From an uncultured Actinomycetes bacterium (GTDB lineage Bacteria > Actinomycetota > Geothermincolia > Geothermincolales > RBG-13-55-18): a stretch of 40,575 bases of DNA. Made by a program: the position numbers and the translations under genes. Shown here one piece after another: positions 1 through 40,575 of the stretch. The notes below the pieces were generated by a model. It worked only from the letters and a program-made list of their open reading frames with translations, searched no databases and was not told where the DNA came from. Position 1 is the stretch's first letter; each line of letters begins with the position of its first letter. The stretch is from the NCBI GenBank assembly GCA_937128055.1, contig CAKZMC010000053.1, forward strand, positions 1-40,575, given 5' to 3'.

Positions 1-1
1 A

Positions 2-77
2 TGGACACCTCCTTGCTCTGCTTCTTTTACTACAAAGCAAGTATAGGGGGTGTCCACCATGTTTCTGAACCTAGACA
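2..77. repeat. Inverted repeat at left edge, possible remnant of a mobile element end
   Basis: Bases 2-12 (TGGACACCTCC) and 46-56 (GGGGGTGTCCA) form an inverted repeat with one mismatch around a 33-nt spacer. The right arm continues into a segment that begins TGTCCA at 51 and ends TAGACA at 77, so it has weak terminal symmetry of its own. This resembles insertion-sequence ends, but no transposase is visible and the window starts here. It could equally be a terminator hairpin of an upstream gene. Confidence 0.25.
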
Positions 78-136
78 TGCGCGCCGGCTCCCGCACGACA
101 TTGACAAGCGGAACGACGCGTATTAACTTAAGGTTT

Positions 137-156
137 GCCCGCTTGCGAAGAGCGGG
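137..156 (+). other. Leader hairpin 1 upstream of cbiM
   Basis: CCCGCT (138-143) pairs perfectly with AGCGGG (151-156) across a 7-nt loop. It lies in the 5' region of the cobalt-transport operon, upstream of the terminator-like hairpin at 192-228, and could be part of an aptamer or anti-terminator. No known riboswitch core is recognised. Confidence 0.35.
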
Positions 157-191
157 TTAGCGATAATTGCTGGATGTTGCAACGGGAGCCA

Positions 192-240
192 CGGAGGTTC
201 CTCGGGGGATGAACCCCGGGAATGTCCGTTTTTGTTTTCT
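192..240 (+). terminator. Terminator-like hairpin just before the cbiM ribosome binding site (putative attenuator)
   Basis: CGGA (192-195) pairs with TCCG (225-228). TTCC (198-201) pairs with GGAA (219-222) and CGGGG (203-207) with CCCCG (214-218), around a small GATGAA loop, with one bulge and one mismatch. A T-rich run with a few interruptions (229-240) follows immediately. The cbiM ribosome binding site GGAGGTG starts only a few bases later at 244. An intrinsic terminator in this position is the usual expression platform of a riboswitch or other attenuator. The ligand is unknown; cobalt, nickel or a corrinoid would fit the operon. Confidence 0.55.
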
Positions 241-255
241 CTGGGAGGTGGGATC

Positions 256-936
256 ATGCATATTCCCGACGGTTTTCTCAACGCCGGAACCAGCATCGCC
301 ACCGGGGTGGTAGCCGCGGCAGCGGTGGGATACGGGCTGCACAAGGCGCGGGAGGAACTGGACGAGAGGTCAGTGCCCTTGCTCGCCCTCTGCGCCGCCT
401 TCGTCTTCGCGGCCCAGATGCTCAACTTCCCCGTAGCGGGCGGGACCAGCGGCCATTTCATGGGAGGGGTGCTGGCAGCGGTCCTCCTCGGTCCCTGGCT
501 GGGAGAGTTGGTGATCGCCCTGGTCTTGCTCATCCAGTGCCTGGGCTTCGCCGACGGCGGGCTCACGGCGCTGGGGGCCAACGTCTTTAACATGGCGGTC
601 ATCGGCACCATCGTATCCTACTATATCTTCCACGGAGCCAAATCGCTGCTCCCCAAGAGCAAACCCTTTTTCCTGGCAAGCACGGGTGCGGTGGCATGGC
701 TCTCGGTGATGCTGGCCTCCGGCGCCTGCGCCGTGGAGCTGGCCCTCTCGGGCACCTCCCCTCTCGGCGTGGCCCTCCCGGCCATGCTGGGCGTGCATGC
801 CATCATCGGGATCGGGGAGGCGGTGATCACCGTGCCGGTGGTGAGCGTGGTGCTCGCAGTGCGGCCGGACCTTGTGCGCACCTATGACTTCCATCCGGCG
901 ACGCCCAGTCTCGAGGAAGCGGAGGTGAACGGGTGA
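256..936 (+). CDS. cbiM: Cobalt ECF transporter substrate-capture protein CbiM
   Basis: This is the membrane substrate-specificity component of an energy-coupling-factor importer for Co2+ (possibly Ni2+), 226 residues long. The product begins MHIPDGFL, the family hallmark in which the N-terminal Met-His positions help bind the metal. About six hydrophobic segments follow, with conserved GHFMGG and GANVFNM stretches. I chose ATG 256 because GGAGGTG lies 5 nt upstream and the conserved N terminus must be exposed; the in-frame ATG at 232 would bury it. It is the first gene of a cbiM-PDGLE-cbiQ-cbiO operon and its stop overlaps the next gene. The hairpin at 192-228 may regulate it. Assignment to CbiM is firm; choosing cobalt over nickel is inference. 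Confidence 0.95.
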   Translation: MHIPDGFLNAGTSIATGVVAAAAVGYGLHKAREELDERSVPLLALCAAFVFAAQMLNFPVAGGTSGHFMGGVLAAVLLGPWLGELVIALVLLIQCLGFADGGLTALGANVFNMAVIGTIVSYYIFHGAKSLLPKSKPFFLASTGAVAWLSVMLASGACAVELALSGTSPLGVALPAMLGVHAIIGIGEAVITVPVVSVVLAVRPDLVRTYDFHPATPSLEEAEVNG

Positions 937-1331
937 TGGATGCGCGCAGGAAAGGGCTTTACTTGTTCATACTGGCAGGGTTAGCCGTGGCGGTAGCGCT
1001 GGCCTTGCTGGTTTCCCCCTGGGCCTCGTCCTCGCCGGATGGCCTGGAGAAGGTGGCGGAGGACAAGGGTTTTCTGGAAAAGGCGGAAGAGACCGAGCCG
1101 GCCTGGGAGAGCGCTCCCATACCCGATTACGCCATACCAGGAATCACCAAGGAAGTGATGGACGAGGAGACCGGCGAGGTGGAGGAGGAACCCACCAGGC
1201 TGGCCACCGCCCTGGCGGGGTTGGTGGGGACGGTGGCCATCTTCCTTATCGCCTGGGGGCTGGCGCTGGTGCTGAAGAGAAGGGAGCCCGGCGGCCGGGC
1301 GGCAGGGACGGCGGAAACGTCGCGGGAATGA
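936..1331 (+). CDS. PDGLE-domain membrane protein, CbiN-like accessory subunit
   Basis: A 131-residue protein with two membrane helices (about residues 8-25 and 90-110) flanking an extracytoplasmic loop. The loop carries the PDGLE motif (SSPDGLEKVA) near residue 34 that names the family. PDGLE proteins replace or accompany CbiN/NikN in metal ECF importers and help CbiM/NikM load metal. ATG 936 overlaps the cbiM stop (TGATG) with GGAGGTG at 921-927. A GTG at 933 is also possible but sits closer to the Shine-Dalgarno. Position between cbiM and cbiQ supports the role. Confidence 0.88.
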   Translation: MDARRKGLYLFILAGLAVAVALALLVSPWASSSPDGLEKVAEDKGFLEKAEETEPAWESAPIPDYAIPGITKEVMDEETGEVEEEPTRLATALAGLVGTVAIFLIAWGLALVLKRREPGGRAAGTAETSRE

Positions 1332-1347
1332 AGCGAACGGGGCGCCC

Positions 1348-2103
1348 TTGAAACACGCTTTTCTGGACGAGTACAGCGGCCTACGGAGCCCAATCCACCA
1401 GCTTGACCCGCGGGCAAAGCTGGTGGGCTTCGCGGCGCTCATCGTGGTGTGCGTAACCACTCCGCCCAACCTCTATGCCGCCTTCGCCGTCTACCTGGGG
1501 CTGGAACTGGCGCTGCTGTGGCTTTCCCGCCTGCCCCTCAGGCATGTTGCCAGGCGCATGCTCATCGTCCTCCCCTTCATACTGGTGGTGGCCGCCTTTC
1601 TTCCCTTCTTCAGCCGGGGAGGAGGAAGCTACAATCTGGGGCCGGTGCGGGTTTCGGGACACGGGCTGCTGGTCCTCTGGAACGTGGCCGCCAAGTCCAC
1701 GGTGAGCGTGCTGGCGGTGATCCTGCTCTCCTCCACCACGCCCTTCCCGGACTTGCTGCGCGGCATGGAGAGGCTGCGGGTACCCCGCCTGCTGGTGGCC
1801 CTGTTGAGTTTCACCTATCGCTATATCTTCGTCCTGGTGGACGAGATGCAACGCATGAGGCGGGCGCGTGACTCCCGGGCCTGGAGGGGGAAGTGGCTGT
1901 GGCAATCCAAGGTCGTCGGCCACATGGTCGCCGCCCTCTTCCTGCGCTCCTACGAGCGCGGCGAGAGGGTCTACGCCGCCATGCTCGCCCGCGGTTACGG
2001 CGGCGGCATGCACACGCTGTATCTCTACGAGCCCGGCATCATGGAAGTGGGATTCGCCTCCCTGGTGATGCTGGTCCCGCTGGCGGCCAGGATAATACTT
2101 TAG
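1348..2103 (+). CDS. cbiQ: Cobalt ECF transporter transmembrane coupling protein CbiQ
   Basis: This 251-residue protein is the EcfT/CbiQ-type scaffold that joins the substrate-capture protein to the ATPase. It begins with the typical amphipathic stretch (FLDEYS.LRSPIHQLDPRAKL), has several hydrophobic helices, and carries the two Ala-Arg-containing coupling helices (RARDSRAW near residue 172 and AMLARGYGG near residue 211) that dock into the ATPase grooves. The start is a TTG at 1348, 16 nt after the preceding stop, with only a weak G-rich Shine-Dalgarno, so translation may depend on coupling. Family assignment is confident. Confidence 0.92.
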   Translation: MKHAFLDEYSGLRSPIHQLDPRAKLVGFAALIVVCVTTPPNLYAAFAVYLGLELALLWLSRLPLRHVARRMLIVLPFILVVAAFLPFFSRGGGSYNLGPVRVSGHGLLVLWNVAAKSTVSVLAVILLSSTTPFPDLLRGMERLRVPRLLVALLSFTYRYIFVLVDEMQRMRRARDSRAWRGKWLWQSKVVGHMVAALFLRSYERGERVYAAMLARGYGGGMHTLYLYEPGIMEVGFASLVMLVPLAARIIL

Positions 2104-2188
2104 AAAGGACGCGGTATCCGTGCCCGCCCCGCAAGAAGAATCAGGGCGATGACGCGGTGAGGCAAAATCGAGAAGGGAGACTCTTATC

Positions 2189-2965
2189 ATGCATCACAGG
2201 CCTGCCGTGGAGATAAAAGGCCTTCACTACGCTTACCCGGACGGGACCGTCGCCCTGCGCGGGGTGGACTTGCTCGTGGAGGAGGGAGAAGCGGTAGGGA
2301 TCGTGGGCCCCAACGGCGCTGGCAAGTCGACCCTGCTCCTGCACCTCAACGGCATCCTTGCAGGACGCGGGGAGGTGCGCATCTTCGGGCTGCCGGTGGA
2401 AAAGGCCAACCTCAGGGAGATCAGGCGCCGCGTGGGGCTGGTCTTCCAGGATCCGGACGATCAACTCTTCTCGCCCACCGTCTTCGACGACGTGGCCTTT
2501 GGCCCCCTGAACATGGGCCTTTCCCGCGAAGAGGTGGCCGAGGCCGTATCTTGTGCCCTGGAGCTGGTGGGCCTGGAGGGGCTGGAGAAGCGTTCCGCCT
2601 ACCACCTCAGCTACGGGCAGAAGAAGCGCGCGGCCATCGCCACCGTGCTCTCCATGAATCCCGACCTGCTGGTCCTGGACGAGCCTTCCAGCAACCTGGA
2701 CCCACGCGCACGGCGAGAATTCTCCGAGCTCCTGCAGCGCACACGGATAACCAAGATCCTGGTCACCCACGACCTCCCCTTCGTCTTCGAGAACTGCGAG
2801 CGGGTGGTGGTGATGGACGGGGGCAGGATCGTCGCCGATGGGGACGTCTTTTCCATCCTCTCCAACGAGGAGCTGCTGAAGAAGCACGGCCTGGAACTCC
2901 CCTACGGGTTTTACCCCATGCACAGGGAGATGGACGGGCACCGGGTGGAAGAAGACCGCGGGTAA
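2189..2965 (+). CDS. cbiO: Cobalt ECF transporter ATP-binding protein CbiO
   Basis: ABC-type ATPase of 258 residues that powers the CbiMNQO importer. Visible motifs are Walker A GPNGAGKST (40-48), Q-loop VFQDPDDQLF (85-94, typical of CbiO/EcfA), signature LSYGQ (140-144), Walker B LLVLDEP (160-166) and the switch histidine in LVTHD (H194). ATG 2189 has an AGAAGGGAGA Shine-Dalgarno about 9 nt upstream. An 85-nt gap separates it from cbiQ. Only one ATPase gene is present, so a homodimer is expected. No clear terminator follows. Confidence 0.95.
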   Translation: MHHRPAVEIKGLHYAYPDGTVALRGVDLLVEEGEAVGIVGPNGAGKSTLLLHLNGILAGRGEVRIFGLPVEKANLREIRRRVGLVFQDPDDQLFSPTVFDDVAFGPLNMGLSREEVAEAVSCALELVGLEGLEKRSAYHLSYGQKKRAAIATVLSMNPDLLVLDEPSSNLDPRARREFSELLQRTRITKILVTHDLPFVFENCERVVVMDGGRIVADGDVFSILSNEELLKKHGLELPYGFYPMHREMDGHRVEEDRG

Positions 2966-3017
2966 CAAAGACTCGCTTCCCGCTTGCCTCCACGTAGGCG
3001 AGCCCCTTACCCGCGCT

Positions 3018-3668
3018 CTATGGAACGTTGCTCTCCGGACTGCCGTGATTCGGGCAGCTTATCGAGGGTGGCGCATCGGCGTGCCACTCCACCAGGTACT
3101 CGCCTCCATCCAGGGAGCACGAGGGTTTCTCCTCCAGGTACTCTCCCACCAGCTCCCCCCAGGAGACGGGATAGCGTCCGTCGTTGGCCGCGGCGAATAT
3201 GTTAGATGCGGACAGTACCGTCCTCATCTGGGCCATACAGGTCTTCTCCTGGGCAGAGGCCCTCGCCGAGGTTATCAGGCTTGAGTTCTCCAGGTCTACT
3301 TTCCATGCGCCATCCTCCCGGACCATGGCCATGGTATGGCGCTGCATGGGGTAATCGTCGTGGGTCACATAGACGGTGACGCTCGCATCGGTCCCCTCAC
3401 CCGCCGTGAACTTCATCTTGGCGAGATTCGCCAGCACATCTTCCTTCTCGCCCTCACTCAATCTTACGTCACCGGATTCCTCTCGGGATTCGCGGAAATA
3501 GGCGAGGTTCTTCTCGCTTACCAGCTCTTCTGCTGCCTCAAGTTCACCCAGGGAAGCGCGGCGGATGAACTCCTCGGCGATTTTCGCCGGGGAACTGCCA
3601 CCCCCGCAGTGGAGCGCAGACAGGGAGAGAAGAACGGCTGTCAGGAAAACGATGGGTATCTTGCGCAC
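3018..3668 (-). CDS. Secreted DUF4878-like protein with pilin-like C-terminal segment
   Basis: 216 residues. The N terminus has a hydrophobic signal (IPIVFLTAVLLSLSAL) ending at a cysteine (HCGGG), so it is probably a lipoprotein, although His before Cys is unusual for a lipobox. Residues about 25-130 look like a DUF4878/NTF2-like domain (AKIAEEFIRRASLGELEAA and a beta-rich part). The last 65 residues resemble the globular end of type II pseudopilins (MRTVLSASNIFAAANDGRYP, then Cys pairs ending SCPNHG). I chose GTG 3668 because AGGAGGGG lies 5 nt upstream; an upstream ATG at 3692 would place that sequence inside the gene. Function unknown. Confidence 0.7.
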   Translation of the reverse strand: MRKIPIVFLTAVLLSLSALHCGGGSSPAKIAEEFIRRASLGELEAAEELVSEKNLAYFRESREESGDVRLSEGEKEDVLANLAKMKFTAGEGTDASVTVYVTHDDYPMQRHTMAMVREDGAWKVDLENSSLITSARASAQEKTCMAQMRTVLSASNIFAAANDGRYPVSWGELVGEYLEEKPSCSLDGGEYLVEWHADAPPSISCPNHGSPESNVP

Positions 3669-3905
3669 GACAACCCCTCCTCGTGAAGTCATCTTACTGC
3701 CCTTGCTCAATTTCCTTCTCCAAAGTCCCGTGTTTTTCCTTGTGGGCCCGGTTTCAAGGCAGGTGCCGTTCCGCTACCTCCGTTCCTCTTGGTAATGACG
3801 TCTTCGGGAGCGTTTCTCGCCCTCTCGCAATGGCGTTTTGCGGAAGGGGCATCGCGCCTGCGAGCCGCGATGCCGGGCGCAAGGATCTCCGCAAACATGT
3901 TTATG

Positions 3906-3943
3906 CAGGCCGGGTTTGTCTCTCCAGGCCGGGTTTGTCTCTC
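3906..3943. repeat. 19-nt perfect tandem duplication
   Basis: The unit CAGGCCGGGTTTGTCTCTC occurs twice head to tail (3906-3924 and 3925-3943), ending 8 nt before the stop codon of the minus-strand radical SAM gene. No coding role is visible; it looks like a recent slippage duplication. Confidence 0.85.
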
Positions 3944-3950
3944 GTGAGGT

Positions 3951-5030
3951 CTACCGCAAGAGGTGGATGTTTCCGATGTGGACGCGGGTGAGGCCGGCTT
4001 CCCTCGCCGCCGCCAGGCATTCCTCGGCCTGGCGGCGCGAGGTCACCGGCAGGTCGCGCATGGCATGCTGCGGGTGGAAGGCCAGCAGGGAGTAGGGGAT
4101 ATCGCGGCCCAGGGAGGCGATGAAGGCTGCGATACGCCCTACCTCCCCCGCTGCAACGTAACCCGGGACCAGGAGGGTGCTGGCCACCAGCGGCGGCGGT
4201 TCCGGGCGCTCCGGGACGCGGGATGCCGCATAGGCAAAATTATCCAGGGTACGCTTGTTCTCCGCGCCGCAGAGAGCGCGGTGCAGACCCGGGTGAAAGG
4301 CCTTGAGGTCGAACTTCACGCAGCCCCCGCTTTCCAGGGAGAGGTCCAGGGCACGCCGCAGCAAACCCGGGTGCATGCTGCCGTTGCTCTCCCAGCAGAT
4401 GCGCAGATCTCCCCCGCGCCTCGCGAGGGCCAGCTCGGAGGCGCGCAGGGCGAAGGGCATCTGGGGGGAGGGATCGCCGCCGAAGTAGCAGATGCAGCCG
4501 GTGCGCTCATCAGCCGCTTCTGCCAGCTCGCGCGGGTTGAAGACCGGCGCCAGGCGCGCGGTCAGCAACCTGAACTGCACGTTCTGGCAGAAGAGGCAGT
4601 CAAAGGAACAGGCTCCCAGGAAGACGGCCAGGTTGTAACGGCCGCGGTCCCGGCTCCCCGCGCATACCCAGTCCGCCACGCAGTTGGTGGGGAGGGGATC
4701 ATAGTAATACTCCAGGACGCCGCCCCGGGCGGTCCCGGAAAGGTGCCGCAATTTCCCGTTTCTCACCTTGCGCAGGCCGCAGTAACCCTTCTCCCCCTCC
4801 CCCAGGCTGCACTCGTTCCCGCAGATGCGGCAGGTCCTCCCTCCTACCACCCTGGGGATTTCCGCCGGCAGCTCGAAGGGCGCCCGCACGCACGCGTGCG
4901 CCTCGCGCACCAGCCGCTCAACTTCTTCTCCGCCAGCGGCCAGGCAGCGCGCGCACACCCCCAGGATCTGCGAGACCTCCGGCGACGCCCTTCCGCAAAT
5001 GACGCAACTCTTTCCTTCCCCCTGCACCAT
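3951..5030 (-). CDS. Radical SAM protein related to pyruvate formate-lyase activases
   Basis: A 359-residue predicted [4Fe-4S]/SAM enzyme. The cluster-binding motif is CSFDCLFCQN (C141, C145, C148), the CxxxCxxC form of the activase/PflX-like group. Before it lie two cysteine clusters that look like metal or Fe-S sites: C9/C12/C26/C29 and C67/C70/C74/C84. The core continues with GGDPSPQ, WESNG and KFDLKAF motifs of the TIM-barrel. I chose ATG 5030 because GGAAGG lies 11-12 nt upstream; ATG 5063 is an alternative with a poorer site. No glycyl-radical enzyme or AMMECR1/Memo partner is next to it, so the substrate cannot be inferred. Confidence 0.82.
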   Translation of the reverse strand: MVQGEGKSCVICGRASPEVSQILGVCARCLAAGGEEVERLVREAHACVRAPFELPAEIPRVVGGRTCRICGNECSLGEGEKGYCGLRKVRNGKLRHLSGTARGGVLEYYYDPLPTNCVADWVCAGSRDRGRYNLAVFLGACSFDCLFCQNVQFRLLTARLAPVFNPRELAEAADERTGCICYFGGDPSPQMPFALRASELALARRGGDLRICWESNGSMHPGLLRRALDLSLESGGCVKFDLKAFHPGLHRALCGAENKRTLDNFAYAASRVPERPEPPPLVASTLLVPGYVAAGEVGRIAAFIASLGRDIPYSLLAFHPQHAMRDLPVTSRRQAEECLAAAREAGLTRVHIGNIHLLR

Positions 5031-5479
5031 GCGCTGCCGATCCTTCCTTTCTCCTCCGGCCATGTCCCCGTACTTCACATCGGCCACTGGCCTCGAGGAG
5101 GAGAACATCGTGTCCGCATCTCGATTCTTGCATCCCCTTGCGGCGCGTGCAACGATCACGGCCCGCCCTGCGGGGAGACGGGCCTTCGCTTGCCTCAGCG
5201 TTTTCCGCCACAACAGGCCAAGACAGGATGAGGGCAAGGAGGGCGTGTGCCTGCCGGCGATGTTAAGATATTCTTATGCCATGCCGGCATCGTCGAAAGC
5301 CCGACCAGCGCATGCGAGGACCGCACGCGGCGTAAAGGGGAGAGGCGGGAAAGTGCGTGGACGATCCGCGGAACGCGGAGGCGGGAGCTTGCCGCCGCCT
5401 TTTACCCTTACGGGAAAGCGAGGGCCATGAAACGTGACCGCTCAGTCGGGAACTCGGCCACGCATCATCATTGAAGGAC
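5031..5479. other. Intergenic region between divergent genes, small dyads only
   Basis: No gene is supported here. The upstream extension of the radical SAM frame runs through 5031-5237 without family conservation. An inverted repeat built on TGCCGGC (5252) and GCCGGCA (ending 5289) surrounds a smaller dyad TAAGA-TAT-TCTTA (5264-5276); this could be an operator or a weak structure. No convincing promoter was found. Confidence 0.35.
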
Positions 5480-6019
5480 ATGGAAGGTAACCGGGAAATC
5501 GGGGAGGAGCGCGTCCACAAGGCGGGACAGGCTGTCAAATGGGCCTTCGTCGTTTCTCTGGCGGCCGTCGCCGGCATCATCGCCTTGCTGCAGCTTTTCC
5601 GCGCCCATCCCGCCCAGGAAGTCCTGGCAAAGGCGGTGGAGAGGGTGCAGGAAGGGGACATCGAGGGAGCCATGGAATACGTGGACCCGCAGGGACAGCT
5701 GGGTATCGTCTGGCAGGAAAACGTCGGCGGCGCAAAGGATTCCATTGCCTCCCTCATGGACCGATACTGTATGGAATTTTCTTCTATAAAATACAAGACC
5801 CGCGTAGAGGGAGATTACGCGGAGGTGCAGCTGGCCGGGGGCAGGGTGACGGTCTTTGGAAGGGATGAGCATGTTCCCCTTGCCTTCTTCGACCTGGAAG
5901 GCTCGGACCTTGTTTTCTACCTGCAGAAAAAAGACGGCTCCTGGCTGATCGAGGGGACCAACTACGACCTGCAGGAGATGCTCTCCGGGAGCCTGGACTG
6001 GCTGTACGAAATAAGGTAG
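5480..6019 (+). CDS. Membrane-anchored DUF4878-like protein
   Basis: 179 residues with one N-terminal membrane helix (about 20-38, FVVSLAAVAGIIALLQLF). A presumed extracytoplasmic domain of the DUF4878/NTF2-like type follows (EVLAKAVERVQEGDIEGAMEY, then alternating beta strands to LYEIR). The start is uncertain. ATG 5480 has GAAGGA only one base away, and TTG 5471 has no clear ribosome binding site. It lies 7 nt upstream of a lipoprotein gene of the same type, so the two are likely co-transcribed. Function unknown; resemblance is at fold level only. Confidence 0.65.
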   Translation: MEGNREIGEERVHKAGQAVKWAFVVSLAAVAGIIALLQLFRAHPAQEVLAKAVERVQEGDIEGAMEYVDPQGQLGIVWQENVGGAKDSIASLMDRYCMEFSSIKYKTRVEGDYAEVQLAGGRVTVFGRDEHVPLAFFDLEGSDLVFYLQKKDGSWLIEGTNYDLQEMLSGSLDWLYEIR

Positions 6020-6026
6020 GTGGGGG

Positions 6027-6449
6027 ATGGAGCATCGGGGAGGCTCGCGCACGAGAAGAGGGACGTCTGCGGCGTTAGCCCTCTTGCTCGCCGCCGCCCT
6101 GTGTTCCGCGATGCTGCCCGGGTGCTCCTCGTCCACGCCTGAACTCACGGTGCAGGAATTCATCACCGCCCGCATGGAGGGGGACGAAAGCCGCGCGAAG
6201 GAGCTTGCCGTGGAAGGGGACCTCGGGGATTACCTGGGAGGCGAGCCCTTCCTCGCCGGGTCCGAGGCGGATTTCACCGTCGAACTGGCGGAGAGCGACA
6301 AGGACCGCGCCGTGGTGCGGGTGCATCTCACGTGGGGGGAGGAGGGCGTGGACATATCGTACGTCTGCCGGCGCGTGGGGTCGCGATGGAAGGTGGCCCT
6401 GCGCGAGACGGAAGCGCTGTGGTATCCCGATATCGATCTGCGGGAGTAG
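6027..6449 (+). CDS. Small DUF4878-like lipoprotein
   Basis: 140 residues. An Arg-rich N terminus is followed by a hydrophobic stretch and a good lipobox (AMLPGC, Cys about residue 33), so it is predicted to be lipid-anchored. The remainder matches the DUF4878 pattern: helix LTVQEFITARMEGDESRAKEL then strands with VVRVHLTW and WKVALRE. ATG 6027 follows GGTGGGGG. It is the second gene of a pair with the upstream membrane-anchored relative. No catalytic residues are apparent; a binding or scaffolding role in the envelope is only a guess. Confidence 0.72.
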   Translation: MEHRGGSRTRRGTSAALALLLAAALCSAMLPGCSSSTPELTVQEFITARMEGDESRAKELAVEGDLGDYLGGEPFLAGSEADFTVELAESDKDRAVVRVHLTWGEEGVDISYVCRRVGSRWKVALRETEALWYPDIDLRE

Positions 6450-6634
6450 AATTCCGACGCTACGGAAGAGGCAAAGCACCGCTTTCCCGCCCCGTTCCCT
6501 TTATGTCTTCGCATCGCCTTTCAGCGCGAGTCCGCTTCGTGACTCCGCTCCCGCAATGACGACACCTGCGCTCCTTCCGACGACGCGGCAGGGGCAATCG
6601 TGTTGGACTTTCCTGGTTAGCGCCGGGCAGGCCT

Positions 6635-9136
6635 TTAACGGCGTCTGTCGTCCTTGCTCTTTGCCGGCCTGGAACCGGGCTTGGGGGGGGCGGCCGCCTT
6701 GGATTTTTTCGCCGCCACGCTCCTGGACCTGGTGACGGGTTTTGGCACCTTGCGCGGCGCAGCCTCCTCCTTCCTGGCGCGGGCCGCCTTGCCGTCCTGG
6801 TAGAGGGCGGCCTTGAAGACCTCCTCGATGTGCTTCACCGGCACGAACTTGAGGTCTTTGCGGATGAAATCCGGGATTTCCTCAAGGTATTTACGATTCT
6901 CCTCGGGGATGATAATCGTCTTCACGCCGGAGCGGTGGGCGGCAAGCACCTTCTCCTTCAGCCCGCCGATGGGAAGCACCTTCCCACGCAGGGTTATCTC
7001 GCCGGTCATGCCCACGTCCTTGCGGACCCTCTTGCCGGTGATGGAGGAAATGAGGGCGGTGGCCATGGTCACCCCGGCGCTCGGGCCGTCCTTGGGGATG
7101 GCTCCCGCCGGCACGTGGATGTGCATGTCGTGCTTATGGAAGAACTCGGGGTCCACCCCGTAACGCTCCGCCACGCTGCGGCAGTAGGTCAGCGCCGCTT
7201 TGGCCGACTCCTGCATGACATCCCCCAGCTTCCCCGTGAGCACCAGCTCCCCGCTGCCCGGCATCACCTGGCATTCCACGAAGAGCACGTCCCCGCCTGA
7301 CTCCGTCCAGGCCAGCCCGGTGGCCACTCCCACCTCGTCCTCTTCCTCCAGGACCTCGAAGCGGAAACGCTCCGGGCCCAGCAGGCTATGCAGGTCCTTC
7401 TCGGTGACCTTCTTGCTCCTGCGCTTGCCGGTGGCGATGTCCTTGGCCACCTTGCGGCAAATGGAAGCTATCTCGCGTTCCAGGTTCCGCACCCCCGCCT
7501 CGCGCGTGTAATTGCGAATGACGGCGCGCAGGGCGTCGTCCGCGATATCCAGCTGGCTCTTCTTGAGGCCGTGCTCCTCAAACTGGCGGGGGATGAGATG
7601 TTCCCGCGCAATATGCAGCTTCTCCACCTCCGTATAGCCGGGGAGCTCCAGCACCTCCATGCGGTCCAGAAGGGCCGGAGGGATGGGGATCACCGTGTTG
7701 GCGGTGGTTATGAACATGACTTTCGAGAGGTCGAAGGGGACGTCCAGGTAATGGTCGGAGAAGGAGAAGTTCTGTTCCGGGTCCAGGACCTCCAGCAGGG
7801 CCGCAGCCGGGTCCCCGCGGAAATCCACCCCGATCTTGTCCACCTCGTCCAGCATGAACACGGGGTTGTTGGAGCCCGCCTTCCGTATCCCCTGGATGAT
7901 CCTTCCAGGGAGGGCCCCGATGTAGGTGCGCCGGTGGCCCCGGATCTCCGCCTCATCGTGCATGCCTCCCAGCGAGATACGCACGAACTTCCGCCCCAGG
8001 GCACGGGCGATGGACTGCCCCAGGGAGGTCTTCCCCACCCCCGGCGGTCCCACGAAACAGAGGATGGGGCCCTTCATGTCCTCTTTAAGCTTGCGCACCG
8101 CCAGGTACTCCAGTATACGGTCCTTCACCTTCTCCAGGTCGTAATGGTCCTCGTCGAGTATCTTGCGGGCGCGCTTGATTTCCAAGTTGTCCTCGGTGGC
8201 TATGCTCCAGGGCAGGCTGGTAAGCCATTCGAGGTAGGTGCGAGCCACCGTGTACTCCGCCGCGGCCACCGGCATCTTCGCCAGGCGGTCCAGTTCTCTC
8301 TCCGCCTCCTTGCGGGCCTCCTCCGACATCCCGCTCTGCTCGATCTTCTCCCGGAACTCGTTTATCTCCATGGTGCGCTCGTCGACATCGCCGAGCTCTT
8401 TCTGGATGGCCTTCAGCTGTTCGCGCAGAAAATATTCGCGCTGGCTCTTGGACATCTCCGTCTGCACCTGGGACTGTATTCTGGAGCCAATCTCCAGGAT
8501 CTCGATCTCCTTATTCAGATATAAGGTAAGTTTTTCCAGTCTTTGCTTGACGTTCACCGCTTCCAGCAGTTCCTGCTTCTCCTCCAAGGTGATGTTGATG
8601 TTGGAGGCGATGAAGTCGGCAAGGTTGTTGGGTTCCGAGATGTTCATGGCGGCTATGAAAATCTCGTTGGGCAGGTAGGGGGCCATGGACACGATCTTCT
8701 TGAACTGGGCGAGGACGTTGCGCGCCAGCCCCTCCATCTCCACCGATCTTTCCACTATCTCCCTGATCTTCTCGACCCTCGCCTTCAGGTAGGGATCCCT
8801 TTGCACGTATTCCAGCACGCGGATCCTCTGTACCCCCTGCACGAAGAGCTGCATGGAGCCGTCGGGAAGTTTGAGCATACGGATGATGGCCGCCGCCGTC
8901 CCAACGCCGTATATCTGCTCCGGGCCGGGAAGCTCCACGTCCTCTTTCGCCGCCATGGCCGCCACCAGGCGGTCGGCGGTCAGGGCATCGTCGATGAGCT
9001 TCACGTACTCCTCCTTGGTGATGAGGAGAGGCATGATTATGTGAGGGTAGATAACCGTGTCCTTCAGGGGAAGCACCGGCAGTGTCTCGGGGATATAGGG
9101 CTCGGTCATCCCCATCGGGAAATCGTTGTCCGGCAA
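6635..9136 (-). CDS. lon: ATP-dependent Lon protease
   Basis: An 833-residue cytoplasmic AAA+ serine protease that degrades misfolded and regulatory proteins. The N-terminal substrate domain spans about 15-210 and a coiled coil 190-290. The AAA+ module has Walker A GPPGVGKTS (363-371) and Walker B VFMLDEVDK. The protease domain has catalytic Ser686 in PKDGPSAG and Lys729 in GGLKEK, the spacing of bacterial LonA. A basic Lys/Arg/Pro/Ala tail of about 45 residues follows the last family block. The start is a TTG at 9136 with AAGGAGG 6 nt upstream. It lies 35 nt after hsp20 and is probably co-transcribed from the promoter near 9671. Confidence 0.97.
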   Translation of the reverse strand: MPDNDFPMGMTEPYIPETLPVLPLKDTVIYPHIIMPLLITKEEYVKLIDDALTADRLVAAMAAKEDVELPGPEQIYGVGTAAAIIRMLKLPDGSMQLFVQGVQRIRVLEYVQRDPYLKARVEKIREIVERSVEMEGLARNVLAQFKKIVSMAPYLPNEIFIAAMNISEPNNLADFIASNINITLEEKQELLEAVNVKQRLEKLTLYLNKEIEILEIGSRIQSQVQTEMSKSQREYFLREQLKAIQKELGDVDERTMEINEFREKIEQSGMSEEARKEAERELDRLAKMPVAAAEYTVARTYLEWLTSLPWSIATEDNLEIKRARKILDEDHYDLEKVKDRILEYLAVRKLKEDMKGPILCFVGPPGVGKTSLGQSIARALGRKFVRISLGGMHDEAEIRGHRRTYIGALPGRIIQGIRKAGSNNPVFMLDEVDKIGVDFRGDPAAALLEVLDPEQNFSFSDHYLDVPFDLSKVMFITTANTVIPIPPALLDRMEVLELPGYTEVEKLHIAREHLIPRQFEEHGLKKSQLDIADDALRAVIRNYTREAGVRNLEREIASICRKVAKDIATGKRRSKKVTEKDLHSLLGPERFRFEVLEEEDEVGVATGLAWTESGGDVLFVECQVMPGSGELVLTGKLGDVMQESAKAALTYCRSVAERYGVDPEFFHKHDMHIHVPAGAIPKDGPSAGVTMATALISSITGKRVRKDVGMTGEITLRGKVLPIGGLKEKVLAAHRSGVKTIIIPEENRKYLEEIPDFIRKDLKFVPVKHIEEVFKAALYQDGKAARARKEEAAPRKVPKPVTRSRSVAAKKSKAAAPPKPGSRPAKSKDDRRR

Positions 9137-9171
9137 GGCTTACCTCCTTAATACCCTCGCGAGCAGGAATG

Positions 9172-9621
9172 TCATTCGTCGCCGGCGTCGAGGTCGCGCG
9201 GGCGCTCCTCTTTCCGCTTGGGCAGGCTTATCTCCAGGAAACCTTGGCGGTACACGGCCTGGGTGGCGTCTGCATCGATGTCCATGGGGAGCTCGAGATT
9301 CCTCTCGAACTCTCCGTAACTTATCTCCAGGAGATAAGTGTTCTTCACCCCCGGTGGCCTGATCGGCCGGCGGCTGCCGCGTATGGTAAGCACCCTCCCG
9401 CGCAAGGTCACCTCCACCTGTTCCTCGTCGATGCCTGCCAGCTCCATCACCACAGTGAAATGATCGGGGCACTCGTAGACGTCGCATAAAGGCTTCCAGG
9501 CCTTCTCGAAGATGGCGGACGGCTTCTTCCAGCGCGGCATGTGGCTGAAGAAGCGCTCCATCTCCCGGCGCATGGCCGTCACTTCGTCGAAATCGTCGCG
9601 GTTCCAGAAAGCTTCCGTCAC
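9172..9621 (-). CDS. Small heat shock protein, Hsp20/alpha-crystallin family
   Basis: A 149-residue ATP-independent holdase chaperone. The alpha-crystallin domain covers about 45-135 (DVYECPDHFTVVMELAGI, VEVTLRGRVLTIRG, then the typical FERNLELP and GFLEISLPK blocks). The start is a GTG at 9621 with AAGGGG about 8 nt upstream. It precedes lon with a 35-nt gap, giving a chaperone-protease operon. A TATAAT -10 lies upstream at 9671-9676. No CIRCE or HspR-type inverted repeat is visible, so the stress regulator is unknown. Confidence 0.95.
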   Translation of the reverse strand: MTEAFWNRDDFDEVTAMRREMERFFSHMPRWKKPSAIFEKAWKPLCDVYECPDHFTVVMELAGIDEEQVEVTLRGRVLTIRGSRRPIRPPGVKNTYLLEISYGEFERNLELPMDIDADATQAVYRQGFLEISLPKRKEERPRDLDAGDE

Positions 9622-9670
9622 CCTGCAAGCCCCTTTTGCTTGCCTGTCACCGGACCGGTCAACGCCTCTA

Positions 9671-9676
9671 ATTATA
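9671..9676 (-). promoter_or_regulatory. Probable -10 element for hsp20-lon
   Basis: On the minus strand this reads TATAAT, about 50 nt upstream of the hsp20 start and in otherwise GC-rich DNA. The region 17 nt further upstream (GAACAA) is a poor match to TTGACA, so the promoter may need an activator or use another sigma factor for its -35. Confidence 0.45.
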
Positions 9677-9777
9677 CCCCATCCGCAATACGGTTGTTCC
9701 CCGCATAGCGAGGTTATACGACGTTATGCCCGCATCCGCACCCGCCGGTATGGCGCCCCCCCACAAGGCGGGTCATA

Positions 9778-10797
9778 TCAGGGAGAAAATTCCATGCCCG
9801 CCACTCTTTCCTCCTCGCGAAGCAGGGCTTCCTTGAGCTCGCGTCGTATACGGATGTCGTGCCCCCGGAAGGGAGCCAGACTCCAGACGCCCTCACGGAT
9901 TCCCCACTGGTACTGCCCGGGAGCGAGCTTGCCGTCCATGGCCATCTCCACCGCGCGGAAAACGGCGTTGTCGTCACGCAGGACAAGCGAGGTCAGCACG
10001 TGCTCCGGGGAAGACTCGTAAAGGTCGCTTCCCGCGGGGATGACCAGGATGCCCTTCGCCTCCGCCATCTCTATCGCCTTGGACACGAACCCGCCCGGCG
10101 CGCAGAAGAGTATATCGGCCCCTTTCTTCGCCGCCTCCTCGACGAGGGAGCGCGTTTTCGCCGCGTCATCCCCATCTTCCAGCAGGAAGACGAGGGTATC
10201 GCCTTCGGGGAACGCCGCCTTCACCCCTGCCGTAAAACCCGCCCGGTACCAGTCCGTCATGGGGTCGCTCTTCATCCCAAAGAAAGCGACCACCGGGAGG
10301 GCATTGGTCATGGGATGGTCCTTGCCCGTGGTCAACCAGCCGGCGAGGTACCCGCATATATATGCGCCCTCCTCGACCCGGTAACGCACGGTGGTCGTCT
10401 CCTCGAGCCCCGGGACCTGCGCGGCTGGCGGGAAGTCCAGCGCTACCAAGGGTATCTCGCATCCTGCCTGCCGCGAGGCCAGGATGCCCTCCGTGGCGCC
10501 CTTTCCCAGGGAGATCACGAGCTGGTAGGCCGCGTCCTCGCCCGCCTCGCTCGCGCCCGCAAGCACGTTCTCGCCGGAATCCAGCAGTTCCGCTTCCGCC
10601 CCCAGCTCAGCCTCCACCTTCTCGCATGCATAGTGAAGAAGGTCGCTGCGTTGGTGGCCCGGTTCCCCTTCGGCAAAACCGCATATGGCCACGCGATAGG
10701 GGGGTTCCTGCCGGGAGCAGGAGACGTGGGCCAGGAGCGTGACGGCCGACACGAGGGATATTGCAACAACGGTCACGATGCGCTTGCCAAAGGCCAT
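9778..10797 (-). CDS. BMP-family (Med/PnrA-like) substrate-binding lipoprotein
   Basis: 339 residues. The signal sequence ends near HVSC, with Cys27 a likely lipidation site. The body follows the basic-membrane-protein/PnrA layout of periplasmic-type binding proteins: YRVAICG start, LVISLG, FPP.AQVPG, EGAYICGYLAGW, VAFFGM, FTAGVKAAFP, ADILFCAPGG. Relatives bind nucleosides, purines or similar ligands for ABC importers. No permease or ATPase gene is adjacent, so transporter partner and ligand are unknown. ATG 10797 has AGGGGA 5 nt upstream. Confidence 0.82.
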   Translation of the reverse strand: MAFGKRIVTVVAISLVSAVTLLAHVSCSRQEPPYRVAICGFAEGEPGHQRSDLLHYACEKVEAELGAEAELLDSGENVLAGASEAGEDAAYQLVISLGKGATEGILASRQAGCEIPLVALDFPPAAQVPGLEETTTVRYRVEEGAYICGYLAGWLTTGKDHPMTNALPVVAFFGMKSDPMTDWYRAGFTAGVKAAFPEGDTLVFLLEDGDDAAKTRSLVEEAAKKGADILFCAPGGFVSKAIEMAEAKGILVIPAGSDLYESSPEHVLTSLVLRDDNAVFRAVEMAMDGKLAPGQYQWGIREGVWSLAPFRGHDIRIRRELKEALLREEERVAGMEFSP

Positions 10798-10847
10798 CTT
10801 TTCCCCTGCTTCGCTTGAGGCTCTTTCGACCCTTCACTGCGCTAAAC

Positions 10848-10853
10848 ATTATA
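10848..10853 (-). promoter_or_regulatory. Possible -10 for the BMP-family gene
   Basis: TATAAT on the minus strand, about 50 nt upstream of the ATG at 10797. No recognisable -35 at the expected distance. Confidence 0.35.
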
Positions 10854-10990
10854 GCATCCCCGCGATGACGCGAATTCGTCCGGAACCATGCGGCCATGGT
10901 AAATGCCGCCCGAACCGCTTCCCGCCTCCGTCCTCCCGTTGCCTTCAACCGACGCAGCCCTGCCTCTTGCACGCGCATGCAACCCCGGCT

Positions 10991-11938
10991 TCAGGCCTCG
11001 TAGCGGCGCTTCCCTCCCGCACCGTCCTCCTTCCGCGACAGGGTCACCAGGAGGACGCCGGTGGCCACCATGGCCGTCGCGAACGCCAGGGCGTAGGTGA
11101 CCGGCTCCCCCAGCGCGTAATGGGCAAGAAGAAGCGCGAAAACGGGCTTCAGGTAGAAAAGGCTCGCGCCCCTCGAGGCGGGTACTCTCCTCATGCCCTC
11201 GAAATAGAGGAGGTAACCGAGGCCCACGGTGACGACCCCCAGGTAGAGCAGCCAGCCCCACGTCCCCGCGTCGTAGTTCGCCAAAGCGCCCCATCCTTTC
11301 CTCGCGGCCAGGAGCGTGGCAAACGCGGCGGATCCCGCGACAACGCTCAAGAAGGACACGGTGAGCCCGCCGTAGACCTGGGAATACCGTTTCCCGTAGA
11401 CGGTGTATGCGGACCAGGTGAGCGCAGAGGAGAGTACCAGGATGCCGCCGAGGAAGTCGCCCCGGGAAAACAGTCCCGAGAAATGGAAACCGGTAACGGC
11501 CGTCAAGGCTCCCAGAAAGCCCAGGCAGATACCGAGCCAGCCCGCCACGCTCAAGCGCTCCCTGAGGAGCAGCGCGGCGAGCAGGGACGTAAAGATGGGA
11601 TTGGTGGAGAAGACCACCGCCGCCGTTGAGGCGCTGGCCCTCTCCACCCCCTGGTGAAAGAGGAAAAACGTGAGGAAGACCCCCACCACCCCGAGCAGGA
11701 TAACGGGCGCGGGGTCGTTCCGCAGGGCTTTAGCGGCGAGGCGGCCCCTCCTGCCGCCTACGGCGAAGGGAAGGAGCAGCAGGCCGCCGAAGATGAAGCG
11801 CAGGGCCGCGACCTGGTCCGCGCCGGGAGGGTTGCTTGTCCCCGTGCCGGACTGGAGGTACTTGGAAACCACCTCGATGGTGCTGAAAAGGGCTATGGCT
11901 CCGAAGACGTAAAGGAATCCCCTTCTTTCCATGGCCAT
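10991..11938 (-). CDS. EamA-family (DMT superfamily) permease
   Basis: A 315-residue integral membrane protein with ten predicted helices arranged as two EamA repeats, the drug/metabolite transporter plan. Repeat 1 includes ALRFIFGGLLLLPFA and FFLFHQGVERASASTAAVV. Repeat 2 includes LTWSAYTVYGKRY and LLYFEGMRRVPASRGASLFYL. The substrate cannot be read from sequence. ATG 11938 has AGAGGA 6 nt upstream. It is 50 nt downstream of the LCP gene on the same strand and may share its transcript. The C terminus is basic (RKEDGAGGKRRYEA). Confidence 0.88.
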   Translation of the reverse strand: MAMERRGFLYVFGAIALFSTIEVVSKYLQSGTGTSNPPGADQVAALRFIFGGLLLLPFAVGGRRGRLAAKALRNDPAPVILLGVVGVFLTFFLFHQGVERASASTAAVVFSTNPIFTSLLAALLLRERLSVAGWLGICLGFLGALTAVTGFHFSGLFSRGDFLGGILVLSSALTWSAYTVYGKRYSQVYGGLTVSFLSVVAGSAAFATLLAARKGWGALANYDAGTWGWLLYLGVVTVGLGYLLYFEGMRRVPASRGASLFYLKPVFALLLAHYALGEPVTYALAFATAMVATGVLLVTLSRKEDGAGGKRRYEA

Positions 11939-11988
11939 AGTGTATCCTCTGGCCGCAAGCGGGGGATAGTGGCAAACGCCGTGGTAAT

Positions 11989-13335
11989 TCAGGTTCTGAC
12001 GTAATCCTTGCCGATGACCACGATGACGTCCGCGTCATAGGTGATGGCCACATCCTGGTCCTCGAGAATGAGATAGGAGGCGTCGGCGTTAAGGTCTTTC
12101 GCCACCAAGCGCGCCTCGTCCCCGTGTCCCGGCGCGTAATACACCGTGGTCCGTTCGTAGGCATTGACGGTATTCCCGATCTTCACCGTCTGGTATCCCT
12201 TGTCCTTCATGAGCTCAGCCACGCTCGCGGCCATGCCCTCCCAGCGAACCCCGTTGAGCACCGCCAGGTTCACCGCCGCGCGATCCACCTCTGCCTCACC
12301 CGCGCGGCGCAGCATCTCCTGTTCCAGGAGCTCGGCCCGCGCCTCCTCCGGGGTTTTCGTGCTACAGTACTTGTCTATGTTGGCGAAGAGGCGGGCAGCA
12401 GCCTCGGCATCGTGCACGAAATACCATGGCTGGCCCGGAGCGGGGTCGGGGCTGTCCCCGGGAAGGGTTGCGAATTCCACGTCCTTGACCTCCATACCCT
12501 GCAAGGCCTCCGCCAGGGTGAAGATCATGTCCGGATCGAGGGTGGTTTCCAGGTATTTTACTGCGGTGTCCAGGATCTTTAACAGGGATTGGATATCGCG
12601 GATGGAAACCGCCTTCTCAATCATGGCTTTCAGGAAGGCCTTCTGGTTCTCGATGCGGTCCAGGTCGCCCCGGGGCAACTTGCGGCTCCTCACCACGATG
12701 AGGGCCTGGTCCCCGTTAAGGTTGTAATCTCCCTTGGGAAGGTACCCCGTGAGGGGGTCGTTGATGGTGAACCCGAGATGGAAAGGGACCCCCCCTATCG
12801 CATTCACTATGTTCTTGAAGGCCTCGAAATCGGCCTCTGCGTAATCGTTGATCTCCAGGCCGGAGAGTTGCTCCACCACTTCCACGGCGCCAGCCGGCCC
12901 CTTGAAGGCGTGCGCGGCGTTGATCTTCTGGGTGCCGTAACCGGGGATGGTCACCTTGGTGTCGCGTGGAATGGACACGACGACGGCTTTCTTCTTGCTC
13001 ACGTTGACCGAAACCAGGATCATCACATCGGAGCGGGTGTTGCCCTCCTCGCCGGGGATGCTACCCCTGTCTATGCCGATAAAGAGGACGTTGAGGTTCT
13101 TGTCGGGGTCGTGCCACTTGCTGAGTCCCGCGTAGAGGTCCGGGTTCTCCTCGCGGGAGATGACCGCCGGCTCGAAGCGGATCCGGACGTAGTGCTTGGA
13201 AGCCCAGATCTTGACGACGTCAAGGTTTAACACGCCTACCACCAGGCCGCCCATAAGAACCAGGGCGGCCACGATCTTGAGGATGAGCCTTCTCCTCCTT
13301 CTCTTTTGCAGCCTGAGCCTTTCCTGCCTTTTCAT
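11989..13335 (-). CDS. LytR-CpsA-Psr (LCP) family cell-wall glycopolymer ligase
   Basis: 448 residues. A very basic N terminus and one membrane helix (about 17-38) anchor an extracytoplasmic LCP domain. LCP enzymes transfer lipid-linked glycopolymers onto peptidoglycan. Visible motifs are FIGIDRG, NTRSDVMILVSV, VVSIPRDTKV, and the conserved basic patch VVRSRKLPRGDLDRIENQ. Residues about 345-448 form a LytR_C domain (VNLAVLNGV, YQTVKIGN, DVIVVIGKDY), a combination common in Actinobacteria. The start is ATG 13335, with AAAAGGTGA very close upstream; the spacing is short, so the exact start is less certain. Confidence 0.92.
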   Translation of the reverse strand: MKRQERLRLQKRRRRRLILKIVAALVLMGGLVVGVLNLDVVKIWASKHYVRIRFEPAVISREENPDLYAGLSKWHDPDKNLNVLFIGIDRGSIPGEEGNTRSDVMILVSVNVSKKKAVVVSIPRDTKVTIPGYGTQKINAAHAFKGPAGAVEVVEQLSGLEINDYAEADFEAFKNIVNAIGGVPFHLGFTINDPLTGYLPKGDYNLNGDQALIVVRSRKLPRGDLDRIENQKAFLKAMIEKAVSIRDIQSLLKILDTAVKYLETTLDPDMIFTLAEALQGMEVKDVEFATLPGDSPDPAPGQPWYFVHDAEAAARLFANIDKYCSTKTPEEARAELLEQEMLRRAGEAEVDRAAVNLAVLNGVRWEGMAASVAELMKDKGYQTVKIGNTVNAYERTTVYYAPGHGDEARLVAKDLNADASYLILEDQDVAITYDADVIVVIGKDYVRT

Positions 13336-13523
13336 GTCACCTTTTGACGTCCCTCTTTTTCCGCCGGTTCCTGCAGCGTGCGCCGGCCGCCAGCGGTCGC
13401 CCGAGGACGGTTTGCACCGCGGTGATCGCCGAAACCAGCACCATTATATGGTGCGTCCTTTCCCTGCGCCAACGCCCGTTCGCCTCCCAATCCTCCCTTG
13501 CCCCCACGAGATGAGCGGCCGTC

Positions 13524-13781
13524 CTAATCGCCTTCGCCGTCTGCCTCCTCCCCCGCCTCCTCGAGCCGCAACTCCTCGCTGGAGAGGCCCTCCTCCATGC
13601 TCCCGATAAGCCTCTCCACTTTCGCGCCGGTCTCGGCAAGGCGGCGACGCGCCTCCCGTATCAGCCCCACTCCCTCCTCGAAAAGCCGCAGGCCTTCTTC
13701 CAGCTCCAGGTCCTGCCTTTCCAGGGTAGCGGTTATCTCCTCCAGCCGTTCCATCATCTTGCGAAAGGTCATCTCGCTCAA
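13524..13781 (-). CDS. xseB: Exodeoxyribonuclease VII small subunit
   Basis: 85 residues, the usual size of XseB. The first 60 residues show the family pattern (MTFRKMMERLEEITATLER, LELEEGLRLFEEGV, LIREARRRL), forming the helical hairpin that coats the large subunit. The C terminus is acidic. The start is TTG 13781 with AAGGGGGA 5 nt upstream; ATG 13772 is a weaker alternative. It follows xseA on the same strand after 182 nt. The complex degrades single-stranded DNA to oligonucleotides. Confidence 0.93.
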   Translation of the reverse strand: MSEMTFRKMMERLEEITATLERQDLELEEGLRLFEEGVGLIREARRRLAETGAKVERLIGSMEEGLSSEELRLEEAGEEADGEGD

Positions 13782-13963
13782 TACAATCCCCCTTGTTCCT
13801 TATCCTTTCCTTCCCTTGGCTTTCCGGGAAATACGCAACCAAGAATCCGCTTTATCCGCCCCGCTCTGCGCCATCGATCCACGTGCCCCGCATTTTCGTA
13901 ACCCCGCAAAGCGCCCGGCGTCAAGGCGGGCTTTGCCAGAGCACGCTCGCGTCTTCACGCCTT

Positions 13964-15400
13964 TCAGGTGCCGGGAACGAGTCCATCTTCCGCCTGCTCC
14001 GCAGGCTCCTCCCGCTCTTCCACCTCGCAACGGAGGATGCCCCGGTGCAGCCGCACATCCAACCGCTGGCCCTTTTCCACCTCCAGGCTGCTCAGCAGGG
14101 GTTTCCTTTCGCCGGCCCGGCTCACGACGGCATATCCCCGTGAAAGGACGGCCAGCGGGCTCAGGGCCTGCAGCCGGGAGGCGAGCAGCCGCGTCCTCCC
14201 CTCCTCGCCAGCGAGAAAGGCGGCCATGCGGGACCTCATCTCCCTCCCCCGCTGTGCCGGCTCGCCCTCCTTCCACCTGTACCAGGAATGGAAGGACGCG
14301 ACCAACTTGGACGCTTCGCCCGTTACACTGCGCGGCAGGTCTCGGTACTCGCGGGGAAAACGGCTTAATGACAGCGCGTAATCCTCCACGCGGTTCGTCC
14401 TCTCATCCAGGAAAGCGCGTGCGCGATTGAGCAGGTCCAGCTCCTCCTCCGCCAGGTTCTGGTATGCCTGTGCGAGCAGTACTTCACTGTCGCGGAAAGG
14501 CCTGCGGCCTTCCTGCGAGAGCAGCCTCTTCTCCTCCTTGTGCAATGCGCCGCGCATCCCCTCCCGCAAGGTGGTCTCCTTCTCCCGCAGCAGCGAAAGG
14601 ACCTCGGCGGAAGAGGGTACCGCGGCTTCCGCCGCCCCGGTGGGCGTGCTGGCGCGGTAATCCGCGGCCAGGTCCGCGAGGGTCAGGTCCGGCTCGTGGC
14701 CCACGCCGGTGATTACCGGGATGGAGGATGCCCGGATAGCCCTCACCACCTCCTCGGTGTTGAAGGGATGGAGGTCCTCCAGGGAACCGCCCCCCCGCGC
14801 CAGGATGATGACGTCCACCGGGCAGGCGCGGTTGAAAAGTCCTATGGCAGCGACGATGTCCCCCGTCGCCTCGTCGCCCTGTACCCGCACGCCCCTCGCC
14901 AACAGGTGGCAGCACGGATAACGGCGGGCGAGGTTGCGGACCACGTCCCGGACGGCGGCTCCTTCCAGGGAAGTCACGAGCCCGACGCGCTCCGGATAGG
15001 CGGGCAAGGGTTTCTTCAGGGCCTCATCGAAGAGCCCTTCCTGGGCCAGCTTGTGCAGAAGCCTGAAGAACTCTCGCCGCAGCTTTCCTTCCCCGGCCTC
15101 CTGTACCTGGTAGACGTTCATGCGATACTGGCCGCGGCGGATATATATGCCCAGCCGCCCGCGGGCGAGGACCATCGCTCCCTCCCGGAGCTCGCCTCCG
15201 GCATCCCGCATGACCTCTCCGAAGATGACGCAGGGGAGCACGGCTTCCTCCTCGCGGAGGCTGAAGAAGGCGTAATTCGCGTAAGCGCGGTAATTGGCGA
15301 CCTCGCCTTCTACCCACAGCACCAGATCCTGCAGCAGGCCGTCCGCCATGCGGTTCGCCTCGCTGACGCTGTACACCCGTTCCTCGTCCTGACCATCCAT
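13964..15400 (-). CDS. xseA: Exodeoxyribonuclease VII large subunit
   Basis: 478 residues. The OB-fold starts at YSVSEANRMADGLL, with WVEGEVANYR and YAFFSLREEEAVLPCVIF. The catalytic core follows: PAYPERVGLVTSLEGAAVRD, VQGDEATGDIV, ILARGGGSLEDLHPFN and PVITGVGHEPDLTLADLAADYRA (shown in parts). A long coiled coil and a C-terminal SPLAVLSRGYAVV block complete the family layout. I chose ATG 15400 (GAGGTG 5-6 nt upstream); ATG 15430 would add ten non-conserved residues. It pairs with xseB downstream. Confidence 0.95.
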   Translation of the reverse strand: MDGQDEERVYSVSEANRMADGLLQDLVLWVEGEVANYRAYANYAFFSLREEEAVLPCVIFGEVMRDAGGELREGAMVLARGRLGIYIRRGQYRMNVYQVQEAGEGKLRREFFRLLHKLAQEGLFDEALKKPLPAYPERVGLVTSLEGAAVRDVVRNLARRYPCCHLLARGVRVQGDEATGDIVAAIGLFNRACPVDVIILARGGGSLEDLHPFNTEEVVRAIRASSIPVITGVGHEPDLTLADLAADYRASTPTGAAEAAVPSSAEVLSLLREKETTLREGMRGALHKEEKRLLSQEGRRPFRDSEVLLAQAYQNLAEEELDLLNRARAFLDERTNRVEDYALSLSRFPREYRDLPRSVTGEASKLVASFHSWYRWKEGEPAQRGREMRSRMAAFLAGEEGRTRLLASRLQALSPLAVLSRGYAVVSRAGERKPLLSSLEVEKGQRLDVRLHRGILRCEVEEREEPAEQAEDGLVPGT

Positions 15401-15776
15401 GCCTGCACCTCGGGGTTCCTCGGCAACCATGCCTGCGGCCGCCCTCCGCCGAAGCCCGCGCTGCTACGTCCCTTTGCGGGCAAGGGAGTGGAGGGCGGTG
15501 CGCGAGCCGCTTAAACCATCCTTTCATATTCTTCCCCCCTTATCTTCCCTCTTATTCTAACCGCGTCCCCGCCATGCCACCCGCCTACCTTGCCCCACGG
15601 CAAATACACAGCGCCGTCGAAGGGCCGCATCACCAGGATCGCGAGGATATGCGAGCGCGTGCAGGAAAAAGGCCGCCGGCGGTTGAAATACATAATGTAG
15701 TTGGTTAAGGCTTAAAAGCCCTATATGTTGCGTTCGCCACCCACGAGGTCAAGGGTGAGGTAACGAGGGGGCTGTC
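15401..15776. other. Intergenic region between divergent genes
   Basis: No gene is supported; a 60-codon minus-strand frame (15511-15693) lacks a family and a good ribosome binding site. An AT-richer stretch at 15683-15740 holds TTGAAA (15683-15688), the palindrome TACATAATGTA (15689-15699) and GGCTTAAAAGCC, and probably contains the promoter of the plus-strand gene at 15777. Confidence 0.4.
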
Positions 15777-16283
15777 TTGGAGATATTGGCCTTGCTCCTG
15801 CTGGGTTTGATAGCGATGCTCGCTATCGTCCCTCCCATCATCCGCAATAAGTTGGAGGAGTCCCCCCTCACCACCACCCAGAGCTTCCAGCGCAGCATGC
15901 AGGAAATAGCCTATTCCATCGAGAAGCACGACGGATACGACGGCGAGCGCGCCGGGCGCCTTCCCGGCAGGCAGCGGATGGCGGCCGGCACTGAGGGCCG
16001 GGCCGCCGTCTTCTCCCCGGCCCGCGGGGTAGGCTCCCATCACAAGCGGGCCTCGGTCAGGCGCATGCGTATCACCACCACTTTGACCTTTCTTTCCTTC
16101 TTCTGGGGCATCGCCACCCTTTTGAGCGGACAGGTATGGTGCCTGGCGGTCTTCGCCTTCTCCGCTTCCCTGCTAGCCTTTTACTGGGGGTTGGTACTGG
16201 TCGTGCCCTACCTCGCCCTCGGGACAGCGGGTGAAAAAAGGACCGAGGAGGCGTTCCGCCCGCGCAAGAGGCAAGCGGTGTAG
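15777..16283 (+). CDS. Conserved membrane protein of unknown function
   Basis: 168 residues. One N-terminal helix (1-20) leads directly into the motif PPIIRNKLEESPLTTTQSF followed by QRSMQEIA, which I associate with a short actinobacterial membrane protein family. A low-complexity Arg/Gly linker (50-95) and two more helices (about 99-150) follow, then a basic tail. The start is TTG 15777 with GAGGGGG 5 nt upstream. It is convergent with the next gene. No function is known to me. Confidence 0.7.
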   Translation: MEILALLLLGLIAMLAIVPPIIRNKLEESPLTTTQSFQRSMQEIAYSIEKHDGYDGERAGRLPGRQRMAAGTEGRAAVFSPARGVGSHHKRASVRRMRITTTLTFLSFFWGIATLLSGQVWCLAVFAFSASLLAFYWGLVLVVPYLALGTAGEKRTEEAFRPRKRQAV

Positions 16284-16321
16284 CGTCCGTACCGCCTCGC
16301 CTCGCGCCGACGCAAGCAACC

Positions 16322-16343
16322 CGCGGAATGCGGCGGTTCCGCG
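16322..16343. terminator. Hairpin between convergent genes, possible bidirectional terminator
   Basis: CGCGGAA (16322-16328) pairs perfectly with TTCCGCG (16337-16343) around an 8-nt loop. It sits in the 70-nt gap between the convergent genes ending at 16283 and 16354. There is no T-run on either side, so it is only terminator-like. Confidence 0.35.
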
Positions 16344-16353
16344 CGCCGGCCTG

Positions 16354-16641
16354 TCAGCGCAGGGCCCCCATCTTCCAGAGCAAAAGCACGATGGCCAGGT
16401 GTAACACCAGAAAAGCCGCCATGAAGAGCAGGGAACGGCCTCCGTACTGGGGACGGATATAGAAAAGAAATATGACGGCCAGGAAGAAGATCACGGAAAG
16501 GCAGAGAAGGGCGATGACCCACGGTGTTGCCGCCCCCAACCTCTCGCGCATATTCGCCAGCAGGTAACAGAGGAAAACGACTGCCAGGCCCGAGAGCACT
16601 ATGAGCGACATCTGGGGCCATGTTGGCTGGCTCTCCTTCAT
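16354..16641 (-). CDS. Small membrane protein with three helices
   Basis: 95 residues, almost all membrane: helices at about 12-30, 40-62 and 70-90 (MSLIVLSGLAVVFLCYLL, VIALLCLSVIFFLAVIF, LLFMAAFLVLHLAIVLLL). No motif or family is recognised. I chose ATG 16641, which has only a weak GGCGGGTG upstream; TTG 16662 would add seven residues. It lies 62 nt after the M23 gene on the same strand and may be co-transcribed. Confidence 0.55.
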   Translation of the reverse strand: MKESQPTWPQMSLIVLSGLAVVFLCYLLANMRERLGAATPWVIALLCLSVIFFLAVIFLFYIRPQYGGRSLLFMAAFLVLHLAIVLLLWKMGALR

Positions 16642-16703
16642 CGCGCACCCGCCTGCGAGCAAGACCGACCCCTGCGTTCACGTGGTTTGACGCGCATTTC
16701 TCT

Positions 16704-18452
16704 TCACTCACCTCCTGCGTACAGCCAGCGAAGACTTTCCCGCGACCGCCGCTTCCCGCTACCGGAGCGGCGTAAGATCGCCGTAACGCTCTCCTTGATT
16801 CCTCTCGCGAAAAACTTGCTCAGCAGGGCTCTCCCCAGCTCACTGGATATCTCCCAGCGGCCCCCGCTCATGCGGGACAACATGCCCGTGATGCCTTTCC
16901 CCTGCCCCCAAAGGCCCATGCCGCCTACCAGGAAACCGCCCCCGAAACTCAGGCACGATTCCCAAATGGAAGGTTTCCCCCCGGCCACGCCGCGCAGCGC
17001 CACGTCTCCCAGGAATCCCAGGCACCCGCAGAGGAACATATAGGATATCTTCTCGGACAGGTGAGTGAAGAGCGAGCTCGCGTAGAGGCCGCCCTGCACT
17101 AACCCGCCGCCGATGACGGAACCGCCCGAGGACAGAAACCCCGCGGCCAGGCCTTGCGCCGTAGCCTGGGAAAAGAGGCCGCTGACAACCAGCCTGCCCA
17201 TTCCGCCGCTAATACCGCCGATGACGAAAGAGGCCAGGATACCCCATGGATTCAGCTCCTTCCCCGTCGCCCAGCAGAACAAGGTGTAAACCGCGGCATC
17301 GGCAACGCCGTGCGCGAGGAACGCCTTGCAGAAACCCAGCGCGCCCAGCTTGGCGAAGCCGCTCCCCATGAGCGGTGCCAGATACTGGAAGAGCAGGCAC
17401 GTGGCGGCCGCCGCGCCTCCCACCGCAAGCGCGCTGAGAAAGCAGCCTGTGAAGGAGAAGGATTCTCCCGCGGCAAACGCATAATAGATACTGTAACCCA
17501 CGGCGGCAATGCTCCCGGCAACCGCGGCCACCAGTATGGTGCCGATCGACAGGCCGATAAGTATGCCGATGCCAACGACCGCGGCGCATATGAGCAAGGC
17601 AGCGGCCAGCCCCGCAAGGACGGCCTGCACGAAACGGTTGGAAACCACGGCTTTCACCGCCTTCAACAGGCCGCGATAAAGCGGGGCGGCCCATGGCTCT
17701 ATGCAGGTGTGGTAGAAGGAGGCCAGGGCCTTCCCCGCCGCCCTGACGGCGATACAGGCACCCCGCCACGCGGCGGAAGCCGCTTCCTCCGCCGCCCGCG
17801 CAAGGTACCGGAAACCCCTCTTCACCGCTCCGCCGACGGAGCCCGCAGCACGCCGCACCCAGTCGATGAAGCCTCCACCCCGGTGGCGCTCCAGGTAGGT
17901 CTCCATGGACCCGCGGTCTTCCCAGGGCCCGAGGAAAAGGGATTTCGTGGGATCGAGCCGCCTGCCCTGCAGGTAGGGAAGGGGGTCCACGGCCGTACCC
18001 CTGCAGAAGAGGCCAAAATGCAGGTGCGGGGAGGAGCTGGAGCGGTCCATTGCGCCGTCGCTTTCTCCCAGCAACTGCCCGGCCTCGACGTGTTGGCCCT
18101 TCCTCACCACGGCGGAACGAAGCGCGACGTAGGTGGTCTTGAAATCGTCCGGGTGCAGCAGGCTCACGCACAGACCCACCGGCGTCCCCCCCGCAAAGGA
18201 GACGGTGCCCGAGGCCGAGGCGCGGACCTCGCTCCCCACGGAAAGAGCGATATCTATCCCGGCGTGTCCGCCCGCCCCATAGGAACCGCGTGCCGCGCGG
18301 AACGGTGTTATGACCTCCCCTTTCGCCGGCCACCTGAAGGAGGGTGCCTCCTCCCCGGCCGCCATGGCCGGGGAGGAAAGCGGTTGGAAGGAGAAGATGA
18401 GGAGGGTAAAGAGGAGGGTAAAGAGGAGGGGTGGGGCGAATGCCCGGCTCAT
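16704..18452 (-). CDS. M23 peptidase-like domain fused to a large Gly/Ala-rich multi-membrane region
   Basis: 582 residues. The signal peptide (FAPPLLFTLLFTLLIF) ends near AMAAGEE. Residues about 38-165 form a LytM/M23 zinc peptidase domain with H63-x3-D67 (HAGID) and H143-x-H145 (SPHLHF), the residues expected of an active peptidoglycan endopeptidase. From about residue 190 the protein changes character. An Ala-rich basic stretch (AARAAEEAASAAW-like) leads to many hydrophobic Gly/Ala helices (for example GLAAALLICAAVVGIGILIG) up to about 540, then a basic C terminus. ATG 18452 has GGGAAGG 8 nt upstream. The C-terminal half matches nothing I recognise; it may insert in the membrane. Confidence 0.8.
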   Translation of the reverse strand: MSRAFAPPLLFTLLFTLLIFSFQPLSSPAMAAGEEAPSFRWPAKGEVITPFRAARGSYGAGGHAGIDIALSVGSEVRASASGTVSFAGGTPVGLCVSLLHPDDFKTTYVALRSAVVRKGQHVEAGQLLGESDGAMDRSSSSPHLHFGLFCRGTAVDPLPYLQGRRLDPTKSLFLGPWEDRGSMETYLERHRGGGFIDWVRRAAGSVGGAVKRGFRYLARAAEEAASAAWRGACIAVRAAGKALASFYHTCIEPWAAPLYRGLLKAVKAVVSNRFVQAVLAGLAAALLICAAVVGIGILIGLSIGTILVAAVAGSIAAVGYSIYYAFAAGESFSFTGCFLSALAVGGAAAATCLLFQYLAPLMGSGFAKLGALGFCKAFLAHGVADAAVYTLFCWATGKELNPWGILASFVIGGISGGMGRLVVSGLFSQATAQGLAAGFLSSGGSVIGGGLVQGGLYASSLFTHLSEKISYMFLCGCLGFLGDVALRGVAGGKPSIWESCLSFGGGFLVGGMGLWGQGKGITGMLSRMSGGRWEISSELGRALLSKFFARGIKESVTAILRRSGSGKRRSRESLRWLYAGGE

Positions 18453-18618
18453 GAAGGGTGCCTTCCCGCCCCGGGGAACGCCTTCCCGCCTTCCCGGGCA
18501 CGGGAAGGCCGGATGAGCCCGCCCGCCCCGCAGGCGTACCGGGAAAGGGCGGGGCGCGGCCGGGCCCATCGCTTGAACCGGCTTCTCGGGGCGGTTCTCC
18601 TTCCGGGGAAAAATCAAT

Positions 18619-20424
18619 TCAATATACCTCCACCGTGGCCGTGGCAATACCTCTCGCGCCGCGGGAGTCGATCACCTCGAGGATTACCTGGAAACGCGCG
18701 GGAATCACCGCCGAATCGAACACGTGCTGCACGCTGGCTCCTTCCAGTACGGTTCCGTCACCGCAACGCCACAGGTAACGGACGATATCCCCGTCGGGGT
18801 CGTAAGACCCGCTCGCATCCATGCGCACGCAAAGGGGCGCCGAACCGTTGCGGCACGACAGGGAGGCTGCGGCGCGGGGCGGGCTGTTTCCGCGGGCAAC
18901 GCCACCCGGAGAGGGATCCGCAACCCCGGGCGCGGACCGGGAGACGTCTGCCGGCGCGGCGGATGGCTGCGATTCCGAAAGCCCGTTTTCGCCCTGGGAG
19001 GGCGGCGCGGCCTCCCACCCGCCATCCGTGCCGGCGTCCCCACGGCCGGAGCTTACCACCAGGTTGATGACCTCTCCCGGGAGAAGTGCCGATCCCTGCG
19101 CAGGCTCCTGGGCGACGACCCTTCCCGCGGACCACAGACGGGAAGGAGTCTCCCTCACCTCGTAAGCCAGCCCCAGTTCCTCGAGGGCCTGCACCGCCTC
19201 CTCCGCGGTCATGCCCTGTAGGTCGGGAAGGATGACCTTCAACTCCTCGCCCGCCGCATCCTCCCGCCCTTCGCCGCCCCTATCCCTCGTAAAGACGGCG
19301 GAGATCGCGCCGAACACCAGCCACACCGCCAGGCCGCCTGCCAGCATCAGGGCCAGCAAGCGCGCAAATGCCCGCCGCCGGCCGGCCTTGTCCTGGTCGG
19401 CAGGCACGGCGGTCCCTCTCGCCCCATCCGCCCGGGGGAGATCCATCCGTGAGAAAGGGCCTCCCGCCTTGGCGTCCACGTAGCGGAAGTCGCCGCCGTC
19501 ATGGGAAGCATCCACTTCACGCGGGGCGACGGCGCCACGGGAAGTGCCCCCTTTCCGGGAAGTGCCCCCGTCCCGGGAAGTGCCCCCGTCCGGCGATGCG
19601 TCTGCATCGCGGAAAAGGCCCGGGCCCGGTGAGGCTACACCGCCCCGCGAAGAGTCACCGTCCAGGGAACCGCGCCCTTCCCCGCCGCCCCCGTCGTGCG
19701 GGAAACGCAATGCAGCCTGCAAATCCTCAAGGATCAGCCGCGGCGAGGAGGGGCGCCGCTGTGGCAGGGGATCCCGGGCCCTCTGCAGAAGGGAGTGCAG
19801 CCGATCGGTCATCGCCTCCTCCGGCAGCATCTCGCCGACCATTACCGCCAGCGAAAAGACGTCGGATACGCGTGTACCCTCCCGGCCTCCATCCGTTTCG
19901 GGAGCCCGGTAGACGGAGACGCGATTGAGGAGCGCCGGTTCCGCCTCCTCCAGCAGCCAACCGTAACCGGCCCTCGCCAGCCCCACCTTTCCACGCGCAC
20001 CGATGAAGACCTGGTGCGGGCTCAGCCCCAGGTAATAGAGGCCCAGCCCATAGGCCTCGGAGAGGACCTGGACGGCCGCGGCCACGATCTCCACGACCTG
20101 GGCGGCGGGCAGGTTTCCCGTCTGACGCAGCAGTTCAGCGAGGGCGACCCCCTGCGATGAGGCCCTCACCGCGTAGAGGCATCCCTCCTCTTCCCACCAC
20201 GCGAAAAGGGGAAATACGTGTGGGCCTCGCATGCGCAGCGAGATATCCAGCAACTCCCTCAGGCGTGCGGCGGATAGGGGAAACCCCTCGCGGTGGCAGG
20301 AGAGGACATCGACCTCCACCTGCGTGCCCAGGACGATATCCTGTGCCGCGTAAGTAGCGAGGAAGCGCCCGGAAAACGCCTCCCCGCACAGGAGATACCT
20401 GTCAGCGAGCATCCCGCCTGCCAT
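18619..20424 (-). CDS. Degenerate Ser/Thr kinase (pseudokinase) with PASTA and PKD domains
   Basis: 601 residues. Residues 8-240 follow the protein-kinase fold: RAPE (173-176) and SDVFSLAVMVGEML (187-200) remain. The catalytic parts are lost: the HRD loop reads YLGLSPHQVF, the DFG position reads ARAG, the ATP-binding lysine strand reads QVEVDVL, and the glycine loop is weak. A low-complexity Gly/Asp/Ser linker leads to one membrane helix (about 360-382). Outside are one PASTA repeat (VILPDLQGMTAEEAVQALEE, about 405-470) and a C-terminal PKD domain (DASGSYDPDGDIVRYLW). ATG 20424 is preceded by AAGGTGG; an upstream TTG at 20442 lies within the dyad. It probably senses wall or surface ligands. 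Confidence 0.85.
   Translation of the reverse strand: MAGGMLADRYLLCGEAFSGRFLATYAAQDIVLGTQVEVDVLSCHREGFPLSAARLRELLDISLRMRGPHVFPLFAWWEEEGCLYAVRASSQGVALAELLRQTGNLPAAQVVEIVAAAVQVLSEAYGLGLYYLGLSPHQVFIGARGKVGLARAGYGWLLEEAEPALLNRVSVYRAPETDGGREGTRVSDVFSLAVMVGEMLPEEAMTDRLHSLLQRARDPLPQRRPSSPRLILEDLQAALRFPHDGGGGEGRGSLDGDSSRGGVASPGPGLFRDADASPDGGTSRDGGTSRKGGTSRGAVAPREVDASHDGGDFRYVDAKAGGPFSRMDLPRADGARGTAVPADQDKAGRRRAFARLLALMLAGGLAVWLVFGAISAVFTRDRGGEGREDAAGEELKVILPDLQGMTAEEAVQALEELGLAYEVRETPSRLWSAGRVVAQEPAQGSALLPGEVINLVVSSGRGDAGTDGGWEAAPPSQGENGLSESQPSAAPADVSRSAPGVADPSPGGVARGNSPPRAAASLSCRNGSAPLCVRMDASGSYDPDGDIVRYLWRCGDGTVLEGASVQHVFDSAVIPARFQVILEVIDSRGARGIATATVEVY
19538..19591. repeat. 18-nt tandem repeat in the pseudokinase linker
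   Basis: Three head-to-tail units (19538-19555, 19556-19573, 19574-19591) beginning CGGGAAGTGCCCCC, the last two identical. They encode a repeated six-residue Gly-Gly-Thr-Ser motif in the juxtamembrane linker. The surrounding 200 nt have further degenerate Asp-Gly-Gly repeats. Confidence 0.85.
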
Positions 20425-20434
20425 CTTCACCACC

Positions 20435-20459
20435 TTATACAAATAATCATGTTGTATAA
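20435..20459. promoter_or_regulatory. Perfect inverted repeat (operator-like) at the pseudokinase start
   Basis: TTATACAA (20435-20442) and TTGTATAA (20452-20459) are perfect complements around a 9-nt spacer, a size typical of a dimeric repressor site. It lies just upstream of the minus-strand ATG at 20424 and inside an AT-rich island (about 20434-20486) that stands out in GC-rich DNA. No regulator gene is adjacent. Confidence 0.55.
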
Positions 20460-20486
20460 CTTATATTATTTTATAATGTTAGTCAA
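20460..20486 (-). promoter_or_regulatory. Candidate promoter for the pseudokinase gene
   Basis: On the minus strand TTGACT (20481-20486) is followed after 15 nt by TATAAG (20460-20465). The spacing is short, so the exact -10 is unsure. On the plus strand the same island has TATAAT (20472-20477), which could serve the small gene at 20599. The dyad next to it would overlap the transcription start region. Confidence 0.4.
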
Positions 20487-20598
20487 GTGGCGTTTCCGCC
20501 GCGGGGGTCGGGGGCTTCTTCGCCGCGGACTTCCCCAGGGCAAGGCCCGCCAGCCCTTCCCGCTTGCGGGCGCCCCGAAGCGATGCCATCCTTGATGC

Positions 20599-20802
20599 AT
20601 GAAAGTGGAGGAGCTGGTCTTCGGGATCCTGGCCTTCGCCTGGGGGATAATCCTCCTGGCCATGCGGCGGGAGCTGCTGCAGTTCGCGCGGGAGGGAGGG
20701 AGGGGGCTGCGCGACCGCCGCGTCCTGAACGCCCTGGTTATAGCGGCGGCTTTATTGCTTTTCGCGGGCGGGATCTACTTGGTCTCCAGGAGGGCTCTGT
20801 GA
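20599..20802 (+). CDS. Small two-helix membrane protein
   Basis: 67 residues: helix 1 at about 6-22 (LVFGILAFAWGIILLAM), a basic loop (RRELLQFAREGGRGLRDRR), and helix 2 at about 44-62 (ALVIAAALLLFAGGIYLV). The loop and helix layout looks like a real small membrane protein, but the ATG at 20599 has no good Shine-Dalgarno. It is divergent from the pseudokinase gene and could be expressed from the same AT-rich island. No family recognised. Confidence 0.5.
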   Translation: MKVEELVFGILAFAWGIILLAMRRELLQFAREGGRGLRDRRVLNALVIAAALLLFAGGIYLVSRRAL

Positions 20803-20993
20803 GATACGGCGCGGGCCGGGAGCTTCCCGCAACGGCAAGGGGAAGCGCGCCAAGCGCCTCCCGGGCGCGCGGTGAGGGGAGGAGGGCTCCTCTCAGGCCT
20901 TGCGAGACTTGGAACCGCCGCAAGAGAGCGACGTCGCCAAGCTCATGCTCTCGCGGCCCGGTCGGCTCGCCCCGTGGAGCTCAACCGTGGGGC

Positions 20994-22880
20994 TCAATAT
21001 GAAGCGGGCACCACCGGGAGGACGATGCGCGAGGCGGCGCCTTTGTTGCGCAACAGGTTAATGATGTTCAAGCCCGCGTAAGGCCAGCTGCTCACGAGGT
21101 CGGCGGTGGAGAACTCCAGCCTGATGCGGCTCCCGGCCCGGAAGCGATGGTACACCGCCTGCATCTCCAGGAGCCCGCCTGAGCTCCCCCGCTCCCATGG
21201 CTTCTCAGTGTACTGCTCGAAGCTGCCCCTGCTCACCAGGATCTCGTGTCCCTCCGGGGTCACCTCGTAGATCCAGGGGTTGAGCTGGGTGAACTTGGCC
21301 GAGGAACGGTAGAAGAGCTCGAACCTGGGCGGCCCCATGATGGTGAGGTCCTGCTGCAGGGGCTCGCTGAAGAAGATGGCTTCCGTGAAGGGGATGCGCA
21401 TGATCCTCATCCTGGGAGGAAATTCCATGACATCGCCGCCCATCAACTGCGGCGCGTCCTGGATGTAGGGGAATGATATCCACCCCGTGATCCCCATGTT
21501 GATGAGCAGGTCGTAGGCGGTGGTGCTGACGGGAGGATTCTGGGTGAGCGTCCCGTACCCCTCCTTTCCCCTGCCGTTGAGGTAGAGCGTCAGCTCCGCG
21601 GTGCCGGGAAGGGGGTAGCACGGCGCCTGGCCGTAGTTGTCGGGGTCGGTGTGGCGGTAGTAGGCCACCGGCGGCTCGCTCTCCACCCCGTTTTCCACCC
21701 CTTTCAGGAAACGGTCGAACCACCTGTCCACCTGCTCCATCACCCAGGCGCTCTCCGGGCTTCCCACGATAAAGTCAAAGGGGAAAGGCCCCGGGTAGCA
21801 TCCCATGTGGCCGTGGTTGGTGATGATGATCCGCTTCGGCGCGTCGATGGACGAGAAGGCCCACAAGCCCTCGTTGGCGAAGAAGAGGTCGTCGTTCCAG
21901 CCCGCCAGGATGAGGGTGGGGGCCACGATGGGGTGTTCCACGACGCCGTCGTACTCCTCGTCGCACCAGTAGCGCGCGGAACGCACCTTGAAGAAATGCC
22001 TGGCGTATTCCTCCTCCGCCTTGCGTCGCTGGATCACGATCCCGTAGATGTAGGGGAGTTCCTCGCTGACCTGGCTCACGGGGGGGATCAGCTTCAAGAG
22101 CCCGTTGAGGAGGACGCCCAATTTCTGTTGATCGGTATACCTCTTGTCCACGGCGAGGCTCATGAGGCTGGTCATGAACCCCGAGATCTTCCCGATATAA
22201 GCGGTGCAGAGAAGCAAGGTGGCCCAGGTGAACTTCATCACGTTATTGGGATAGAGAGAGAAGATGAGGTCGAAGGAGCCGTGCATGGGCACCACGGCGC
22301 GGATGCGAGGGTCGCCGGGGTCCCCGGGCCGGGGGTCCCTGCGCGGCGCCTTGAGGAAGGAAAAGCACCCGCCCTGGGAGGAGCCGGTGATCCCCACCAC
22401 CGGGCCCTTATCGTCCTCGAGCACCGGGAAACGGTCATCCTCCGCGAGCAGGGTGATGATGTGGCTGACGTCCTTCATCTCGTGTTCCGGGTCCATGCAC
22501 CCCACTTCTCCCCCGGCGCCGTACCAGCCGCGCACGGTGAAGGCCAGGGTCACGTACCCGCGCGAGGCGTAGTAATCCGCGGCCCATTCGCACATGGACC
22601 TGTCCAACGACCAGCCATGGACCACCAGGATGGCGGGGAAGGTCTCGCCCGGCGCCGCGTTGGCCGGGTAGAAGACGGAGACGGGTAGGCGGATCCCGTC
22701 CCACATGGTCCAGTCCTCGCGGATCCTTTCCACCTCGTAGGCAGGCTGTACCTCGGCAGCGCTCGCCGCCTGCAACGACGGCGGCGCGCCGACCGGCAGA
22801 GTCCCCGTGGCGCAGAGCAGCGCGCAGAGGAAAAGGCTGAAAAGAAGCGCGCCTACGCGGTGGCGGTTGTGAGCGGACAT
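20994..22880 (-). CDS. Secreted S15/CocE-type alpha/beta-hydrolase
   Basis: 628 residues with a signal peptide (GALLFSLFLCALLCATGTL) and no lipobox. The alpha/beta-hydrolase core (about 50-390) shows VVHGWSLDRS, the acyl-enzyme nucleophile in GSSQGG (Ser168), a likely acid in ILAGWNDDLFF and histidine in NHGHMG. A C-terminal jelly-roll-like domain as in X-Pro dipeptidyl-peptidases and CocE/NonD esterases follows (RIRLEFSTADLVSSW near the end). A helical cap insert around 200-290 is hydrophobic. ATG 22880 has GGGGGGAG 4 nt upstream; the frame continues open to 23387 without conservation. Substrate could be peptide or ester. Confidence 0.85.
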   Translation of the reverse strand: MSAHNRHRVGALLFSLFLCALLCATGTLPVGAPPSLQAASAAEVQPAYEVERIREDWTMWDGIRLPVSVFYPANAAPGETFPAILVVHGWSLDRSMCEWAADYYASRGYVTLAFTVRGWYGAGGEVGCMDPEHEMKDVSHIITLLAEDDRFPVLEDDKGPVVGITGSSQGGCFSFLKAPRRDPRPGDPGDPRIRAVVPMHGSFDLIFSLYPNNVMKFTWATLLLCTAYIGKISGFMTSLMSLAVDKRYTDQQKLGVLLNGLLKLIPPVSQVSEELPYIYGIVIQRRKAEEEYARHFFKVRSARYWCDEEYDGVVEHPIVAPTLILAGWNDDLFFANEGLWAFSSIDAPKRIIITNHGHMGCYPGPFPFDFIVGSPESAWVMEQVDRWFDRFLKGVENGVESEPPVAYYRHTDPDNYGQAPCYPLPGTAELTLYLNGRGKEGYGTLTQNPPVSTTAYDLLINMGITGWISFPYIQDAPQLMGGDVMEFPPRMRIMRIPFTEAIFFSEPLQQDLTIMGPPRFELFYRSSAKFTQLNPWIYEVTPEGHEILVSRGSFEQYTEKPWERGSSGGLLEMQAVYHRFRAGSRIRLEFSTADLVSSWPYAGLNIINLLRNKGAASRIVLPVVPASY

Positions 22881-23407
22881 GTTGCTCCCCCCTTTTGCGT
22901 CGCGATCAGGAAGTAGATTCCCCCAGCTCTTGTTCCTTTCGTCTGCCGTTTCCCTTCTCACCCGAGGGCGAGAGCCCTGGGCTGAAGGATGCAAGCTAAT
23001 TATATATAATAACATTTTTTGTACATTTGTAAACTTTGCGTCCACCGGCGCAGCGAGCACGGCTCGCCCGCTGGCCCTTTTCTCCCTCTCGCCGATAACT
23101 CCTCCGCACGAAGCTTTCACAAGATCGACCTCGCGCGCCCCCGCTGTGCCGCTCCCGCGAAGGCATCTCCGCGCGGGCGCCAGCGCAAGCGGCGGAGCCG
23201 CGAGATGCCGCGAGCGCGAACCTCGTCCCCCTCGTCCTCCTCTCCCCTCGTTGTCCTCGCTCCCCACGTTCGCGCGCTTGCCAGGGCGAGGGAGGTAGGA
23301 CGAAAATACTCTTATGTTCTTACGCAAAGCTCGCGAAGTGGGTACAGGAGGAGACCTCCGATTACAGCCCCGGCAAACCTCTGACATGGAGGGGTGAAGG
23401 GAGCCGC
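22881..23407. other. 527-nt intergenic region between divergent genes
   Basis: No gene is supported. An AT-rich island (22996-23040) lies in GC-rich DNA and holds overlapping promoter-like boxes on both strands. Bases 23041-23290 are GC-rich, with purine/pyrimidine-biased stretches and no recognised function. Confidence 0.5.
23006..23033 (-). promoter_or_regulatory. Candidate promoter for the CocE-type hydrolase
   Basis: Minus strand: TTTACA (23028-23033), 16-nt spacer, TATTAT (23006-23011). A second minus-strand TATAAT lies at 22999-23004 and a plus-strand TATAAT at 23005-23010. This is the only AT-rich stretch between the two divergent genes. Confidence 0.4.
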
Positions 23408-24271
23408 GTGAAAGTCTACCTGAACGGAACGCTCGTCGAGGAAGATGATGCGCTCCTCCCCGTGCAGGAACGTGGGGTGCTCTTCGGGGATGGGGTCTTC
23501 GAGACCATCCGCGCCTACCAGGGGCGCCCCTTCCGCCTGGAACGTCACCTGGCGCGCCTGCGGGAAGGGTGTCAGGTGCTGCGGCTCACCGGCATTCCCG
23601 GGGACGCGGAGCTGGAGGAGGCCCTGGCCTCCCTTTACCGCGAGAACGTGGGAAGCGGCGACGCCTACGTGCGCATCACCGTGACCGGTGGCCTCTTCGA
23701 CGGGACCAGGACCCTGGCCAGGTCCCAGCCCCCAAACGTGTTCGTGGTCGTCACGCCCTTTGAGGGATACCCGCAGGAGTTCTACCAACGCGGCTTGCGG
23801 GTCGCGATATCGGCGGCGCGCAGGAACGAGAGCTCGCCGCTCTCCCGCATCAAGACCACCAACTACCTGGACGCGCTCTTCGCCAGGCAGGAGGCCAGGG
23901 AACGCGGATACGACGACGCTGTCTTCCTCAACACGGCCGGCTTCCTGGCCGAGGGGACCACCTCCAACTTGTTCTTCGTGCGCAGGGATCGCGTATGCAC
24001 GCCGCGCGTGGATTGCGGTATTCTTCCGGGTATTACCAGGGAAGCCGTGCTGGAGCTCTGCGCAAAGCTGGCCATGCCCACGGAAGAGGGCTTTTACACC
24101 GTCGATGAGCTGCTTTCCGCTTCCGAGGCCTTCCTCACCATGAGCACTGGCGAGATCGTCCCGGTCGCGGAGGTGGACGACCGCAGCCTCGGTCCTTCCT
24201 GCCCCGGCCCTGTCACCCGGCGTCTCACGGATGCCTATCACGAACTGGTAAGCGAGGAGCTCTCCCTTTAG
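23408..24271 (+). CDS. pabC: Class IV aminotransferase, probably aminodeoxychorismate lyase
   Basis: A 287-residue PLP-dependent fold-type IV enzyme. Family signs are the start VYLNGTLV, GVLFGDGVFETIR, the PLP lysine in SRIKTTNYLD (K149), the phosphate-binding LAEGTTSNLFFV, GILPGITREAV, and TMSTGEIVPV. Class IV includes branched-chain and D-amino-acid aminotransferases and 4-amino-4-deoxychorismate lyase. Neighbouring pabB and pabA argue for the lyase, which releases p-aminobenzoate and pyruvate, but sequence alone does not decide. The start is GTG 23408 with GAAGGGAG 4 nt upstream. It faces pabB across a structured repeat. Confidence 0.78.
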   Translation: MKVYLNGTLVEEDDALLPVQERGVLFGDGVFETIRAYQGRPFRLERHLARLREGCQVLRLTGIPGDAELEEALASLYRENVGSGDAYVRITVTGGLFDGTRTLARSQPPNVFVVVTPFEGYPQEFYQRGLRVAISAARRNESSPLSRIKTTNYLDALFARQEARERGYDDAVFLNTAGFLAEGTTSNLFFVRRDRVCTPRVDCGILPGITREAVLELCAKLAMPTEEGFYTVDELLSASEAFLTMSTGEIVPVAEVDDRSLGPSCPGPVTRRLTDAYHELVSEELSL

Positions 24272-24472
24272 TTATAGGCGACAATCCCTCCCCGGACATC
24301 ATTTGGGGCTAGAAAAACATGCCCGCACCCAAGCAGCATGGAGAACCTTAGGGTCGATAGGATCGGTCACATGGCTCCCGGCTGAACTGCACTACCCCGG
24401 GCTAGGACCGTGGGTTGGGTGAGGGTTATCGCAATTGGCCCCCCGTTCGAGCCAGGCCAAGGCGGGAGCGAC
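24272..24472. other. Intergenic segment before repeat copy A
   Basis: No gene or clear terminator. Bases 24450-24472 begin to resemble the region upstream of the second repeat copy but too weakly to extend the element. Confidence 0.3.
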
Positions 24473-24658
24473 CGGTTTGGCCGTGGCGCAGCCTGCGGAT
24501 GAAGGTTGCTGCACGGCGGCCCGGGCCGGAAGAAGGAGGGATTCCTCCCTTGCGGGGGATGGATGCGGCGAAGGCCCGCCCAGGGGGACGCGACGCCCTC
24601 CATCCCCCGGAACGACCCCCCTCAGACATGAACGCGGTTTGACCCCAGGATATGTCTG
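24473..24658. repeat. Structured intergenic repeat, copy A
   Basis: About 185 nt alignable from end to end with 29137-29323. Shared blocks include GCGCAGCCTGCGGA, TTGCGGGGGATGG, CTCCATCCCC and AACGCGGTTTGACCCCA. Predicted stems: GGAGG/CCTCC (24535-24539 with 24544-24548), a 10-bp stem GGGGGATGGA/TCCATCCCCC (24554-24563 with 24599-24608) and CAGACAT/ATGTCTG (24623-24629 with 24652-24658). It fills the gap between convergent pabC and pabB and ends 4 nt before the pabB stop. No transposase is associated. It could be a mobile miniature element, a bidirectional terminator or an RNA. Confidence 0.85.
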
Positions 24659-24661
24659 TGT

Positions 24662-26146
24662 CTATGCCGGCTGGAGGGTGGCGAAGATGGCCTTGCCCTT
24701 GTCGAGGGTCTCCTGGTATTCGTCTTCGGGAACGGAGTCGGCGACTATCCCCCCGCCCACCTGGAAGTATGCGATCCCTTTCTTGACGATCACCGTGCGT
24801 ATGGCGATGTTGAGATCGTAATTGCCATTGAATCCCAGATACCCTATGCTCCCCGTGTACACGCTGCGCGCGTTGGGTTCCAGCTCGTCGATGATCTCCA
24901 TGGAGCGTATCTTGGGGGCGCCCGTGATGGAGCCGCCGGGAAAGGTGGCCTTGAGCAGGTCGACCACGTCCCGCCCCGGGTGCAGTTCTCCAGCCACGGT
25001 GGACACCAGGTGGTGCACGGTGGCGTAGTGCTCGATGACCGCGTGTTCTTCCACCCGCACGCTGCCGTAAGAACAGACCCTGCCCAGGTCGTTGCGCTCC
25101 AGGTCCACGATCATGGAAAGCTCGGCGCGGTCCTTATCGCTGTCGAGAAGCTCTTCCGCCAGGCGTCGGTCCTCCGCGGGATCGGGCGAACGCCGCCGCG
25201 TGCCCTTGATGGGCCTCGTCTCCACCCTTCTTCCCTTTCCCCTCAAGAAGAGTTCCGGCGAGGATGAGCACACCTGCCCCTCCACGGCGTTGAAATAGGC
25301 GGCGAAGGGCGCGGCATTGAGCCGCCGCAGGCGGCGGTACATGGTCCATGGGTGCTCGCGCAAGCGCGCCTGGAAGCGCTGCGAGAGGTTCGCCTGGTAA
25401 ATATCCCCAGCATAGATATATTCCTTTACCTTGCGCACCGCCGCGAGATATTCATCGCGCGTAAAGCTGGACGCGAAGCGGACCTCGCCGGGATCGCTTG
25501 CGCGTACGTACTCGGGAGGGTCCCCCTGCATGGTACGCAGCGCCTCCTCCAGGACGGCTCCGGGGTCCCCCGGATGCAGGGCGATCAGCCACGTCCCGCC
25601 CGCCTCGTGGTCATGGGCGATGGCCCGGTCATAGAAGGCAAAACACAGCTCGGGGAGGCTCAGGTCATCCACCGCCTTCCCCGGCAACCTCTCGAGATAC
25701 CGCCCCAGCTCGTATGCGAGGTATCCCATCCCCCCGCCGGTGAATGGAGGGAGCCCCTGCGCCCCCTCTTCGAGGCGGAACGCGGAGAGGGCGCAGCGCA
25801 GCGCCGAGAATGGGTTCTCGCGCGTCTCCCACGTCTTACCTTCCCTGGTGCGCCACGTGCAACGGTAGCCGCGCGTGGAGAGCACGAGCAGGGGCTGAAA
25901 GCCGATGAAGGAATAGCGCCCCAGGCGTTTCATCACCAGGCTCGAGTCGAGAAAACAGGAGTAGGGCAGGTGGGCGAGGCGGTGGAAGATCTCCTCCATA
26001 GGAAGCGCACCGGACAGCTCCCGCGCTTCCATGCGCAGTCGCACGCCGTTTCCCTCGCTTCTGCCCCCCGAAGCGCGCGCCTGCAGGTCTCGCGCCAGAG
26101 CGCGAAGCCAGGCATCAGTGGCATTCCTCTCCCCGGTCAAGGCCAT
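24662..26146 (-). CDS. pabB: Aminodeoxychorismate synthase component I
   Basis: 494 residues of the chorismate-binding family. With PabA glutaminase it converts chorismate to 4-amino-4-deoxychorismate. The catalytic block reads PIKGT (312-316). Lysine (K314) at this place is the PabB form that makes a covalent intermediate, whereas anthranilate synthase TrpE has PIAGT. Other family blocks are YIYAGDIYQANLSQRF, SSPELFL, DRAELSMIVDLERNDLGRV (in parts), FPGGSITGAPK and GGGIVADS. ATG 26146 has GGAGGTGG 4 nt upstream. It lies 65 nt after pabA in one operon and ends at the repeat. Confidence 0.93.
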   Translation of the reverse strand: MALTGERNATDAWLRALARDLQARASGGRSEGNGVRLRMEARELSGALPMEEIFHRLAHLPYSCFLDSSLVMKRLGRYSFIGFQPLLVLSTRGYRCTWRTREGKTWETRENPFSALRCALSAFRLEEGAQGLPPFTGGGMGYLAYELGRYLERLPGKAVDDLSLPELCFAFYDRAIAHDHEAGGTWLIALHPGDPGAVLEEALRTMQGDPPEYVRASDPGEVRFASSFTRDEYLAAVRKVKEYIYAGDIYQANLSQRFQARLREHPWTMYRRLRRLNAAPFAAYFNAVEGQVCSSSPELFLRGKGRRVETRPIKGTRRRSPDPAEDRRLAEELLDSDKDRAELSMIVDLERNDLGRVCSYGSVRVEEHAVIEHYATVHHLVSTVAGELHPGRDVVDLLKATFPGGSITGAPKIRSMEIIDELEPNARSVYTGSIGYLGFNGNYDLNIAIRTVIVKKGIAYFQVGGGIVADSVPEDEYQETLDKGKAIFATLQPA

Positions 26147-26211
26147 GCGCCCACCTCCGCAATCATCCGGGGCGGGAAGGGTACCCCGCTGATATTCCAG
26201 CTTTTTCCGCT

Positions 26212-26835
26212 TCACGACCCGCGCGCCACACGCGCGGCCGTGACCCTCCTTGCGTGGCCGCAAGTCCCCAGGAAATTCTCCAGGAGCCGCAAGCCATGCG
26301 GCGTCATGAAGGACTCGGGGTGGAATTGTATCCCTTCCACGGGATATACGCGATGCCGCACTCCCATGATCAAACCGTCCCCGGTCCTAGCGCTCACCTC
26401 CAGGCAGGATGGAAAGGAGTCCTCCAGGATTGCCAGAGAATGGTAACGTGCCGCCTCCATGGGGCTGGGGAGCCCCCGGAAGACCCCGCGCCCGTCGTGG
26501 TAGACCAGGGAGGTCTTCCCGTGCATGACGTACGGCGCGCGGTCCACCCTCCCCCCGTAGACCTCGCCTATGCACTGATGGCCCAGGCAGACTCCCAGGA
26601 TCGGTATGCGCGGCCCGAAGGTCGCGATGATCTCCTTGGAGAGCCCCGCGTCGCGCGGCGCCTTGGGCCCGGGGGATATGACGATCCCCGCGGGAGCCAG
26701 CTCCTCCACCTCCTCCATGCTCGCGTGGTCGTTGCGGAAGACCACCAGGTCCGCCCCCAGTATGCCCAGGAACTGCACCAGGTTGTAGGTGAAGGAATCG
26801 TAGTTGTCCACCATGAGGATCTTGCCGCCGCTCAC
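26212..26835 (-). CDS. pabA: Aminodeoxychorismate synthase glutaminase (class I amidotransferase)
   Basis: A 207-residue glutamine amidotransferase that supplies ammonia to PabB; such subunits may also serve anthranilate synthase. Motifs: MVDNYDSFTYNLVQ, SPGPKAPRDAG (oxyanion region), the nucleophile in GVCLGHQ (C83), and the histidine-glutamate pair in FHPES (H172, E174). The start is GTG 26835 with GGGGAGGTG 5 nt upstream. The 10-base leader GGAGGTGGGCGC-like sequence is the same in front of pabB. A structured leader or small RNA with a terminator lies upstream at 27038-27102. Confidence 0.93.
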   Translation of the reverse strand: MSGGKILMVDNYDSFTYNLVQFLGILGADLVVFRNDHASMEEVEELAPAGIVISPGPKAPRDAGLSKEIIATFGPRIPILGVCLGHQCIGEVYGGRVDRAPYVMHGKTSLVYHDGRGVFRGLPSPMEAARYHSLAILEDSFPSCLEVSARTGDGLIMGVRHRVYPVEGIQFHPESFMTPHGLRLLENFLGTCGHARRVTAARVARGS

Positions 26836-27037
26836 GCGCCCACCTCCCCAAGTGCTGCCACCTTCACGCGGTGACCTGCTTTTGTCCGAACCCCTTAAGG
26901 CCAGCGTGCCTCACCTTCTTGATGTCCATGACCCGGGGGGCTTGACTCGCCCCTTGCGGTCCGCACCTATTCCTGGCCACATGGCGGGCCTTCCGCCACG
27001 CCTCGCTGCATCCGCCGGCGCCGGCCCGCTCTTCCGG

Positions 27038-27102
27038 CAAAAAGAAAACCCAGCCTACCCGGCTGGGTGCCGACCTCAGTAGTCGCCTGACATACCGGTC
27101 AG
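27038..27102 (-). ncRNA. Predicted short structured RNA or attenuated leader upstream of pabA
   Basis: Reading the minus strand from a predicted start near 27101 there are three hairpins in about 64 nt: CTGAC/GTCAG (27087-27102), CGAC/GTCG (27071-27085), and an 8-bp stem ACCCAGCC/GGCTGGGT (27048-27068). The last is followed by TTTCTTTTT (27039-27047), which makes a good intrinsic terminator. pabA starts about 200 nt downstream. It is either a leader that controls pabAB by attenuation or a stand-alone small RNA. No known riboswitch core was recognised. Confidence 0.6.
27048..27068 (-). terminator. Intrinsic terminator in the pabA leader
   Basis: Perfect 8-bp GC-rich stem with a 5-nt loop followed by a T-run on the minus strand. 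The T-run side faces pabA, so it would stop transcripts begun at the promoter at 27108-27116 before they reach pabA. Confidence 0.75.
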
Positions 27103-27107
27103 CAAGG

Positions 27108-27116
27108 ATTATACCA
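27108..27116 (-). promoter_or_regulatory. Extended -10 promoter upstream of the structured RNA
   Basis: On the minus strand this reads TGGTATAAT, that is TG, one base, then TATAAT: an extended -10. No -35 box is seen, as is allowed for extended -10 promoters. It would start transcription near 27101, exactly before the first hairpin. Confidence 0.55.
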
Positions 27117-27302
27117 CAGCCATGTCCGGGGATATAAGTTTTGCTCCCCCGGGGTTGCGTGTGACTGCAGTATCTCTCCTTTTCTCTACCCGCAAAACCT
27201 TCTTGCGTAGCTGCGAGTCCCTGCACAGGTGAGAGTTGCGTTATGCTTATAGCAGGAACATCCGCGAGGCACGACGCGGCGATCACACGGGGAGGAAAGA
27301 CC

Positions 27303-28916
27303 ATGAGATTCTCTTTCCGCGGCAAATGGGCGGCCATAGCGTTCGTCATAACCCTGATTCTCGCTTCGTCGCTCGTCTGGGTCTCATGCGGGAAGAAAGG
27401 GGCCCGTCCGCCGAGCACCTTGGAAATCCCGCAGCTGGACAGCGGCCCCATCAGCGGAGCCCGCCAGGACGGCATGTGGTATTATCTGGGAATTCCCTAC
27501 GCGGAACCCCCGGTGGGAGAGCTGCGCTGGAGGGAACCGCGGCCAGCGCAGCGCTGGGAGGAGGTTCGCGCTTGTACCGCTTACGGCCCATCCTGCCCCC
27601 AGCCGGAAGGTGGCGGGGTAGTGGAGATGGAGGTAGGAGATATGGACGAGGACTGCCTCTACCTCAACGTGTGGACCCCGGCGGAGGTCCCTGAGGAGCG
27701 CCTGCCGGTGATGGTGTGGATTCATGGCGGCGCTTTCAGGACCGGTTCCTCTTCCCTCCCCATCTACGACGGCTGCAACCTTGCCGGAAAAGGCGTGGTG
27801 GTGGTAACCGTAAATTACCGCCTGGGGCCTTTCGGTTTCCTGGCGCATCCCCTCCTCTCCGATGAAGCCCCCAACGGCTCCTCCGGCAATTATGGCCTGC
27901 TGGACCAGATAGCGGCCCTCCAGTGGGTGCAGAGGAACATAGCGGCCTTCGGTGGGGACCCGGAGAACGTGACCGTCTTCGGGGAATCGGCGGGCGGGAT
28001 GAGCATTCTATGCCTCATGGCCAGCCCCCTTGCCGAAGGGCTCTTCCACAGGGCCATCGTGGAGAGCGGGCCCATGCTGGACCTTGGGCTGCCGATCAGC
28101 AAGACGCCCACTCTCAAGGAGGCCGAGGCCACGGGGCGGGATATTTCCGAGAAGCTGGGATGCGACCGGGAGGAGGACGAGCTGGCCGCCCTGCGCGCCG
28201 CGTCTCCCGAGGAACTCCTCCGGGCCTCCGCCTCCGGGAAACCCTTTTTCAGCCCCATCGACCTCTCGCCCAACGTCGACGGTTACGTGCTCCCCGAATC
28301 CCCCCTCGACACCTTCGCTTCGGGGAACCAGCACGGCGTTCCCCTGCTCATCGGCGTCAACGCCAACGAGGGCACTATTTTCGTCCCTGAGATGAACCTC
28401 GCTCTTTACCGTATGATGGCCAACTACCTCTACGGCGACAGCGCCGCAAAGGTGCTCGAGCTGTTCCCCGCCGCGAGCGACGACGAGGTAAGGACGGCCA
28501 TGGACCGCCTGGTCACCCAGGTAGGTTTCGCCGCCTCGGCGAGGTTCGCCGCCGCTTGCATGGAACGTGCTGGGTCTATTTCCTACCTTTACCATTTTGT
28601 TCACACCGTGCAGGACCCCCGAGCCCGGGAACTGGGCTCCTTCCACGGGTTGGAGATCATATACGTTTTCGGCAGCCTGGACAAGGTCCATGTGGAGGGT
28701 CTGACCTCCGAGGACCTTCGGCTATCCGCAGCCATGATGACCTATTGGACTAACTTCGCCCGCACGGGCGATCCCAACGGCCCGGGGGTTCCGGAGTGGC
28801 TGCCCTATCGCACAAATGCCTCCTACCAGGAACTGGGTAGCGAGATTGTCCCCCGCAACGGCCTCTACGATTCTGCCTACGAGCTCGTGCTCGACATGAG
28901 CGGTTATGGCCCGTGA
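27303..28916 (+). CDS. Type-B carboxylesterase lipoprotein
   Basis: 537 residues. The signal peptide ends at SLVWVSC, so Cys29 is probably lipidated. The carboxylesterase type-B fold follows with MVWIHGGAF (oxyanion hole), the nucleophile elbow GESAGG (Ser229), the acid in NANEGTIF, and the histidine in GSFHGLEI. EDCLYLNVWTP is another family signature. It should hydrolyse ester bonds of unknown substrates at the outer face of the membrane. ATG 27303 follows GGGGAGGAAA; the frame is open 60 nt further upstream but without conservation. It is a single gene, followed by the second repeat region. Confidence 0.9.
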   Translation: MRFSFRGKWAAIAFVITLILASSLVWVSCGKKGARPPSTLEIPQLDSGPISGARQDGMWYYLGIPYAEPPVGELRWREPRPAQRWEEVRACTAYGPSCPQPEGGGVVEMEVGDMDEDCLYLNVWTPAEVPEERLPVMVWIHGGAFRTGSSSLPIYDGCNLAGKGVVVVTVNYRLGPFGFLAHPLLSDEAPNGSSGNYGLLDQIAALQWVQRNIAAFGGDPENVTVFGESAGGMSILCLMASPLAEGLFHRAIVESGPMLDLGLPISKTPTLKEAEATGRDISEKLGCDREEDELAALRAASPEELLRASASGKPFFSPIDLSPNVDGYVLPESPLDTFASGNQHGVPLLIGVNANEGTIFVPEMNLALYRMMANYLYGDSAAKVLELFPAASDDEVRTAMDRLVTQVGFAASARFAAACMERAGSISYLYHFVHTVQDPRARELGSFHGLEIIYVFGSLDKVHVEGLTSEDLRLSAAMMTYWTNFARTGDPNGPGVPEWLPYRTNASYQELGSEIVPRNGLYDSAYELVLDMSGYGP

Positions 28917-29048
28917 GCTTTGCGACCCCACGTTAAATACGCAGCGCCTGCAAGCTTGACGGCGCTTGATCCCACAAGAGCACGGGGTCGAGATTCCGCG
29001 CCTCTTAACTGAACCGCGACCACCAGCCGCACGGAACGACCTGGTTAG
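28917..29048. other. Intergenic segment before the second repeat region
   Basis: Nothing identifiable: no terminator with a T-run after the carboxylesterase stop and no gene. Confidence 0.3.
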
Positions 29049-29101
29049 CGCAGCGCAGCCTGCGGAGCGAGACCATTACTCGGCTTCCCGGGACGGAAGA
29101 A
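29049..29101. repeat. 53-nt perfect direct repeat, unit 1
   Basis: Identical over 53 nt to 29145-29197, at 96-nt spacing. The unit is the first part of the structured intergenic repeat (CGCAGCGCAGCCTGCGGAG onward), so copy B has a duplicated 5' portion while copy A does not. Confidence 0.9.
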
Positions 29102-29136
29102 AGAAGGATCTCCACCCACCTTGCCCGGGAATGGCC

Positions 29137-29323
29137 GATTTGGTCGCAGCGCAGCCTGCGGAGCGAGACCATTACTCGGCTTCCCGGGACGGAAGAAGGA
29201 CGGATTCCCGTCCTCTTGCGGGGGATGGGTGCGGCGGAGGCCCGTCCAGAGGGCCGAGACGCACTCCATCCCCAGGAACGACCCCTCTCAGACATAAACG
29301 CGGTTTGACCCCAAAGTATGTCT
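29137..29323. repeat. Structured intergenic repeat, copy B
   Basis: Homologous to 24473-24658. Stems: GGACG/CGTCC (29198-29202 with 29209-29213), GGGGATGGG/TCCATCCCC (29221-29229 with 29265-29273, one G-T pair) and AGACATA/TATGTCT (29290-29296 with 29317-29323). In the first stem a G-C pair of copy A is a C-G pair here, a compensatory change. Like copy A it lies between convergent genes and ends 10 nt before the stop codon of a minus-strand gene. Confidence 0.85.
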
Positions 29324-29333
29324 TGACATTGGT

Positions 29334-29987
29334 TTAGAAGCCGAGGGTTTCGCCGACCAGGAAGACCTTGAAGTCCGTCATCATGGGACGCCGGGATATG
29401 ATGGTGGTGATGCGGCAGATGCTTGAAGGCCGGTTGCAGTCCTCACACCTTCCGGTTTCCACGCAGGGTGTATCCAGCTTGTAACGGATGGCGTTGGCAG
29501 GCGCCGCCACCTCGCGGATGCGCTGGAGGGCGGCATCCAGGTCGGCGACCAGCTTGTTATAACCCGCAACGATGATCACCGTGGAGGGACCGAAGGAGAT
29601 CCCGGCCACGCGGTTGCCTATGCCGTCGATGTTGACTATCTCCCCCCGCATGGTCACCGCGTTGGCGCTGGAGAGGAAGAAGGGACAGGTGAGCGACTCG
29701 CGACGCACGCGCATGGCCTCCTCGAAGCTCATGCTTGCCTCATGGGCGAGAACGCGGTTTCCCCTCTCGCGCAGAGCATCCAGTATCCCCAACTGGCGCA
29801 TGGTCCAGGAGCCCCCGCACCCCACCGCCGCGTCGGGAGGTATCGTCTCGAGGACCGCCAGCACCGCCTCCTCGCGGCCCGGGAAGAAGCGCGCGTCGAA
29901 CTCCCTCTTCTGCAGGGCTTTCGCCGCCGCGGTGCACCTCGCCCCGACGTACTGAAGCCACACCTCCCCCATCTGCGAGTAACTCAT
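29334..29987 (-). CDS. LUD-domain protein (lactate-utilisation type, DUF162)
   Basis: 217 residues. The LUD fold is seen in VGCGGSWTMRQLGILDAL, SLTCPFFLSSANAVTMRGEIVNIDGIGNRV (in parts) and TVIIVAGYNKLV. The C terminus has a four-cysteine cluster (TPCVETGRCEDCNRPSSIC) common in this branch and possibly an Fe-S or metal site. Family members work in lactate oxidation (LutC) or are uncharacterised; no lutA or lutB is nearby. ATG 29987 has AGGAGGAG 3 nt upstream. It is divergent from the MtaA-like gene. Confidence 0.85.
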   Translation of the reverse strand: MSYSQMGEVWLQYVGARCTAAAKALQKREFDARFFPGREEAVLAVLETIPPDAAVGCGGSWTMRQLGILDALRERGNRVLAHEASMSFEEAMRVRRESLTCPFFLSSANAVTMRGEIVNIDGIGNRVAGISFGPSTVIIVAGYNKLVADLDAALQRIREVAAPANAIRYKLDTPCVETGRCEDCNRPSSICRITTIISRRPMMTDFKVFLVGETLGF

Positions 29988-30222
29988 GGCTCCTCCTTTC
30001 CGCTCCCGTGCCAAGCACCCCTTCATGGTGGGAATTATTTTAGATTCTACCTCATGCCCCTAGGTAAGTGGGTTATCCGCCGCATTAGCTTCAAGAAAGG
30101 GAGATCGCGCTTCCCCGCGCCACGACGGTTGCCGCTGCGCCCCCTATGCACGGATCCGGGCACCACGGGGGCTCACCCGCGGCCTTCCTATACATATTCC
30201 ATCTTCCGGCCGATAAGTGGTA

Positions 30223-30228
30223 TATAAT
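30223..30228 (+). promoter_or_regulatory. Probable -10 for the MtaA-like gene
   Basis: TATAAT within TATATAATCC, placing a transcription start near 30235. This supports translation from the TTG at 30273 rather than the ATG at 30234. No clear -35. Confidence 0.45.
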
Positions 30229-30272
30229 CCAGGATGCCGGGCCACAAAAAGGCACGGAGAGAGGGAGGGAAG

Positions 30273-31289
30273 TTGGAGCGGCGAGAGTTGCTCATGGCCG
30301 CATTGTCGGGCGAACCCACACCCCGTTTCCCCGTCATAGGCCCGGGTGGCCTCATCAACGTGGTCACGCGGGAGGTCCTCGATCGTTTCCATGTGCCTCT
30401 GCCCGCGGCCCATTACAGCGGGGTGATGATGGCGGAACTCGCCGCCGCCTGCTACGACATGGCGGGTTTCGACAACGTGGGAGTCCCCCTGTGCCTCACG
30501 GTGGAGGCGGAGGTGCTGGGGGCAAAGGTGAACGTCGGCGACGGGGCTACCCTGCCCCGCATCGTGGCTTTCCCGGAGCTATCCCCGGAGGAGATCATCG
30601 ACAACGCCCTGCCGGCCCTCCTCAACCACGGCCGCGTTCCGCAGGTCCTGCGCGCCGTGGAGTTGCTGCGCCAGATGCGCCCCAGCGCGCCCATCATCGG
30701 CAACCTGGCCGGCCCGGCCACCCTGGCCGCCTCGCTCATACGCCCCTCCGCTCTCCTCGATCTCATCAGGAAGGATCCGAGCTTCCTCAACCGCCTGCTG
30801 GAAGGCGTCGTCTCCTTTCTCTGCGCCTACGCGGAGGCCATGGTGGAACGGGGCGCGGAGATAATCATGATCCACGAACCGGCGGCCCGCACCGGCTCCT
30901 ACATGGGCTTCGACCTCTTCGTCAACGTCATCCCCTACCTGAACGAGGTGAGCAGGTACGCCCACCTGGGTGGCGCGAAGCTTATCCTGCACGTGTGCGG
31001 GGGACGCATGGAACAGGTCAGGATGTGCCGCGAGGCCATGATGGACGCCTATTCCTTCGAGCCCGAGGTGAACCCGGGCGATGCTTTCGAGATCCTGCGA
31101 AAGCCCATCGTGGGCACCGTCCCGGCTTCCCTGGTGCACTACTTTCCCCCCGAGATGGTCCTCGAGGAAACCCTCATGGTGATGCGCAGGGGGGCGGCCC
31201 TCCTCTCCCCCCCTTGCGGCCTGGGCCTGGACACGCCCTTCCAGAACCTGCGCATCATGAAGGAAGCCTGCCACCGCTTCCGCGTCTGA
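30273..31289 (+). CDS. MtaA/CmuA-like corrinoid-protein methyltransferase (uroporphyrinogen decarboxylase superfamily)
   Basis: 338 residues. Relatives move methyl groups between methylated corrinoid proteins and a thiol such as coenzyme M, using zinc. Visible features: the RELLMAALSGEPTPRFPV start, VGDGATLPRI, PIIGNLAGPATLAASLI, IHEPAA, the zinc-type HVCGGR and a second cysteine in LSPPCGLG. I chose TTG 30273 because GGGAGGGAAG precedes it and a -10 lies at 30223; ATG 30234 has no good site. No corrinoid protein or first-step methyltransferase is adjacent, so the substrate is unknown. Need for cobalamin fits the CbiMNQO operon. Confidence 0.82.
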   Translation: MERRELLMAALSGEPTPRFPVIGPGGLINVVTREVLDRFHVPLPAAHYSGVMMAELAAACYDMAGFDNVGVPLCLTVEAEVLGAKVNVGDGATLPRIVAFPELSPEEIIDNALPALLNHGRVPQVLRAVELLRQMRPSAPIIGNLAGPATLAASLIRPSALLDLIRKDPSFLNRLLEGVVSFLCAYAEAMVERGAEIIMIHEPAARTGSYMGFDLFVNVIPYLNEVSRYAHLGGAKLILHVCGGRMEQVRMCREAMMDAYSFEPEVNPGDAFEILRKPIVGTVPASLVHYFPPEMVLEETLMVMRRGAALLSPPCGLGLDTPFQNLRIMKEACHRFRV

Positions 31290-31354
31290 GCCGCACGCAC
31301 CCCACTGCATCCTCTCCCGGAGCCGAGTTCCCGCCTCCCTGGCAAGCCGGCAGC

Positions 31355-32368
31355 TCACGGCTCCACGGCAACCTCCCAGTCTCCGAGGCGGCGCAGGCGC
31401 ACCGCCTCGTCGATCACCAGGTAAGTGGCCGGGACGTTCCCGCCGTCACCTTCCAGCCAGCACCCGCAGTTGGCCAGGAAAACGGCTCGCGGCCCCACCC
31501 ATATGCGCTCAAGGCCCGCGCGATGGGTGTGCCCGAAAACGAAAAGATCGGGCAGGTAGCCGGGCAGCATGTTCCCGAAAAGCTCGCGCGCTTCCGCGGC
31601 GTTCTCCCCCACGCTGGTGAAACGCCTGGGGCTCGCTCCCTTGCCCGACTGGAAACGGAGGAGGCGCGTGCAGAAACGGAGAAGGCGGTAGAACCCGTAT
31701 TCCCAGGCGAGCAGCTCCGGCACACGGGCGGTGGAGGTGAGGAGCTCGAAAAAGGGGCGGTTGAGGCGGTCCACGTCGGAAAGGGCTATACCCTGTGACC
31801 TGCCCAGCACCCAGTGGGCCAGCCACGCGGTCTTCGCCCACCAGAAAGACCGGGTGAAGAAATCGAGGTGATGGCCGTGCATGAGCGAGACGGCCTTTCC
31901 CGCCACCTCAAGGGACAGCAAAGGATAGAAGGAGTGGAGCGTCAGATTCCCTATCCTCACCCGGTCGCTCCTCATCCAGCCGCTAACGCCCGCGAGCGGT
32001 GCCTGTGGATGCTCCCCCGCCTGCGGTCGCCTTGCCGGTGTTTCCTCCCATCCCAGGTGGCGCCTTTGCCTCCTCTCCTCGCCATAAGATGCCAGGTGGT
32101 AATCGTGATTTCCGGGGACCAGGAACACGTGCCTTCCGTCCGCCCACTTCCCGAGGGCACGGAAAAACGGCTCGCCGGCGCGGCTGGCCTCGGGAAGGCC
32201 CGTCCGCCAGAGGTCCCATACGTCGCCCAGGAGTACCAGCGCATCCACCATGCCCAGGCCGTCGAGCTCGCGGAAGAGGCTGCACACCGTCTCCTCGCGG
32301 GCCAGCATGGCGCCCTCGTGGCCGAAATGGCTGTCGCTCAGCACCACTACCCTGCGCAGTTCACCCAC
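31355..32368 (-). CDS. Calcineurin-like metallophosphoesterase
   Basis: 337 residues with the complete two-metal motif set: DSH (D12, H14), GDVWD (about 48-52), GNHD (86-89), HGHH around 180 and GHTH near 280. The spacing and HGHH/GHTH pair resemble the UDP-diacylglucosamine hydrolase-like subgroup, but there is no lipid A context here. A substrate cannot be given. A region at about 95-130 is Arg/Gly/Pro-rich and looks like an insertion. The start is GTG 32368 with AGGAG 8 nt upstream. It is divergent from the cysteine synthase gene. Confidence 0.88.
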   Translation of the reverse strand: MGELRRVVVLSDSHFGHEGAMLAREETVCSLFRELDGLGMVDALVLLGDVWDLWRTGLPEASRAGEPFFRALGKWADGRHVFLVPGNHDYHLASYGEERRQRRHLGWEETPARRPQAGEHPQAPLAGVSGWMRSDRVRIGNLTLHSFYPLLSLEVAGKAVSLMHGHHLDFFTRSFWWAKTAWLAHWVLGRSQGIALSDVDRLNRPFFELLTSTARVPELLAWEYGFYRLLRFCTRLLRFQSGKGASPRRFTSVGENAAEARELFGNMLPGYLPDLFVFGHTHRAGLERIWVGPRAVFLANCGCWLEGDGGNVPATYLVIDEAVRLRRLGDWEVAVEP

Positions 32369-32425
32369 CGCGGCCGCTCCTCTCGCCTTCCACCCGCTTC
32401 CTTCAACCCGGGTCGTCCGTTAGGC

Positions 32426-32450
32426 TATAATGCGGTTGGTTTATTATAAT
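32426..32450 (+). promoter_or_regulatory. Two TATAAT boxes upstream of the cysteine synthase gene
   Basis: TATAAT occurs at 32426-32431 and 32445-32450 in the only AT-rich part of the intergenic region. Neither has a clear -35. A leader of about 90 nt without a recognised riboswitch separates them from the ATG at 32544. Confidence 0.4.
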
Positions 32451-32543
32451 ATCCTCCGCCACCGGAAAAGCGGGGGCCTGCGAGACACGGAGACGACGAG
32501 CACTAAGCGGAGGCGGGACGGCAAGAAAGGTAGGCGCTCTCAC

Positions 32544-33494
32544 ATGATAACGGCCTCGAACCCTCTCGAACTCATCGGCAACACCCCCCTGGTGAAGCTG
32601 AACAAGGTGGTGCCGCGTAACCCCCGCGTGGAGATATTCGCAAAGATGGAGGGCTTCAACCCCTGCAGCTCCGTCAAGGACCGCATCGCCAAGTACATGA
32701 TCGAGGGAGCGGAGGAGCGCGGGGAGCTGGTACCGGGCAAGGTCATCGTGGAAGCCTCCAGCGGAAACACCGGCATCGGCCTGGCCATGGTGGCGGCCTT
32801 CAAGGGTTACCGCCTGAAAATAATCATGCCGGAGTCCATGAGCGTGGAGAGGCGCCGGGTCATGCAGGCTTTCGGCGCCGAAGTCATCCTCACTCCCGCC
32901 GAGGAGGGGATGAATGGCGCCATCGCCATGGCGGAGAAGATGGGAAGGGAAGCGGACCACTACCACCCTGACCAGTTCGCCAACCCCGACAACGTGCGTG
33001 CCCACTACGAGGGCACGGGCGGCGAAATTATCTCCCAGGTGGAGGAGATCGATGTCCTGGTGGCCGGCATAGGCACCGGCGGCACCATAACCGGGGTGGG
33101 CAAGAGGCTGAAGGGGGTTTATCCCGCCCTGCGCGTGGTGGGGGTGGAGCCATACCCCAAGTCCCTTATCCAGGGCCTGCGCAATCTGCAGGATTACGTC
33201 CCTCCCATCCTCGACCTCTCCCTCCTCGACGAGAAGCTCAACGTGGAGGACGGCTGCGCCTTCAACACGGTAAGGGTCCTTGCCAACATCGAGGGCCTCT
33301 TCGTGGGGATGTCGTCCGGGGCGGCCGTGCATGCCGCCCTCATGGTGGCGGAGAAGATGGACAAGGGGCGCATCGTGGTCATCCTTCCTGACCGCGGTGA
33401 CCGCTACCTGAGCACCGACTGCTTCTCCTGCGCGAACCTGGAATGCGTGTACCGGGATTTCCTGCAGTCCCTGGAGGCCAGGCAGTCGGAGTGA
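32544..33494 (+). CDS. Cysteine synthase / PLP-dependent sulfhydrylase
   Basis: A 316-residue fold-type II PLP enzyme that makes cysteine from an activated serine and sulfide. Family residues: [13 protein letters not shown] lysine in SSVKDR (K45), SSGNTG (72-77), [10 protein letters not shown] and the [10 protein letters not shown] region. The end of the core reads [11 protein letters not shown], more like the CysM branch. It is followed by a short tail with three cysteines (CFSCANLEC), which is unusual for CysK. ATG 32544 has GGTAGG 9 nt upstream. Substrate (O-acetylserine, O-phosphoserine or thiosulfate) cannot be decided. Confidence 0.9.
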
Positions 33495-33552
33495 GGGTTT
33501 CCGGAACGCAACGGCCCACGCGGGTGCCGGGCATTCCGCTTCGCCATCATGT

Positions 33553-33580
33553 CTTGCTCGCTTCGTCTTGCTCGCTTCGT
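33553..33580. repeat. 14-nt tandem duplication
   Basis: CTTGCTCGCTTCGT occurs twice head to tail (33553-33566 and 33567-33580) in the gap between the cysteine synthase and PilB-like genes. No function inferred. Confidence 0.85.
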
Positions 33581-33726
33581 CCCGACCGGCACGGGAAAGG
33601 GAGCAGCTCCGGCAGCATACCCTATAGTCCGTGGCATTTCGTGTCGATTAATTCTATGATTAAGATATGGGATGATCACGCGGTTCTTAAGACTACCCGC
33701 GAGATTACCTGAAGAGGAGGGGTAGC

Positions 33727-35400
33727 ATGCCTTCCGCGACGGACAGGCTGTCCCAGCTGCTGTTGAAGAACAACGTCATCACGGAAAGGCAACTGGCCCA
33801 GGCCATGGAGCGCCAGAAGGAAACGGGAGCCAGCCTGGGCAAGGTTCTCCTGGAGATGGGCATGGTCAAGGAGAACCAGCTGGCGGAGCTCATCGCCCGC
33901 GAGCTGGGCCTGGAATACGTGGACCTGCTCGAGTTCAAGATAAACATCCAGGCGACCACCTCCATCGACGAGTCCATGGCCAGGCGCTACAGCTGTATCC
34001 CCATCGATTTCGAGGACGGCAAGCTGGTAGTGGCCATGGCCGACCCCACCAACATCTACGCCCTGGACGACATCCGCCTGAGCACCGGCTACGAGGTGAA
34101 GCCGGTGGTCAGCGCCCGGGAGGACATCCAGAGCGCCATCCAACGCTATTACCACCTGGACACCGACGTGGTGGAGGAAGCGCTCCACGGACGGGAACAG
34201 GAGGAGATGGAGGCCATAACGGGGGTGGTGGACGACACGCCCCTGGTGCGCTTCACCACCACCATGATCACCGAGGCCATCAACCGGGGAGCCAGCGACA
34301 TCCATGTCGATCCCCGGGAAAACGAGGTTCTCATCCGATACCGCATAGACGGCGTTTGCCAGGAGATAAAGCGGTTGCCCAAGAACATCCACGACGGGGT
34401 GGTCTCGCGCATCAAGATCATCTCAGACCTGAACATCGCCGAGAGGAGGGTGCCCCAGGATGGCCACTTCGGCCTCGTGCAGAACGGCAAGTCCATAGAC
34501 TTCCGTGTCGCCGTCCTCCCCACCGTCTACGGGGAGAAGGTGGTCATGCGTATCCTGGACAGGTCGAGCATCCTCCTGCGCCTGGAGGACCTGGGCTTCC
34601 TCCCCGAGGCGCTGGAGAAATACCGCCAGGCCTTCAGCAAGCCACACGGCGCCCTCCTGGTCACCGGGCCGACCGGCAGCGGGAAATCCACCTCCCTTTA
34701 CGCCACCCTCAATGTCCTCAACACGGAGCACAAGAACATCACCACCGTGGAGGACCCCGTGGAGTACCGCCTCGCGGGCATCAACCAGGTGCAGGTCAAC
34801 CCCAAGGCCGGCCTGCATTTCGCCAACGCCCTGCGCAATATCCTGCGCACCTCGCCGGACATCCTCATGGTAGGCGAGATCCGTGACCGGGAGACCGCCA
34901 AGACGGCCATAGAGGCGGCCCTCACCGGGCACCTGGTGCTCTCCACCCTGCACACCAACGACGCCCCCAGCGCGCTCCCCAGGCTCATCGAGATGGGAGT
35001 GGAGGCCTTCCTGGTCTCCTCGGCGATCAACTGCGTCATGGCCCAGAGGCTGGTGCGCAAACTGTGCCCCAACTGCAAGGTGCCCTACGAACCGGACCCG
35101 GAGGTGCTGAGAGCCCTGCAGTTCCCCGCCGAAGACCTGGAAGATCTCGTCCTCTACAAGGCCAACGAGAACGGCTGCGCCAAGTGCAGCGGCACCGGCT
35201 ACAGAGGCCGTATCGGCCTCTATGAGGTCATGCCCATGAGCGAGGAGATCAAGAAGCTCACCGTAAAGGAAGCCTCGGCCACCATGATCTTGAACCAGGC
35301 CAAGGAAGAAGGCCTCATCACCATGCGCGACGACGGCTTCACCAAGGTGAAGATGGGAATAACTTCCATCGAAGAGGTCATGCGGGTGGTGGCCGTCTAA
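33727..35400 (+). CDS. Type IV pilus / type II secretion assembly ATPase (PilB/GspE family)
   Basis: 557 residues. The N-terminal MshEN/GspE-N domain (about 1-150; LLLKNNVITERQLAQAME, LGKVLLEMG) can bind c-di-GMP in some relatives. The ATPase core has SDIHVDP, Walker A GPTGSGKST (about 314-322), the Asp box TTVEDPVEY, Walker B ILMVGEIRD and the HTNDAPSALPRL His box. A C4 zinc site (CPNC near 446 and CAKC near 484) marks it as the extension ATPase rather than PilT. ATG 33727 has GAGGAGGGG upstream. No other pilus genes lie here. The stop overlaps by 4 nt the stop of the convergent STAS gene. Confidence 0.93.
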   Translation: MPSATDRLSQLLLKNNVITERQLAQAMERQKETGASLGKVLLEMGMVKENQLAELIARELGLEYVDLLEFKINIQATTSIDESMARRYSCIPIDFEDGKLVVAMADPTNIYALDDIRLSTGYEVKPVVSAREDIQSAIQRYYHLDTDVVEEALHGREQEEMEAITGVVDDTPLVRFTTTMITEAINRGASDIHVDPRENEVLIRYRIDGVCQEIKRLPKNIHDGVVSRIKIISDLNIAERRVPQDGHFGLVQNGKSIDFRVAVLPTVYGEKVVMRILDRSSILLRLEDLGFLPEALEKYRQAFSKPHGALLVTGPTGSGKSTSLYATLNVLNTEHKNITTVEDPVEYRLAGINQVQVNPKAGLHFANALRNILRTSPDILMVGEIRDRETAKTAIEAALTGHLVLSTLHTNDAPSALPRLIEMGVEAFLVSSAINCVMAQRLVRKLCPNCKVPYEPDPEVLRALQFPAEDLEDLVLYKANENGCAKCSGTGYRGRIGLYEVMPMSEEIKKLTVKEASATMILNQAKEEGLITMRDDGFTKVKMGITSIEEVMRVVAV

Positions 35401-35735
35401 ACCGCCTGTAAGGCTTCCTCCACGGTAGGGTAAAAGGACATTATCTTCCCTATCTGCACCACATCGAAAAGATCCGCGATCATCTCGGAAGCCCGTGCGA
35501 TGACCAGCCTGCCGCCGGCTTTCTCCGCCTTCTTGAAAGCGTCAACGATCACCGAGAGGCCGCCGCTCGAGAGGTAGCTGGTGTTCCCCATGTCCAGCAC
35601 GATGCGATAAACGTTGCGCTTGAGGAGCGAATTGATGAGGGCGAAGAAGTCCTCCACGTTGGTGGAATCCACCACCCCGTCCAGGTGCACAACGGCTATT
35701 GCGCCACCTTCGCTCTCCTCTATCTCCCAGGCCAT
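35397..35735 (-). CDS. STAS-domain protein (anti-sigma-factor antagonist family)
   Basis: A 112-residue single STAS domain: AVVHLDGVVDSTNVEDF, RIVLDMGNTSYLSSGGLSVI, RLVIARASEMIADLFDVV. The segment SYLSSGGL holds the serine that anti-sigma kinases phosphorylate in SpoIIAA/RsbV proteins. No anti-sigma factor or sigma gene is adjacent, so the partner is unknown. ATG 35735 has AAGGA 8 nt upstream. It lies 19 nt after the B-box/membrane gene on the same strand and overlaps by 4 nt the convergent pilB-like gene. Confidence 0.9.
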   Translation of the reverse strand: MAWEIEESEGGAIAVVHLDGVVDSTNVEDFFALINSLLKRNVYRIVLDMGNTSYLSSGGLSVIVDAFKKAEKAGGRLVIARASEMIADLFDVVQIGKIMSFYPTVEEALQAV

Positions 35736-35754
35736 GTCGTTTTTCCTTATCTGT

Positions 35755-37374
35755 CTATTCGCGCAGCGCCCGGCCGAAGCGGAAGAAGACCTCCGGTATG
35801 GGCGGCATGCCGAATCCGATGACGAAGGCCATGAGCGCGGGGAGGACGAGTATCCAGATAAAGGCACCGGGGAACATGGCCTCCACGGTGTCACGCATGA
35901 TCTCGGCGCCGTTCTCCCACAAGAAGCGGAAGGAGACGAGGTCGAAGAGGATGGTCCTGAAGGCCGCGTTCTTCATGATGATGAGGAACCAGCGGAAGAA
36001 CTCCCCGATGGCCAGCGAGAAAAGGGTTACCAGTGCGGCCTGCACCGCCAGCTTGGTGCCGTGTTTCCTGCCTGCCTTCCACCAGAAAAACAGCCCGATC
36101 ACGATGCCGATGGCCACGGCATGAACGCCGTACTCCGTGTCCTTCGGCACCAGGTAGGCGTTGGGCAAGGCCCAGAGCACCGCCCCCAACAGGAGCATGA
36201 GCACGATGAAGGCCGCCGCGCGCCACCAGGAGTCCGCGATAATGGTGTGCTCCGCGGAGCGGCCCTGGGCGAGGAACGCCCAGCGCTCCGCGCGCTCCTC
36301 GCCAAGCGCCTTCCTCCGCTCCCTGCGACGCCGTTTGATCTCCGCCAGACCGGGAACCGCCATGGCACCGCCCGCCGCGAGCCCTCCATCCGCGGCAGCA
36401 GCTCCCCGCGACATCCCCGCAAGTTCCCGCTGCGGAGGGACGCCCTCCAATCCCCCCTCACCTGATTCCGGCCTTAGGAGGGTGGAGACCACGTCCTCGA
36501 GAAGCAGGTCCTCTGTGACAGGCGCTTGCGCAGGGCCCCTTCTCCCCCTGCGAGCCCCGGCCGCGCGGGGCGGCCTTACGCGAGGCGGGGGCTCCTCTAC
36601 CGCAGTCTCTGACGTCTCCCCTTCTGCCGCGGCGGCAATCTCCTCCGCGGCATCCTCCTTCTCCCTCTTCCTTCCCAGCCTGAAGCGCGGCTTCTCCTCC
36701 GCAAGCTGGCTGAAGTCCTCGTCCGGCCCCTGGGCGAGGAACGCGCTCGTCTCCCCTTCCTCCGCTTCCTCACCGATGATCTCCGGGATCTCCTCCCGCT
36801 CTTCCTCCCGGGCGGCCTCTCTCGCCTCCTCCTCGATGACCTCCAGGGCCTCTTCCCGCTCCAGCTCCTGGACTATCTCCTCCGCTTCCTCACCGATGAT
36901 CTCCGGGATCTCCTCCCGCTCTTCCTTATCTTGTTCCTCAAGAAGCGCGTCTTCCGGCTTCTTCTTGCGACCGGAGAGTATGAAACCACGGCGCAGCGGC
37001 CTCAGTCGCGGGACTTTGCGCTCCACCGCAGGATGGGCTACGTCCTTTTTCGAAGGTGCTTCTCTCGGTGGGACCCCTACGTCAAGGGGTGACGGAAGGA
37101 CCGCGGGCTCACGGGAGACGGCGGCCTGGGGCCGCGGTAGAGGTTCAGGTCCTACCTTCTCCGCTGCCTTTCCGGGCGTCTCCTCCGGTATCTCCCCCGC
37201 CGCCCTCTCCGGCTCCGGCGCGAGCTCCCTGGCGATCTCGCTCACCTTGCGCCGGTAGCATTCCGCGCAGAGGGTGGTCTGGTCCGTCTCCCGCACGCAC
37301 TCGATGCAAAACCCCGTGCCGCAATCCCGGCAGGAAGCCACCACCCGCTTGTTAGGGTGTCTATGGCAGTTCAA
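35755..37374 (-). CDS. B-box-type zinc-finger and multi-membrane (Yip1-like) protein
   Basis: 539 residues. The N terminus is a compact zinc finger with C3, H4, H6, C15, C18, C23, C26, C36, C39, of the B-box kind. Residues about 50-330 are a long acidic and Pro/Arg-rich linker with repeats (EEREEIPEIIGEEAEE occurs twice). Residues about 395-535 contain five or so membrane helices, like Yip1-domain membrane proteins (ADSWWRAAAFIVLMLLLG, FFRFGRALRE at the end). The start is TTG 37374 with GGAGG 7 nt upstream. Function unknown; co-transcribed with the STAS gene. The finger could bind a protein partner. Confidence 0.75.
   Translation of the reverse strand: MNCHRHPNKRVVASCRDCGTGFCIECVRETDQTTLCAECYRRKVSEIARELAPEPERAAGEIPEETPGKAAEKVGPEPLPRPQAAVSREPAVLPSPLDVGVPPREAPSKKDVAHPAVERKVPRLRPLRRGFILSGRKKKPEDALLEEQDKEEREEIPEIIGEEAEEIVQELEREEALEVIEEEAREAAREEEREEIPEIIGEEAEEGETSAFLAQGPDEDFSQLAEEKPRFRLGRKREKEDAAEEIAAAAEGETSETAVEEPPPRVRPPRAAGARRGRRGPAQAPVTEDLLLEDVVSTLLRPESGEGGLEGVPPQRELAGMSRGAAAADGGLAAGGAMAVPGLAEIKRRRRERRKALGEERAERWAFLAQGRSAEHTIIADSWWRAAAFIVLMLLLGAVLWALPNAYLVPKDTEYGVHAVAIGIVIGLFFWWKAGRKHGTKLAVQAALVTLFSLAIGEFFRWFLIIMKNAAFRTILFDLVSFRFLWENGAEIMRDTVEAMFPGAFIWILVLPALMAFVIGFGMPPIPEVFFRFGRALRE
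36758..36927. repeat. Internal duplication, two about 49-nt near-identical segments 120 nt apart
   Basis: The DNA for the acidic motif EEREEIPEIIGEEAEE is nearly identical at about 36758-36806 and 36878-36926. This indicates recent duplication within the linker of the B-box/membrane gene and keeps the frame (120 nt is 40 codons). Confidence 0.8.
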
Positions 37375-37504
37375 GCAAATACCTCCGCTCTCGGCACTCC
37401 GCGTCCCATTCGCCTTTCGGCCTTCATTTCGCTCCCTAAGGAGATATTAGCCCATACTATCATGTTGCGGAAGGATTGCGCCTGTCGCTTCCTCCGCTCT
37501 CGAC

Positions 37505-38386
37505 TCACTCCCCCAGGAACAGTCGGTTGATCTCCAACTCCACCCGCTCGACCACGGGATCCAGCTTGTTGATCTTCAATGCGCTGAAAGTTTCATAGGC
37601 AAGCGCAGGATACAGCGAGATCAGCCTATTGACTTTCGCGCTGCTCTCGCCTCCGCCCTTCTTCGGATCGGCGGCTCCGTTCTTTAACAAAGAGATGCTT
37701 TCCTGCGCCGCTTCTTTAATCGCCGTTGTCAGCTCGATAAAGAACGCCTTGTACCCGGACAGAACCTCCGGTACCTCGACCGCCTCAATCGCTTGCAGGG
37801 ATCGATCTGCTGCAGCCGTAACTTCCTCTAAGCGCCGCAGAATCTCCGCCAGCTCTTTCAACATTCCGAGGGGGATATCTATCTGCATGACTAACGCCGG
37901 TTCCGCGGCTTCCAATATGTCTTCTACCCCGTCCAGCATCAAGCGCAATTCCTCCACCGCCTCCATCGCTCCCCCGCATAATTCCCCGACCGCGGCTCCC
38001 AGCTGAGCGGTTTTTCCTTTATATGTCATCCCCCGGAGGATTTCCACGTCAGCCAAGAGCCTGTCGGACGCATCGCGGCTTCTCTGGATCCACTCCAGGG
38101 CTGTCTTCACGTAATCCTCGTTCCCTAATTCGATATTCTCGAGCGAACCGGTAAAGGCGTCACATGCATCGAGGTCGCTGACGAAGACGCGCACGGCTTT
38201 GTCTATCTCATCCAGAGCGGTGACGGAACCCCCACACCCGGCGAAAGCGCAAGACGCCATGGCAAGGCATGTAAGAACGGACGCTAACCGGCAAGCAGCC
38301 GGGCGTTTGTGTAGCCGAGGGCTTGCGCTATTCTTCCTGTTTTCGCTCACAGATCCCTTTATCATAACCGGTGTCACTCTCTGCAT
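37505..38386 (-). CDS. Helical lipoprotein of unknown function
   Basis: 293 residues. The signal region ends at a good lipobox (CAFAGC, then GG), so it is predicted to be lipid-anchored. The remaining 240 residues are almost all helical with regularly spaced leucines and acidic residues (LDEIDKAVRVFVSDLDA, LRRLEEVTAAADRSLQAIEAV). They may form a bundle or coiled coil. No family is recognised. I chose ATG 38386 (GAGGAG 3 nt upstream); GTG 38350, preceded by AAAGGGA, would give a more usual signal peptide length and is nearly as likely. Confidence 0.65.
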   Translation of the reverse strand: MQRVTPVMIKGSVSENRKNSASPRLHKRPAACRLASVLTCLAMASCAFAGCGGSVTALDEIDKAVRVFVSDLDACDAFTGSLENIELGNEDYVKTALEWIQRSRDASDRLLADVEILRGMTYKGKTAQLGAAVGELCGGAMEAVEELRLMLDGVEDILEAAEPALVMQIDIPLGMLKELAEILRRLEEVTAAADRSLQAIEAVEVPEVLSGYKAFFIELTTAIKEAAQESISLLKNGAADPKKGGGESSAKVNRLISLYPALAYETFSALKINKLDPVVERVELEINRLFLGE

Positions 38387-38631
38387 GTTCTCCTCATCCA
38401 ACGGAACACCGACATCTATAATGGTCGGCATTTATAAGGTTGGGCTTGCTACCGGATACTCCCTTATCCCCCCGAGGGGTTCCTTCAAGCAGCTCAGAAA
38501 GTATCTTCATACGATCTACGACACTCAACCTGCAGCTCTCATTTCCGAAAACAAGAGGGAATGTTCCCTTTGAAATCCCTGTAGTGCATCCTCGGTAGCG
38601 ACCCCGCTGGTGATATCACCCACTGAGTGCC

Positions 38632-38668
38632 AATGAATCGGCCCGAAAGCAAGCGCTTTCGGATTCAT
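38632..38668. repeat. Imperfect palindrome
   Basis: CCGAAAGC (38643-38650) pairs with GCTTTCGG (38655-38662) around a 4-nt loop, and outside it ATGAAT (38632-38637) pairs with ATTCAT (38663-38668) with a bulge on one side. No T-run, so either a structured RNA end or a protein site. Confidence 0.55.
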
Positions 38669-38750
38669 GGACAAAGGCATTCACCCGCTTAACGATGTTT
38701 TCCCGGAAGAGCGGCCAGCCGCTGAGGCAGCCTTTCTGGGACACTGCGCA

Positions 38751-38781
38751 CAGGTCTTCCCCCACCTTGGGGGAAGACCTG
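38751..38781. terminator. Perfect 13-bp hairpin after the repeat-protein gene
   Basis: CAGGTCTTCCCCC (38751-38763) and GGGGGAAGACCTG (38769-38781) pair perfectly around a 5-nt loop, 3 nt beyond the minus-strand stop codon. There is no T-run, so it may protect the mRNA 3' end or act as a weak terminator. Confidence 0.6.
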
Positions 38782-38784
38782 CTG

Positions 38785-40575
38785 CTACGGGTTGGCGCGC
38801 GGTGACGGGAAGGTCCAGTCCCCGCCGTTCGCATCCCAGTAGAACCCCTCGATCTTGACCTCGACATTGCTGAGATCTAAGATATTCAGTCTGCTGTTCA
38901 TCTGCAGCACCAGCTGATCCAACAGAGTAATAGGGGCAGAGTCATTGTTGTTGTCCACCCCGGTGGCGTTGAGTGCGTTCACCAGCGCTTGGCCGCGGGA
39001 ACTGTAGGTGGGGCCTCCCAGGTTGATGATGAGGTTGGTGAGGAAGCTCTGCCCGTTGGCCGACGCCAGCGCCCCCGCGATCACGTTGGTGTCCAGTGCT
39101 CCCAGCAGGTTCTGCAGGAAGGTGCCGTTGGCGTTTACGGCACCGGCGATCACGGAGGCGTTGAGGGCACCGATGAGGTTGGTGAGGAAGGTGCCGTTGG
39201 CGTTGACGGCAGCGGCTACCACGCTGGGGTTGAGGGCACCGATGAGGTTGGTGAGGAAGGTGCCGTTGGCATTGATGGCCGCCGCCAGCGTGCCGGCGTT
39301 GAGGGAACTAATGACGTTGGTGAGGAAGATCTGGTTGTTGTTGACGATATAGGCCACCTGCGATGCGTTCAGCCTCGATACCAGAGTGGTAAGCCAGTCC
39401 CTCACGCCGGTGGAGTTGAGCACGTTGGCCACCACCTGGCTGTCGAGGCCGGTGATCAGGCTGCTCACGAATGCCTGGTTGGCGTTGATAGCGTTGGCCA
39501 GCACCGTGGGCGAGAGGTTGGTCACCAGGCCGGTCACGAAGACCTGGTTGTTGTTGACCGCACTGGCGATCACCGCCGGGTCGAGGTAGCCCACAAGGTT
39601 CCGCAGGAAGGTGCCGTTGGCGTTGATGGCGTTGGCCAGGACCTGCGGATTGAGTGCCCCGATGAGGTTGGTGACGAAGGCCTGGTTGGCGTTGAGGGCC
39701 GCCGCCACCACGCTGGGGTTAAGGGCCCCCATCAGGTTGGTGAGGAAGGTGCCGTTGGCGTTGATGGCGTTGGCCAGCACCGTGGGATTCAGCTTACCGA
39801 GGAGCTGGGTGAGGAAGGTGCCGTTGGCGTTGATGGCGTTGGCCAGCACCGTGGTGTCCAGGTTATTTACCAGGCCGGAGACGAAAGCCTCGTTGGCGTT
39901 GACGGCGGCGGCGATGACCGAGGGGTCGAGGGCGCCGATGAGGTCAGCCATCCAGCTTCCGTTATTGTTCACCACGTAAGCTATCCCGTTCTCGTCGACC
40001 TGGGGCAGCAGCGCCGTCAGGAAATCGCGCGTATTGTCGCTGTTCACGATGCCCGCGATGTCGGCGGCGTTGAGCCCCGGGATGATGGTGTCCGTCAACC
40101 ATGTCGACAGCCCGCTCACCATGCTGTTGACGCTCGCGGAGGTGACATTGGTCACCACCGAGTTGAGCCAGCTCACGTTGTTGTTGACGATGGAGGCGAC
40201 GTTGGGCGCGCTGAGCTGGGGCAGGAGGGCGTTGAGGAACGCCATCGTCTGCGGGGCGTTCGCCAGGTTGGCGATGGAGGCCAGGGCGTTTATGCGCAGG
40301 TCATCCATGAGGGTGGCCCACCATGCCGGATCGAGGTTGTTGACGATGTCCACCACCATGCCCGTGTCGAGGTTGGATACGAGGTCTCCCACCCATGCCC
40401 CGTTGTTGTTCACTATGCCGGCCAGGATGGCGGGGTCGAGGTAGCCGATGAGCGCGTCCACGAAGGAGGTGAACTCGCCCGAGTTGGCGATGTTGCCTAT
40501 CACCTGCAGGGTGGTGGCGTTGTTGAGGTCGGTGAAGAGCTGGGCCGTCCAGGCGGGATCGAGGTTGTTGACGAT
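38785..40575 (-). CDS. Very repetitive protein of 23-residue units, C-terminal part (gene continues beyond window)
   Basis: 596 residues are visible, open to the right edge with no start codon needed in the window. From about 39100 to 39935 the protein is mostly a run of 23-residue units, with consensus L-N/D-P-x-V-hydrophobic-A-x-A-hydrophobic-N-A-N-G-T-F-L-T-N-L-hydrophobic-G-A; a few units have 25. More diverged units continue to the edge. The last 90 residues are non-repetitive and end in VEVKIEGFYWDANGG and DWTFPSP. The pattern suggests two short helices per unit and a solenoid, rich in Asn, with no Cys. Surface or secreted location is likely but the N terminus is not seen. No known repeat family is recognised. 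Confidence 0.85.
   Translation of the reverse strand: MVNNLDPAWTAQLFTDLNNATTLQVIGNIANSGEFTSFVDALIGYLDPAILAGIVNNNGAWVGDLVSNLDTGMVVDIVNNLDPAWWATLMDDLRINALASIANLANAPQTMAFLNALLPQLSAPNVASIVNNNVSWLNSVVTNVTSASVNSMVSGLSTWLTDTIIPGLNAADIAGIVNSDNTRDFLTALLPQVDENGIAYVVNNNGSWMADLIGALDPSVIAAAVNANEAFVSGLVNNLDTTVLANAINANGTFLTQLLGKLNPTVLANAINANGTFLTNLMGALNPSVVAAALNANQAFVTNLIGALNPQVLANAINANGTFLRNLVGYLDPAVIASAVNNNQVFVTGLVTNLSPTVLANAINANQAFVSSLITGLDSQVVANVLNSTGVRDWLTTLVSRLNASQVAYIVNNNQIFLTNVISSLNAGTLAAAINANGTFLTNLIGALNPSVVAAAVNANGTFLTNLIGALNASVIAGAVNANGTFLQNLLGALDTNVIAGALASANGQSFLTNLIINLGGPTYSSRGQALVNALNATGVDNNNDSAPITLLDQLVLQMNSRLNILDLSNVEVKIEGFYWDANGGDWTFPSPRANP
39100..39935. repeat. Tandem 69-bp coding repeats
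   Basis: DNA of the repeat-protein gene repeats with a 69-bp period; the string AGGTGCCGTTGGCGTT recurs with few changes in many units, so DNA identity is higher than needed for protein similarity alone. This points to recent duplication or recombination between units. Confidence 0.85.

Follow-up and report, generated by a model that had tools for sequence, protein, structure and literature searches.

Proteins built from short helical repeats fall into several described families. HEAT, ARM and importin repeats have units longer than 23 residues, the leucine-rich variant (LRV, PF01816) has a short helical unit of 24–26 positions made of a helix and a 3-10 helix, and the DUF4116 unit (PF13475) is similar in length to the 23-residue unit studied here. 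DUF4116 repeats are predicted to form an alpha-solenoid (PMC8078820). Another relevant system is sigma-BldN of Streptomyces, which turns on surface sheath proteins (PMC4255298) and is seen in structure 6dxo bound to the membrane-anchored RsbN (PMC8103513). We analyzed a 40,575-nucleotide stretch of DNA (the window) that makes up the whole of contig C53 in genome G000, from Candidatus Geothermincolia, which has been named as a basal actinobacterial class (PMC10746217).

The gene of interest is a minus-strand ORF of 596 open codons (38788–40575, stop at 38785–38787). Its 5' end is open, and the initial annotation had called the gene incomplete at the window edge; as the window is a whole contig, it is the contig end that cuts the gene. 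The ORF carries a 23-residue (69-bp) tandem repeat with the consensus LDPSVLAGAVNANGxFVTxLVGA (LDPSVLAGAVNANGAFVTDLVGA is the consensus from 30 units of the ORF). The lag-23 BLOSUM62 self-similarity of the protein was 0.94 per residue against a best value of −0.26 among 200 shuffles, with harmonics at lags 46 and 69, and TRF detected the 69-bp period at 39116–39328 and 39605–39907, bearing out the unit length and DNA period noted at first. Asn13 is found in 30/30 units, Leu1 in 29/30, Ala7 in 28/30 and Asn11 in 26/30, counts that are somewhat favoured by the unit-collecting pattern, which admits few residues at some of the scored positions. The Asn-Ala-Asn-Gly core reported earlier is present, but it is strongest in the last ~12 units, the others being more divergent. 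Two further early observations were confirmed: the product has no cysteine, and its last ~79 residues (approximately 518–596) are nonrepetitive; this tail is conserved in the orthologs. The features of the locus are collected in Table 1.

Table 1. Features of the solenoid locus in the window
Feature	Position	Strand	Basis
3' part of solenoid gene D, 596 codons and stop	38785..40575	-	ORF; synteny with complete orthologs L040/L057 and L039
Array of 23-residue (69-bp) helix-pair units, ~residues 1–517	39025..40575	-	TRF, self-similarity, unit alignment
Core, ~nine regular units	39370..39990	-	Model pLDDT 92.0, pTM 0.85
Nonrepetitive C-terminal tail, QALVNALNATGVD...KIEGFYWDANGGDW	38788..39024	-	Kept in D orthologs; low model confidence
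Hairpin, 13–14-bp stem, just 3' of stop	38751..38781	-	Folding energy −38.3 kcal/mol, z −5.7
Putative lipoprotein, 308 aa, next gene downstream	37505..38431	-	287–303-aa gene at same spot in orthologous loci
B-box-like zinc-ribbon membrane protein, 539 aa	35755..37374	-	zf-B_box below cut-off
STAS-like (anti-anti-sigma type) protein	35397..35735	-	Family by eye, no profile; also beside complete orthologs

AlphaFold2 predicted an all-helical chain for the 596-residue part, with pLDDT of 80–89 at approximately residues 220–350 and below 50 in the tail. For the core alone (residues 196–402, nine sequences), pLDDT rose to 92.0 and pTM was 0.85 over approximately nine units; consecutive units are thus predicted to be ordered, the opposite of the disorder that would have spoken against a solenoid. 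The unit in the core model consists of a 10-residue helix (PSVLAGAVNA), the single residue Asn13, a second 10-residue helix, and the two residues Leu1 and Asp/Asn2. The Asn-Ala-Asn-Gly core is thus predicted to form the tight turn between the helices of the unit, and Asp/Asn2 and Asn13, each placed just before a helix, may act as N-caps. The model shows tandem two-helix units stacked one way, the general definition of an alpha-solenoid, and assignment of the protein to this class by predicted fold is well supported. The overall rod shape and length are uncertain, as model confidence is low for the tail and for a large part of the full-length chain.

Searches for a known repeat family gave no confident match in sequence or fold. 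Foldseek against the PDB with the full model returned generic importin/HEAT/ARM solenoids alone, at TM ≤ 0.30, and with the confident core no match at E ≤ 0.001, TM being ≤ 0.41 among the best 50 of 1038 matches. The window protein had no convincing family in Pfam, NCBIfam, PHROGs or PDB sequences. No Pfam match to HEAT/ARM exceeded the cut-off, TPR and Sel1 (34–40-residue units) gave no profile match, LRV had zero profile matches in the window gene, and DUF4116 had zero matches in genome G000 at E ≤ 1. Scattered weak matches to HTH_69, XPC-binding and XopAD were rejected, as their folds differ and they track the repeat pattern. The proposal of a short solenoid distinct from TPR, HEAT and Sel1 is therefore supported by the 23-residue unit, the regular helix-pair fold of the model and the lack of a convincing known family.

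The full gene was sought beyond the window. Contig C76 of the same genome has a minus-strand repeat ORF at 1–2332 (777 aa) that starts MLINRSFQKIINLLVVIMVVSLIAVGGVLALP, with a single hydrophobic (transmembrane) helix followed by ~27 units; the motif P-x-R-x-P-x-G-P-x-x-G-K is conserved after this helix. Genome G013 (L040/L057) holds both ends in one 1261-aa gene with 37 units, and G004 has a complete ortholog of 1506–1532 aa, depending on the start chosen, with 45 units. Upstream of the G013 ortholog are counterparts of the C76 genes for a lipoprotein (the C76 copy matches LppX_LprAFG), a single-helix protein and a regulator-like gene; downstream are those of the window's putative lipoprotein, B-box-like and STAS-like genes, followed by the genes at 33727–35397 and 32430–33491, correspondence being judged by order and start sequences. 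Given this synteny and the complete orthologs with both ends, C76 and C53 very probably hold the two halves of one gene, with no read across the gap. The best explanation is that the solenoid protein of G000 is a single-anchor membrane protein of at least 1373 aa.

The 308-aa putative lipoprotein belongs to no Pfam family. The B-box-like gene adjoins solenoid genes in the window's order and in deep-branching families, and contains a 60-bp tandem repeat (36758–36926) coding for a Glu-rich stretch. The hairpin after the stop, listed earlier as a trait of the gene, is real but not special: several orthologs have unrelated hairpins at the corresponding place, and it is thus probably an ordinary transcription terminator. 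It has no U-tract and is single copy in G000, and was rejected as a repeated element.

Repeat number varies between orthologs, as had been suggested. The orthologs of two same-genus genomes differ by 69- and 76-residue gaps, other gaps lying at contig ends, and those of G013 and G004 by gaps of 138 and 76 residues plus a few short ones. The differences are thus whole multi-unit blocks, 69 residues being three units and 138 six; the 76-residue block is longer than three units and fits a 228-bp DNA repeat of G004. In the DNA, recently copied blocks of 207, 216 and 228 bp match at 92–99%, and G013 has, besides its 69-bp arrays, just an older 216-bp pair at 79%. Exact unit counts could be distorted by collapsed repeats in metagenome-assembled genomes (MAGs).

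Of the 31 genomes of Geothermincolia (Actinomycetota), 30 matched the N-terminal model, among them 19 of 19 good ones; the sole genome with no match is 62% complete. Matches to the C-terminal alignment came from 25 genomes, each of them in Geothermincolia, and from none of the 271 other genomes of the Actinomycetota sample. Viral, plasmid and phage collections held no family match. A contig search with the single window protein gave no matches; querying with the aligned orthologs instead recovered eight Actinomycetota loci. Five of these carry the titles Ca. Solincola or Ca. Geothermincola, genera that we take to belong to Ca. Geothermincolia, and the remaining three come from Actinomycetota MAGs. 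By these sequence searches, the family is near-universal in Geothermincolia and was not detected in any other member of the phylum sample; class restriction is claimed for that sample, phyla beyond Actinomycetota being covered by a motif-limited contig scan alone.

Most well-assembled genomes have three adjacent solenoid genes, each with an anchor and 14–30 units. In a tree built on approximately 200 N-terminal residues, seven clades track gene position and taxonomic group, the clade of the window gene (D) having support of 100/99, and the clades by cassette position are inherited vertically across genera. All that the G000 assembly retains of the cassette is a C-terminal stretch of 35 aa at the extreme end of contig C191, which is what repeat-induced assembly breaks would produce. 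Two cassettes per genome are found in G002 (L133, L134) and G012 (L135, L136), suggesting cassette duplication. The family f1 cassette is preceded by an S8 subtilase with DUF5719 (L041:14900–17797 and L052:12880–15774), the former identified by Pfam and mycosin-like NCBIfam matches and the latter judged similar by its ends. Genomes of the family also contain anchorless short relatives of 133 to ~340 aa; those at L008:6574–6975 (G000:C194) and L054:4736–5737 have more charged residues.

In families f4–f7, an ECF sigma factor gene is found directly upstream of the first paralog (A), which is distinct from the window gene. Examples of the sigma-BldN-like gene before the cassette are L042:12127–12702, L120:330–884 and similar loci. 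The best NCBIfam model for this sigma is the BldN family TIGR02952 (170.8 bits, below the 206.45 cut-off) and its closest solved relative is 6dxo (E 2.1e-33). In the same families, paralog A has a polar N-terminal extension of ~75–110 residues ahead of the anchor, present at every locus where both the sigma gene and an intact A start were read. In f1–f3, the sigma is absent except for a distant 157.7-bit match in one genome, and the complete first paralogs have no extension. The extension, which had no match in Pfam, NCBIfam or PDB, is a candidate anti-sigma domain. Its co-occurrence with the sigma gene is probably one evolutionary change and is thus suggestive, not statistical proof.

We interpret the single-anchor solenoid as an envelope rod that is exposed at the cell surface, is adjustable in length and serves as a scaffold or spacer, with a probability of roughly 0.6. 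The repeat, the anchor, the predicted fold, vertical inheritance and block-wise length change are computational observations, and anchor and fold are well supported. One N-terminal helix would fix the protein in the membrane, with the unit stack beginning directly after it. In each unit, Asp/Asn-Pro would cap a first helix of 10 residues, and a single Asn would form the turn and cap the second helix, also of 10 residues; a stack of ~37–45 units, as in the complete orthologs, would then give a long, weakly charged rod ending in the small nonrepetitive tail. The rod most likely lies outside the cytoplasmic membrane, and probably provides structure or spacing in the envelope, where it would bind hypothetical partners along its length; that length would be set by duplication and loss of whole blocks of at least three units. 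We infer the outward orientation from the N-terminal anchor, the polar extension of A beside an ECF sigma, which fits an N-inside, solenoid-outside topology, and the low-charge, Cys-poor composition of the anchored solenoids (K+R 3.9%, Cys 0.07%). Against this reading, the charges flanking the N-terminal helix are similar on both sides, and the paralog linked to the sigma is A, not D. The anchor is compatible with the surface location proposed in the initial annotation.

The same features would suit a true adhesin, in which the solenoid or tail would attach to other cells, to minerals or to some different surface, and duplicated blocks would change how far it reaches or how it is presented: anchor, long repeats and block-wise length change are frequent in surface adhesins. 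We consider this unlikely, as the family is nearly universal and vertically inherited in its class whereas adhesins are more often patchy, the C-terminal 12 units are conserved in one-to-one register, and profile searches revealed no known adhesion domain. It is somewhat less likely that the solenoids are outer sensors of sigma-BldN-like ECF control, with A acting as anti-sigma factor and the paralogs B, C and D as co-receptors or targets. A dedicated sigma directly upstream of A and the extension on A at every such locus read, the resemblance of the sigma to sigma-BldN with membrane-anchored RsbN (6dxo; PMC8103513) and the STAS-like gene near D point to signalling. Against it, the extension has no sequence match to RsbN in 6dxo, and sigma and extension are both missing in the window's own order, yet all solenoids are kept there and are therefore useful without the sigma. 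More broadly, but still tentatively, the class may construct part of its envelope out of private, membrane-anchored solenoids with unusually short units, whose ancestral cassette was under a sigma-BldN-like factor via a fused anti-sigma domain, feeding envelope assembly back to transcription, with the control lost and a fourth, longer solenoid present in the window's order.

As to origin, the family could be a strongly diverged member of the short helix-pair superhelix type of MgtE_N and FliG, which is the closest lead on family membership and about as improbable as the sensor role. The window gene matched MgtE_N (PF03448) below the cut-off, the longest ortholog cleared it solely by adding up weak stretches (37.4 bits), 5 of 15 family members were matched, and four FliG structures appeared among weak profile matches (best E 0.005). 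No single stretch exceeded the threshold, however, hhalign against G000's own MgtE_N domains was not significant (the profiles being thin), and neither MgtE nor FliG was among the best 50 of 1038 PDB fold matches to the core. Less probable still is a solenoid facing the cytoplasm as a membrane-tethered intracellular scaffold. Most alpha-solenoids are intracellular and the same genomes hold the anchorless short relatives, but these differ in composition from the anchored arrays, an anchor after a short N-terminus normally inserts N-inside, and the extension of A must be cytosolic if it is meant to reach the sigma. An artefact, either a repeat made by assembly or low-complexity disorder, is very improbable: contig ends interrupt the gene in most genomes, but it is intact, at differing lengths, in independent assemblies and its core model is ordered with high confidence.

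The predicted unit of 23 residues appears to be among the shortest helix-pair units in alpha-solenoids, with no close solved relative, and such natural and very regular units are attractive for protein design. The family marks one class within the sampled phylum, and the link to a sigma-BldN relative offers a testable case for cell-surface regulation in a little-known lineage.

Compared with known systems, the protein shares the general alpha-solenoid topology of HEAT, ARM and importin proteins, the top Foldseek matches of the full model. It resembles LRV in its short helical unit, but both elements of the window model are full 10-residue alpha helices. A viral structure library returned giant-virus solenoids alone, at low TM; these include viral DUF4116 proteins, a fold similarity of TM ≤ 0.13. 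With MgtE_N and FliG (PF03448, PF01706) the family shares short paired helices and weak sequence matches, and the unit of G000's own MgtE is ~24 residues (by eye), near the 23 of the solenoid; MgtE has few units and is intracellular, whereas the solenoid family has 14–45 near-regular units after a membrane anchor. The sigma-BldN/RsbN system of Streptomyces likewise combines a related ECF sigma with an adjacent single-anchor protein that has a domain before its anchor; in Geothermincolia, this pairing is found in f4–f7 alone, on paralog A, and the outer part is a large solenoid.
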